Source: Adineta ricciae (Eukaryota; Rotifera; Eurotatoria; Adinetida; Adinetidae). From it: a stretch of 64,000 nucleotides of DNA. A program made the translations under genes and the position numbers. Where the stretch lies: assembly GCA_905250025.1 (NCBI GenBank), contig CAJNOJ010000165.1, positions 173,247-237,246 on the forward strand. The letters are read 5' to 3'. Shown piece by piece: positions 1-64,000 of this stretch. Each line of letters opens with the position of its first letter. Position 1 is the stretch's first letter. Under the pieces are notes generated by a model. That model was not told where the DNA came from. It saw only the letters and a list, made by a program, of their open reading frames with translations, and did no database searches.

Positions 1-3000
1 ACAAATCCTATGTCTTATTGATATCTATATTCCTGTGCCATTACTTGTTCAAATCTTTGTCACGGGGATAAATTCCCTACAAAAACTTGAATCACGTGCG
101 CAACGTCGTGAACACTACACAATGGCTGGTTCGTCTTCAAACGAACAATCGATGGAGAATGGTTTAAATCTGATGATGTTATCTCAAGATGATGCTAATA
201 CAACGAATCCGACAAGTGGAATTGCTGGTCTAACGACGGTCTCATCATCATCGTCAACCAATAAATTCTTAGTTTTCGATACATATGAAACGTATCGTGC
301 TCATCGACATCAATTAATGTTACAGCAAATGACCGGCCAAGAAATGGTGTCCATTATTAAGGAGGAAGAAGAAGAATTTATTATCAATGAAAGTGAAACC
401 AATTCCACATGTTGTATCATGATGGTAGACATGTCTCTTAAACAAGTAGGTCTTGCTGATATTCTCGATAATTCTTTATCCGTATTCGTTTGCTTAGTTG
501 GAACTTCAACAAAGTCCACAGCATCAAGGAATGTACAATCCACTCTCGAAAGAAATCTTATCGTTAATGAATAAACAATTGATATTACCGTGGACACGCC
601 GCCATCGTTGTCGAACCTCATCGAGTCAATGTTCTTTTTGTGAGGAATACATCCTATGGTTTTCTATCGCACAAGATATCCTCAAATATATTTCGCCACG
701 TGATGAAACAAAACTACCAGAACTTGAATTACCAAATATAAATGAGCTGAAACAACAACAATTAAAGCAACAGCAACAGCAGCAGCAGCAACAACAACAA
801 CAAACATTAAATCAATCAGCAAGATTACCAGCGAAGCCCAAATTCGGTAAGATCATCTCGTATTTGATATTTTCGTCTATACTTTTCCTTTAGCTATCGA
901 GATGTCATCGGGTGGTGATCTTCGAAGTTCACCGTCATCTTCGTCGTCAGACAATGATGATGATGTAACAACAAATGCCAATACAGCAGCTCCGACCACA
1001 ACAGCTAGTACAGTAGTAGCACAATCTGCCACACCAGAATTAAAGGTGGAAAATAATCCCGATGCCGGAATATGGATTACTTCACAAGGTGTCTTCTATT
1101 TTAAACTTAACACATTACATATTCATCTGCAATTTTTCTACTCCGTTCTTCGAGTAATGTCACTTCATTCAGTATGACCATCATTGATAATTTGTGTTTC
1201 TTGTCGCTCATAGGAATTGGATCGAGTGATTGATATCGATGCGCTTTATTACTTATTGTGCAGTTTGAAACTATTGATCTTAAATGACGAATGTCTAGAA
1301 ACAGCTGGAAAGGATAATCGCGGCTTCCTCTCATATTGTCTCGAGAAATTGCTCGTCCCACAGTAAGTTCACTTTCGTGCTTTTGTTACACAATTCTTTT
1401 CTTACTTTAAAGCATTTGGAAAATTCTTGCATTGGGTCATGGTCACTTGAATGAATGCTGTGTTCCATTACTTCTTCATGCTCTTAATTACGATTCTGGC
1501 AAAACAGCCCTATGGAATATTCTTGAACGCGATTTTTCAAGTACACATTGGAAAGTTCGTTCATCAGCGGGTAAGAATTGTACTACTGAAGATTTTCTTC
1601 ATATCATTTGTTTTCCTTCAGGTACACGCGTCATTGCTCTCTATTCTCTCCTTAAACCGAAATTAATCAAAAACAATTACAATGTTTTGTCTGTTCTTGC
1701 CTATGCATTTCTCAATTTAATTACTTCCATCGAAGATGTCGAACCAACCGTGAGTCAAAAAGCGATGTGTTCACTTGAAACATTAGGTGACGCATCATTC
1801 AAAACAGTAATGTGTGCGTTAGAATTCCAATTCGATACTGTGATCAGTGATCGTTCAATAATTCTACATCGTTTATTGAAACTCTACACAATTCTACTAC
1901 GAAATAACTCGGCGGTTAAAATTCTTAGTTGGGAATTCTTCCTCAATCGTTTCGATACATTATCGCTTGAGTCTCAAATCAGCATGGAAGAATCAGGTGA
2001 ACTGATCAGTCCGCAAAGTATTGGCGGATTTAACACGGAAAGCGAACATTTCATTCGCAAGTTAAATCAAATACGCTTTGCCATGGCGAGAACAGATTCA
2101 ATTAAGCCAATCTCAACGTCATTACGTTTTTCTTCGCGTCAACGACGAACGAATATTGTTAGCGAGAAAGTAGAAACAGATTCAATCGGAAGTTTTTCTC
2201 CAGATGGCGAGCCAAGTGATACATCGACGTTACAATTGTTACTCAATCTATTGATGAAAGTGAGTTCATGATTAGTTTAGAACGAAAGGAAATATTTGCG
2301 TTGATTTAGTTCATGATGAAAGATGACCAAAATCAAGTGAACGACGATCGTATTATGCTTAAACAACAAGTGAATAAAATATTTCACGCTGCTCTCTCTT
2401 TTTCACAGTAGTTTCTTTCTAGAATGTGGTTATTCGTCATGTTTGCTCATTACTTGGCTATAATCAAACTAATCGCACATTCATTAATCTACCCAGTAAA
2501 ATCCGGTTAGTAGTTTTTCTCATTCGCATCGAATCGATATGTAAAGAAATGATTTTTATCCTCGTAGACGTAGTCCAGTTTTCCATGCATTCTTATCGAA
2601 TTTATCCAAAGTGGTCGATTACAATTTTAGTCTTGGAACTGTTCTCTTACCGTTCTTTCTTTCTTTCTTACAATTTTCTACGTGTTCAAATGCATCGATT
2701 CAATTCTACGAACATATTGCAGCATCGAATACCTTAGGACGAATTGATCCAAGCTTACGAAATTCATGGTTGATGGTTCTCATTATTATTTTATATAAAG
2801 TAAATTATCCGTAGATAACCTGTCACTTTCTTAATTATGAAATATTTTAGTATCAATATTCGACATTTGCCAATACAATTCAACATTTGACTCGAATCGC
2901 TATGAATACGATTCTCAGTCATTACCATCAATGTGAAACACCACCATTTGGTGTTACTAGCGGCGGTTTAAGCGGACGTATTACACCGAAAGTTGCTGGA

Positions 3001-6000
3001 TCTCGGCGAGGTAGTATTAATCTGAGAAGGTTTGATATATTGTCTTGTTGAACTTTCGTTACAGGATCGTCGCGACCATTTGACGATATTCGTGAAATCG
3101 AATTGAATGAATTAGGAGGTCGATATGATTTTGATGGAGATACACAATCGGAATCTGCAAGTATTGTTGAACATAAACGATTTCGATTATTATCACCGCC
3201 GAAAAAAGTCAAACCAAAGTAAAGCTACGGAAGAATGATTGATATTTATTTCTCCTTCATTGTGTATCAAATAGATTATACAAACCGGAAATCGAGTGTT
3301 TTGACGAACCATTAACCATCCGTCAAACAGAAGAGAATACTGGTTCAACAGGACGATCGTATACTGGCTTTCTGAAGAGTCTCTTTACTAGTGGTGGACA
3401 AGCAGGTGCAACTGGTACTGCACTTAGTCCAACAACAAATACGGCATCATCTATACCATCCATGGTGCCATCTGAAAAATTAACTGAGATCGATTCGAAA
3501 GGTGTTAAGGGTAAGAAAAGTTTCTGAACTATTTTAGCATAAATAATAGAAATCTACTTTTATCAGGAATGAAAGAACTCTCACGTGTAGTCTATTCAGC
3601 TGAACGCGGTAAACTTGAAACCGTTCTGCTCAAGCCTGGTGCTGGTGCTGGAACTAAAGGTGAATTCTTCTGCTAGAATAATCATCAACATTCTTCATCC
3701 TATTGTAGAAGAGAGTCCTCCCAAAGTTCCTAAAGCAACATCATTGTCATCATCAACATTGGCTAGCATGGGCGGACCAACAGTGGGTGGCAAATTAAAA
3801 CCAAGTTACCATGGTAAAAAGGGTAAACATAAAGATGATAGTGCCGTTCGATCGCCAACACTAAGGTACGTACAAATCGTTTTTCTCCTTGATATTTTTG
3901 AAAGATAAAATTTCGTTCTTAGCCGACCGCCACGTATATCAACATCTCAAGCTCATGCAAAAAGTATAGGCGGCATCCCATCAGGCGCCAAACGAGCGAC
4001 AACTACAACTACAACAGCAATTGATGAATTGGATAATCCATATGCTGATACAGATTTACATAATCAATTCATTGCCGCACCCAAATGCGATAAGTGCGGA
4101 CAAGCTATTGAGTACTATAGTGAAGAGTGTATTGGTCATTGTATAATTGTCTGTGAAACACTTGTTCATCGTGAACCAAGTATAGCTGCACCATTATTGA
4201 TGGACATGATCGAAACAATAGGACGTGTTGCTGCATCGCATATTTATACGTGGCAAGAAAATTCCACAGTTATTGCGCCAGCTAATTCACGAAGTATTGC
4301 ACAACAATTCATTCGTTGTACTTTTCAACAACTAGCTGCTAACAATATTTGTTACCAATTTTTTCAACAACATTTTCGAGGTGCGTATAATGAAATTAAT
4401 CGATCCTAATTAATAATCTTTTTCTTTCTTCAGATGAAAAATTACTTAACACTATAGCTTTATCTTTGAACGATTTTCCAGAATTCAACTCAATCATTGC
4501 ATTGAAATGGCTTCTCAATGTAATAGTTCAATTCTTGAATTCCTCTAGATCTTTCGTCTCTGTTTAGGATATGAACAAACAAAAAAGTCTCTCATTGGAT
4601 ATTTGTACGACATTACTGAGTAATATTGCACAATTCATGGAATATATTCCAATCGACTCACCAGGTCAATTGTGGACTAGTGTCTTCCTTGAATTCGACT
4701 TTTTATTCGATAAATTAACACGAGTTTATACAACACTCAAATCCAGTGCACCGGTCACTTATGATTTAACACCAATTCTTCGAATTATGATGAATATCTT
4801 GAAAGTGCCATATATAGCTACTGTAAGACTAGTATTGGATCCATTTTCGAAATTATTAACATTCATTCTACAAAATGGAACATTTCAATTGGAACATATT
4901 ATTGAACTATGTTCATTGAGCAATCGAACATTTACTCGAGTACATACCATTGACGAAAAGAAAGAACGGATGTCTTTTGAAAAACGTATGTTTTTAGGAT
5001 CGTGAAAAGTTATTATTGCCACGAACGATCGTTAATGTTCTCGTTGAAGCTATGCTTCATCGATATCCATGTCCAGATCGAAATCTACTACTGATGATAC
5101 AAGTAAATCGAAAAGACGTCGATCGAAATTCTTCTCTAAATATAACAAAACTCGTTTTTAGTTAATTTTACTTGACGCGGGTGGCACAATTTATGCGTCG
5201 GCGATTGTCAGCGATGACGTTCGTGCATATGATCCCCATAATGTTGTGCGTTTGTGGTCTTAGTGCCGTGATGTTTTTTTCCTTTAGTTACAATCTATCG
5301 AATTGTTCTACATGTTCTTTTTTTGCGAACTTAGGTTACTACCAACGGTGCCGAATGCATGAAACATTACTTAAATGAAACTGTTGCATTCATTGCTGAC
5401 ATTCATACGATTACAAAAATCAAAGTAAGATAAACGAAACTCAGACGCAATGATTCAATGTTTGTTCGTTGTTCCAGAGTACAATGAAAGAAAAGAGTGA
5501 AAAGCAGCAACTCTCGAATTTAACGGAAGATACACTGGGTGGACAATTGAAAGCTGGTTTAGCACAATATTTAGCTTTAGAATTTACAAAAGGTGGTCAA
5601 CGGGATGCAAAAGCAATCGTACGATTTCTTCCTTGGCTCTACAATCCGCCAACATCAGTTCAACAAGGGTTTGTTTTCATTAAAATGTACACAAGTTTTC
5701 ATATTCTTGTTTCTTCAGAGCAAAAGATTTCGTTGATTGCATTGATCGTATTCGATTTCTCTCATGGTTAATGATTGGTTCATTGACTCATGCAGCAATA
5801 ACTCGAAATGAAGGAACAATCATATGTCATCCTTTACCTGTTGACGCCAGTCAATCGATTGCCGATTACATTTTATACATTCTAACTGGTTTTGCTGATC
5901 AATCAAAAACATCGGTCATTCATATGTCATCACTTTTTCATTCGTTTATTCTTTGTCAAGTAAGAAGACAAAATAATAACTAAATTCTACTTATTTCTCA

Positions 6001-6818
6001 ATTCACACCTAGTTATGGACAATGTATTGTGAACAAGTTAATCGTGGACATGACCCCGAAGCACTCGTTGCCATAATGGATTTCTGGGCGCGAATTACAC
6101 CTGGTATACTTCATCTGTTATCCCATTCGAAAGTGGTACGTATAGATGCTTCTTAACGTTGACTTCAAATATTGTTCGAGAATTTTCCATGATATGAATT
6201 TGTAAATATTTTTTAAAACACATCAATGGTAAATTTCAGGATAAAGAAAGTCCTAACAAACATCGTGAGGTATTTTCGATGTCTTAAATATACACACGTG
6301 CTTATCTATTGAGCTTTATTTATATACACTGTACTTTCGTTTTTGTTTCCTTGTCTTCATGAGATTTTTGTGATATATACACTTTTCTATTGATTTTTAG
6401 CTTGCTGAAATGGTCAATTTGCATTTCTTAAGTTTAATCGAAGCCTTACAAGAGATTAATTCCATTGTCTTAGCTAATGTAACAGTTTTGGAATTCACTT
6501 TGACGGATTTTCATTTTCAATTTTCATGTTCTTAGTTATTTGCAATGTGGGTACCTGTTCTCTATACGCATCAAAGTCAATTACCAGCCCATGTTCAAGT
6601 TCGTCTTCAAACCTGTTTGAATCATCAACCATCATCGGAAACGCAAGGTGATCTACGATTTATGTACGGTATGTACTTATGCCATCTCTTTTAAATTAAG
6701 CACTAAGCACTTTTCTCGTCTTCCAGCTATTTTACTCAAGTGGCTCAATCGTTTACAATTTAAAATCGGACAAATCGAAACTCAATCTAGTCATGCCGCA
6801 CAATTTTATAGTTTATAA
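1..6818 (+). CDS. unc79: UNC79 homologue, NALCN channel complex subunit (5' partial)
   Basis: UNC79 is a large helical scaffold that, with UNC80, supports the NALCN sodium-leak channel at neuronal membranes. The reading frame is open at base 2, so the N-terminus lies left of the window; roughly 1,600-1,750 residues are here in many exons. Introns I could place include 446-497, 847-893 and 1091-1213. Family-like segments are recognisable in order: a Cys motif (SQCSFCEEY) near 630, the block ending LSWEFFLNRFDTLSLE near 1920-1975, a degenerate Cys pair (CDKCG) near 4085 followed by a REPSIAAPLL stretch, RFLPWLYNPP near 5620-5650, and a C-terminus ending AAQFYSL. A poly-Gln run (about 757-805) and Ser/Thr-rich linkers are lineage-specific. 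TAA stop at 6816-6818; AATAAA at 6852-6857. UNC80 was considered, but the C-terminal half matches UNC79 as I know it. Exon joins are by eye. Confidence 0.9.
446..497 (+). other. Example of a tiny phase-0 intron in UNC79
   Basis: GTAGGT donor and a pyrimidine-rich tract ending in TTAG. Removing these 52 bases joins a frame-2 exon to a frame-3 exon without loss. Most introns in the window are of this size, which supports the compact, rotifer-like gene style. Confidence 0.85.
757..805 (+). repeat. CAA/CAG run encoding poly-Gln in UNC79
   Basis: A mixed CAA/CAG triplet tract read in frame as a glutamine run within an unconserved linker of UNC79. It is likely length-variable. Confidence 0.85.
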
Positions 6819-6935
6819 TCATGTATATGTCTAAACGTATCTTTTTTTCTCAATAAATATCGCTAGTATAGTTTATGTCAAGAAAGCAGAAGAAACGTCA
6901 ATTGATCGTTTTGATTTCTTTTCATATAGATAGAT

Positions 6936-8963
6936 ATGCGTGTTGTCATTATCGGTTCTGGTCTCATAGGTCGATGTTGGAGTGTTATCTATGCCCGAGC
7001 TAAACAAGATGTTTTTCTCTTTGATACGATGTCGTCGATGCTTGAGATTGCTGTAAAAGAAATTGATCTCCAACTTGGTCAATTGAATCAATTTGATTTG
7101 TTGTTTAATCAAACACCTGCAGAAATATTGAAACGTATCCAAACGATTGATACAGTTGAAAAACTACATGAACTATTTCGACAAGGAATCGATCATATTC
7201 AAGAATGTATACCAGAGGATATACAAATGAAAACGAAGCTTTTTCTACAGCTCGATGACATTGTTCCCGCGAATGCATTGATAGCTAGTTCATCTTCGTG
7301 TATTATGCCATCGAAATTTACTGAAAATATGAAAACAAGAAATCGATGTATTGTCGCGTAAGTTGAACGAAAGGATTGACAATAGAGTTCATAAGAACTT
7401 AACCGATTTAGACATCCGATTAATCCTCCGACAACAATTCCACTTGTTGAAATTATTGGTGCACCATGGACTGATCCAGCGTTTGTTGATTTAGCTATGG
7501 AACGTTATCGTTCTTTTGGTATGGAACCAATTCGATTGAAAAAAGAAGTCGATGGTTTCGTTGTTAATCGCTTGCAATATGCATTACTATCATCGGCTCT
7601 TCAACTAGTTCAAGATGGTGTTGTTGAGCCTGAAGACGTCGACCGAGCAATTACACATGGTTTAGCGTGTCGATGGTCATTTATGGGACCATTTCAAACG
7701 ATTGATCTCAATGCGCCGAAAGGAATTAGTGATTGTAAGATCAGATTTTCGCTCGATGGAATCAACTAACTCTTCTTTTCATTAACAGATTTTGATCGAT
7801 ACGGTTCGTCGATGCAACGTGTTCTAACTGACATGAAATTTCCATCGGATTGGACGCAAGAAACAGTGAACAAAGTCGATCATTGCTTTCGCTCGAAATA
7901 TCCTGTTGGAGAAAACGGAAGTGGTATAAATGAGAAAAAACTCTGGCGTGATGAACGTTTGCTAGATTTGGCTAAACACAAGCAAACATACGTTGATCGA
8001 GATTATCGCATTGTACGTTTCCCATTGACGGTACCGAACGATCAAGGACGCGGGATGATTCAAGCCATTGAAAGTGAGCTAAAACAAGTCTATAAACAGG
8101 TTCAAATAAGATTGGTACCAGCTGATGAAGCAAATAATATGGATTTCTCGGCAAAACCTTGGAATTTAGCTTCATCACAACTTGGAAATAACGGCGTTTT
8201 CTGTCAATTAGGCGGAGCGAAAAATGTTGAGTTTCAACAAGGTCATTCAATTCGCTTTGATATATCCAGTGTTCTTGACCAATTACACATTAAAAATGAG
8301 CAAACGCTTGTGATTGGCCCTGGTGCTGCTGATCAAACGCATCTTTCTATCAACGGCGAACTTGTCTTTAACATGAAACTTGATCAATACAATAAAATTA
8401 CTACTCAACGTTCATACAGCTCAATGATACCGAAAGATACCGATGAGCCATGTCAACAGTTATATCTACCGAAAACCTGTGGCCCGTTTCAACATGTTAT
8501 GATATCAACAGTTGATCAGCAAAAATCTGCTATTTTAATCGAAATTGACGTACAGGAACGTCTCAGTGCTGAACATGAAGAAGAAAACAACTTCATATCT
8601 GTTATAAGACGTAGTGTAAAGCAATATTCCAAAGGACCAATGGCACTCGGAGGCATTTTTCGCATAGAAAAGGGTACCGTCAAAGCACATGTTATGCCAC
8701 CCTTTGTCGATGATGATCTAACAAGCAAACAGCAAGTTGATCAATGGTTGAAATTCTATGATATGCACGCACCTTTGAACTGTTTATCCGTTCTTTTAAC
8801 CGAAGATATCAACAATGCTGGTTTTCGTTTAGAACATTCGCACTTTTTCAGTGATCATGGAGAATGTGGTCATTACCATTTTGATACTACACCGAAAGAA
8901 GTACATTATCATGGCTATTTTATTGTATGTGAAGAGGCTGTTCTGGTCGATCCAGTTGTATGA
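6936..8963 (+). CDS. CRYL1 (L-gulonate 3-dehydrogenase) fused to C11orf54/DUF1907 domain
   Basis: Exons 6936-7357, 7412-7734 and 7789-8963 give 639 residues. Residues 1 to about 315 are a lambda-crystallin/3-hydroxyacyl-CoA-dehydrogenase-type NAD enzyme: Rossmann start VVIIGSGLIG, HIQECIPED, SSSSCIMPSK, the catalytic-His motif AHPINPPTTIPLVE, and VDGFVVNRLQYA. Residues from about 340 to the end match C11orf54 (PTD012), ending in the zinc motif with H598, H600 and H610 (spacing H-x-H-x9-H) inside a GHYHFDTTP context. The junction lies inside the third exon, so the fusion does not depend on splice prediction. Each half is close to full length for its family (about 319 and 315). CRYL1 oxidises L-gulonate to 3-dehydro-L-gulonate; C11orf54 is described as a zinc-dependent ester hydrolase. 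AATAAA at 9059-9064. It starts only 117 bp after the UNC79 stop. Confidence 0.92.
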
Positions 8964-9267
8964 ATAGTAAACCACGTGTTTTTTCTTTTGATTCGTTCGC
9001 ACTTGGCATAGTCTTTAGAAGTCTAATTTTCAAATGAGTATATTTTACTGCAATCAAAAATAAATCGTGATTTGTTCTAAGACCGTGTTTTATAGTGATA
9101 TCAATGATTCTTTAGTGTCTTTCCTGCAAAAGAAATGTTGATCTATTGGGTATTGATTACTAGTGCAATTTATATTTGGATGACATGTAGCAAAGAAAAA
9201 AAAACAATAAAAAGAAAAAGAAGAAGACAAAACAGGTGACTTTTTATGATGATGTTTTTGTTTTCTT

Positions 9268-10309
9268 CTAAAAGATGATTTTATCTAACGATAAAGTGTT
9301 GCTCTTCGTATTGGTACTTGACGTGACCGCATGTTTTTTTCGAATATGTTGAAGTAGATGATTCAATTCGGAAAACTGTTCGTGACAGAAGATACACGAT
9401 GATTGTAGTCGACGAAGATCAAATGTGGATGGTAGAGGTATTGGAGAAGGTCGATGATGTGGAAAAAGTAATGGTTGTTTCATATACGAACTTGGAAATA
9501 GTGGAGGTAGCATTCGTTGAGGACTTCCATTACACATTGTTCGAAAGATTTGATCGGATGTTTTCTGATGCATTCCGTTTAAAATAAATCCATCTTTTTT
9601 CGATAAATCAACATTGAATGAAGACGATGAAGAAGACGCAGGAAAAGATGGATATTCATGAGTAGTATCTGAAATGGTCGATGAAGACGTATTTGTTGAT
9701 CGAGAATCAGAACGTGACGAGCATCGCAGATGTTTATTTGCAATTGATTTCTGGGCAGATGACAAAGCTGGAGCTGTCACTTGTGTTGACTCATTGGATG
9801 CTACTGATGATTGAGGTTTATGCCATCGGCGATGTGATGCTAAGTTGGCTGGGCAATTGAATGTTTTGTCGCATTCAGGACAACTAAATCACACATAAAA
9901 ATAACTGTCTTGCTTGTAAGTTCTTTCGTTATTGGTGTTCTTACCGAAACTCGATGTGTACTACTCGTGGACATTTGTGCATTGCGAGTGCAAAGGCATT
10001 TTCATATTTTACTTTACATAATTGACAAATGTAATCGCCAATGATATTCTTGATTTTTCGTAATTCTTCAACAGCTTCAGGTGTGATTTCAACATAATTC
10101 ATTGTTGGTTCGATATCACCTCGTACTTCTTTCCATTTTTCATACTCTTCCCAGTCTGTAATTCGTGTACCAGCTATAGGAGAATCATTTGTATTCGCCA
10201 CTGCTGATGCCGTTGTTAATACTTTCTTCTTTTTCGAGGCAGTTATTGAAACTGAACTACGATGATCATTGCTTGTTGGTGCTGATCGTTTCTTGCTTGC
10301 CGTCGCCAT
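9268..10309 (-). CDS. insm: INSM/nerfin-1/EGL-46-type C2H2 zinc-finger transcription factor
   Basis: Exons 10309-9945 and 9883-9268 give 326 residues. Three fingers are visible: a C2HC-type CQLC...HKC (about residues 93-111), the hallmark [20 protein letters not shown] that follows directly, and a C-terminal CIFC...HIRKKH finger. The first two in tandem are the signature of insulinoma-associated proteins (fly nerfin-1, worm EGL-46), regulators of neuronal and neuroendocrine differentiation. Between the fingers lies a long Ser/Thr-rich linker. I chose the ATG at 10307-10309 over one 42 bases upstream because the extension (start of MMSEVIFFLNLVKS) looks like untranslated sequence. No N-terminal SNAG motif is seen, and vertebrate INSM1 has more fingers. 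An upstream coding exon cannot be excluded. Confidence 0.87.
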
Positions 10310-13300
10310 TGATTTGACAAGATTGAGAAAAAAAATCACCTCACTCATCAACGAACGAGAAGGGAAAATGTCTCAATTTAAATTAGGTTTTGATTGGTTA
10401 AAAATCTTTCTGCGACACTTGAGAAACGAAGAGAAAGAAAAAAGAAGGAAGAAAAGACGAGGAGAATTTCTCTGTATACAAGTGTGCATGATTGGCCAAT
10501 GAACAAAATAACGGAGCACATGCTTATTGGTTTCGATTTGATCAGCAAGGATGCATGACAGATGTGATCGATTGTTACTTTGATTTGTCTATCAAATACA
10601 AAAGAGTTAGAAAATGATATACATCCATTTATTGATAGTGTATATGCAGGCGATTGTCCGACACTTGTTTACCTGGTTGTACGACAAAGTGTGCCGCCTT
10701 TAACACGCTCATCATCATCGTTATTTTCTTTCTATTGTTATCATTCTCTCATCACTTTCGTTGATCATTTATCACGCGAGAATATGAGACAAATTGCAGT
10801 GTGAGATTTGTAATAATCAGGTCATCGCCAGTAAAAAAATGAAAATTACATTGAATTCAGATATGATTGCTAAAAATATTCGATGTTGGTTGTCTTGTTT
10901 CTTTTTTGTTTTGTTTATTCATCACAACTCCGATTGAAATGAACACACGTGCCGATACGTTAGGTTTCATTTTCTCTCTCTCTCAAAACTTCACACTATC
11001 AATGTCGATGTTTACTGGCTGATGATCATGTTCTCAAACGCACGTATATATTCGCATTCAGATAAGATCACAGACTAGAAAGTCACTTTCTTCTCTCCTT
11101 AACAGTTTAATGTTGTCTCGTTTGATCGTTCATTCTTCTTCAAGTTGTTGAGGCATACTTGAACGTCGTATAGGAGTCGGGGATATATAAATACATATTG
11201 CTACCGCTGTTAAGAAGAAGAAAAGTAATTATGCAAGGAGAGAAAGTTGTCACAAAACGCTACAATAGATATGTACGTATTGACTTAAGTCTTTTGCTTT
11301 TATTGAATGATACTTGACGATATGGTCGAATTGAGTAACAAGAGGTAGCGGCAAAGGTTTTGTTATTAACAAAGAAACAAATCAAACCACTTCTTTCTAT
11401 TAGTTGATTGATATGATGTAATGTAATATACAGTGATCAATCGCATCTCCGATAGAAAAATTCGCTTAGACAGAAAAACAAAAACTGATGAAGTGATTTA
11501 AACCAACTGTTAACCTATTGTTAGCGAGAGAGTGCAGAAATTAAATCAGGCGAACAGCTTTGATGAGCTCCCTACCGTGCATGATAGGTGTTTGTCAATA
11601 TAAATATATGTGCACGCACAGGTAGAAAAGAGATCGAATGTTCGCTCATTAAAATGGACAGATAGGTGATCTGCTACGATGAGATGACGTGTCATCCACT
11701 TGATCTTGTTTTTTTTTCATTCGTATACATAATCTAATGACTACGAGAAATAATTAGTGTCGCCAAATTGTGTCATGATTAACGAAGACACAGAATATAT
11801 GGATAACTAATGTACAGGAAAAATCTGTCTTTCATCGTTTCTTATGTTTTTCTTGTCCATGTTCTCATATAGACTTGCTCATTTGAAAATTGATGTGTAC
11901 CACCCACTCAGCAGGAGAGATCGTATGTGTGTGTGTGTGTGCGCGCGTTGAGAACATTAGTCTAGAGGAAAACATATGTCCGTTCAATTTTTTGTCTTTT
12001 TCAACGACAAATGAATAGAAGAAAAATATGACGACCAACCACTTGAGAGAAACAACTACGATCTTTATTTTCAATGAAAAAAAAAGTAATGAAACTTGTG
12101 CATTTGTGTTTCATTATTTCTTTTACACTCATTCCAAAAAAGTGCCACTTGAAGAATAGAGAATACAGCAAGTCTTTTTTCTTATTTTATATTCGCTATA
12201 TTGTGTACTGAGTAGTAAATAAAGTCCTATCGTAGTCAATATTCAAGGCAGTTTCAATCTAAGAGATTGTGCCTATATATAGTCTACGAAACACATAATT
12301 AGATGTCTTGGTGAATCGGTTTTGATCTTGTTCATAAACGTATATCGTTTCTCATTGATGGCATTGCCAAAATAAAAATTCGATTTTTCTTCATTGAAGT
12401 AGTACAAAGCAATGGCAGGAGCATAAGAAAATATTTTTTCGACGTAAAAATCATACAAAGAAATTTTGGTTCGATCACAAATTACTATAGCTTGGAAAGA
12501 AAAGGGCGGTGACTTCTTTATCACAGCATGCTCATTTAATTTTCAAAACGATCCAATTATAATGCTTTGCGCGCAGTGAAACACATAAGAAACGACGCTT
12601 GTGCGGGAATCGATATAAATATAACTCAGGTCAAACAACCCGAGGATTTCATGAGAGCAGTATTTCAGTGATTAAATCCTGTCATCGAATTTAACCGGTT
12701 TCTGTGGGAACCGACAAGAATCTGCTATGACCGATAGTCGGATACGATCCTCGAATCCTTGAGCAGGATCTAGGCACTTTCCCATAGTATCCAACGCGGA
12801 AAACATGGACATCCTACAAGTATTTATCGGAAGTAGTTGGAACCCTGCTTTCAGGTATCATCATCCTAGGAAGACATTCAAGTACAGTCAAAGGCTGATT
12901 GTTTGACAGTAGGTAATATTGTACGTTTTGCAGACGTGCGTACGAAAAACGTTTTTCTTTAACATTGCAGCTGCATGTGTGCGTACTGGACGTGCTTTGA
13001 ACACAAGTTCAATTATTCAATTGCTCAGCTGTTCAAATATTATAATAGAGTGATCGTCTTGTTTATGACTTAAAATTTTTCATAAATCTACAAAATGAAT
13101 GCTTATGAAGGAATTTAACTTTACTAAAAAGCAACTTTACCAGTTATAAAGTAAATAAAAATGTTCTGAGAAAATAATCAATAATGTAAACAATGTCATC
13201 GATCCTGAGTTTATAAACAGCCTTCATTTATTAATACAATGTGCAGTGAAAGCTACTTTTTATTTTCTCGTGCTCATTGACCGAGAGCTGTAATCGTAGT

Positions 13301-15224
13301 AACCATGCAGATACATGTTCTGAGAGCTATTCGATTTTGACTCGAATAGTATATCTTTGACGTTATATGAATATTTATATAAAGACACATACTTTGTGGT
13401 CACTCGTTGGCAAAGCAGTTTACTTTTTGTATGAGTTAGTTATGTTTTCAGAGATAGAATTGTCAGTTAAAGTATTGCGCTGAGGTTTTTCTGGAAACCA
13501 TGCGGTCAGTGGCGATACAGGTAACACCTTATTTTGCTTTTCGGAGAATAGGCGATGACAGTTTAACGCGAATGAATATTGAATACAAATATTTAATGAT
13601 AAGTTCGTATATCTGAAAAAAATAGTGACACATCAAGATTTATCACCGTATAAAGTAACATATTATATGAAACTACAGTCTCCAATGGGATATAATACAT
13701 ATACTGTAACGAAACTCGTATTAAATCATAGTGTATCAACTGACAATAAAATAGAGAATACTGTATACTACGATGATACAATCAATTAAATTAAATTGGC
13801 AATCTAGCTTGTAATAAAATTTCATTGTGCGACTCAGTATTTCTAGTAACAAAATATAAGCTATATATGGTACCAAAATTAGAATCGGGTCATGTAAATT
13901 TACATATGTCGAAATCTTTTTATTATAACAATTGAATAACTTAACATTTAGGTTAATATATTGTAGATTTTTATTATAATATCTAATGATACTCAGTTTG
14001 AAATATAATAAATATAAACTTGGCCCTCTATTGAGCATTATACTTCTCCTATAATGAAAATAGATCGAAATTATTGTGCAATCTAGCCCGATTTTTCCGA
14101 AGGAATTTGATTTAAATAATACATCGTTTGTAATTTAGAACATAGCAACGAGAAAATTGATCAATGAATATCTAAGTGAGAGTAGTGCCCTGGAAGAAAT
14201 TTTCTTTTATGCACATAAAGTCATAATGTACATGTTATGATCGATTGAACTCTTGTTCATGAAAGAAAAGAAGAAAAAGAGAAGATGTTTGGAAGTTTAT
14301 TTGTTTCTGCACTTTAAAATGTTACTGTTGCATAGACAGACGCTGGAATGAACAATATCGATCTTACATAATGCATTCTTTTTTCAGTAAAAGTCTGAAG
14401 TGTGTTTATTAAGAAAGAATAATATATAATAAGAGACGCAAAGTTTTATATTCCTAATGATGCAATCAGTCGCGTTGAAATGCAAGCCAATTGTATAAGA
14501 AAAAGAAATCTTCTTTGTATAGTATCCAACTCTAATTATAGACTGAAGCTTTGCAGAGGCTTCCTACTTAACAGTCGTTGGTAGAGAATAATATTCGAAA
14601 GGATAACTAAGTTTCAAAATACTACTAGCACATATGTTCGGTACACAAACAGCTCTCGTTTCTATATATATACATATTTCAATTAAGACCCCATCATGAG
14701 ATGAAACTCACATCACATCATGTGTAATTACAGCATAACGATTTCAAGTACACTCGACAAAGCAATGATTCATACATGGATACGACACTCTTTTTCAAGG
14801 TCTTGGAGAATGCGCACCATTCGCTGCGACAATAACCATTAAGCAGACAAAATGTGCATAAACTGATTGTCAAAGTTCAGGTAGACAAGCGTTATTATTT
14901 GTATTTTTTTGCTTGCCACATCGCCATCTTTTTTTCTATTTCAATCTGTATCACATGCGACTATTTCGTCCTGCGTAATATGCATGTAACGAATGAATTT
15001 TTGCGTGCAAATAGTAGCCTATATGTCAGAACATCGTCAACGTGTACCTGCTCGTTGAAAAAGAAAGAAAAAAAAATTCTACGTAGTGAGTGGTACAAAG
15101 AATCGAATAGAAGAAAAAAGAAATCGTTGACAAAATATATATATATTGATTTTATCAAGCTCGTTTTTTTTCTCTTGCTTTCTTCTTACTTTGTCGTTTG
15201 ACAGTAGTTCTACGATCAAGTAAT
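10310..15224. other. 4.9 kb gene-free stretch upstream of INSM
   Basis: No exon chain with recognisable protein was found on either strand; open frames here are short, AT-biased and unlike any family. A GT/GC microsatellite lies at about 11925-11947. A less AT-rich block at about 12600-12900 has stops in all frames I read and may be an eroded element or an RNA gene. This is the longest gene-free interval in the window. Its position at the 5' side of a neuronal transcription factor makes a cis-regulatory role plausible (inference). Confidence 0.5.
11925..11947. repeat. GT/GC dinucleotide microsatellite
   Basis: Alternating GT units passing into GC units; a simple repeat with Z-DNA-forming composition. 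Confidence 0.85.
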
Positions 15225-15818
15225 ATGCACAATACTATTTACTGTATTCTTATTCTCATATGTATCATTGCTGTGGATGAAAGTCGATTCGTGCCGCGAC
15301 CTGACAAGGTTCATTATGGTAATGTAGCTCAACCTCGTCGGTGGGGTAAATGGTGTTATGTGGATAACGAATGTGGCCTTGGATTCTGCAGTGCTTACAA
15401 ATGTCAATGTTATCCTGGATATATTACTTGGTATTTTATGGACACTTGTTCTTATGAGCAGCGTAAAAAATTAACTGCATTTCTTCTCTCGTTTTTTGTT
15501 GGAACACTTGGCATCGACTGGTTTTATTTGTCCAGAGGTTATGCAGGTTACATCGTTGCCGGAATTATAAAATTACTCCTTTCAGGCGGTTGCTGTTTCG
15601 GCTGGCCATTTATATTGATGGGCACTGACAAAAAATCGAGGAAATACTTCGTTTTTGGTAATGCTGTCAATATTATTCTCTCGGCTGCAGCACTTATATG
15701 GTGGTTAATTGATTGGATTCGAATTCTAGCCGATGCTTTTCATGATGGTTACGGTGCACCATTACAGCCATGGGGATATCAGTATTACTATAACGGCCGA
15801 TTTCCTTATCGTGTATGA
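15225..15818 (+). CDS. Secreted-pathway TM2-domain protein with EGF-like cysteines (copy 1)
   Basis: A single exon of 197 residues. The ATG at 15225 is followed by a hydrophobic signal peptide (about residues 1-18); the open frame further upstream has no ATG. A short Cys-rich EGF-like segment (about 48-77; CYVDNECGLGFC, CQCYPGY) precedes the TM2 domain: a charged QRKK stretch, helix 1 (LTAFLLSFFVGTLGIDWFYL), a glycine-rich hairpin, and helix 2 ending WWLIDWIRI. TM2-domain proteins are small two-helix membrane proteins; the TM2D members are linked to Notch and amyloid biology. The C-terminal tail is Tyr/Pro-rich. A paralogue with the same plan lies 1.2 kb downstream. Confidence 0.85.
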   Translation: MHNTIYCILILICIIAVDESRFVPRPDKVHYGNVAQPRRWGKWCYVDNECGLGFCSAYKCQCYPGYITWYFMDTCSYEQRKKLTAFLLSFFVGTLGIDWFYLSRGYAGYIVAGIIKLLLSGGCCFGWPFILMGTDKKSRKYFVFGNAVNIILSAAALIWWLIDWIRILADAFHDGYGAPLQPWGYQYYYNGRFPYRV

Positions 15819-17040
15819 ATACTTTTGTAAATAAGCAATGAATTTTTATAACTATATATACGTATTTGTTTTAAATGAAAGAAGTACTAAAAACAGTAAT
15901 TCGGCTTTTTAAATATTATATATATATATATATTTTGCTGTGCATTCACTTCAGTTCAAAACCCATTTTTTGATCGAAGAAAAATCGCATGTTATTTCTC
16001 ATATAAAAAGTTAAAGGACATTTCGTGGGAGAAGAAAATATTAATAAAAACACATTTGAATTCATCGCGAATAGAACGAAGAACAACAACTAAATGTACT
16101 CTCGATCAACATTAACTGCGACACCGAACAGCTAACCGATACATGAGAAAAAAATCTTTTTCGATTCGAATTACCAAACATGATTGTGAAAATGGGACAG
16201 AACTATTTTATAGATCACCCGACGATAAAGTCAAATTTTAAAATAATATTTAGAAAATAAATAAAAGCGTACTCATCCGACACTTCAGGAGTGCATCGAT
16301 GAGTAATATGCATTACTAATTTTACATAGTCAATAATCGAATTGAAATGAAAGCGTATTCCGCTATTTCGGTTCTGTTATTATGTTTACCAATTTAACTT
16401 AATACTTTCAACAGATCTGAAAGTATTGAACGATAACAAACAATGTTTTCAGATAAAAATATGAAGATTTAATACCGAAAGAGCTATGCATTCTGTATGT
16501 TCGGCAACAATGTACATCTGTCATTCTTTCGCAAAGGACATATCTGAGATTGTTTCTATTTCAACACGTACTCTGCCAGCGGACATTCTTCAGATACCGA
16601 CGTACTTGCGAATAAGAATAGTGTCGGCTGTAGCACGTGCGCTTCTCAGAATACAAATACTGATCGTGAAGAACAATAATGATCTAAAGCGAGTTATATT
16701 TATAACAAAAATCCACTTCTTGGACAGACATTGATAAATGAATAAGATAATAAAATATTCATAAACACTGGTCAATTTTCGTTCATGTAAACAAATGATT
16801 GAAATAGATGATAACTGTTTTTGAGCATATTTTGTGTGATGAATTGATGAATGAGAACACGAATTCCAACACGATGTCAGCTCTCTTTCCTCGAAGAATG
16901 TGTTCGAATCATTCTGAAATGTTTATAACTGCTCCCATTTTCTTCGTTACTTTCATTCTACGATTTATCATATTGACGGACAGAAGTTTCATCGGATACA
17001 AACGCTCCACATCGCTTTTTTCGTCTTAGAAAACCATCAC
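15819..17040. other. Intergenic between the two TM2 genes
   Basis: AT-rich, with a TA-dinucleotide run near 15917-15936. No supported gene. The open frames at 16486-17029 lack family resemblance and overlap stop-rich sequence. Confidence 0.5.
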
Positions 17041-17643
17041 ATGGCAAAATTTACGCACCTTTTATTTTGTATCACCCTAATTACCACCTTGATTTCGGCC
17101 ATCTATACTATCAGTTTACCAACTAACGAGACGGCTCATGGTGCTGTCGTCGTCACAAATAATGAAAATGGTATCGTAGTAAAGGTACCAGTATGCTATG
17201 GACCACATGATTGTGGTCACGGAAAGTGCATTGAAAATCGCACAAGCTGTCAATGTGAACGAGGATGGATCACAGTTAATAGTACGAATGCAAGTGAAGA
17301 GACAAAATATTGTAATTATCAACAGCGTTCGAAGAAAACAGCTTTCTTTTTATCATTCTTCGTTGGCGTGTTCGGTGTTGATTGGTTTTATCTTTGCAGA
17401 TCAAATTTACTCTTCATATTTGCTGGAATATTGAAATTATTTTTGGGGCTCAGTTGTGGAGGTGTTTGGTTTTCAACATGTTTCGCGTCAGAAAATGGAA
17501 GTATTGAATCATCTAAATCCAAATTTCGCGCTGCTAGCACATTCTTCAGTTTGTTAACATTTGCATGGTGGATTGTTGATTGGAGCCGTATATTAGGAAA
17601 TCGCTTTCCGGACGGTAATGGTAACATACTTGGTTCATGGTAG
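17041..17643 (+). CDS. Secreted-pathway TM2-domain protein with EGF-like cysteines (copy 2)
   Basis: A single exon of 200 residues with the same architecture as the upstream gene: signal peptide (about 1-20), Cys-rich EGF-like part (CYGPHDCGHGKC ... CQCERGW), a QQRSKK stretch, TM2 helix 1 (AFFLSFFVGVFGVDWFYL), a second hydrophobic stretch, and a final helix with WWIVDWSRILGN. Several NxS/T sites precede the helices. The same order of domains and intronless structure suggest local duplication, but the two copies are strongly diverged, so it is old. AATAAA at 17734-17739. Confidence 0.85.
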   Translation: MAKFTHLLFCITLITTLISAIYTISLPTNETAHGAVVVTNNENGIVVKVPVCYGPHDCGHGKCIENRTSCQCERGWITVNSTNASEETKYCNYQQRSKKTAFFLSFFVGVFGVDWFYLCRSNLLFIFAGILKLFLGLSCGGVWFSTCFASENGSIESSKSKFRAASTFFSLLTFAWWIVDWSRILGNRFPDGNGNILGSW

Positions 17644-17956
17644 AAACAAGATTTCACACAATGATCTATTCATTTATTGTTAGCGTAGGGACGAAAAACA
17701 TCTAATCTTTTTTTCTGTTCGTTCATTGTTAAGAATAAAGTGGATACACAATATTAATCTAAATTTTCAGAAAAAGTAACACAAAAATTCAAACTAGATC
17801 ATCGTCAAATAGTAGTGTTTCGTTCGTCTCTGATGTTGACAAGTTTCTAGGTAGAAATAGATCATCTTCATCATTGGACTGGCGCATCGCTGATGGTAAA
17901 TTCCTTGGAAAAGATTCATATATATGATTCAAGTCAAGAGATAGAGAAATGTTGTT

Positions 17957-20832
17957 TTACTCTCGAGGTGTAGCGAACAGTCGCTGACGGAGCGTTTGGA
18001 TACGTGTTGTAGTTGCATCGGCAGGCGTCACTGTTAACGTTGGAATAAGACGATTTCGATTAAGATCATTTTCAATTGATTCATGATTGGCAGCTAAATC
18101 AATCTGTTTTCGAGAAACAGACACCAATATAGTAAAAGATCTTACTTATTGTTATATCTGGAACTTCTAATGAATATGTTGGATACATGCTTGGTCGTGG
18201 TCGCGTTAACACTTCAGCTAGTTTCGATTTCGTGCCGACTGCCTGTGAACGAAATGAATGATGATCGCGCGCTTTCTCACAGATGAGTTTACTTTGAGAA
18301 CAGTATTGAGTAGTTTTGGATCTGGTTTCGGTGGATGATCGACAATGATTGGTTCTGCTTGAACGATGCCATCATCGCGATTAGCTTCTTCGTCGTCGGG
18401 TTTCGACGAACGCTTCATTAGTTTTCTTTTAATGACAAATGGGATGATTTCTACATATTCGTTTTTTCACCTACCTGGCCTTTCGACGTAAGATTTTTCC
18501 AGCTTCAGGAAAATCTTTCAATTGTTCATTCAGATCCGCTTTATGTAAAGTAAATAGCGTTGAGAAACCTCGCGAGATCACCTGTACATATTCAAATTAT
18601 CGAACACACATCTTCACCCCTTAATTACTTACATCAGCTGTACGTCGATTTCCACCAGCCACTTCCAGTAAACTGATTTCACCAAATACGGCACCATCTT
18701 CAAGGCCTGCTATACGTTTATCATCGATGAAGACGTCAAGAACACCATGATTGACAATATACATTTCTCGGCCAATTTCACCCTACACTCAGCCATGTCA
18801 CATCGGATTGGTTTAAAGATCAAAAATATATTTACCTTTTTACAAATATAATCACCTGGTAAGAACAGAGCAGGCTTTAGTTTTAATACGAGCGAATGAA
18901 GAAAAGTCCTTTCACAGTCCTAAACCTGAAACCATGAGACGAAAATCAGCAAAAATTGTACATACTTGAAATAATTGCACTTTCGATAGTGTATCATAAT
19001 GAATACTGATAGCTAATTCTGTTTGCAGTGTAGTTGGTAAGAATGATAGAGTTGTATCATCATCTTCTACTCATAAAAAATACAATGCAAAGTCTACGTA
19101 TGTTTTCAACTTACCGAGAGTATTTCTATCCTCCCAATTATATTGAAACCAGTTTCTTACTCGATCTTGCACAGTTTTTGGTAGTTCAAACTTCTTTAAA
19201 TATTGCATGACTTGTTCAACTTTATTTTGATATTCCGAACGTCGTTGATTCATCGATTGAAACACATCACGTATTTGTCCAATTAACAAAGCGAATATAA
19301 ACAAAGCGAATAGATACCCGATGATAACGAAAACATATTCTAAGCCCGTTTCAGGGCTCGGAATATTTCCAATAGTCGATGCAATTTTAAAGCAATAATA
19401 AAACGAGTACGAATATGCACTCATACGTGGTTGATTTTCGATTTTATAAACCCATCCATTGTTGACTCCATGTCGACGTTCATAATTGGAAAAAAGAAAG
19501 TAGATACACGCATAAACATGGACAGATAGGATAACATAGAGAAGCAAAGCGAGAATTCGAACTAGACGTACACTTGCAAAGAACGATTGAACCCATCGAT
19601 CACAATTTCGAAAGAAATCCGTTAAAGATTGAAGTTTTAATAAACGTGGCAAACGAAATATTGCTTGAAAGCCAAAAAGAAAATAGAATAAATCCAATGG
19701 AATCAATGATAAACAGTCGAAGATGAATCGCACTGAATGGAAATATCTTATGGCTGTTAAACGAAATGATGTCTACAATAGAAAATCGATTCTCGTGAAA
19801 ATTATCGACACGTCTATTCGAAGGTCGAAATCACTTACAACCCACAGACCATTTTCTAGATATTTAATTCTTGTCTGAACAAAACATGTGTCAATTAGAT
19901 ACAAAACATCACATGAATAATCAATAATCAGCCACAGCCAAATTTGTGTTTGGCCTTTGTCCCAAACTGGAAATGCGATACGAAATGGTACCGATATAAA
20001 GTTATACAAATACGCCATTGCGACAAGAAGTAACCAAATTAAATGTGAACTGCCTAGTAAAAAATAAAATAAAATAAAACTACTAGTCAAATCAACGGAA
20101 TATTTTCTACGTACTGTCGGTATCAATCGGTTTTCGAATACCACATTTACGTGTACAGCGGAGAATAGTTCTTTGTACACTTTGTTTTAGTCCGGTGCCT
20201 TCGATTTTTATACTATCAGTCGAAGCTTGGCTTACAGTTTCTGATGCGAAGATCGAGCGACGTGGAAACTGACTTTGCTGTTGTTCTTCACGAACAGTCA
20301 CGCTGGTTCCTGTGAAAGAGAGTTTGATGAATTATTCTTTGTTAAAAAATGATAAATATGAGAATTTCACATACCAGTATTACCATGCTCGAAATCAGAT
20401 GGTTGATGAATGATTTCTTTAATTGTATCTGTTCGATAGCTGAACTTTCGACGTAAGTTGCGTAGTTGTTCACTAATCGATGATGCTCGAGATGCACGCT
20501 GACTGTAGTTCGAAATCGAGTCATATATTAGACTGAAACAAGTAATAGTGAAGGCAAATTCATAAATCTATGAACTAAATTATGTTTACTTGCTATAGCT
20601 TCGGACAGGTGATCTGCCTATGGGTTGATCTTCTTCGTCATTAGTGACTAAAAAAGTAAAAAGAAATGTGTTTCATCTTTGATTGTGCAAAATGTGATTA
20701 ATACGAACTATCGATTTCTGGAGTGGTGAGATTTTCAAGTGTTATTTCGTTTAGATCATTTTCCGTATCTAAGCTACAGATTAAATTGTCATATGCTTCG
20801 AATCGTTTTCCTAATCGGGAACGCTGTGTCAT
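17957..20832 (-). CDS. Cyclic-nucleotide-gated cation channel subunit (CNGB-like pore)
   Basis: Multi-exon, from the ATG at 20830-20832 to the TAA at 17957-17959 (end RLFATPRE). An N-terminal Ser/Arg-rich region is followed by S1 (near 20050-19980), S2-S3, an S4-like RLPRLLKL segment (near 19650), S5, the pore and S6, then a C-linker (QYNWEDRN) and a full cyclic-nucleotide-binding domain: [17 protein letters not shown], then [20 protein letters not shown] at about 18700-18640, which is the phosphate-binding cassette with its Arg. The pore reads [12 protein letters not shown]. Alpha subunits carry a Glu directly after TIG, beta subunits a Gly-Leu-Pro-type loop, so this looks beta-like, with Asn in place of the Glu. 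CNG channels convert cGMP/cAMP changes into cation current in sensory cells. Confidence 0.9.
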
Positions 20833-21278
20833 TTTACGTTTCCTTGAAAGAAATGTGACTTGAACTGAGCTCCATTCATAACGTACAGATTAAAAACCAT
20901 AGAAATATAGCGGATGCGCATGTTTCTTAGAAATTATCCTCCTAAGAAAGAGATAGCAGATGTCACTTGCCATAACATTCGTTGAAGAAAATGTTCATCA
21001 GTTCTTTTTCGTTATAGCTATTACGCATTTACGAATAGACGGTCTAATCTGGTATTATTCTATGATATAACTATTAGCATCATTGATCGATAGATTTCTA
21101 AATTAATCTATCAACTCCTTTACAATCAGTTGAAATTTGAGATGATGAATGCTTGAATTGAACAACGGCGACATCTATCACAATTCTACCTAATTCGCTC
21201 TTTCGACTTGTCTAACATTGCAATGAGAAACGAAATAAGTCTTTGGCTTTTTTAGTTGTGATTTCTCAATCGACGAAA
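20833..21278. promoter_or_regulatory. Divergent promoter interval, CNG channel / SAP30BP
   Basis: 446 bp between two start codons on opposite strands. No clear TATA box or known site was recognised. A pyrimidine tract ending TTTTTTAG lies about 25 nt before the SAP30BP ATG. Confidence 0.5.
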
Positions 21279-22651
21279 ATGTCTGACAAAGAAATGACTA
21301 CCAACAATTCGATGGATGTTGATTCAGTTCCTGCTAAATCGACTCCATCTCCGAATGTACCATCATCCTCTGCTGTACTTGATATTGGTATCGGTAGTGG
21401 ATATATATCGGGTTCAGATGACGAAGAAATGACTGAACCGACAACATCGCAGAGTTCAACACCAGACTCGACAACACTTCCGCCGACCACGAAGAAAAAA
21501 CCTCTAACAGCTGGCAAACATCCACTTACAAAAAGTTCGTATTGCTCGTTCAAAGAAAACGATGTCTTCTGAGAATAAGAATACTTGTTATTATTTTAGC
21601 AAAATCATCACTAGTTAATTATGAACGCGACTCCGATGACGATGAACATACAGATGATGAAGACGACGATGAAAACGGGCATTCTAATGAGGAACAGGAT
21701 CTAGACGACGACCGATCTAATTCCAATCATGCCGCTCCATCGCATGGCGAAGAATCGGATATTCTTCAAATGGAATCAAGTACATACGCTGAACAAACAA
21801 TAGTCACATCGGATTTGCTCAATGTGACACCGGTATACTCATCTTGACAATCTTCATTTCCCATGTGTTCAATTCAATTCATTCTAGTTCAAAGGAGACG
21901 ACGCCTCACCATCTCGTTCCGACCTACAGTCAAGTAAGAAACTATTAAATAAACTAATCTCGGCTGTACCCCATGTTCTTATAGATTATGCATTCGTATT
22001 TCCAGAAGACGCAGAAATTCGCATACCACCAGAACCATCAAAGAACTGTTCGGCGAGGCTGCAAGTAAAGACGGGTATTTCTCAATGAGCGCAGTTAATT
22101 CTTGATTTTTTATAGGCAAAATTCGAAGACTATTATGATCGATATATCAAAACAGGTATTGATCAAAATGCTGTTATTCAAAGATTGAAAGATTTTCGAA
22201 ATCCATGGTATAAAAATGATTATTTTGTTATGAAAAAGCATTCGTTCAATATGTTTCTATTTAGTATGTACGAAAAAATGATTTCACATTTGGATATCGA
22301 TGAAATTGGTACAAATTTTCCTCAAGTAAGTTGGATAAATTTGATCTTGTGCATTTATTCATTTATTCTGCATTTAGGAATTGTATGATCCACACTTATG
22401 GGGTAAAGAATCGTATTACGAAGAATTAAGTATGAACATTTTGTTTTGATTGCTTATGAAAACACCGAATGTGCATTATTTGTATAGGTAAAACGCAAAA
22501 ACTAGAAATGGATCGACGAGAAAAAGAACGGCGCGATCGAGCTAAAATTGGCTTTACTCCAGGTGTGAAAAAAATCGATCAACTCGGTATTGGTTCAACG
22601 AATAATTCGGATCTCGGTGGTGAAAAACGTCGCAGTCGTTTTGATCAATAA
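21279..22651 (+). CDS. sap30bp: SAP30-binding protein (HCNGP family)
   Basis: ATG at 21279; stop at 22649-22651. The N-terminal half is acidic and Ser-rich with an LVNYERDSDDDE segment. The conserved HCNGP domain follows: PPEPSKNC, a helix with DQNAVIQRLKDFRNP, then (after splicing) the segment MYEKMISHLDIDEIGTNFPQ, DPHLWGKESYYEEL, and a basic tail ending KRRSRFDQ. An intron at 22208-22264 (57 nt, no in-frame stop) must be removed to restore the family sequence FRNP-CMYEK. The family is nuclear, reported as a transcriptional corepressor partner of SAP30 and as a splicing cofactor for short introns, which is of interest in a genome whose introns are this short. It is followed 220 bp later by a dehydrogenase on the same strand. 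Confidence 0.9.
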
Positions 22652-22871
22652 TCATATACATATATATAGTACATTTTTGCTGTTGTTTCTACTGTTACGA
22701 TGATGAATACATAATGAAAAACTAGAATTTCTTCTCTGTTTCTTTCTTTCGTACACTCATCATTAGGAATTTCGTTCCAACTTCTTGCAGACTGTTATAA
22801 ATATGAAAAGGAATGTGTAGTTTCAGTTTCTAATAAAAGAAATACATTCTATCTTTTATACTGTTGAATAG

Positions 22872-23836
22872 ATGAAGAACGTATTGATTACTGGAGCTAA
22901 TCGAGGTATTGGCTTGGCATTAGTAAAACAATTTTTGGCATCGAAGGTCGATTATGTTTTTGCAGCATATCGCCAAATGGATCGTTCAAAAGTAATCTGA
23001 TATTATCCTACAATGTGATCGTGTAACCGTGATTCTTCTAAAGGAGTTATTCGATTTGGCCAAACAACATTCAGCAACGGTGATACCAATTCAATTGGGT
23101 TTGTTGCTAAGTTGAGTAAGAGACCAAAATTCGGTTGTTTTTCAATATTGATAGACGCTATCGATGATTCAAGTATACAAAAAGCAGTCGATAAGGTCGA
23201 AGAACGGTTGAATGGTAAAGATTTCAACTGTTTAATCAACAATGCAGGTACAACAACGAAATTAAGATTCGCTAATATCAACGAAAAGGATATGATGGAA
23301 ACCTATCGACAGAACGTAATTGGACCATGGAAAGTCACCAAAGTAAATTTCTTTCTTAAACACACATCATACAGTTTATTTGCAAATAACATTTTTCGTA
23401 GGCATTTCTACCTCTTTTAGAAAAATCTGCTTTTCAACTCACTCAACGCGATATAAAACAATCTTCAGTGATTAACATTTCGTCAATTATGTCGTCGCTT
23501 GAATTAGCCAGTAAATTACCTATTCCTTATTATGATTATCAATGTAGTAAAGTGCGTTTCAAATCTTCATAATTGACTTTCTTATCTGCATTCCTCCAGG
23601 TTGCGTTGAATATGTTAACAATTTGTATGGGTAAAGATCTTGAGAAGAAGAAGATTTTCTTTTCATTCCTTCATCCTGGTTGGGTTAAAACAGATATGGG
23701 CACAGATAAAGCACCACTAACACCAGCTGCTGCTGCTGTAAATATTCTCGAATGTCTACAAGCTATGACCAACGAACATTATTGCAAATTAATCGATACA
23801 CGTGATGGAAAGAAAGTGACAGTTTTACCTTTCTAA
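22872..23836 (+). CDS. Short-chain dehydrogenase/reductase (C-factor/sniffer-like)
   Basis: Exons 22872-22991, 23044-23098, 23155-23342, 23402-23551 and 23600-23836 give 249 residues. The Rossmann motif TGANRGIG is at about 7-14. The NNAG motif, the catalytic Ser in INISSIMSS, and the YxxxK pair in YQCSK are all present, as is the HPGWVKTDMG segment typical of the C-factor/sniffer (carbonyl reductase-like) branch. It is predicted to be an active cytosolic NAD(P)H oxidoreductase; the substrate is unknown. The start codon directly follows an AG (22870-22871) preceded by a pyrimidine-rich run. AATAAA at 23869-23874. Confidence 0.9.
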
Positions 23837-23898
23837 GACAAATTTCTTTTTTCAAAAATGCCTTGATTAATAAAAAAAAAACAAAGAATGTGAGTTAT

Positions 23899-24575
23899 TC
23901 ATGATAGGAGTGTGTAACGGTACGCTCTTCGGTCGGAAATCATAACCGATTGTCGAATGGATTTCAAAATCAACATCATTGTTGCAAAAGTTAAAGAAAT
24001 ACCTACAATTAGCAGAGAAATGAGAATTGTATAGCGAATTGTTCCACTTGTTCGGTCGATCCATGATGTCCATTTGATTTGGGTTGAGTTCACTATGGAC
24101 GACCAGAAAATCGTACCGAATGATGAACGAATCTCATTGATCGCCAAGGTTTTATTCATTTGTTTCGAATTTTTGAGCATATTAGCTAATATTTTATACT
24201 GTTCACATTGACCTGAGTAGCACAAACGACCGAGACAAACATTTGAAGACGATCGGACAGTAACTTGGCATACGTTGGAAGATGCTAAAAGAATGATGAT
24301 AAGTATGAATGATGAAGTAAAATGTTCATACTTGTTTTATTCGAATGATTCGATGTGCAACAATTGAATTTACATGAATCGATCAAATTCTTCATTATCT
24401 CTTCATTAGAAACGGTTGCAGTCGTATTAAACTTAGTATTACATTGATAGAGTTCAATATTAAATAATGAATTCTTCTGATTGAGAGTTATTTTGTTAGT
24501 AGTCGAATAGGCCATTGTCGTAAAAAGAAATTGATATTGAAAAAATAGAGGGAGTACTAACAGATGCATTTGCAT
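23899..24575 (-). CDS. Unrecognised secreted/single-pass membrane protein, Cys-rich
   Basis: I do not recognise a family. Two exons: 24575 down to about 24343, then about 24284 to 23899. The start is followed by a hydrophobic signal-like segment (LLVLPLFFQYQFLF). An ectodomain of about 140 residues contains many cysteines (FNCC, VCLGRLCYSGQC) and NxT sites, then comes a TM helix (YTILISLLIVGISLTFATMM) and a short basic tail ending YTLLS. It lies on the same strand as TMEM26, about 375 bp downstream of that gene. The exon join keeps frame (TSSNVCQVTV). A surface receptor-like protein is possible but only inferred. Confidence 0.6.
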
Positions 24576-24949
24576 ATTGTTCTACTATATTTGTATGATA
24601 ACAGACAAATGAAATGGAATGCAAATGCGTCTTTTCATTCTTATTATAGTATGTAACACGACAATCACATACTAACAGCAGACTGAAATAAAGCCACAGC
24701 TGGTTTCATGATTCGTTGAGTCAGACAATTAAGTGTTATTGCTTCAAGTGTCCTTCATCGGAATCATTTCAAATTCGACGTTTTTTTTTGTTTTTAAGAT
24801 CGATCTATTCCAAATATAGTAGCATATCATATGAGTACATGATCAACGATCGTATACTGTGTTTATTCATCTAACGGTATTCCATTATCGAAAAACAAAG
24901 AACTGAAATATCTTCGAATAGATTGAAAGAGAAAAGATTGAGTTTTGGT

Positions 24950-26149
24950 TCATTTGTATTTTTTCCTTTTCTTTCCTAATTTCTCTTGGAATTGAATAAA
25001 TTCTTTGAAACCTGAATGAAATGATATTAATATTGTTAAAACATTTTTCAATAAGAAAAACACCATTTTATTCGAACTATCCGACATAAATGTAAGAAAA
25101 TACCAGCGTATAACTAAAAACGGTAAATCTTGTGTAAGAGCGATATAAGTGACTGACCACATTGAAGTACAAAAGATCAATTCAAATACTACCAAAGCTT
25201 TCTGCTGGAAATTCAATTGGGAGAAGTTTCTTTCATGAATATCTCGCGTCGGTTTACTTTTCATTTGCAAATTCATACTAAACTGAAATGTTGACATGAT
25301 AAATATGACGAAAATGATCGTTTGCAAATGATGTCGATCCTGTAGTTTGTTTAAATTTTCTCCTTGATGGAAATTTCCATAGAATTCAACGATATCAGGT
25401 GCAGCTGCCAGATATTGTCGTAACATTTGTGCAAAATAAATCTCATCGGAACTTTCTGTTTGCGGCCAAATCCAATTGACGAGAACCAAGACGAGTAAAA
25501 ACAATTGTTCAATCAACATGAAACCAGCTAATTCATCACTTAAGATCCCAATCAATGTAAAACGGTTGATCAAGTCTCTCCAAGTCGAACATGAATTGGT
25601 TAAAAACGGGCGAAACATTTTCACAATGGACTGCCGTCGGCAACATGTTCGATATTGAATTTTTGTCAATAATGAACACATCAATTGAAAATTATCCTTA
25701 TTAAAGTAACTCAAACGATCTTTCGAACACTTGAATGTATAAAGAGGACGTTCAATTGATGTATTTTGAATAAGTTGATAATCAAAACAAAAAGTTAGAT
25801 TTCGCTTGAGCAATAATTCGATATTTGTCTGTCGAAAGACTTGACTAACATGTAATTGATGTTGTTTGAAGATTTTCAATATTGGTACACATGTGATAAT
25901 AAATAAAATAATCGATGGTGAAAACCAACGGAATTCTTTCCATTGCCCACGAAATTGATAATAAAGACTGATACTACCTTCTGTTGTAATTGCAAGAATT
26001 CCACATGTATAGGTTAGCAAATGATAGTTTTGTGTTACGCACATGATTGTGCACATGAGAAACATGGCAAAGCCAATTAAAATTAATCGAACGGACAATT
26101 GTCGCAAAGCTTTGATGTGAAAAAACGAATTGAATGTGTGAGAAGACAT
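24950..26149 (-). CDS. tmem26: TMEM26-like multi-pass membrane protein
   Basis: A single exon of 399 residues. Six to eight hydrophobic helices. Family-like blocks are FRWFSPSIILFIITCVPIL (about residues 74-92) and QDLPFLVIRWYFLTF with a following KMVFFLLKNVLTILI stretch near the C-terminus. The tail is Lys/Arg-rich (KLGKKRKK). TMEM26 is a poorly characterised vertebrate membrane protein used as a beige-fat marker; its molecular role is not known. The central Cys-containing loop (about 120-190) is longer than I expect for the family. It is divergent from the GH125 gene, sharing about 400 bp upstream. Confidence 0.75.
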   Translation of the reverse strand: MSSHTFNSFFHIKALRQLSVRLILIGFAMFLMCTIMCVTQNYHLLTYTCGILAITTEGSISLYYQFRGQWKEFRWFSPSIILFIITCVPILKIFKQHQLHVSQVFRQTNIELLLKRNLTFCFDYQLIQNTSIERPLYTFKCSKDRLSYFNKDNFQLMCSLLTKIQYRTCCRRQSIVKMFRPFLTNSCSTWRDLINRFTLIGILSDELAGFMLIEQLFLLVLVLVNWIWPQTESSDEIYFAQMLRQYLAAAPDIVEFYGNFHQGENLNKLQDRHHLQTIIFVIFIMSTFQFSMNLQMKSKPTRDIHERNFSQLNFQQKALVVFELIFCTSMWSVTYIALTQDLPFLVIRWYFLTFMSDSSNKMVFFLLKNVLTILISFHSGFKEFIQFQEKLGKKRKKYK

Positions 26150-26556
26150 TAGAAATCAATTTGGAAAACTACGATCGCGCGCATTCCAATATTTGTCAGC
26201 TATTTGCAACAGCTGCATCAAACGATAGAATCTATCGATGAAAATCTTTACACTGAACAAGGTTATTTAAGATGCAGTTCGATTGGATTTTATCTGTATG
26301 TTGTCATTTAATGTTACATATTTATGATGTGATCTAGTTAATCTGTAGTAAATGTTTGTCGAACACAATTTATTATTCTTTATGTAACATATTCAATTGC
26401 TTTTCAATGACAAAAAAAGAAAACGAGAAAGAGCAATAGCAAACGCGTTAAAGACGAAGAAAGAAAAAACATTACAAACGACAACTTATGCACATAAAAA
26501 GAAATAACGACTGAAAGAAGAAGTTTTTTTTTTGGTATTTCTATTCAACTGTGTTA

Positions 26557-28321
26557 ATGGTCGGTCTGTTGCAATTACGACGTCGGCAGAAGTATCGATC
26601 GGTGGTTGCTACTATATGTGTAGTTATTGCTCTCGTTGTCCTATACACTTATTTATCACCTAAACCGACTCTTCCACCAAAATTGGAAAATTCATCTCAC
26701 GATGTACACGCCGCTGTTACTGTTCGTTCAGTTACGACTGCTAAAAATACAACAAAAGTAGTCTCGATCACCACTACTAGTATTCCTACGTTTCGTGTTG
26801 TACGTCGTTCGGCAGACAAACGTCGGTTTAGCAGTGCTGCTGTCGAATCATTAATTCAAGAAATCAAGCAAAATATCAAAAATAAAGAGCTTGCATGGTT
26901 ATTTGAAAATTGTTTTCCTAATACACTTGATACTACAGTTGATTTTGATGAGAAGGCTGCATCTGAAAAACGACCTGATACGTATGTTATCACCGGTGAT
27001 ATTGATGCTATGTGGTTACGTGATTCAAGTGCTCAAGTGAATCCGTATTTACCATTGATACGGAATGATTCGAAACTACGGCAATTGATTGAAGGTGTTC
27101 TTTTACGTCAGAGTCTTTTTGTTCAACGTGATCCTTATGCGAATGCACATTACAAAGATACGAGTCGTACGAGTGAATGGAAACGAATGGATAGAACTGA
27201 CATGCGTCCTGGTGTACACGAACGAAAATGGGAATTAGACTCTCTTTGTTATGTGATACGATTGATGCATTCGTATTGGAAGGAAGTGGATTATGATTTG
27301 ACATTCTTTCATGATAATGAAAAACAATTGAAAAAAACTATTGGATTAATCTTACAGACAATGAAAGAGCAACAAAGATTTAATGATTCAGGTAAGAACA
27401 TTTGAAATAATCCTTGTTATAACTTCTATAATCGAGAATATGTTGTTGTTTACATGCGAACAAATCATTCGGTGCCAATAGTTACCGATTTTTCTTTTTT
27501 TTTCTTTTCTTCTTACTGTTTTACTTATGTATTTTCTCTCTTTCATGCATTAAGGTCCTTACACATATCAACGACAAGGTCACCCACCAGATCCACGTGG
27601 ACATGCAGCAGAACCAAATGGACTCATCCATACGTTTTTCCGTCCAAGCGACGATCTACAGATGTATCCGTATCTCATTCCTTCGCAGTTTTTTGCACAT
27701 CATGTCTTACAACTGCTATCCGAATTGGTGAAAAAACTTGATTGGACAGTAGATTTCAATGATGATATCGTTCACTTAATAGCAGATCTCGAGAAAATTC
27801 TATTGGTCAATCATTTGACAGATAAACCAGCAAAACAAATCATCTTTAATCATACTAAACATGGGCTAATCTATGCATATGAAATCAATGGATTCGGCAA
27901 TTCAAATCTCATGGACGATTCGAATATTCCATCGCTTCTTTCTCTACCTTATCTCTGTCCTAATACTATACCAATTAATCATACGATTTACCAAAATACA
28001 CGAAAGTTTGTATTGAGTAAAGATAATCCATGGTTTTTCAAAGGAGCGGCCATAGAAGGTATTGGTGGCCCACACGTAGGGAATTTAATGGCATGGCCAT
28101 TAGCGATCATAATGCGTGGTTTAACAACTACTGATGATGAGGAGATTCGGACGTGTTTGAAAATGCTGCAGAAATCTCATGGAGACACAGGATTTATGCA
28201 TGAGGCGATTGATGTGAATAATCCCAGACATTTTACAAGATCATGGTTTGCTTGGGCGAATAGTTTATTTGGAGAATTTATTTGGAAATTGTACCGAGAG
28301 AAGCCTTATTTATTAGACTAG
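26557..28321 (+). CDS. GH125 exo-alpha-1,6-mannosidase, type II membrane form
   Basis: Exons 26557-27391 and 27555-28321 give 533 residues. A short cytosolic basic stretch (RRRQKYR) and one TM anchor (about 16-34, VVATICVVIALVVLYTYL) are followed by a Thr/Val stem, then a full GH125 domain: TYVITGDIDAMWLRDSSAQV, RTSEWKRMDRTDMRPGVHER, WELDSLCYVIRL, FFRPSDDLQMYPYLIPSQFF (candidate acid D311/D312), and a candidate base E495 in GFMHEAIDVNNP. GH125 enzymes are metal-independent inverting alpha-1,6-mannosidases, best known from bacteria and fungi. The anchor suggests a Golgi or surface location, acting on N-glycans or mannans. The frame also opens at a GTG six bases earlier; the ATG at 26557 is preferred. 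Poly(A) signals at 28385-28390 and 28407-28412. Confidence 0.9.
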
Positions 28322-28597
28322 ATCTTGAGTGGAGCGGTAATTCTGATAGGAAAGATTTATTCGTTTATTTTAATTTGTTATGGTAATAAAAAGCTTTGTT
28401 TTATTAAATAAAACAACTATATATATCAACTCTTTAATCCTCAACTTATGAGTCATCAATGGATACGATATGTGATGGTGTCGTCCATGAAGGTTGTGCA
28501 ATACGTGATTCATATGCCAATAAAATGTTATCGTGTTCTTTGTTAGTTCTTCTTCTTTCTTATTTGGAATAGATAGGCGAAAAACAACAACAGCAAC

Positions 28598-29320
28598 ATG
28601 GCATTTTTATTGCATGTTGAATTCGATGCCAATTCTGAAGTGAAAGCGAATGGCATGCTGCAATGTTTAGCTGGCATGGCCAATATTGTTCGTCGTGATC
28701 ATCCAGAAGTGTACACTTACATATTTCGGCGAGACAATGAAAGCAAAACTAAACTTGTTTTTACGGAGATTTACGGCACTGAACAAGTCTTTCTCGATCA
28801 CGCAAAAGATCCGGAATTCACAAAACTGTACCAACAAGCATTTGATCCTTCATCAGGTAAAAGTCGAAAAGAATTATGTCTACGAAATGATTTAAATCAA
28901 GCATTGATGCCCATCACAGCAAGTATACTCGATCATTATTTACATGTCACTTATGTTCAAATCCAACAAGGATTTCTTCATCGAATTCCAATAGATAAAG
29001 GAAATGAAGATTCGTTAATTGTATGCAATGGTTGTGACAAAAATGCCTATGAACTATTCAATGAATTATTTACTTGTGTTACATGTGTTACATTCGAAGA
29101 ATCGGATGAAAATCGACAACTTATCGCAATTATAACGAAGTTCTCCAACGAAAAGAAGGCAGTTCCAGATACAAAATCGATAATAAATGTAGTCGAATTA
29201 GTTTGTGAAAATGAAGATATAGCTGAAAAATTCAAAAATATCGTTCAACAGTATTTCCAAGTTCAATCATTACACGTTCAAAGTATTTACAGCGGTTATA
29301 TTCATCATCGACCTTTATAA
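28598..29320 (+). CDS. ABM-fold (antibiotic-biosynthesis-monooxygenase-like) protein
   Basis: A single exon of 240 residues. The first 95 residues resemble the dimeric alpha/beta-barrel ABM/YgiN type (FLLHVEF..., VYTYIFRRDNES, LVFTEIYGTEQVFLDHAKDPEF). The second half (about 110-240) repeats an alternating strand/helix pattern (HVTYVQIQQGFLHRI, LIAIITKF, VVELVCENEDIAEKFKNIVQ) and may be a diverged second copy of the fold. ABM proteins act as small cofactor-free oxygenases or haem-binding proteins; no substrate can be inferred here. There is no signal peptide, so it is probably cytosolic. Confidence 0.65.
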   Translation: MAFLLHVEFDANSEVKANGMLQCLAGMANIVRRDHPEVYTYIFRRDNESKTKLVFTEIYGTEQVFLDHAKDPEFTKLYQQAFDPSSGKSRKELCLRNDLNQALMPITASILDHYLHVTYVQIQQGFLHRIPIDKGNEDSLIVCNGCDKNAYELFNELFTCVTCVTFEESDENRQLIAIITKFSNEKKAVPDTKSIINVVELVCENEDIAEKFKNIVQQYFQVQSLHVQSIYSGYIHHRPL

Positions 29321-29358
29321 AACCATTGATCTATATTTATATAAAAACACATTGCTGC

Positions 29359-30468
29359 TTAATTGTTTTCTGCTTCTTTTAAATGAATTCCACACCAGGC
29401 AGGACATTCATCATGATCGTCATTGTCTTTTTCATTATCAAAACTTGATGATCGACACTGGAGAAAAAAAAATAGCAAATATTCTTAATCTAATGAAATT
29501 TTTCGTTCATCATTTACCCAAAGAATAAGGTTAAGTCTTCGTCCACTAGTTATCGGCAAAGCTCTATGTCGATGATTACCAAGATGGAGACAAGCTGTGC
29601 CAATCTGATGTTCGAAAAAGAATTCTTCCTCTTTCTTCGGTGCAGACGTAGAGACATGCGACGAACAACGTACACCTCCGAAATACAATTCACCATCGGT
29701 AAATTCCTCTCCAAGACAAACATTTAGAGTAACGGCGGAATCATCAACATGAAAGTCAAGTTTACGATCTCTAGAAAATAAAAATTCAATAGGGCCTCAA
29801 TGAAAGTTGTTCATTTACTTGTTCATGGCATATTCGACGGCGAAACCATGATGAGAATCAAGAGGGAGCGTGATATGTTTATAAAACAGTTGTGTCAATG
29901 GTTGTACAATATTGGTCATAAGATCAGTTAAACATTTCTCAAACCCAAAATGATCGAGAATTACGCCGTACTTGTTCATAGAATTTGGCCGATATAGCTT
30001 CAATCCATTATCGACACACCATTGTTCGAAGTATGCTAGTTCATTGACTAATCGTTGACAAAATGCCGTTGGTAACAAAGGAAACGTATATACACCGGTT
30101 GTGCGTATCTAAACGATAATAAAAAGAGAAGATTTAGAGTTAATAAAAGAGTTTCAATATACCTGTTTAACAGTATCAGAATCTAATGAATCTTGCTTTA
30201 ATATTGCTAACAACTTCTCGTCAATTGGCCATTGATTAAAATCATATAATTCCGGCGATTGTGATCTAAAGTTGTCTTTAATTGTATTCAAATACTTTTC
30301 CATAAGACGTGCTTCCTCACGAGAATGCTCTCGATGTTTTCGCCAGTTTAACAAGACATCTTGCAAATAAGTATCACGTTGCTCATCTGACCAGTGCATG
30401 GACAGATGAGATGTAACATATTGTAGAAATGATTGTTCTTCTTCATCGTGTTCATTGTCGTTCGACAT
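29359..30468 (-). CDS. ogfod2: OGFOD2-like 2-oxoglutarate/Fe(II) dioxygenase
   Basis: Multi-exon, ATG at 30466-30468, stop at 29359-29361. A helical N-terminal region is followed by RPNSMNKYGVILDHFGFE, a motif I associate with OGFOD2, then the P4H-type double-stranded beta helix with the iron triad HxD...H: DFHVDDSAVTLNVCLG and HLGNHRHRALPITSGRR (the Arg being the 2-oxoglutarate ligand), plus GELYFGG between them. The C-terminal exon is Asp-rich with a CPAWC pair, comparable to the Cys pair seen late in vertebrate OGFOD2. It is predicted to be an active hydroxylase; the substrate is unknown. The start lies 8 nt after a CAG. Confidence 0.85.
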
Positions 30469-31137
30469 ATTTCAGTCTGATTATTAGAAAATGAAAAAAA
30501 ACCAAGATGCGTAAGGAAGTCCATCCTTTCATCATTACTTTCGCGACTCAAAAACATGGTTGGTCGGTGCCAGTTTAGCGTTTGTGAGAATCTTATGACG
30601 CGAAAGACAACGACATCTACCTTTGGAAAGTTGTGCGCTTTTCTTATGTTCATATTTATCAATCAATGCGTTCTGGATCATTCTGAAAGTTTGTGAATTA
30701 TGAGATTAACTTGAAAATCAGTATAGCAGTACATCTCATCTTTAAATACAACGTTATTGATATAGATACGAAGTGCAGATACTATAACTCTAATTCATTT
30801 TATAGGGTCCCGACAAAATATTATATTTATTTTTCGATGAATAAAAGTGACATATTCAAAGTCCAGAAGAATCCAAGTTGTCTTTCATAGTCATCAACTG
30901 ATATAAACAGTAACTTGGTGTTTGCTCTCTATTGATAAAGATAAAAAAAACAAATAGTGACTCTGCTTTGGAAAAAGATAAATATTCAAATGCCTATATA
31001 AAGATCGACGCAATATCAACAAAATATCAGTATATTAAGAGAGAATTTGTCGGTATTTCTATCTACATAAGCGAGTAGCACTAACGATCTTCTTCCTCTT
31101 TAACTTTTTTAGATTTGCTGTGCATATACATTCTAAA
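30469..31137. other. Intergenic, OGFOD2 / mucin-like gene (divergent)
   Basis: 669 bp of AT-rich sequence between divergent starts. An ATATAAAG box near 30995 could serve the mucin-like gene. Nothing else recognised. Confidence 0.4.
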
Positions 31138-32164
31138 ATGCATTTCTATTCACTATTAATTGGTGCTTTCGTAGCTCTCTCGTGCATTAGCACAGTTTCT
31201 GCAGGTATTTACGGTGTAGATTGCCAATGCGTCTGTTGTGTGCCAAAGGCAAAAACAAATGATTGCTCACCAATGGACATGGGCACAATTCATATTGATA
31301 CAGCTACTTGTGACATACCACAATGCATTAAAAGTTGTGGTAATTTGTATCCTTTCTGTGAAAATAGCAGAGGAACAGTACAAGCCACATGCACAGATAC
31401 GTAAGTAAACGATGATGCACTATGGTTTGAACGATTTCATACTCATAATTTTAATTCTTTTGTAGAACTGAAGGATCATCAACTTCGACGTAAATAATTT
31501 TTTTCTCTTTCTAAGATTTCTCTTGCATTATTTTTGCTTTTATTCCACAGAGCTAGTCCAAGTTCAACAGCGTCGGCAACTACTAGCACCGCAACTCCAT
31601 CAACAACGGCATCGACACCGTTCCCAACCACGACATCCACAGCAGCACCCTCAACATCTACAGCAGCACCCTCAACATCCACAGCAGCACCCTCAACATC
31701 CACAGCAGCGCCCTCAACATCCACAGCAGCACCATCAACATCTACAGCAGCGTCCTCAACATCCACAGCAGCACCCTCAACATCCACAGCAGCACCCTCA
31801 ACATCTACAGCAGCGTCCTCAACATCCACAGCAGCACCCTCAACATCTACAGCAGCACCATCAACATCTACAGCAGCGTCCTCAACATCTACAGCAGCGT
31901 CCTCAACATCCACAGCAGCACCCTCAACATCCACAGCAGCACCATCAACATCTACAGCAGCACCATCAACATCAACATCCTCAACTGTTGCTCCAAGGTA
32001 TTACTAATAATGATAACCCTTTCATGAATTGTGTATATATGCTCTATATTACTTTTTTTTCTAGCTCAAGTGGAAAACCATCAAGCGGCACTACAATGAA
32101 ATCTATGTTCCAATTTTCACATTTTATTCTTTTCACTGTTGTACTTATGTTTTTATGTGCGTAA
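31138..32164 (+). CDS. Secreted Cys-rich protein with mucin-like 7-residue repeats
   Basis: Exons 31138-31400, 31466-31489 (only 24 nt), 31551-31997 and 32065-32164 give 277 residues. Signal peptide about 1-21 (ending TVSAG); a Cys-rich domain about 22-87 with DCQCVCCVPK, CDIPQCIKSC and a final TCTDT; then a Ser/Thr/Ala/Pro stalk made of 16 repeats of STAA(P/S)ST; and a hydrophobic C-terminus (FSHFILFTVVLMFLCA) right at the end, which looks like a GPI-anchor signal. The stalk would be heavily O-glycosylated. I infer a surface or mucus-layer protein; the Cys-rich domain belongs to no family I recognise. AATAAA at 32228-32233. All four exons join in frame. Confidence 0.8.
31636..31971 (+). repeat. 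21 bp coding minisatellite, 16 units
   Basis: Sixteen tandem units of 21 bp encoding STAA(P/S)ST, with mostly synonymous differences (TCC/TCT) and CCC/CCA versus TCC at the P/S position. Because 21 is a multiple of 3, copy-number change leaves the frame intact. Two shadow frames over it (one + and one -) are open only because of this periodicity. Confidence 0.95.
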
Positions 32165-33200
32165 AACTATGTGATACAACGATCAAAAACATATGTGTCT
32201 TTCGAACAACTAAGAAAAAAAAACAATAATAAAGTGCTACCTATCGTATACAATATGTATATTGTTACCTTTCTTAATTCCAAATAAGTCTTCACATAGG
32301 GATGAATGCTGTTGTATATAGATTCCGAATAGAATCGATGTAAGATAGCGCATGCATTTATAATGTAGTTAGCTTTCAATTTATTTTTAAGTTTCAAGCC
32401 ATTTATCTATAGCAAAAAAGATAATTGTTTTTCATTTGTCAGTGACGAGGTAAAGATAGAACTCTTGCTTGTTATCTCATGTTCGAGTATTTCTGTATAT
32501 AAGAAATCCTTTTCGACTGCTTGAACACAATCACTTTCTGATTGCCAATCAGTCAAAAAAGTAAAATAGATTAGAAAAAATTATAGTTTTGTAACGAAAA
32601 TATTTAATTAGAATCAGTATCATACAAATTCATTAGGTTCGAACTAAAAAGAACGATGCGGTTCAATATCATAATGACAACACAATAAATACTAATGTAC
32701 AAATCTTCAGGTAACTGTCAATATGAGATTAGATACATGTATATATGTAGATTAATCTAAACCATGTATTCCTTTTTTGTATCTGTGTATATTTTCGATT
32801 TCTCTAGTGTCGAAGGTCGACGCATACGTAGTAACTGGGATTACAACACGAAAAATATACATTTAGATGCCGTCTTACGCGATTCAGTAGAGATTATTCG
32901 TTTTATATAGAACACCGTCAATAGCCGAATGGATTTACTAGAAATACCATGGAATTGTTGACATCGAGAATAAATTCGAAAACAATCGTATTGATTGGCA
33001 TTATCTCATTGTCACGGACAGTCAACACTACAACATAATGATTTAAATTCTATTTGTAGAACCAGTGTCTCGTCAAATGAGAATGTAGGCAGGTCAATAC
33101 TATTCATTTTGGATAAAGTCGTGGTTGATTTATATAGAAACAAGAAGAAAAAATGAACAGAACAGATGAACATTCGAAAAAACGAAAAATATTTTATTTC
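32165..33200. other. Intergenic, no feature recognised
   Basis: About 1.0 kb between the convergent 3' ends of the mucin-like gene and IFT70. AT-rich; only the mucin-like gene's poly(A) signal was identified. Confidence 0.45.
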
Positions 33201-35971
33201 TCAACCGTCTAATTTCAATAGATCTAAAAGTAATGTTTTTAAATAACGTGCTTCATATGCGACTGTATTCTTTCCCGCGTGTATTGGTTTATTCGTTAAT
33301 GGCGAGACGAAATTAGCTTTAACATCCCGGCCCCAACCTAAACATAAACGATATTTGAGTAAAACCACTTGAACAAAGTCTTACTTTCGCAGTGACTAAG
33401 AAAATGCAACATCTCCATGAGAACTTGATCACGAATAATTACGGAATGACGTGCCATATTTTCAAACAGGGAGAGAAAACAACGTTTTGTGTAAAACCAT
33501 GTATCTGTTCCGAGTTTCTTTTGATAGGGCTCGAGAGATTTCATCACACGTGCAATACCAAATTCATAATTGTTCTTTGCACAGTAAAGTGTTCTAAACA
33601 AGATACAAAAAATATCCTTTTACCTATACAAAACGATCTTTTCCTGCATACCCAATAACAAGATTGACGATACATAAATGAAAAACCTTATTATCCGGTG
33701 TTTCAAATGGTAATTTATCTTCTTCACGTTCAATTTTACGCATTAACTCCTCAGCCTTTCAAATAAAAAAAAATTACAATTCGAAAGGAAACTTCTCAAT
33801 CGCATACTTCTTCGTTCTGACTTGTCATTATATGACTGACACAGAGATTCGCCAAAACAATGGGACTGACGGATAACAACTAAAATGTTTTAATACATCT
33901 CAATATTTACGTCACCCAGAAACAAAATATCTTACATTGTCTTCATGCTTCCTAACAATTGGATCATAAAAGCCGACTAAAAGAGAATACCGTAGTATTA
34001 CGGATTGAAATTGTCACATCAACTTACTCGCTTCTTTATATTTATTGTCTTGCATGAATAGAACGTGTGCGACCTAGAGAAAGGCACTTCCTGGAAAACA
34101 TCTTCGTCACGCTCAAGTTAAAACTTACGTTTAGTTTCCATATTTCATTATCGTTACAAAATTCGACTGATTTACGAAAGATTTTCTCGACTGCATTGTA
34201 ATTTTCTTGTAACCAGTAGATATTTGCTTGAGCCATCAAAACTGGTACATATCTAAAAATGATCTTTTTTAAATCATCAAGTGAATACAATGAAACAAAT
34301 ACTTTTCTAAAGTCGTGTCGTATTCCTGAATTTTCTTCTTAACTTGTTCATCTTTTTGCGATCGTCGATTTTCTTGCACTTCTTTCACTAATCGACGTAA
34401 TTGTTCAATTAACGTTCCAGCTAAATCATCAAACTTTTTAAATGCAGCATCCGGAGCAGTTTGTTGAACAATTTTAGCCTCGATGAACTCGTATATGTAC
34501 GGTTCCATATATTTAAATGTCATATCTGTATTCTCTGCTAGAAGATCAGCCGCCAAATCGTAATACTGTAAAGAAATATGTTCGTCGGCGCGTGTGCGAT
34601 GAAATGTAGACTTACGTCGTATTTCAAGTATAAAAGACATAAATTAACAAATGTTTCTGGTGGAAAGCTTTCTCCTCCAACCAAAAATGTTAATTTAGCA
34701 AAACCACCTGATGGATCATCTTCCATATTCATGATAGCAAGATTATGTAATGTAATAGGATCTAGTTCACTGACATTTCGAGGTGGCATATCTGTCAAAG
34801 CCTCTCGTGCAGCAGTATCTAAATGAAGAAAAGCAATTCGAAAATGTATTTGATTTTACACAATAAACGAACAATTTTTCAGTAGAAATTCAATGGCGGC
34901 GCGTAGATTAAATGCTTCGACGAGTGTGGATTCTTGTAATGTATTTGTATTACCAACTGATGTGATGTCGATACCTTCGGTTTGCATTCCAATACTCAAT
35001 TCTAAATACAAACAAATAATTGTCATTCGAAGAATCTTTCCTTCGTACCCGGATAATCTTTAATGCCCTTCTCAACAATTGCGCCCAAATGCTGTACAGC
35101 TTGCCCATACTGTTTCAATTCATAATAGCAAAGCGCTATGTTATACCATACTTCTGTATAGACAAAGGAAATCGTTCAATATGAAGAGAATTCGAGAAAA
35201 ACATTTACGCACTTGAGTTATAACCAGTTAACTGCTGTGCTTTTGTGAAACATTTTAAAGCTTCATCGAATTTACCTTCTTTATAAAGAATACAACCAGT
35301 ATTGATCACCGTATCGGGATCATCATCATTACATTGATCAATGTAACTCTAGTAAAAATTACACACGAGAGAATAAAGCATTCAACTGGCTCTTTTCTAT
35401 ACCTGACATGCTTTCACATCTTCTTTCGCATAACAGATTGCTGCTTGAAGCTTGCGTACCTGAAACAAATACTCGTCTGTTATTCAACAAGAGAATTTAT
35501 GTAAGTACAAACATTATTCATCAATGCTGGTTGTTCGATTTGATTCAGAACTCGTAGAGCTTCATCATTGAGACCGCATTTATAAAGTGATTGTCCAAAG
35601 GCAAATTTATAGTCATCAATTTCCGGTGAAATTTGTACCAGTTGTTCATAACAATCAGCGGCTTGTGTAAAGTCTTGTGAATAATAATAACAATAGGCCA
35701 ATAACGACAATGTTGGTCGACACTAAAATGAACCAAAATTTGTTTTTTTTTTTATTATTATTTTGTTCAGCAAAAAGTTGGTTTTCTTTGCATACACGAG
35801 GTTGAATTTGATTTTGATAACTGAGAACATTAATTGCTTGCTGATATTTTTTATCGCGAATCTAAAAAATGAAGTGGATACATTTGAGAGATGTCGAATG
35901 CAGGACATTCGATTGATTACCAATGAGTAGACTTTGGACGTCATGTCCGTATTTGCACTATCGTAATCCAT
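33201..35971 (-). CDS. ttc30: IFT70 / TTC30 intraflagellar transport protein
   Basis: Multi-exon, ATG at 35969-35971, stop at 33201-33203. A TPR superhelical protein of the IFT-B core, needed for cilium assembly and tubulin polyglutamylation (DYF-1 in worms). Diagnostic runs are LSLLAYCYYYSQDFTQAADC, LVEAFNLRAAIEF, REALTDMPPRN, FPPETFVNL, EKIFRKSVEFCNDNEIWKLN, IVLANLCVSHIMTSQNEEAE and LGTDTWFYTKRCFLSLFENM. The C-terminus has the HAGKNTVAYEARYLKTLL block. The exon chain runs the full family length. The ATG follows CTTCAG-CC, and a candidate RFX half-site pair sits about 100 bp upstream. Confidence 0.95.
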
Positions 35972-36343
35972 GGCTGAAGTGATTCAGAGTGTTGTTAAAT
36001 GTGTTTGAACGTTGAATAGAAATGCATAATAATCACCATTATTCTCTCATCGGTTGTTGTGCGTCGTTGGTAACAAACATCATAGATGTCAAAGTTTTCA
36101 TTTTAACTTCAATCACTCAGATTTGATTTATTTTTTGTTTAGAAAAGATTTTCTATTTCGTTCAATTGTTGCTAAAAGGAATATTAGTCTAGATTGTAGC
36201 GACACGAATGCGATTGAATAGAAAAGTCCACTAATCAGCGAGCAATCATCTATTATCATATATATCAGTAATAGCAAAGTCTTTTTTTACCTCGAACGAA
36301 AGAGAGTGAATATCTTTGTTTGATTTAAGTTTTTTCAATTAGA
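35972..36343. promoter_or_regulatory. Divergent promoter, IFT70 / SLC37
   Basis: 372 bp between opposite start codons. It contains GTCGTTGGTAAC at 36063-36074, which fits two RFX half-sites (GTHNYY / RRNAAC) with no spacer, at a distance usual for X-boxes of ciliary genes. The first half-site is weak. Confidence 0.4.
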
Positions 36344-38557
36344 ATGAATTCAAATACACATGAAGAGACTGATACTCATGTCGTTCAGCCAAGAGCGAAG
36401 AGTAGATTTACGTTCTATCATCTGAGTACATTTCTCTTGACATTCATTAGGTAAGGAAGGGAAAGCTAAAGTTACTTTAACAGTCTTTTCTACATTAGTT
36501 ACGCAATGCTACATGCAGCTCGAAAAGTCTTTTCCAATGTGAAATCAACTATGGCAGAAGAATGGAGTGCACTTCCAAATCAGACATTGAATCCAATAAA
36601 ACCTGATGATGTATAAAAAGAACGCGTGCCTTTTGAGAAGGAAACGATGTATGTTTTGTTTAGATCTGGAATCAACATCGTCTTTATGATTCACCGGAAG
36701 ATGCAACGATTTTCTTAGGTGTTCTCGATGCCGTGTTCATGTTTTCCTATTCGACAGTGAGCGAATGAAGAAACGTTTAGCAATAATATGTATTTGTTCT
36801 TCTTCTTTAGGGTTTGTTCATTAGCGGTATTCTTGGTGATCGGTAAGAATAAATGATTGAAATATCCGATTAAGTTTTGCTGAACTACTGTCTTGCTTAC
36901 TAACTAGATTTGATCTCCGAATTGTTCTTTGTGTTGGAATGATTGTCACTTCTCTTGTGGTATGAGCAGACAATATTCTTGTTCTTTTCTTTTACAATTA
37001 CATACAACATTTTCTTTCGTTCGTAGAATTTCCTATTCGGTGTGCTCAGTGAATGGTTACACATATATTCCGTGGCTTGGTATGTGTCATTCTGGGCTCT
37101 CAATGGCTTAGCTCAATCAACCGGTTGGCCATGTGTAGTTGCCATCATGGGCAATTGGTTTGGGAAAGAGGGTCGAGGTCTTATATTTGGTATTTGGAGT
37201 GCATGTGCTTCAGTTGGAAATATATTTGGCGCAGCATTGGCTGCAACATTTCTCACATATGGTTATGAATATGCATTCCTCGTTTGCTGCGTCTTGTTAG
37301 TTTGTTGTGCGGTTATCTGTTTCTTCGCTATCGTTCCTGCACCCGAGGATGTTGGTATGTACCGAATAAGTACGAAGGAAAGTTCTCAAACTGATTTGAT
37401 AACATTTAGGTCTGGGAACGAAGGAAACTCATGTTACAGTTCAAGGTAAGGAAGTGTTTTGTGCATTGATGAAAGATCATTTTTCTTTGCCTGTCAAGAA
37501 GCAACAGCCACTACTGTTAACAATGGCGGTGCTAGTGGCGATAATGCAAGTGAAGAAACAGAATTGATTGCGAGAACAACACAATCAGCGAATAAACCAA
37601 TCACTTTCTGGCGAGCATGGCTTTTACCTGGTGTCTTTATGGTAAAATTGGCACCAAATTTTAAAACCAAAACTGTTCATTATTCTTTTTATTTAGTATT
37701 CAATCTGTTATGCTTGTTTGAAATTAGTTAACTGTAAGTAAATCAACAAAGATGCGAACATTCTTCTTCTAAATTAATGTACCATTCCTTCAATAAAGAT
37801 TCGTTCTTCTTTTGGCTTCCATTCTATCTACATTCCAAGTTTAACTGGCAAGAATCTGATGCTGATCTTCTCTCGACATTATACGATGTCGGTGGCATTA
37901 TCGGAGGTATTGTTGGCGGTCTGATTTCTGTAAGTAAAGTCTAGAAACTATTCCAAACTACGATTTAAATTATATTCTCAACTAGGATTTGATTGGTTTT
38001 CGATCTATTGTTGTGATTCCAACATTGCTAATCGCTATCCCAAGTCTATTCATCTTTAGTGGTAAATTCGTGTGCAACATTCTTGTATGGAACAATCATG
38101 TGACTTTGCTTTTCAGGTTTACCAAATGACAAAGCTTTAAATGGTTTTATCATGACAATGACTGGTGTGTTTATTGGCGGTCCAGCTAATATGATTAGTG
38201 CTGCAATTACTGCTGATCTGGGACGCCAAGAAGTTCTAGCTGCAAGTGATCAAGCTTTATCAACAGTAACTGGTATTGTTGATGGTACTGGAAGTTTTGG
38301 AGCAGCTATTGGTCAGGTATTGATCCCGGTAATTCAAAAGCACTGGAATGATTGGCGATTCGTCTTCTATTTCTTTGTTCTTATGGTGAGTTGTTATTCA
38401 CATTCTTTAAAAAGTGTTTTCACCCTGTCTTCTTTTCAAGACATTCGTAACATGTTGCTGTATTCTACCTTTATTTGTTCGTGAATGTAAATTAGCTATT
38501 AACAAAATTAAAACTCGTTTTGCATCTCGTCGACAACAAGGTTATGACACTATTTAA
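36344..38557 (+). CDS. SLC37-family sugar-phosphate/phosphate antiporter (MFS)
   Basis: Multi-exon, ATG at 36344, TAA at 38555-38557. A twelve-helix major-facilitator protein of the organophosphate:phosphate antiporter type: FSNVKS after the first helix, FISGILGDR (loop 2-3), SWALNG-like FWALNGLAQSTGWPCVVAIM, and NWFGKEGRGLIFGIWSACASVGNI. The central loop is Ser/Thr/Glu-rich, followed by FFFWLPFYLHSKFNW, the helix-8 to 9 loop GLISDLIGFRS, and TGVFIGGPANMISAAITADL. It ends in a basic cytosolic tail. SLC37 members sit in the ER membrane and exchange sugar phosphate for phosphate; which of the A1-A4 types cannot be told by eye. The ATG lies 1 nt after a pyrimidine-rich TTAG. Confidence 0.87.
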
Positions 38558-39342
38558 TGAACAACGAACATTAGAACAGATCACAATGTCATTCAGTCTA
38601 TTTTTTGCTGTGCAATCGGCGTCTAGTTTTTTTTCTTCTCCTCGTGATAGATGTGTATGTGCGAAGATTATTTTCCTCGAAATATGTGCTATTTTCGTTA
38701 CTAATCGTAAATTAAAAAATAATAAAGAGATTACGATGTGATTAATATAAGTGATATAATTAGAAACAAGCGATTTTGATTTAGGTGAAAAGATGAACTC
38801 TTATCGAGAGAGATTATTGAAGATATTCTATGTAGGCGAACTTTATCTCGCAAGAGCATCCGATAGGGCAAAATGGATAATATATTTCAAGAATGTTATT
38901 ATTTCATTCTATTCTTGTCGAATGCAGACCAATGTTCTTGAAATACTGCAAAAAAAATAGTTCCGATTGTTGCTAGATACAATGAAACAGACAGTTTCGA
39001 ATGGTATTAATAAGAAAGAGCGTTTTAATCTAGCAGGTGTAGCAAAATATCCTGAGTCATACGGCTGTTTGGATAAGTGTTATTCATGAAGAATAAATTC
39101 TGGTTTTATTGACTATTGATAAATAGGTGATGGAAATGTTATCACACCTGTTTAGACTTTTTTGTTCTGTTCCTATGTTTGCGCTTCGCAATATGTAAGG
39201 GCGACATAGCAACGATTAAATATTTGATGACACAACTGATTTTCATCGTTCTGTTGCCAGTCTGACGTTGGTTTTCGTATATAAATACCTGTTTCAGTAT
39301 TCGATATCTTGTTTTTTTCTTTCGACAACTTTGATAACAGCG
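38558..39342. other. Intergenic SLC37 / inhibitor gene
   Basis: 785 bp, AT-rich. AATAAAG near 38720 may end the SLC37 transcript. No other feature recognised. Confidence 0.4.
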
Positions 39343-39612
39343 ATGAGTGGTGGATGCTGCGACCTTCGTAAACGCTGGGACGACTTAGTTGGTAAACCAG
39401 AAAAGGAAGCAGTGGAAACGATCAAACGCGATGGTAAAAATAATGAATTTACAAAACTGATTGGACTTTTGTTTGTGAATATAGGAGAACGAAACATTGA
39501 GGTAGTTGACGATGGCACGCCTGAAGCTGATGCTGCAATCAAAAGTGGCGTTGTACGTGTTATTTTAGACGAAAAGAAGAACGTGAAATATCCTCCCCTT
39601 CGACAAGATTAA
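39343..39612 (+). CDS. Potato inhibitor I (I13) family serine protease inhibitor-like protein
   Basis: Exons 39343-39433 and 39485-39612 give 72 residues, the normal size for the family. The unspliced frame is also open because the 51-nt intron is a multiple of three without a stop, but splicing restores the family layout: RWDDLVGKPEKEAVETIKRD, then NIEVVDDGTP, then VVRVILDEKKNVKYPP. There is no signal peptide. The reactive-site loop (after GTP) reads EADAAIKSG. The Arg residues that usually brace the loop are not evident and the P1 position would be acidic or Ala, so inhibition of trypsin-like enzymes is doubtful. The N-terminal CC pair is odd. AATAAA at 39639-39644. The family is common in plants and bacteria and patchy in animals. 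Confidence 0.8.
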   Translation: MSGGCCDLRKRWDDLVGKPEKEAVETIKRDGKNNEFTKLIGLLFVNIGERNIEVVDDGTPEADAAIKSGVVRVILDEKKNVKYPPLRQD

Positions 39613-39935
39613 TCGAAATTGTACCTGTTAAACTCGCAAATAAAGACTTAAGGCAAAATAAATTTAGAATATCAACTATTATTATTTATCTTCGTTGAAC
39701 TGCGCTGTCAACCGAATACTCTTAGTAAAATATAGTTCTTGCAAATAAGCCATCTAATTAACAAAATCTCTGACTTTCTATAAGCTTTTGATTACAAACG
39801 ACATATCTCTGTCATCTACTGAAAATATCAACAGGGTTTAAATTATCTTTTATAAAGCTTGTGAGTTTATTTTGAATGATACGACTATTGATGGAAAAAT
39901 TTGTTCGCAAAAAAAAAGGACGAGGACATCCTTCT

Positions 39936-41147
39936 TCAGTTCATCAACGTCCAATCATATGGATGTTTGGGTTTGTTCTTTAGAACTTGTTCGATTTCTT
40001 CGAGAATTTCTGGTGTTAGTTTGGAAACAAATGTAAGTGCCTTGAAATTCTCTACGATTTGGCTAGAGCGACTAGCACCAGTGATCACCGTTGAAACATG
40101 AGGATTCTTAGCCGCCCACGCAAGACATAATTGAGCTAATGTAGCACCGAGCTTATCAGCAATGGGTCGTAGATTCTCAACGACTTCCATGATGCGATCT
40201 ACGTTTTTTTCTTCAAGTCCATTTAAACCTTGACCTGCTTCAAACTGTTGCCGAAGCCATGATAAACTACCTGTTAAACCCAGCCGACTGTCGGCTCCTT
40301 CGAGTTTCCTTGAACTGTATTTGCCCGTAAGAAGACCCGATGCTAAGGGCGACCAAATCGTTGTACCATATTCGATTGGTGACTTGTAAAGTGGAGCATA
40401 TTCCACCTCAAATCGGGTACGATGTAGCATGTTATCTAAAATAGTAGAAAAAAGTCACGATTTTCATGTCAATATTTAATTCCGGATTTACACTGTGGTT
40501 GTTCAGCACATGGTCCGATTAAATTCAATTTATCAGCTATTTCCCATGCCTGTCGAATTTGTTCAGCTGTCCATTCCGATGTACCCCAATAGAATGTATA
40601 ACCTTGGTCGATAAGCCAATTAAATCCTCGGACGATTTCATCCATGGGCGTATGTGTATCCGGTCGATGTGCGAAAACAATATCAACATATTCAAGATTC
40701 AAGCGTTGTAAACTGCCACGCATACCTTCGATGATTCGTTTACGAGATAGACCTTTCAAATTAGCTTTATTTGCTTGTGCATGATAGTATGGCGTGCCCC
40801 AAAACAATTTCGTCGAAATAACTAGGTCAGATCGCTGAATACCATCTTCTTCAAACATGCGTTTGAGTACTTGACCCATGACCGTTTCTGCTTTCCCGAG
40901 ACTGTAGACCTCAGCATTGTCGAAAAAATTGCAACCATTATCATATGCGACTTTCATACAAGTGTATGCTTCATTGGCATCCATTTGTTCGCCAAACGTT
41001 ACCTGCAAAACAAGGAATCTTATTATAATGAATCATAATGTGTATACTTGCCCATGCTCCAAATGATAACAAGCTAACTTTCAAACCAGTCCGACCTAAA
41101 TGTCGGTATTCCATTAGCTCTTTGATATTTTTCTCCGGCGTCGACAT
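39936..41147 (-). CDS. Kv-beta-like aldo-keto reductase (AKR6-type)
   Basis: Exons 41147-41052, 41002-40492 and 40435-39936 give 368 residues. A TIM-barrel reductase closest to potassium-channel beta subunits (KCNAB) and related AKRs: [40 protein letters not shown] (Asp and Tyr of the tetrad), STKLFW (Lys), FAHRPDTHTP (His, where vertebrate Kv-beta has Asn), FYWGTSEW, TIWSPLASGLLTGKY and TGASRSSQIVENFKAL for NADP binding. The first intron (41003-41051) has a GC-AG boundary. It could be a channel subunit or a free reductase; no long N-terminal inactivation peptide is seen, favouring the reductase or a beta-2-like form. Confidence 0.88.
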
Positions 41148-42417
41148 ATTATCACTTAACGAAGATACACTAATGAAAGAGACGAAAGTATCCCTAGTTA
41201 TTGTTGTTTTTTTACTTGCTCTTCTTATCTAAAAAATATTTTTCACGGGTTTTGCTATTATCTACCTCTTTTTTTCGTTTCGCTGTTAGCGTAAACAAAT
41301 GCATATCATTGGTTAGGTAAAGGTAGATTTTGTCAGGACACTAGAGACAACTATCAGTCGGTTCCGTTTACCTTCGAAGAGATTTCGGCAAAGAAAATAA
41401 ATGGCATGCATGTGTTTTCTTCCTCAATAATACCTATTGAACAGACATCACCTTATTTTCTTCATTTATAGCAGTGACTATTGAATCGACGCAGCTAAAC
41501 AGTCGGTTTATGATGCGCAATGAAATCGAAAATAAAACATGTTAATACAGACTAGAGAAGAAATAGGTTTGTCTGATCATAACTTCCATTTCTAGACATC
41601 TCGGTTTAGATGTGTGCATCTCTCACTTGGACAGTCTCTCGCCATTGAAAGTGTTTCTCATGTATGAATGAACTTCAACAAATGTTCCTGAATTGTAATT
41701 ATTTTCCGGCAGATAGGATTATTTTCAGCGTTAATAATATAGTGGAAATTTCCTCGTACTATCTATCTTTGAATCCCTTATTTCGTTACAGTCAGCATGC
41801 GTTCTCAGAGTTTACTTAAGTGCACGCAATAACCTTTTAATAAATTATTAAATCCAGCGAAAATACATATCAGATGAATGTAAATTAACGTGATGTGCAT
41901 TGAATAACAAAGGTTCTTTCTCTTCATTACAATAGATTGTTCAAAAGTATTAATTATTAAGGACACGCATGGCGTGATCAATCAATGAAAGTTTAACCTC
42001 TTTAGGAAACCCACGACTTTCACTTTCGCTCTAGTATTCTCGACAATGTGCATGATAATTGCCGTTGCATTCTTGCTAAGGAGATAGATATATTTTTAGA
42101 CAAAGACTCTGTATTATTTGTCATTAAGTCGGCGAGCAGATTATAATATAGAGGTTAGATTTAATGAAGTTCTTAGATAAAAGAATGTCTTTTAATGATA
42201 TAAAAGTGCATTTCCGTGTTATTAATCTCGAGAAAAAGATTCAAGAAATCTTTTAACACTTCCGTCAGTTTCTGCATGCCGACTCTTCGAGTTTCCAGTT
42301 CAAACAATCACGCATTGATGACGTAAGTACTGTAAGTACAATGCCCTTTTAAAATTTTATTTTCAAAAATAATCAAGGAAAAACGTCAGTCTTTAAGAAA
42401 ACACCTTATGCATATCT
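41148..42417. other. Intergenic, no feature recognised
   Basis: 1.27 kb between the AKR start and the thymidylate synthase stop, both on the minus strand. AT-rich, stop-dense, no repeats noticed. Confidence 0.45.
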
Positions 42418-43679
<1,262 letters not shown>

Positions 43680-45618
43680 CTAGAAGAATTGGAAGAAGAA
43701 GAAAGTTTTTAATTAATATAAAAAACAGAATAATGTGTCAGTTGGTGACAATGTACGGTTACAAAATAGAATGGTATCAACTATAAATAAAATTATTTCA
43801 AGAGGAGTATTTTTTAGAGGTGTGCCATGCTCACGGGGAACGACTGAGGGAATTATTTTTTGACATCTGTTTTCTTTTGTTTTATTTATAGAAACGAGGA
43901 GATATAGGAGACTTCTCCAGCGCGTATTCACTCTCGTCGTACTCAACAACATACTCCAATTAGTGGATTATTCGAGGCTTCGAGGCTAGAACAAAACTAT
44001 TCCAAGTTAACCTTTGATCTGATAATTCAATACTTCGTTTTTGCGGATTTTCAATCAGAAAGTGAACATGAACTACCCTTTTTTCTTTTCATTTGATACT
44101 ACTTCCTGAGTGTATGAAATGCAATACTCTGCTGAACAAGCGGAAATCTGTTGATGGCTTTCCTTTGGCTCGTCTTCTATCAATATAATTGTTCTGAATG
44201 TCGCCTCGATCTAAACATTCAGTTGACAGCATGTAGTCTTCACAGATCTCTCGAAGGTAACAATTGCATACCAAGTTATTTTTCTGACAAATTCCCCCCA
44301 TTTATTAGTACGGTTACATTCAATGGCCGCTTCTCTCTCTCTTATCAGTGGCATAGCATCCTTGAAGACATCAGTGTCCAGCGGAGCTATTTTTGATGAA
44401 TCTTGGAATTCTAATGAAATTAGCGCTGATAACTCTGTGACGATAGATATATTTAGACAGTGAGTCATCGAACGCATCTCTCTGTGACATAGTCTAAAGA
44501 GAACGAATAGTACCCGGAGTAGAAACGAAAAAAGGCTCTATCGTATTGTTATGCATCCAGTAATCATTTTTGAGTTTAGGTACTTTTGTCAGTGACGTCG
44601 AGAAATTTATCGACGAATCTAATTAGACTTATGTGTTATATATAATTTCTATTTTGGTCTCGAAGAAACTGGCTTTTCTCGTTCTTTGTCTGTTTCATTG
44701 GCGCACTTTCTAACCATATTTGCTTTATATTGTCATCGGAGACAATTGTCTGCTTTCTTTACATCAGTCAATGGAAGATCTAGTTCGTTTTATAGAACAT
44801 AGCGCGTACTTCGCAACCTCAGAACTAATGTGTTCATCGTCTCTGACGCTGAACTCTATTCACAAGAATTTGTATATGATTTTCTTTTTCTCTGTTTGTT
44901 ATTTGCATGGTTGCACACAATCCACCCATTTCGTATCCGTCCAATTTGCTTCTTGTCGCGCTTTTCTCGTTCTTTTTTTTTATTTCTTCTCTTCTTTTGC
45001 AATGACAAATATTTCTTTTCTTTTTACCGTTAGTCAGTTAGTCTTCTAGTAAACGAGTGTGCTCGTCATGAAAAGAGAAAAAAAAATATCACTCTTTAAG
45101 CTCACGCTATGCAGCTTTTTACGGAGAGAGAGAGAGTAGAAAGAAAAGGAAGAATAAAAGGATGAGGAGTCTAATAAGTAAAAGGAACGTATTGCTGTTG
45201 TTATTGCAACTGACAGTCTACCTACTTGCTGGTTTGCACGCTTACGTTTATGGGTATGCATTTATCAAAACTGAAATTAACAAGAAGATATATTCTGTGT
45301 ATAAATCTAATTAATCATCAACGCATAAATGTTCCTGTAGATTTCTATCTATGATTGAATACATGGGAGGTGAATTGATAATATCCGTTTAGTCAATAAT
45401 CGAGTGGCACGCAAGAAAATTAGTTGAGTGTCTTATTAGAATTATCAAGTCATGCTTGATTACAAGTAAGACAATTTGAGAATTGATCTGATGGAAACAG
45501 AAGTCCAGTATGGCATTGAGATGTTTTTTTCAAACTGATTGCATTATTTATTTGAAATAACAAAAATGCAAATTTACCTTTTTTTGTTTCAGATTCTTTT
45601 TTTATAGAAAATAAGAGT
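43680..45618. other. 1.9 kb intergenic
   Basis: Contains pyrimidine-rich stretches around 44940-45010 and a GA-rich run at 45125-45160. Open frames overlap on both strands but none shows family resemblance. Part may be 5' UTR or promoter of the downstream gene. Confidence 0.4.
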
Positions 45619-48095
45619 ATGTACCTAGCGACAAGTGACCCTGTGAATGGCGTAGACATGGATGATAGTTCCCAAACGCAGCAAGCGAATACCCCATCTG
45701 TTGCCTCGAATGTACCTCAATTTTTCATTTCCATATCTAACTAATCTAAAACGGATTTTATCTTTTCTGATAGGCGTCACCGCCTTCATCTCCTTGTTGT
45801 TCAACATTACTTGTTATTGATGATAATTCCAATTCAAACGATTCGACTGTAATTACAAATGACACTCCGACAAATTTACCATCACCAAATGTTCAAACAA
45901 GTCATGTTCAAAGAACGTCTTCTCCTTCATTACCCATCGTTGGTAAATTTATCTTTGAGTTGTTTAATAAGATGGATTTGTAGTGAAAGAAAAAATATAA
46001 CTTTAGACATAACAGACGGTACGCCTGAACAGCAACGTCGTCGAAATTCATCCATTGCGAAATTGCTTGGTGGTCAACCACTGAATAATCAACAATATAA
46101 AGGTAAATTTCTCCTTCTTTCTCATTCGACTCACGATCACTTTACAGAAATCAATCAGCAAATTCTCGACGACCAATCCGCTCAAAACGTTCCTAATACT
46201 AGTGATAATAAGACCGACGGCGAAACCCAACGGTCGCGTAGTTCAATCGCCCGAACTATATTAATGAATGCAGGTATATATTTAACCAGTGTCTATTCCC
46301 TGTTTTATTTCAAGTTTAGAGCAAAATAACAGTACAATGATAAGCGTTGACAAACCTCGACCCCCGTCACCAGGTTATTCCAAAGATTTCGAATATTTGA
46401 TACGCCGTGAACTCGATGTAGAACATCCGCCATTGACACTCAAACGAGATAGTGAATATTGTCATTTAATTTGCCAATAGTCTCATCACAGTCTTTTGAT
46501 GTAGGTTCAAAACCAAGTGTTTTTCAGAATCTCAATGGTATTCGCAACTCGCCAGTCGAGCCACAGTCACCAACAAATTCAAAACTAAAACGAAAAAGGT
46601 CTGTTTCTCTCACTGATGAATGTTTATCTTCAGCATTGTTTTTTGTCTCATAGAACACAACCAAAGCAAACAGGTCCATTACCGACGACAAACAAATCTT
46701 CGAATATGCCTCCATTTAGTATTCTTGATCCTTTCGAACTAGATTCATCTTCTCCATCAATCGGTCCGCCGATTAATCATGTACCTCCTCCTCGCGCACA
46801 TCAACATCAAAATGAACTATTTCATTTTGATCGTCTGTCACGTCATTATCGTCATCAAAGTCAACCACCAGTATTAACGCAACATCAACAGCAATATTCA
46901 TTACCAATGAACAATTCAACATCATTTAATTATCCGAAAACGAATATACCGCCTATGTATGCACAGTTTAAAACTCATTCGGATCATGCGTCTACGGCGT
47001 CTTCGCCGTACAGTTACGCTCGTTTTCCGCAAACACCTGAACTAAAATTGCCAGCGCCCGTGTCGCCATTATCAGCGCATGCAGCATCACCGTCTGCCAT
47101 ATCTCAATATTTCACCAGAGCGCCGTCACGTAAGACAAAGGTAAATATTTCGTAAAAACGGTAGCAAAAGAAAGGACGCAACGTCATCTTTTTTCGAAAC
47201 ACACTTTGAGGTGACACAGGTGAAAGGAAAAAAAGTAAAGTAAAATGAAATCATAGTGTATGAATAGATTAGTAGCTTCATGACAGAATCTTGTCATCAT
47301 GATACTTCAATTCTTTACATTGAGCACGAAGGAAAAATCATATACCCACTTGAAATTAGAAGTCTTTTTTACTAAGTGTGTTTATTTAAGTACTCCGAAG
47401 TAACGATAAAAATAGATCATTTAAACAGTGTCACAAACGATCTTAATAGCAGGCAATAATCGTCCTTGTATTCAAAATACTCTCAATTCCACGATTTCCT
47501 TCTATACTCGACTATCTTCAATAAGAATTAGCAAACAAATTTCCTCTTCGTTACACTGTACTAAACTTCCAAGCCATATCATACAAGGCTGTGTCATACA
47601 TTTGTGTTCAGTTATAGTTCATTAAAAGTCATTTGAGAACGCTTTTTACTTGCGATAAGTTATCCCGAATCGGTGTCATTGAATTCATTGAACAAATACT
47701 CGATGACTGCCCATGTCTTTTCCTAAAAATTCTGATACTGGTTTGAATTCAGTTCACTACACTGGAATTAATTACAGCCATTGTATTTCAACTCTTATTG
47801 ACGTACTTTATATGATATTTTGAGTTTTCCTTGGAAGAAGACCTGTCGTCTTCTCCAGGTACTTTTGAATTGTCTCGAAGAATGACTGTTAATTTCTTCT
47901 CTCTATTTTTAGACAGCAATCAATCGATCAGATATCTCTGATATTCCCATGCAACGGTCATTTTCAAATACATCACATCAATTCAACACTTCGTTGTCAT
48001 CGTCATCATCATCGAGTCCTTCGGAGTACTGTGCGCCATTGAAAAAACGTTTACTACAGTCTTACAAAAACGAGCACCAGTCTTCATCATCATGA
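45619..48095 (+). CDS. Unrecognised Ser/Pro/Gln-rich, probably nuclear protein
   Basis: No family recognised. The start at 45619 is the first ATG of a chain of seven exons that join in frame; the last intron (47141-47912, 772 nt) is unusually long. The protein is nearly all low-complexity (Ser, Pro, Gln, His, Asn), so probably disordered. Possible functional points are two similar RRRNSSIAKLL / RSRSSIARTIL segments (basic-Ser-Ile pattern, like kinase sites), a conserved-looking YSKDFEYLIRRELDVEHPPL segment, a nuclear localisation-like KLKRKR, and a second basic patch near the end (LKKRLLQSYK). It ends in a Ser run (HQSSSS). A regulatory scaffold or transcription cofactor is only a guess; further 5' exons are possible. 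Confidence 0.6.
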
Positions 48096-48269
48096 TATAT
48101 CCCACCCTTGTTCTATGTTTTGAATTACAAGAAAACATAAATCTCATTCGACTAACCATCTCCCAGAGGAACGAAATGACAGTGAAACTTTCTTGATATA
48201 TATATTTTTTCTCTTCATCTTTGTTTTTATTTAATGTATATAATCATGTGGATTTACAGTGGCTTAAAA

Positions 48270-48648
48270 GTAGGTTTCTGAGAAATTCTGATGATCATGA
48301 AAGCTCGATATCTTCGATCTCTCTTCAAGTATGTTGTAGCTAGTGGTTAGGTAAGTACCAGATAAAATTTTCACCTTGATTGGATCACTTCTTCCTACCG
48401 AAAAAGTCAATAGACGAGCAGAATTTTTCATATTTATAATTTTCGACTTTTTCCGATTTCTATGAAATATACTTGAACAAAGGAGTTAAGTAGATGGAAT
48501 AACTATGTGAGACACTGATCCGTCGAGAAAGATGTTTAAAGTATCAATAAGAATGTCATTTTCAAGATATCTTCTGAGACTACCCGATCTAACCTAACTG
48601 TCGACTGTACCTATTTTACGCGCCAATAAGCAATCGCTCTAATATTTA
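48270..48648 (+). repeat. Left terminal inverted repeat
   Basis: Pairs with 49942-50320. The inner edge is sharp: both arms share the sequence up to AATATTTA and then diverge. Confidence 0.88.
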
Positions 48649-49941
48649 TACTAACGATGGACGGCCTCAAAGTGTATCATCTAGTATACATGAAAGTTTT
48701 TACTCTTTCAAAAAGTTGGGCCTCTTCCGAAACATCCTAGTGTATACTATATACACACTTTATAGTCGATCTCTATAGCTTTATTCAATTAGCTCAGATG
48801 TTATACTATAGTCAGTTATTAAAACTCGACTAGGATATCGTTTGGTCGGTACTTTGTTCCGTTTTCAATTGCTGCTTGCTGTAACTAACGTTTGGATAAG
48901 CGATGTTAGTGCCACCAGCTGTTGTTCGCAAAAAAATTTATATTTTTCTCGTTTTTACGGGTTTTATCTAGCGAATAATGCACTAAAACTATTTCATATG
49001 CATGACGGTGATTTCATTCCAAAATTCATCTTATTTGTATGCTTAATATTACTCACTACTAGTTATGGAACAGACTGACGACGTCATACGTTGACAATGG
49101 TCCAGATATAAAACGCAAACAGGAGTTAGTCGAAAAAGAAACGGAAAAGGAGGTGTGATTTAATCAGTTTGACTTATAGTAGGTTTCTCATTAGTATGAC
49201 AGCTCGATTTATTAGGAAATGCATATGCTCTTAGCTCTGCATCGAGCCTAACGATAAATAGAGAAACGGGAAGACGAACGGACTACTTCATAAGCATAGA
49301 GGAAAGTATGTTCATCAGTAGAAAATGATGAATGGCATATATCGGCCATAGAAAATTATAAGGCACATAGCGAATACAGCTGATTACCACAAAAGGAAAG
49401 CGTATAGGAACAAAATCTTCATGCAAATGTTTGTGATACAAATAAATGTACCCAAGCATAACTTCATTTTCACCATCAAGGGAAGGTTGTTTTGTATATG
49501 ATTAAATCCTTCATTACAAGAACCGAAACTAATAGCGTTTCTATACTCCACGTATGTTATGTAATATTTTGATAAATCGCTCGTCTCGGTTTGTAGAATG
49601 AACACGTTTTGAACATATAACTTGTACATACATATATGTTTTATAATCAAAAACGATGTCAGTGCGAATTTTGTACTGCGAAGTAGATCAAAATGATTTA
49701 GTCAAAAAGGTACCCAGATACAGAAACGATAGATTTCATGCTCAAACGGCGGCAGAATGAAGAGCATTTCTTACGTTCAGAAATCCGTCAAAGGATAACA
49801 TCATCGTACACACCCATATTGGATTCATGCTGGAAAATCTTCGTGAGATTTCGATGGAACTGCATTTTGAGATCAACCGGGTACACCGACCTATATCTTA
49901 GTTATACCAGGCAACGATTAAAAACGGAACAAAGTACCGAC

Positions 49942-50320
49942 TAAATATTAGAGCGATTGCTTATTGGCGCGTAAAATAGGTACAGTCGACAGTTAGGTTA
50001 GATCGGGTAGTCTCAGAAGATATCTTGAAAATGATGTTCTTGTTGGTATTTTAAACATCTTTCTCGACGGATCAGTGTCTCACATAGTTATTCCATCTAC
50101 TTAACTCCTTTGTTCAAGTATATTTCATAGAAATCGGAAAAAGTCGAAAATTATAAATATGAAAAATTCTGCTCGTCTATTGACTTTTTCGGTAGGAAGA
50201 AGTGATCCAATCGAGGTGAAAATTTTATCTGGTACTTAGATCACTACTACCTACAACATACTTGAAGAGAGATCGAAGATATCGAACTTTCATGATCATC
50301 AGAATTTCTCAGAAACCTGC
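49942..50320 (-). repeat. Right terminal inverted repeat
   Basis: Reverse complement of 48270-48648. Clusters of differences occur near 50020-50050 and 50240-50250; length is conserved. Confidence 0.88.
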
Positions 50321-51323
50321 TCTGGTATATAGACAAAACATTCAATACCTATCTGCTCGTCTAACAAGCCTGAGATATGATACAAAAGATAGGAAAAATC
50401 GCTCTTTCAGCGAACGCTCATGAGAATTTGTGATAATTCATGTTTTGCCAACTCAATTCCACCATTACGAGCTTAGAAAGATTCTGTCGTACTTGTGAAC
50501 CCGAGCAATGTTCCTAGGAAAAACAAGTAGGTTAACATCACCTGTCATTTCCTTTCGTAGTAGGAAAAAATAATTTCTGCATCAGCAAGTCGACCCACAT
50601 CGTAGGATGAAACAAATTAACAAAATATCTCAATCATTCCCTATGTAGTTACTGGTTTATTTTTAAGAAGCGAATTTATATATATTAATCTAAGTATCCT
50701 GTATTCAATGAATATAAAAAATAAAAACTATTTCACATGGGTTCTTCCGGCCGGAAATGGTCTTCTTCATATCATGCATCGCTATTCGAAGATTTAGAAT
50801 CATATCATTTCAGATAGTTGAACTTAATCAATTCCGAGACGGAACCATTTTATTTGAATATTGCTGCTTTCATAAATAGAATTTTTAATCAAATTGTTCT
50901 TACTTTTCATGCGATACAATTTCAATCTGATGTTCTTGCTATTCTTCTACATCATTCCCTCATTTCTAAAGCATGTAATGTTTATGAGCAAATCAATACG
51001 CTTGCAGATTTTTCACCGCTTAAGTTTGATGGAATTTACCGTCACAGCAGATTTTTGGGTTAAACTATTCGACTTGCAATACGTCTGCATTCATACATTC
51101 TGACATTTTAATAGACAAATCTCGTATTTGATGACATAGTTATATTTCAGATTAATAACAACAGCGACAATGACAATTCTTTCTATATCACAGATCATCA
51201 ATTGAATAGATATCATAACGATCCTGTACAATATCTGATGAAGTACATCAGATATAGAACGTGAAAACACAAATGATACATGTATTTTCAGTTTGAAATA
51301 AAAAAATATGATTTCTACTAAAG
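50321..51323. other. Intergenic right of the TIR element
   Basis: About 1 kb, AT-rich. Short frames at 50818-51103 have no recognisable content. Confidence 0.4.
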
Positions 51324-52804
51324 TTATTTCTTCTTCTTCGTAGTTGTTCGTTTCCGTGGCGCAGTTGATTTCGCTTTCATTAATTGAACATATCTTTGAC
51401 GACACTGGACAGCTGATCGATTTGGTAATTGATTACCAGCTAAGGTTGTCCAACAAACAGATCCCGTTTGACTCGCTTGTTGTAGTATGATCGCATCTTC
51501 TTCCGGTGTGAATGAACTTTTCTCGACATTAGGATTAATATATGTCCAAACATGAGTGATTTCACGTATTCCACGATCACCGAGCAGATAAGCAGCGTGA
51601 GATACACAAAAACGATAATCTTTCACAACGGAACAGCGATGTTTATAAATCGATAGAAGATGTTCTTTCTCCGATTTAGCGAATCGTCTGGAAAGCAAAA
51701 GAACAGATTTGGAAACATAGTGTGTTTTTAAAAAAAGATTTCTCACCTTTTTGCATGTAGTTTATTTGAATTAGTCATATATCGTCGAGCACACATATAT
51801 GCTGATTTTTTCTTCTTCTAAACGTAACATAAAGACTAACTTTAATTCTATTCTTATTTAAAGAGATTTACTTGAAAAAGTTCATGTTGAGCAACTTCCA
51901 TCCATTTTCCAAAGCCAAACTGTTGAACTAATTGATTTAACATGTCATCTTCTTCATCTGACCACGAAGTATTAACTCCATATTGACATCGATGTAACCA
52001 AATACGTCTTAACGAGTATTCATCGAAATATTTAAAGCCACCTTTACTTCGCATTTTCGTGACAATCAATTTCCAATCGACTTGATCGATGAGAACATCT
52101 TTCGAGCTTCCACTCAATTCATACAATCGATCAATATCGATTGATTTAGCCATGGATTTTAATTCAAAAACTATTTCTCGCAATTCATTTTTCTTGATAT
52201 CAGTTTTACTTTGCCGCTCTTCTTCATTGTGCAATTCGACTTCAAACCAATTCAGTACGATTGCATGCATACTCTCAGCAACTAATGGCAGCAGTAGGCG
52301 AAGAAATTTCTCATTGAGAAATTGTTCGTGCCGCCATTGACATATGGTCACTGATGATGGTGTGAGCAATCGATCAGGAAAAACTGTCGTATCGAAGTCA
52401 TCTTCAGTTACATTGTAAGATAATGACACTGGTTTAGAAAATGCATCTAATTGACTGGCAGCTTCTTTTGTATAATCACGTAGTAATGATAAAGCTTTTT
52501 GATAACAGCTGTTCAATGCCGAAGTTGGAATAAGTGCGTTTTTGGACGAAAAGGTTGACAGAATATCACCAAGATTCACTTCATCGTGAATTGTATAATT
52601 ATTTGAAGGACTGTTNGCTTCTTTTGTATAATCACGTAGTAATGATAAAGCTTTTTGATAACAGCTGTTCAATGCCGAAGTTGGAATAAGTGCGTTTTTG
52701 GACGAAAAGGTTGACAGAATATCACCAAGATTCACTTCATCGTGAATTGTATAATTATTTGAAGGACTGTTTGTACTAAATACAGAAGAAACCGTTGAAG
52801 TCAT
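51324..52804 (-). CDS. snapc4: SNAPC4 (SNAP190)-like Myb-repeat protein
   Basis: Three exons, from the ATG at 52802-52804 to the TAA at 51324-51326. SNAPC4 is the large DNA-binding subunit of the snRNA-activating complex for Pol II and Pol III snRNA promoters. A helical N-terminal part (SNAPC1-binding region in the family) precedes VDWKLIVTKM (degenerate half repeat), SWSDEEDDMLNQLVQQFGFG with KWMEVAQHEL (Myb), a longer third repeat KSEKEHLLSIYKHRC with THVWTYINPNVEKSSF, and FTPEEDAIILQQASQTG / CWTTLAGNQLPNRS / QCRQRYVQLM. It ends in a Lys/Arg-rich tail. The 5' part contains an exact 155-bp duplication around an undetermined base, almost certainly an assembly fault; the true protein should be 52 residues shorter. 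It has fewer repeats than the vertebrate protein, ending after the fourth. Confidence 0.82.
52461..52771. repeat. Exact 155 bp duplication flanking a single N (assembly scar)
   Basis: Bases 52461-52615 and 52617-52771 appear identical, separated by one N at 52616. Both copies encode the same SNAPC4 segment (ending LLRDYTKE). 156 bases is 52 codons, so the frame is kept by chance. This is the mark of two overlapping contig ends laid end to end with a gap character. Confidence 0.93.
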
Positions 52805-53192
52805 ACACAAATATACGAAAAAGAAAGAAGAAAGAAAGTTGTACTGAATTGCACAAACAAATACTGTGAAAATACTCGTCAGTGCAACTTGATTGGAGAA
52901 GTTCTTCATCCAATGAACAATTGATGGAGTGAATTAAATCTAAAAGATTCGTCTTTTGGAAAAAGATCTTATTGATTATGATGAAAGAATAAAAAAATAT
53001 TTTCCTAATCATGAATTTAGATTTGAGTGAAAGAAATTTTGTGATAGGTCGATTAATCATCACCACCTGGATAAATGAGAGAAAATATAATATATGCGTG
53101 AACGCTTTATATTTTGTTTTCGGTGTATTAACAATCGAATGGTGATTAATTATAAATTATTTTCTCTTTATTAGATTTAGAGACTTGTTAAG

Positions 53193-55588
53193 ATGAGTTT
53201 GTATTCGTTGATTTTCGCACTATCTTGTTCAATTCTTTATATATTCGCTTACACTGATCCGTCTGTGGTCAATCCACAATTAGTGAAGAGATTCGAATAT
53301 AAATATTCATTTAAAGGCCCTCATCTTGCTTTTAAAGACGGAACTGTACCGTTTTGGACATTTGGCGGGAGTAAGTTTCGCTTTCTGAAGACAAAGGAAA
53401 TCGCTTAGTTATGAATTTTCTTGTGTTAAGGTGCGATTGCCAGTGATGAACAAGTACGTGTGACACCGTCGATTCGTAGCCAAAGAGGTTCGTACAAGAA
53501 ATCTAAGCAAATTCATATTCAACAAGGCAACATTGATTTTCTCATTTAGGCCGGATTTGGACTAAAAATCCATTGGTAGCTGATCATTGGCTGCTCGATG
53601 TGAAGTTGCGTGTCACAGGACGAGGCCGTGTTGGTGCTGATGGAATGGTAAGAGAGATAGAAATTCTATTTTGAATGATTACCGCTTTGTTTGATCAGGC
53701 GATTTGGTTTACAGAAAAACCAGGTTCCGAAGGCAGTGTCTTTGGTTCAAATGATCAATGGAATGGATTAGGTATCTTCTTGGATTCATTCGACAATGAT
53801 GCATTAGTAAGTCACAGAAACGAACCGTTTATTTCTTCATTAGATAGAAACGAAGATTGAGTGATATCAATTCTTTCCTTTATTCATTTATTTTGTAGAG
53901 TGTCTCACTCGTAAGTTTTCCTCTCTTGTTTATACTGTGTCCGTGTTGTTCGATACCGATTCAATGATTGCTTATTGTCAAATTCATTAGTTGGATTCAT
54001 TGTCATTCTTGATCGGAATTAACCGATCACGTCTGAACAAAAGGATCATCAGATTGGAGAATTCATTGAGTTAAAAATGAAATACTTTACGTTATTTATA
54101 TCGTTTTAGCAAAATAATCCAATTATTGCTGTTATGATTAATGATGGTACAAAAGTTTATGATCATCACAATGATGGCAGTAGTCAGATTCAAGGCAGTT
54201 GCATTCGAGACTTCCGTAACAAGCCATTGCCAATCCAACTTAAAATCGAATATATTAATCAAGCATTAACCGTTAGACAAATAGATACTCGAAAACTTTG
54301 TTTGAATACTTTCTACGTTGACTTTTTAGATTTATATCAACAATGGCATTTCACATGATGACAATGCTTTCGAATTTTGTACACGAATCGATCGAGTACA
54401 GTTACCAAAGAGTGGTTTTCTCGGTGTTACAGCTGCTACCGGTGGTCTTGCCGATGATCATGACGTTCTGGAGTTTCTGACAAGTACTTATTCGGATCGT
54501 CAACAATTAGCAGAAAATCAGGCTGCCAACGACGAACAAGCACGAAAATATAAGGAAGAATACGAAAAATATGAACAAGAGCTGAAACAACAACAAGTTG
54601 AGTATGTATTGCATCGCTTGTATTTAATCTCTATAAATAATGTTCAACGTGTTGTAGTTATCAAAAGCAACATCCAGAAGCGACGACACGAATTAATGAA
54701 CAGCAAATAGTAGGTCTTTGTTTCGACTAGGCCAGTACATGAATTGTTATTTGATCGACTTCTAGTATGAATCGGAATATGATCGTGAATTCCGTGTTAT
54801 CTTAGAAGGTCAAGATCAAATTCGATTATCACTAACAGGTCTTGATAATAAAATGGTTGAACTTTTGGGACGTATTGAACGACTGTCGACGATGGGTGGT
54901 GGCCAACAGCAGATTGCCGGACAAGCTCAAGTAAAATTGTTTTCGGTTCTATGAATATGTTCACGAAACTTTCGTTTTCCTTAGGGCGCAGCAGGCATCG
55001 CCACAGGTGTTCCATCAGATGTTGCTCGAATTCAAGATATTAACCGCGTAATTTCTGCGAATTCTGATATGACACGCACTATCCAAGGTTTTTCGTAAGT
55101 AGCAGTAGTTCTTTGTTCCATTTGTAACTTTTATTCTTCAATTAGACAAGTTTTAACTGATTTACAACAAAAAGTCAATAACATACAATCAAATTTCGGA
55201 AATCAAAAGCCAAGTGGTACAGGTCAACAAGTTGTAGGTGGTCCTAGCACTGATCCAGCCATCTTAAATGAACTTCGCGATACAATTCGTCAAATCAAAT
55301 CAGAAACCAATACACTTTTACACAAACCTGTATGTCCAAAACAACTTCTCCATCTAGTTTTCATTGTTTTCTTTAGAATACTCAAGTCAAATGTGCATCT
55401 GTTGATGGTGCCGGTGACTCAACATGTTTGGGTCCATATACATTCTTCACCATCATTGCTTTACAAATCGTCGCTATAATTGGTTATATGACATTCAAGT
55501 AAATTGAGCTGCTTTTGTTTTGTGATCATTATATACCTTCTATATTTGTAGGAATCGTCGCGAGCAACTTTCACGCAAATATTTGTGA
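53193..55588 (+). CDS. lman1: LMAN1 / ERGIC-53 cargo lectin
   Basis: Multi-exon, ATG at 53193, TGA at 55586-55588. Signal peptide about 1-19; an L-type lectin domain opening FEYKYSFKGPHLAFKDGTVP FWTFGG, with IWTKNPL, GADGMAIWFTEKPG, WNGLGIFLDSFDNDA (Ca/mannose site) and the HDDNAFEFC segment; a coiled-coil stalk from about 54520 to 55330; a single TM helix (FFTIIALQIVAIIGYMTF); and a short tail KNRREQLSRKYL. ERGIC-53 cycles between ER and ERGIC carrying glycoproteins. The tail has Lys at -3 and Arg at -4, which fits retrieval, and Tyr at -2 instead of the usual C-terminal Phe pair for ER exit. Confidence 0.92.
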
Positions 55589-56444
55589 ATGAAATATCGT
55601 CTGTGCAATTGTATGAACAATGTTCTCTTTCTTGTTAGTTGTTGTTGTTTTATTTTGATTTTCTTTGAGATTATGTACGTTTCATTATAAGCCAACGAAC
55701 AGTAAGACAACTTGTCTTCAGTTAGTCAAACTTTGAGGAAGAATATCTTGATAAGAGATCGATCTTCCTCCGTCGAGCATCAAAAGACAACATTTCTACG
55801 TCAGCTAGTTTCTCTCTCTCTAGGATCTCATCTTTAAGCACTCGTTATCTCTTTATTTTATTGTTTGTTGTGTTTATTTATTTATTTCTTACTTGACTTC
55901 TCTTATGATCTACTTGTCGACAATAACAACAAGTGTTTTTCGCATGTGATTTCATGTTTCTCGTCGTTTCTCATATTTAAATATATAACAAACATTGCTC
56001 ATGATAGGACAAATATTTCCTCGCTTGTATCTTCAATATCTCTTGGTTGATCCTTCCGATGGCATCTTCGTATTTGATTTATCATCAAGGAAGTTTTCCG
56101 GATTCAGATATTTCGTGTGTTTATGCCTGTAGATTGACTTGTATGTCACACGTTTTCGATTTGGTTGCATATAAAACAAAGTCATCCAAAGGCAAGATAT
56201 CAATACAACCAGAGCAGATGTTATACAAAATAAAATAAATGGAACGAGAAGAAAGCCGAATGATATCATTTGCTTGAGCAAAAATGCGCGTAGCAGAAAT
56301 ATTCTGTTTATTTGTTAGGTGACCTAAATATCTTCTCTCTTGTCATCATCTCTTTGCATTTCATATTTGTACAGATAAGAAGATAAAGACTTGTTGTAAC
56401 TGAAAAAGACCGCAACGAGTTATTATTGAGTGAAAGAAAACGAA
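55589..56444. other. Intergenic, LMAN1 / NTF2-like gene
   Basis: Pyrimidine- and AT-rich, 856 bp. No supported gene. A short + frame (55865-56050) and a short - frame (56033-56281, with hydrophobic start FGFLLVPFILFCITSALVVL) overlap; the latter could be a small membrane peptide but has no further support. Confidence 0.4.
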
Positions 56445-57061
56445 ATGCTCGTGAAGGTTGCAAGTATTCTCTTCCTAGTTGTATTTTCAGCTGTGCAAGC
56501 TGATCTTCGGAGCACGTCAGTTGAAAAATGAGATGAAAAAACTTTTAATTTCGTTTATATTGATGTAGTGTTTATGGATTGGTAGAAGCTCGTAGCGGTG
56601 CGAAGTCGAATTGCAGCTTGTGGACATCGTATTTTGCAGCAAATGGTGTCGTTCGTTCACCAGTTGGATCAACACCCATTGTTGGTCTTGATGCAATCCA
56701 AAAACATTGCGATGCTTGGAATCAAATGCTCGGTCCTCAAGGTAATGGATGGTATCCAATGGAATTGTGGTCAGGTAATTTAGAGGTATGTTGAATACTC
56801 GTTAGATTCGATCGGATTTCTATTTTGAATATGTTTTTCAAGACTGCCTTCGAAGCAACCATACGAGCGGTTAATAAAGGTGGTTGTCAAGTCAATTGGC
56901 GTGGAATAATTACAATCAAATTCGATAATACAGTATGTTGATTTTGTTTTGATATTGTTAGAGTTGTTCTATATTTTTAGTTGAAAATCACGGAATGGAG
57001 TCATTATTATGATGATGATTTTATGGCACCACAGTTGAAAGGAAAGTGTCAACCATTGTAG
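56445..57061 (+). CDS. Secreted NTF2-like (SnoaL/ketosteroid-isomerase fold) protein
   Basis: Exons 56445-56515, 56569-56785, 56843-56932 and 56981-57061 give 152 residues. Signal peptide about 1-19 (LVKVASILFLVVFSAVQA), then one NTF2-like cone-fold domain: LWTSYFAANGVVRSPVGSTP, VGLDAIQKHCDAWN, and a C-terminal sheet with ITIKFDNT-LKITEWSHYYD. Enzymes of this fold include steroid isomerases and polyketide cyclases, but many members only bind ligands. Four Cys, including one before the first helix and one near the C-terminus, suit a secreted disulfide protein. No function assigned. Confidence 0.75.
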
Positions 57062-57332
57062 GTAATTCAATTCAATTCAATCAACAAGAAGAATTATTTG
57101 ACCGAGAGATGAACAAAACGAAGCACTTTTAACGTTTCCCCCCTCTCTAAATCAAAATTTGTCGGTGTCTTTTATTATACGAATTCAAATAAAGGCGAAA
57201 GATTTTCATAGTTGACTAATCCCATTATTCTTCTCTCTTTCTTTTTCGTACAATCTCTCAAATATGCGCAGTAACTCTCCGAGAATTTTCAAGACATAAT
57301 CGTTATAATATTGTTCGTGAGACAAGAATCGA

Positions 57333-57560
57333 TCAGTGTTCGTTGGCATTGTTGACGATGAACGTTCTAAATGTATACATGTTGCTCAACAAATTTCCAA
57401 GAAGAAAAATGCCGAACCTGTTGTTGCTTGTAAAGTTGTTTCGAGAGTCAATCAATCGCCAGGTGTTGAATGTCCACCGTTTTCGATCTCCTGACACGGG
57501 CTGTGTAGGATCGATGACTACAATAATCAATATTGTTGCAGTTACCATAAAACTGCGCAT
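57333..57560 (-). CDS. Possible small secreted peptide precursor (doubtful)
   Basis: 75 residues opening with a signal-like stretch (MRSFMVTATILIIVVIDP) followed by a dibasic-type DRKRW and a short polar tail. No homologue recognised; the opposite strand is also open here, so chance is likely. Confidence 0.15.
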   Translation of the reverse strand: MRSFMVTATILIIVVIDPTQPVSGDRKRWTFNTWRLIDSRNNFTSNNRFGIFLLGNLLSNMYTFRTFIVNNANEH

Positions 57561-58047
57561 TTTTGAAATTGAAAAACTTGAAAGATCGTATTTTGATGAA
57601 TGCGTAGATCGGAACTGATTTGATCTGAATATGCCAACAGATAGGACTTTTGTCAAACAACTGAACACTTGTTAATCAGTACACAGATCGTAATTGCTAA
57701 TTTCGATTTGTTGATAAATTATCAAAGATAAGAAAATAAGATCGCGTACTGACAATCTATTATCGTAAACTAAATGCCCTTATCAGACGTGCAAGTTTTT
57801 ACTTTCTATAAAAAGTATATCATCAGTGTCCTCATTTCCAAAACTAGTATATGATTAGCGACACGACTGATAATAACAATGTTTCCGTTGAAAATAGATC
57901 ATGATTTGAACATCCTGTCATTGAATACATAGAAATCTAATCATAGTTTTGTTGTAGAGAAGCGTTTTACCAATAGATTTACACACCAGTGACATCTAGA
58001 GTATTACTAACGTGTGCGAGGAGTAGAAAGGAGCAGAAAAAAAGAGA

Positions 58048-58119
58048 GGTTCGAGCGAGGTTTGAACTCGCGACCTTCTGCGTGTAAAGCAGACGTGATA
58101 ACCGCTACACCATCGAACC
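58048..58119 (-). tRNA. tRNA-Val (anticodon UAC)
   Basis: 72 nt read on the minus strand. The acceptor GGTTCGA pairs with TCGAACC; the D arm contains TGTAGCGGTTATCA; the anticodon stem TCTGC/GCAGA has loop TTTACAC (anticodon TAC); the T arm has GTTCAAACC. No intron; the CCA is not encoded, as expected for a eukaryotic nuclear gene. A box A-like TGTAGCGGTTA and box B-like GTTCAAACC are internal. Confidence 0.96.
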
Positions 58120-59677
58120 GATGACTTTCAGTAGAGAGAGCACCGTATGGATATTAGGTAAAATCAGTGCGAACGGCAGGAGTATAAAATAATACTAACT
58201 TTTCTAAATAATGCCCACGTAATCGTAGTCGTATGATATTTGTTAAATATGTATAAATAATTACGTTTGAATTTTTATTTTAGTACTAAATTTCATATGA
58301 ATTAAGATTGTTTCGTCGTACAATACAAACATTCATGTACTATGTACATTTTTTGTGTGTAATGAAAAATTGAAGTGGGTGTATGGCTGACATTCTTGTC
58401 CTATTCATGTATACACCCTCAATGGCGTTGAGAGTGTATGTAGTTCTGTCGATCTCGACTACAAATTTGTACTTTAGCAGCCAATTAGATTTTGACGAGT
58501 AGTTTAACTTTTGGTTACTCATAAATCTATATATACAACGAATTAGTGATCTGCTTAGTCATTTTTCCACAAACATCTCTATGTCAACGGTGATCATATG
58601 ATTCACATCGAATTAAACGAATAAAGTAGCAGAGCATAATTATGATTTGCATACAAACTCAAAAGAATCGATATTGATATGAACAACATTTAGTAGCTCT
58701 CTTAATTTCTATCAAACAATGCTCATGCATCTTTTAATAGTGATGCTGTAATCAATCAATGACATATGTCCTTGGGCATTTGCAGTGGGTATTGTTATTG
58801 TTAGAGAGAAACGATGTTTGACTCTAGTGACGATGAATAGGACCACTATGGTTCACCCAGTGATTACTGCTCTTACATCTACTGTCTAGTTATAACCTGA
58901 CTATTATGTTATGTCAAGGTCTTGTAATGTTCGATAGACAATGATGAGTATACAGTCAAGTGTCACAGCTGATAATGCATCATTAGACACTTTTTTTATG
59001 AGTGAATGACGATTGTGCACATGAATTACGCGACGAGGCGATGAAATTTTGATCGAAACTCTTTGAGAAGCGATTTGCGACTGACGTCAGACAGGTGAAA
59101 GGGATTTCAATTATAAAAACATTCTCGGCCAACGCCCTGTCTCATCACTCCATACGAAATTCATGTTTTCAAACAATTGATCGAACACTTCAAGTGCAAC
59201 CGAACACCCTTCGACACCCTCAAAAAAAGTGAAGGTTGTCGGTAGCATATTCAAAAGTGCTATAATTTTTTTGGTGTAACCAAATGAGACAGAAGGAGAG
59301 AGAGAGAGGCAAAAAAGCGAAGAGTAAGTAATGATGCGAATGTAGAAAAAAAACGAGAGAGGGAGAAGGAGAGTGAAGTAACACATATACATGCACATAC
59401 AATGTATTACATCAAACACATTCTTCAAGGAACAGAAATGAGAGAATAGTGAGTGGAATCCATTCACATTCTTTGTTCTCTTTTCTCTCATTCTCAATTG
59501 TTGTGTCTCTAATCTTTGCCAATTTTTCATCGACAACACTTCGGACGCGGATCACTTACAATACTACTCGCTATTTTTTATTTTATCTTCTCTATCGTTC
59601 ACTCATCGTGCGTCGAGTCGTCGCCGTCGTTCAATTTTTATATTCATTCAATAAAGTACATCGATAAATAGAAAGTA

Positions 59678-61651
59678 ATGTTGAAGTGGGCGGTAACACC
59701 ATCACGTCTAAATGCAGATGGCTTCGACCATGATGATGATATTCATCATGAACAAAATTACGATTTATTAACTCTCCAAGCAATTATTTCTCAACACCAA
59801 CTTCCATGTCTTGCTCGATTGATCAATGATGATACAAATGAAATCAATGATAATTATTGTCTGCTACTTTGTGAAACAACTGATCCGTACCTGCTCGTTT
59901 CAACTGAAGCCGAACGTTTTTCTATTCCACTTTCATTTGATGGTAAGCATTCTTGAGTCATAAGTACAACAGAAAAATTGAGAAAAAGAAATCAAGGTCA
60001 TTATGATGTCGTTGTTCTCGCGAGATCTTTCGTTTTTTTCTGTCATCTAATCAACGATTGGAATAATTCGATATTTGAGTATACATACGTTTATTCCTTC
60101 TGATCTATTGACGAAATATGATCGTACTTGGAAGAAATATTTCTTGAGAAATCTGCAGGCTTCTGTTTGATAAAAATATGTCAAAAAAATTTTCTCTCTC
60201 ATGAATATTTCAAAAGTGAAACCGAAAAAATTTCTTTTTCAACGTCATCTCATTTCAAGATAAGATGCTCAGCTTATAGTTGGTTTCGATATCTAGGCCT
60301 ATTCGCTCCTGTTGAACATGGAGTTACTCGTTATAATATTTTACAATCAGTACGTGTCCTACAATCACATCTCAAAACTCAGTCATCATCATCATCATCA
60401 ACAACAACAACAACAGGCTTCTCCCACTTTACCACATTGCAACCATGCACAGCATTCAGCAATGCAGCATTCCGCCGTATCCGTCCGGGAACTATATTGG
60501 AGCAATGCCGAGCACCAATCATATCATGTCGATCGCCATCACCTGCAAATTCAACGTCGTCATCAACATCTTCCAAACGTTTGCGTGCACTCTTGGCGAA
60601 CATTCCTCATTCATTCAATAAACATCTCCTGCCACAACATCACAGTTCACGATTGTTCAAAAATCAACTGCCGCCAAGCGACTATCTGGAAGTGAAATCC
60701 GTTCAAAACGACGAACATTTTTGCTTGAAATCAGAATCAACCGGCGTATTCGTTCCAGTCTACAATCATCTACCAACCAATGCTACTCGTCGTTCATCGC
60801 TTTTACCTTGTTCATCGCCATTTTCATCATCTTTTTCGAATCAAATTCAAGGCTTGTACACTGCGGAGTTGTTATGTCAACTAGCTCATCAATATCCACT
60901 GATCACCGAACTCGTCGTTAGTCGAACATTAGAAGAAAGTGTTCCAAACGACGTCAGATATCCATTCCGTCGCTTAACACTGCATCGTCTCGTGGAACAA
61001 CATACACGAATAATTGCCTTCGATATGAAAAATTATGCTTTTATTGAACTCGATACAAGCAATGCATTAGATTTCTATCGAGTTGAACATGAAGACACAC
61101 TCTTTCAACGTTATCAAGCACAATTGCGTTGGTGCGATTCTAACATGTCGACATTTCGATCACAAATTAAAACAGTCGTACATTCATCAAATGGCACGGC
61201 AATGTTTGTTCAAACAACTCCAGTTCAGGGTCAACAATACCATCTACATCGAAATTCAGCGCCGTCAACAACAACAACAACAACAACAAGTGGCAATACT
61301 ACATCACCGATACCAAAACATGTTCCACAGACGATCTTCACTTCAACAGATTCGATATCTTCTGCTCGTTCACGTGCTCGTACACCTTTGTCAACTACTA
61401 CGAAATTTCATACAGCAACTGATCGTCCGAAAAGTCAAACAACTCGAACTAATGCACCTGTTAGACAAGATGTTCGCGTCTATTTCAATCATTCAACAAT
61501 TCAAAAGCAATTCGAACTTCCAGCACGGCCAATGATTAAACAAACGTCGTTTAACAAGAAGCACACGCCGTATCGAACGAATAGCACTGAAAGTGATAGT
61601 TTGGATGGTGACGGAGACGCAGAAGATGTATATCAATGCACAGCACTTTGA
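59678..61651 (+). CDS. CABIT-domain-like protein (GAREM/THEMIS type, tentative)
   Basis: Exons 59678-59942 and 60297-61651 give 539 residues. The first 120 residues resemble a CABIT module as in GAREM/THEMIS adaptors: LQAIISQHQLPCLARLINDD, CLLLCETTDPYLLVST, FSIPLSFDG-LFAPVEHG and RYNILQSVRVLQSH across the splice. A Ser/Thr-rich insert (with a TCA/ACA triplet run near 60384-60416) separates it from a second folded region at about 220-330 (YLEVKSVQNDEHFCLKSES, LTLHRLVEQHTRIIAFDMKN) which could complete or repeat the module. The C-terminal 170 residues are Thr/Ser/Pro-rich and disordered. No SAM domain is seen. The match is by pattern only. Confidence 0.5.
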
Positions 61652-61899
61652 TTTCATTTAGTTGAAGAGGCGTTGAGTTCATGTACAAAGTGTACAGTTC
61701 ATTTAGTCGTTCATTTTCGAAAATCGTCAAGGTTCGCATTGAGAAAGAGAACGTTAAAAAGGAAGCAACGGCAAATTGTAGAGATTTTTTTTTATTGCTT
61801 TGAATAAAGAATGTTTTGAAATCACCTCATCTCTTCGACTATTGCGAATCAATCTGTATTTGATTACTATTTTGCCAATGATCCGAAGTTAATATATAT

Positions 61900-62400
61900 A
61901 TCTATATATCTTCTATCTATATATATAAAGAAGAAAGTTTGTCTGTCTGTCTGTTCGCTATGCATTCAGTCCCTGTAATAGCTATCGCCACCAAACTTTC
62001 CACGATCCTTCCCGAGGTCCAGAGAAAGGTCGACGTCTACTTTTCCCCGAGAACAAAGGAACCAGCCGTTTGCTACAGGCAATATATGAAACTGACCAAT
62101 AGGATTGCAGGATTTCAAAAGTGGGTGAAATCAATAGCGAAGGCCGTCTGAGCGCTCATGGACAACAATCCACGTGTTCTACCTGTGCATGGGAGTCCTA
62201 TACATGCTACAAGCAACCTGCGAAGCTGACCAATAGGATTGCGAGATGTAAAAAATTGCAGCGGGTCGGTAGCGAAGGCGGCCGAAGGCCGTCTGAGCGC
62301 TCAAAGACATCAATCCACGAGTTCTCTACGCCTATGATAGTTCGGTGAATGCTACAGATAATCTGCGAAACTCACCAATAGCGTTACAGGTTCTCAAAAG
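61900..62400. repeat. Repeat block: TA/TCTG tracts plus three ~140 bp tandem units
   Basis: A TATATA-rich lead-in runs into AAGTTTGTCTGTCTGTCTGT (near 61935-61953), a motif I associate with termini of Helitron-like elements in many animals. From 62071, three imperfect tandem units begin at TGCTAC (62071, 62205, 62350) and share GACCAATAGGATTGC and GGCCGTCTGAGCGCTCA. The block is clearly less AT-rich than its surroundings. No Rep/helicase coding is present. Confidence 0.6.
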
Positions 62401-63428
62401 ATTAAGATAAATGATGAGGGTGGGTGAATTCGAAGGATATAAGGCATGAAATGACGTGAGAGTGAGAAAGAGGTCGATGAATGAATATCTGGAGTGGAAA
62501 ATTAATATCAGAGAAAGAGGAAATTTTCATGATTTTTGAGGCAGAAACTAGCTTCGGTAACTCTTTTGCATAAAGAGATATAGCCGAAACTGCCATTTTT
62601 ATGCGATGCACGGTGGGAAAAATAAGGACTGGAAGCGTAGAAATTTTAATTGTATTGATTTTCTATCTGTTATAACTCTTCAACACGTAAGATATTCGAC
62701 ATAGATATTTCTTATTTGCAGCGGGTCTCCCTCTAGTAGTAAATAAAACCAAGAATCTACAGTACAAAATAGAAAATAATTCATATAAGTTTGAAATAAA
62801 AACATTAGATACTTACCGAGAAAAGATAAAATCAAGGATCTCTAGAAAAATTAAGAATAATTGATTTAAATTTGAGGCAAAAACAATCGCAGATCGAAAG
62901 AAACGGCTTGTAAACTGTGGTAAACTGATAAAAAACGATGCCTTTACAAAGTGCCGACTTTTTTGTTTACTGTTACCAGTTAAGGGTGTACATACAGATA
63001 TGTTTCGCACCGTTTTGAATAGTTTTTACCAAAATTCTGCTATAATAAGTTATTTTATTATATTTAGTACTTGAGTAATCAATTTTGATTCTAATTCTTC
63101 AAAAATAAAAGAGGGGTACGAAAAGATTTATTTATGAGCAATATTTTTTAACACGTTCTTGTACTAATGAATATAATCATGAATTAAATAGAAACTAACA
63201 GATAAACCTCATCGGTGCAATCAATTCAAATTAATCTTTTATTAACTAGAAAAAACTATGAAAAAAGTGATAGTCAATATTGAATAACAGCGTCCTCTTT
63301 CCTACTGGTATCTAATTGGTAACAGATGACAGAGAAAAAAAAAAGAAAGAATGTTCTATGCATGATATCAATGATTATTAATATATTTGCGAAGTGAAAA
63401 ATTTAGTAATATTTGTTTTTCCAACGAA
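62401..63428. other. AT-rich intergenic
   Basis: About 1 kb, increasingly AT-rich towards the last gene; no feature recognised. Confidence 0.4.
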
Positions 63429-64000
63429 ATGGCCATTCACTCATCATCTAGTTATCCATTTCGTGGAATACTTTATTTATTAACTCATCCACCTCTATGG
63501 CGACATATATTTTGTGGTTTAATAATAATGTTATTAGCAGCAATAGTTACATCAGTTTTATTATTCGTCTTTATATTTCCTTTACAAGCATATGCATTTG
63601 AAAACTATATGGCTGAATGGTTATCATGGTTAATAAGTTTTTTTGTCACTTTATTTGAAATAGGTGTATCAATTCTTGTTATCTCTTCACTATTTCTTGC
63701 ATGTTATATGGATGTTATATTTGATTCAGTATGGAGACAAGAAACAATGGGATTAAATGAAGGTGAAACACATCGAAGATCAGCAACAACATATACATGT
63801 ATTAAATCATTTTTAACTTTGATCTTATTTCGTGTAGTACTTCTTGTCGTAACATCACCATTAAATTTAATTCCAATCGTTGGAACAATTCTTTATATTT
63901 ATATAAATGGATATTATTATGCCTGGTCATTACATTGTCGATATTTTGATTTACTTGGTTTATCATTTTTACAAGGACGACATTTTGTTGAAGAAAATCG
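63429..64000 (+). CDS. EI24/LDS-like multi-pass membrane protein (3' partial), fungal-like
   Basis: The frame is open from the ATG at 63429 to the window end (190 residues; no intron so far). Four hydrophobic helices: IFCGLIIMLLAAIVTSVLLF, WLISFFVTLFEIGVSILVIS, a segment at FLTLILFRVVLLVVTSP, and LNLIPIVGTILYIYINGYYY. The combination PLNLIPIVGT ... HCRYFDLLGLSFLQGRHFVE resembles a group of fungal proteins (EI24 domain/LDS-RRT8, lipid-droplet or spore-wall associated). Codon use is more AT-ending (TTA, ATA, ACA, TAT) than in neighbouring genes. Function unknown; possibly acquired from fungi or simply AT-drifted. Confidence 0.65.
   Translation, partial: MAIHSSSSYPFRGILYLLTHPPLWRHIFCGLIIMLLAAIVTSVLLFVFIFPLQAYAFENYMAEWLSWLISFFVTLFEIGVSILVISSLFLACYMDVIFDSVWRQETMGLNEGETHRRSATTYTCIKSFLTLILFRVVLLVVTSPLNLIPIVGTILYIYINGYYYAWSLHCRYFDLLGLSFLQGRHFVEEN

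Follow-up and report, generated by a model that had tools for sequence, protein, structure and literature searches.

Does a reading frame that carries both a CRYL1-type L-gulonate dehydrogenase and a C11orf54 domain encode one protein and, if so, which reactions would such a protein bring together? This question is raised by a locus in a 64,000-nucleotide window from the rotifer Adineta ricciae (contig CAJNOJ010000165.1, positions 173,247 to 237,246), and positions of the locus are given here as those of the window. The gene lies on the + strand at 6936-8963 and consists of three exons (Table 1), whose spliced product has 639 residues with zero internal stops. An initial sequence-only reading had described a single frame of 639 residues; this length is exact, but the frame becomes continuous only once two introns are removed. 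When intron 1 is excised, the alignment with lambda-crystallin runs unbroken through ...CIVAHPINPP.

Table 1. Features of the fusion gene and its surroundings in the window
Feature	Position	Strand	Description
Likely trans-splice (spliced-leader) acceptor	6908..6929	+	Pyrimidine-rich stretch with AG at 6928-6929; candidate by sequence
Exon 1	6936..7357	+	N-terminal NAD-binding part of the CRYL1-type domain; Gly-rich loop GSGLIG
Intron 1	7358..7411	+	GTAAGT...ATTTAG, 54 bases, GT-AG
Exon 2	7412..7734	+	Remainder of the NAD domain, then the larger part of the C-terminal 3HCDH domain; HPINPP, VVNRLQY
Intron 2	7735..7788	+	GTAAGA...TAACAG, 54 bases, GT-AG
Exon 3	7789..8963	+	Final part of the CRYL1-type domain, followed by a short junction and the entire C11orf54/DUF1907 domain; stop TGA
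Junction	7986..8069	+	Residues 315-342; lambda-crystallin alignment stops at 314, DUF1907 profile starts at 343
DUF1907 (C11orf54) domain	8070..8936	+	Residues 343-631
His-rich metal site HSHFFSDHGECGHYHFD	8835..8885	+	Residues 598-614; aligned with human HTHFFSRHGEGGHYHYD
AATAAA poly(A)-type signal	9059..9064	+	3' of the stop codon

The first half of the protein matches 3HCDH_N at residues 3-185 (Pfam, E 1.5e-39) and 3HCDH at residues 189-261 (Pfam, whole-protein E 3.8e-14). Its best match in PDB is rabbit lambda-crystallin 3ado, which covers residues 3-314 with 239.5 bits (E 6.7e-70) and is accompanied by human lambda-crystallin 3f3s over the same residues (226.1 bits), the next dehydrogenase relative in PDB reaching only 102.3 bits. 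Among the 19 NCBIfam models listed, NF004783 is the sole one above its cut-off (352.6 bits vs 347), and the identity to the human and rabbit proteins is 39-40% (217-228 bits, blastp). In a tree of 30 rows, a branch with a support of 100/98 separates eight other dehydrogenases from the group that holds the rotifer domain, 19 bacterial rows and two mammalian lambda-crystallins. Judged by its sequence, the rotifer dehydrogenase half belongs to a wider CRYL1-like group in which the bacterial rows are included.

The second half matches PF08925 with 197.5 bits against a curated cut-off of 25 (E 4e-58, profile positions 2-281 of 285), and human PTD012 (1xcr) matches residues 349-635 in a comparison with PDB sequences (125.2 bits, E 2.6e-35). 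These Pfam and PDB-sequence matches bear out the initial description of a full CRYL1-type dehydrogenase followed by a full C11orf54 domain in one protein. In the C11orf54 family, zinc is bound by three conserved His whose positions are left unnumbered in the source (PMC12435205). The rotifer motif H598-x-H600...H605...H610-x-H612-x-D614 is complete, and every His of HxHFFSxHGExGHYHxD is kept in the alignment with the human protein, so that the site had rightly been called intact. In this alignment, the identity between the rotifer domain and human C11orf54 is 32%; since the identity is only at this level for one half and 39-40% for the other, the substrates of both rotifer halves are assigned by homology.

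A 23-base query, taken here to be the bdelloid spliced leader, matches the genome at 41 places, always with a single mismatch, which falls on the first base (T instead of the G in the query), and its reversed control has 0 matches. Spliced-leader genes were seen on G000:C2, C6, C8, C43, C77, C79, C99 and C146 (L005-L014 read), many of them as head-to-head pairs approximately 150 bases apart; in the ten loci read, the printed copies are followed by a GT donor. Because these genes match, the genome is recognized as that of a bdelloid rotifer, and a published account, in which the letters of the query were not found, describes a 23-nt trans-spliced leader common to bdelloids of two families, with none found in Brachionus (PMC1925144). 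At the fusion gene, the AG of the candidate acceptor lies six bases ahead of the start ATG and follows a run of 20 bases of which 15 are pyrimidines (by eye); another AG (6932-6933) stands between this acceptor and the ATG. An apparent multi-exon gene on the same strand (4500-6818, by eye) ends about 120 bases before the fusion ATG; one of its exon pieces (5454-5669, 72 aa) is without a Pfam match. Such close spacing, together with an acceptor before the fusion ATG, would fit a spliced-leader operon. On the other side of the gene, a minus-strand frame with a C2H2 zinc finger above the Pfam cut-off (9268-9888) is convergent with it.

An operon of this kind also provides the setting in which the unity of the protein may be questioned, since CRYL1 and C11orf54 could be two tandem genes across which the frame is open by accident. 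The spliced-leader genes of the genome would permit operons, the fusion is known here from genomic sequence alone, and an AATAAA at 8391 and an ATTAAA at 8289, both within the region that codes for DUF1907, might conceivably terminate transcripts early. However, the exon-3 frame is open for 397 codons, whereas the longest frame among 1000 single-base shuffles of 7770-8960 has 149, and neither a stop, an AATAAA, an ATTAAA nor a pyrimidine-rich AG acceptor was found in the junction, which lies within one exon as previously read. Each of the 13 AGs across residues 290-360 has at most 10 pyrimidines in the preceding 20 bases, the first AG having only 9 bases before it in the scanned stretch. In-frame Met codons within residues 282-440 occur only at 338 and 366, so that a protein started independently at the junction would probably miss the first part of the DUF1907 domain: as residue 349 is aligned with 1xcr residue 28, the human domain would start near residue 322, the linker would probably be short and, when the alignment is extended backwards, Met 338 would already fall within the domain. 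The identical domain pair is moreover known from three rotifer genera (PMC12435205), and two separate genes are therefore considered very unlikely. In the gene model, known from sequence, both domains occupy one spliced frame of a bdelloid rotifer.

It is highly probable that the product of this bdelloid gene is an enzyme with two functions in the glucuronate-xylulose (uronate) pathway, as predicted from the two domains. The N-terminal CRYL1-type domain would use NAD+ to oxidize L-gulonate to 3-dehydro-L-gulonate, a beta-keto acid, which the C-terminal C11orf54 metal domain, with its His-rich site, would decarboxylate to L-xylulose, and DCXR would then reduce L-xylulose to xylitol. Both activities would be carried by a single chain, and the joining of the domains may help to hand over the intermediate. 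The sequence-only reading had proposed that the C11orf54 domain takes the product of CRYL1 as its substrate and serves as 3-dehydro-L-gulonate decarboxylase or in a related step; for the putative rotifer enzyme, the decarboxylase role agrees with the assignment in print (PMC12435205). It had also alluded tentatively to recent work tying C11orf54 to L-xylulose formation, and this matches the study of Malatesta et al. (PNAS 2025, e2506597122), in which, as summarized in PMC12435205, C11orf54 was identified as 3-dehydro-L-gulonate decarboxylase and enzymatic measurements were made to verify this activity. The same assignment is repeated in PMC12921845.

The fused C11orf54 half might have a different job, either ester hydrolysis or a non-metabolic role, with the fusion being neutral. 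The ester-hydrolase annotation of the family goes back to p-nitrophenyl acetate hydrolysis (PMC12435205), and a role in DNA repair has been proposed for human C11orf54 (PMC10241914). This reading is hardly probable, considering that the human enzyme is assigned in print as a decarboxylase (PMC12435205) and that the fused partner comes from the family that makes the substrate of the decarboxylase.

A search of the 130.5-Mb assembly gave one match to PF08925, and a six-frame search of the assembly with the whole protein, in which two candidates were scored and which a strongly diverged, intron-rich gene could escape, revealed no further CRYL1-type locus; for each of the two domains, the fusion is the sole locus recovered from the assembly. 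A 3HCDH gene on G000:C70 (P0001) was ruled out as a stand-alone CRYL1, with 25% identity, a score of 133.2 bits against the NF004783 cut-off of 347, and every NCBIfam match below cut-off. This gene (L003:483-2469) is intronless, encodes 334 residues and lies approximately 120 bases downstream of an SDR-like frame on the same strand (by eye).

As for the following steps, two DCXR-like exon matches at G000:C4:1060045-1060515 are 49 and 62% identical to an approximate human DCXR query. None of the 50 DCXR matches listed has an identity above 62%; full-length single-exon SDR genes rank higher among them by E-value. The best PDB match of one of the two exons is L-xylulose reductase 1pr9 (63.6 bits, the next being 42.7). 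Of seven FGGY-kinase matches, the one compared with PDB sequences is XYLB-like, with a score of 252.4 bits for xylulose kinase 4bc2, and a MIOX gene was found in the assembly. A gene with an ALO domain (lactone oxidase type) is also present at G000:C70:99548-100394 (L027, L028); judging from its domain, it might provide an alternative fate for L-gulonate, towards ascorbate.

Relatives of the CRYL1 half are also found in bacteria. Matches at E 1e-30 or better occur in 41 of the 299 Pseudomonadota genomes, other dehydrogenases included, and 12 places with scores of at least 187 bits are spread over 10 genomes of this set. A limit of 1e-20 yields 363 plasmid records, other dehydrogenases likewise included, and seven of the 25 plasmid matches listed were opened, having been picked for organism variety (L050-L056). 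In six of these seven loci, the gene directly downstream of the CRYL1-like gene is annotated as a 3-keto-5-aminohexanoate cleavage protein, which we take to be BKACE (beta-keto-acid cleavage); SDR genes are nearby in five, and gluconolactonase and sugar ABC-transporter genes in two each. According to these annotations, the bacterial pair would repeat the same logic with another partner, a dehydrogenase for beta-hydroxy acids preceding an enzyme for beta-keto acids. As bacterial proteins that are equally similar to the rotifer domain sit among other genes, the wider CRYL1-like group may differ in substrate.

These relatives raise the possibility that the CRYL1 half was acquired from bacteria by horizontal transfer, which would be compatible with the uronate-pathway function. 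Bdelloids carry many foreign genes, and bacterial proteins score as high as or higher than mammalian ones against the rotifer domain, the best having 44% identity and 268 bits (tblastn; only roughly comparable with the mammalian blastp bits, as the programs differ). In the 30-row tree, two groups of bacteria, the two mammals and the rotifer branch from a single polytomy within the well-supported CRYL1-like group, and a clade of rotifer and mammals is not rejected (p-AU 0.336), a result that agrees with either origin. Besides the rotifer, the tree has only two animal rows; the letter make-up is unusual both in the rotifer and in the mammals, and one branch (L042) is long. The partner domain suits CRYL1 chemistry. 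Transfer seems unlikely, and its stronger form, in which the CRYL1 half also acts on another beta-hydroxy acid and the fusion serves a different pathway, is extremely improbable. A bolder combination, which is likewise doubtful, is that the animal has no source of the two enzymes other than the fusion, which would act as a beta-keto-acid handover machine in which a bacterial CRYL1 half was joined to a native C11orf54; if true, the same dehydrogenase would have been coupled twice to different beta-keto-acid enzymes, its kin adjoining BKACE in bacteria.

The DUF1907 family occurs in some bacteria (Galperin, PMC12435205). In the bacterial genome contigs searched here, 81 stretches fit a pattern and 0 were confirmed as DUF1907. 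An exact-motif match in a Pseudomonas contig was rejected; it lies antisense to an apparent transporter operon in a genome without a PF08925 match, and is thus regarded as due to chance. DUF1907 was not detected in the 398 genomes searched from the phylum to which this Pseudomonas belongs, where controls were also without a match, so absence from these genomes is unproven; none was found in plasmids, and the exact motif was not found in viral contigs. In Sulfolobus acidocaldarius, a PF08925 match below cut-off appears at the looser limit of 0.01.

Both the rotifer fusion and the function of C11orf54 are already known, having appeared in print in 2025. DUF1907-3HCDH fusions in Adineta, Didymodactylos and Rotaria were cited as support for the decarboxylase role in a PNAS commentary (Galperin, PMC12435205), and no further published account of the fusion was found among the literature matches listed for C11orf54, DUF1907, PTD012, CRYL1, gulonate and rotifers. 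Because the rotifer-fusion argument and the enzymatic measurements are both in print, the window adds detail and no new claim; what is added here is the gene anatomy, the copy number, the pathway context and the bacterial CRYL1-like/BKACE neighbourhood. The fusion, in a genome from which no further copy of either half was recovered, represents clean Rosetta-stone support for C11orf54 as the enzyme of a step that had been missing from the human glucuronate pathway for decades.

Compared with known systems, the protein in the window shares its two domains with the rotifer DUF1907-3HCDH fusions of Galperin (2025, PMC12435205) and may be one of these very proteins, the difference being that its dehydrogenase domain is placed here in the CRYL1-like group. 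CRYL1/lambda-crystallin (3ADO, 3F3S; EC 1.1.1.45) has the SSSxC, HPxNPP and NRLQY stretches in common with the rotifer half over residues 3-314, whereas the solved mammalian chains consist of the dehydrogenase alone (313-319 residues). Similarly, human C11orf54/PTD012 (1XCR; EC 4.1.1.34) corresponds to the rotifer protein in the whole DUF1907 domain and the motif HxHFFSxHGExGHYHxD, but is mostly a stand-alone protein. The bacterial CRYL1-like proteins next to BKACE are 40-45% identical to the rotifer CRYL1 half and likewise have a neighbour enzyme for beta-keto acids; in contrast to the rotifer arrangement, this partner is a cleavage enzyme encoded by an adjoining gene, neither DUF1907 nor fused.
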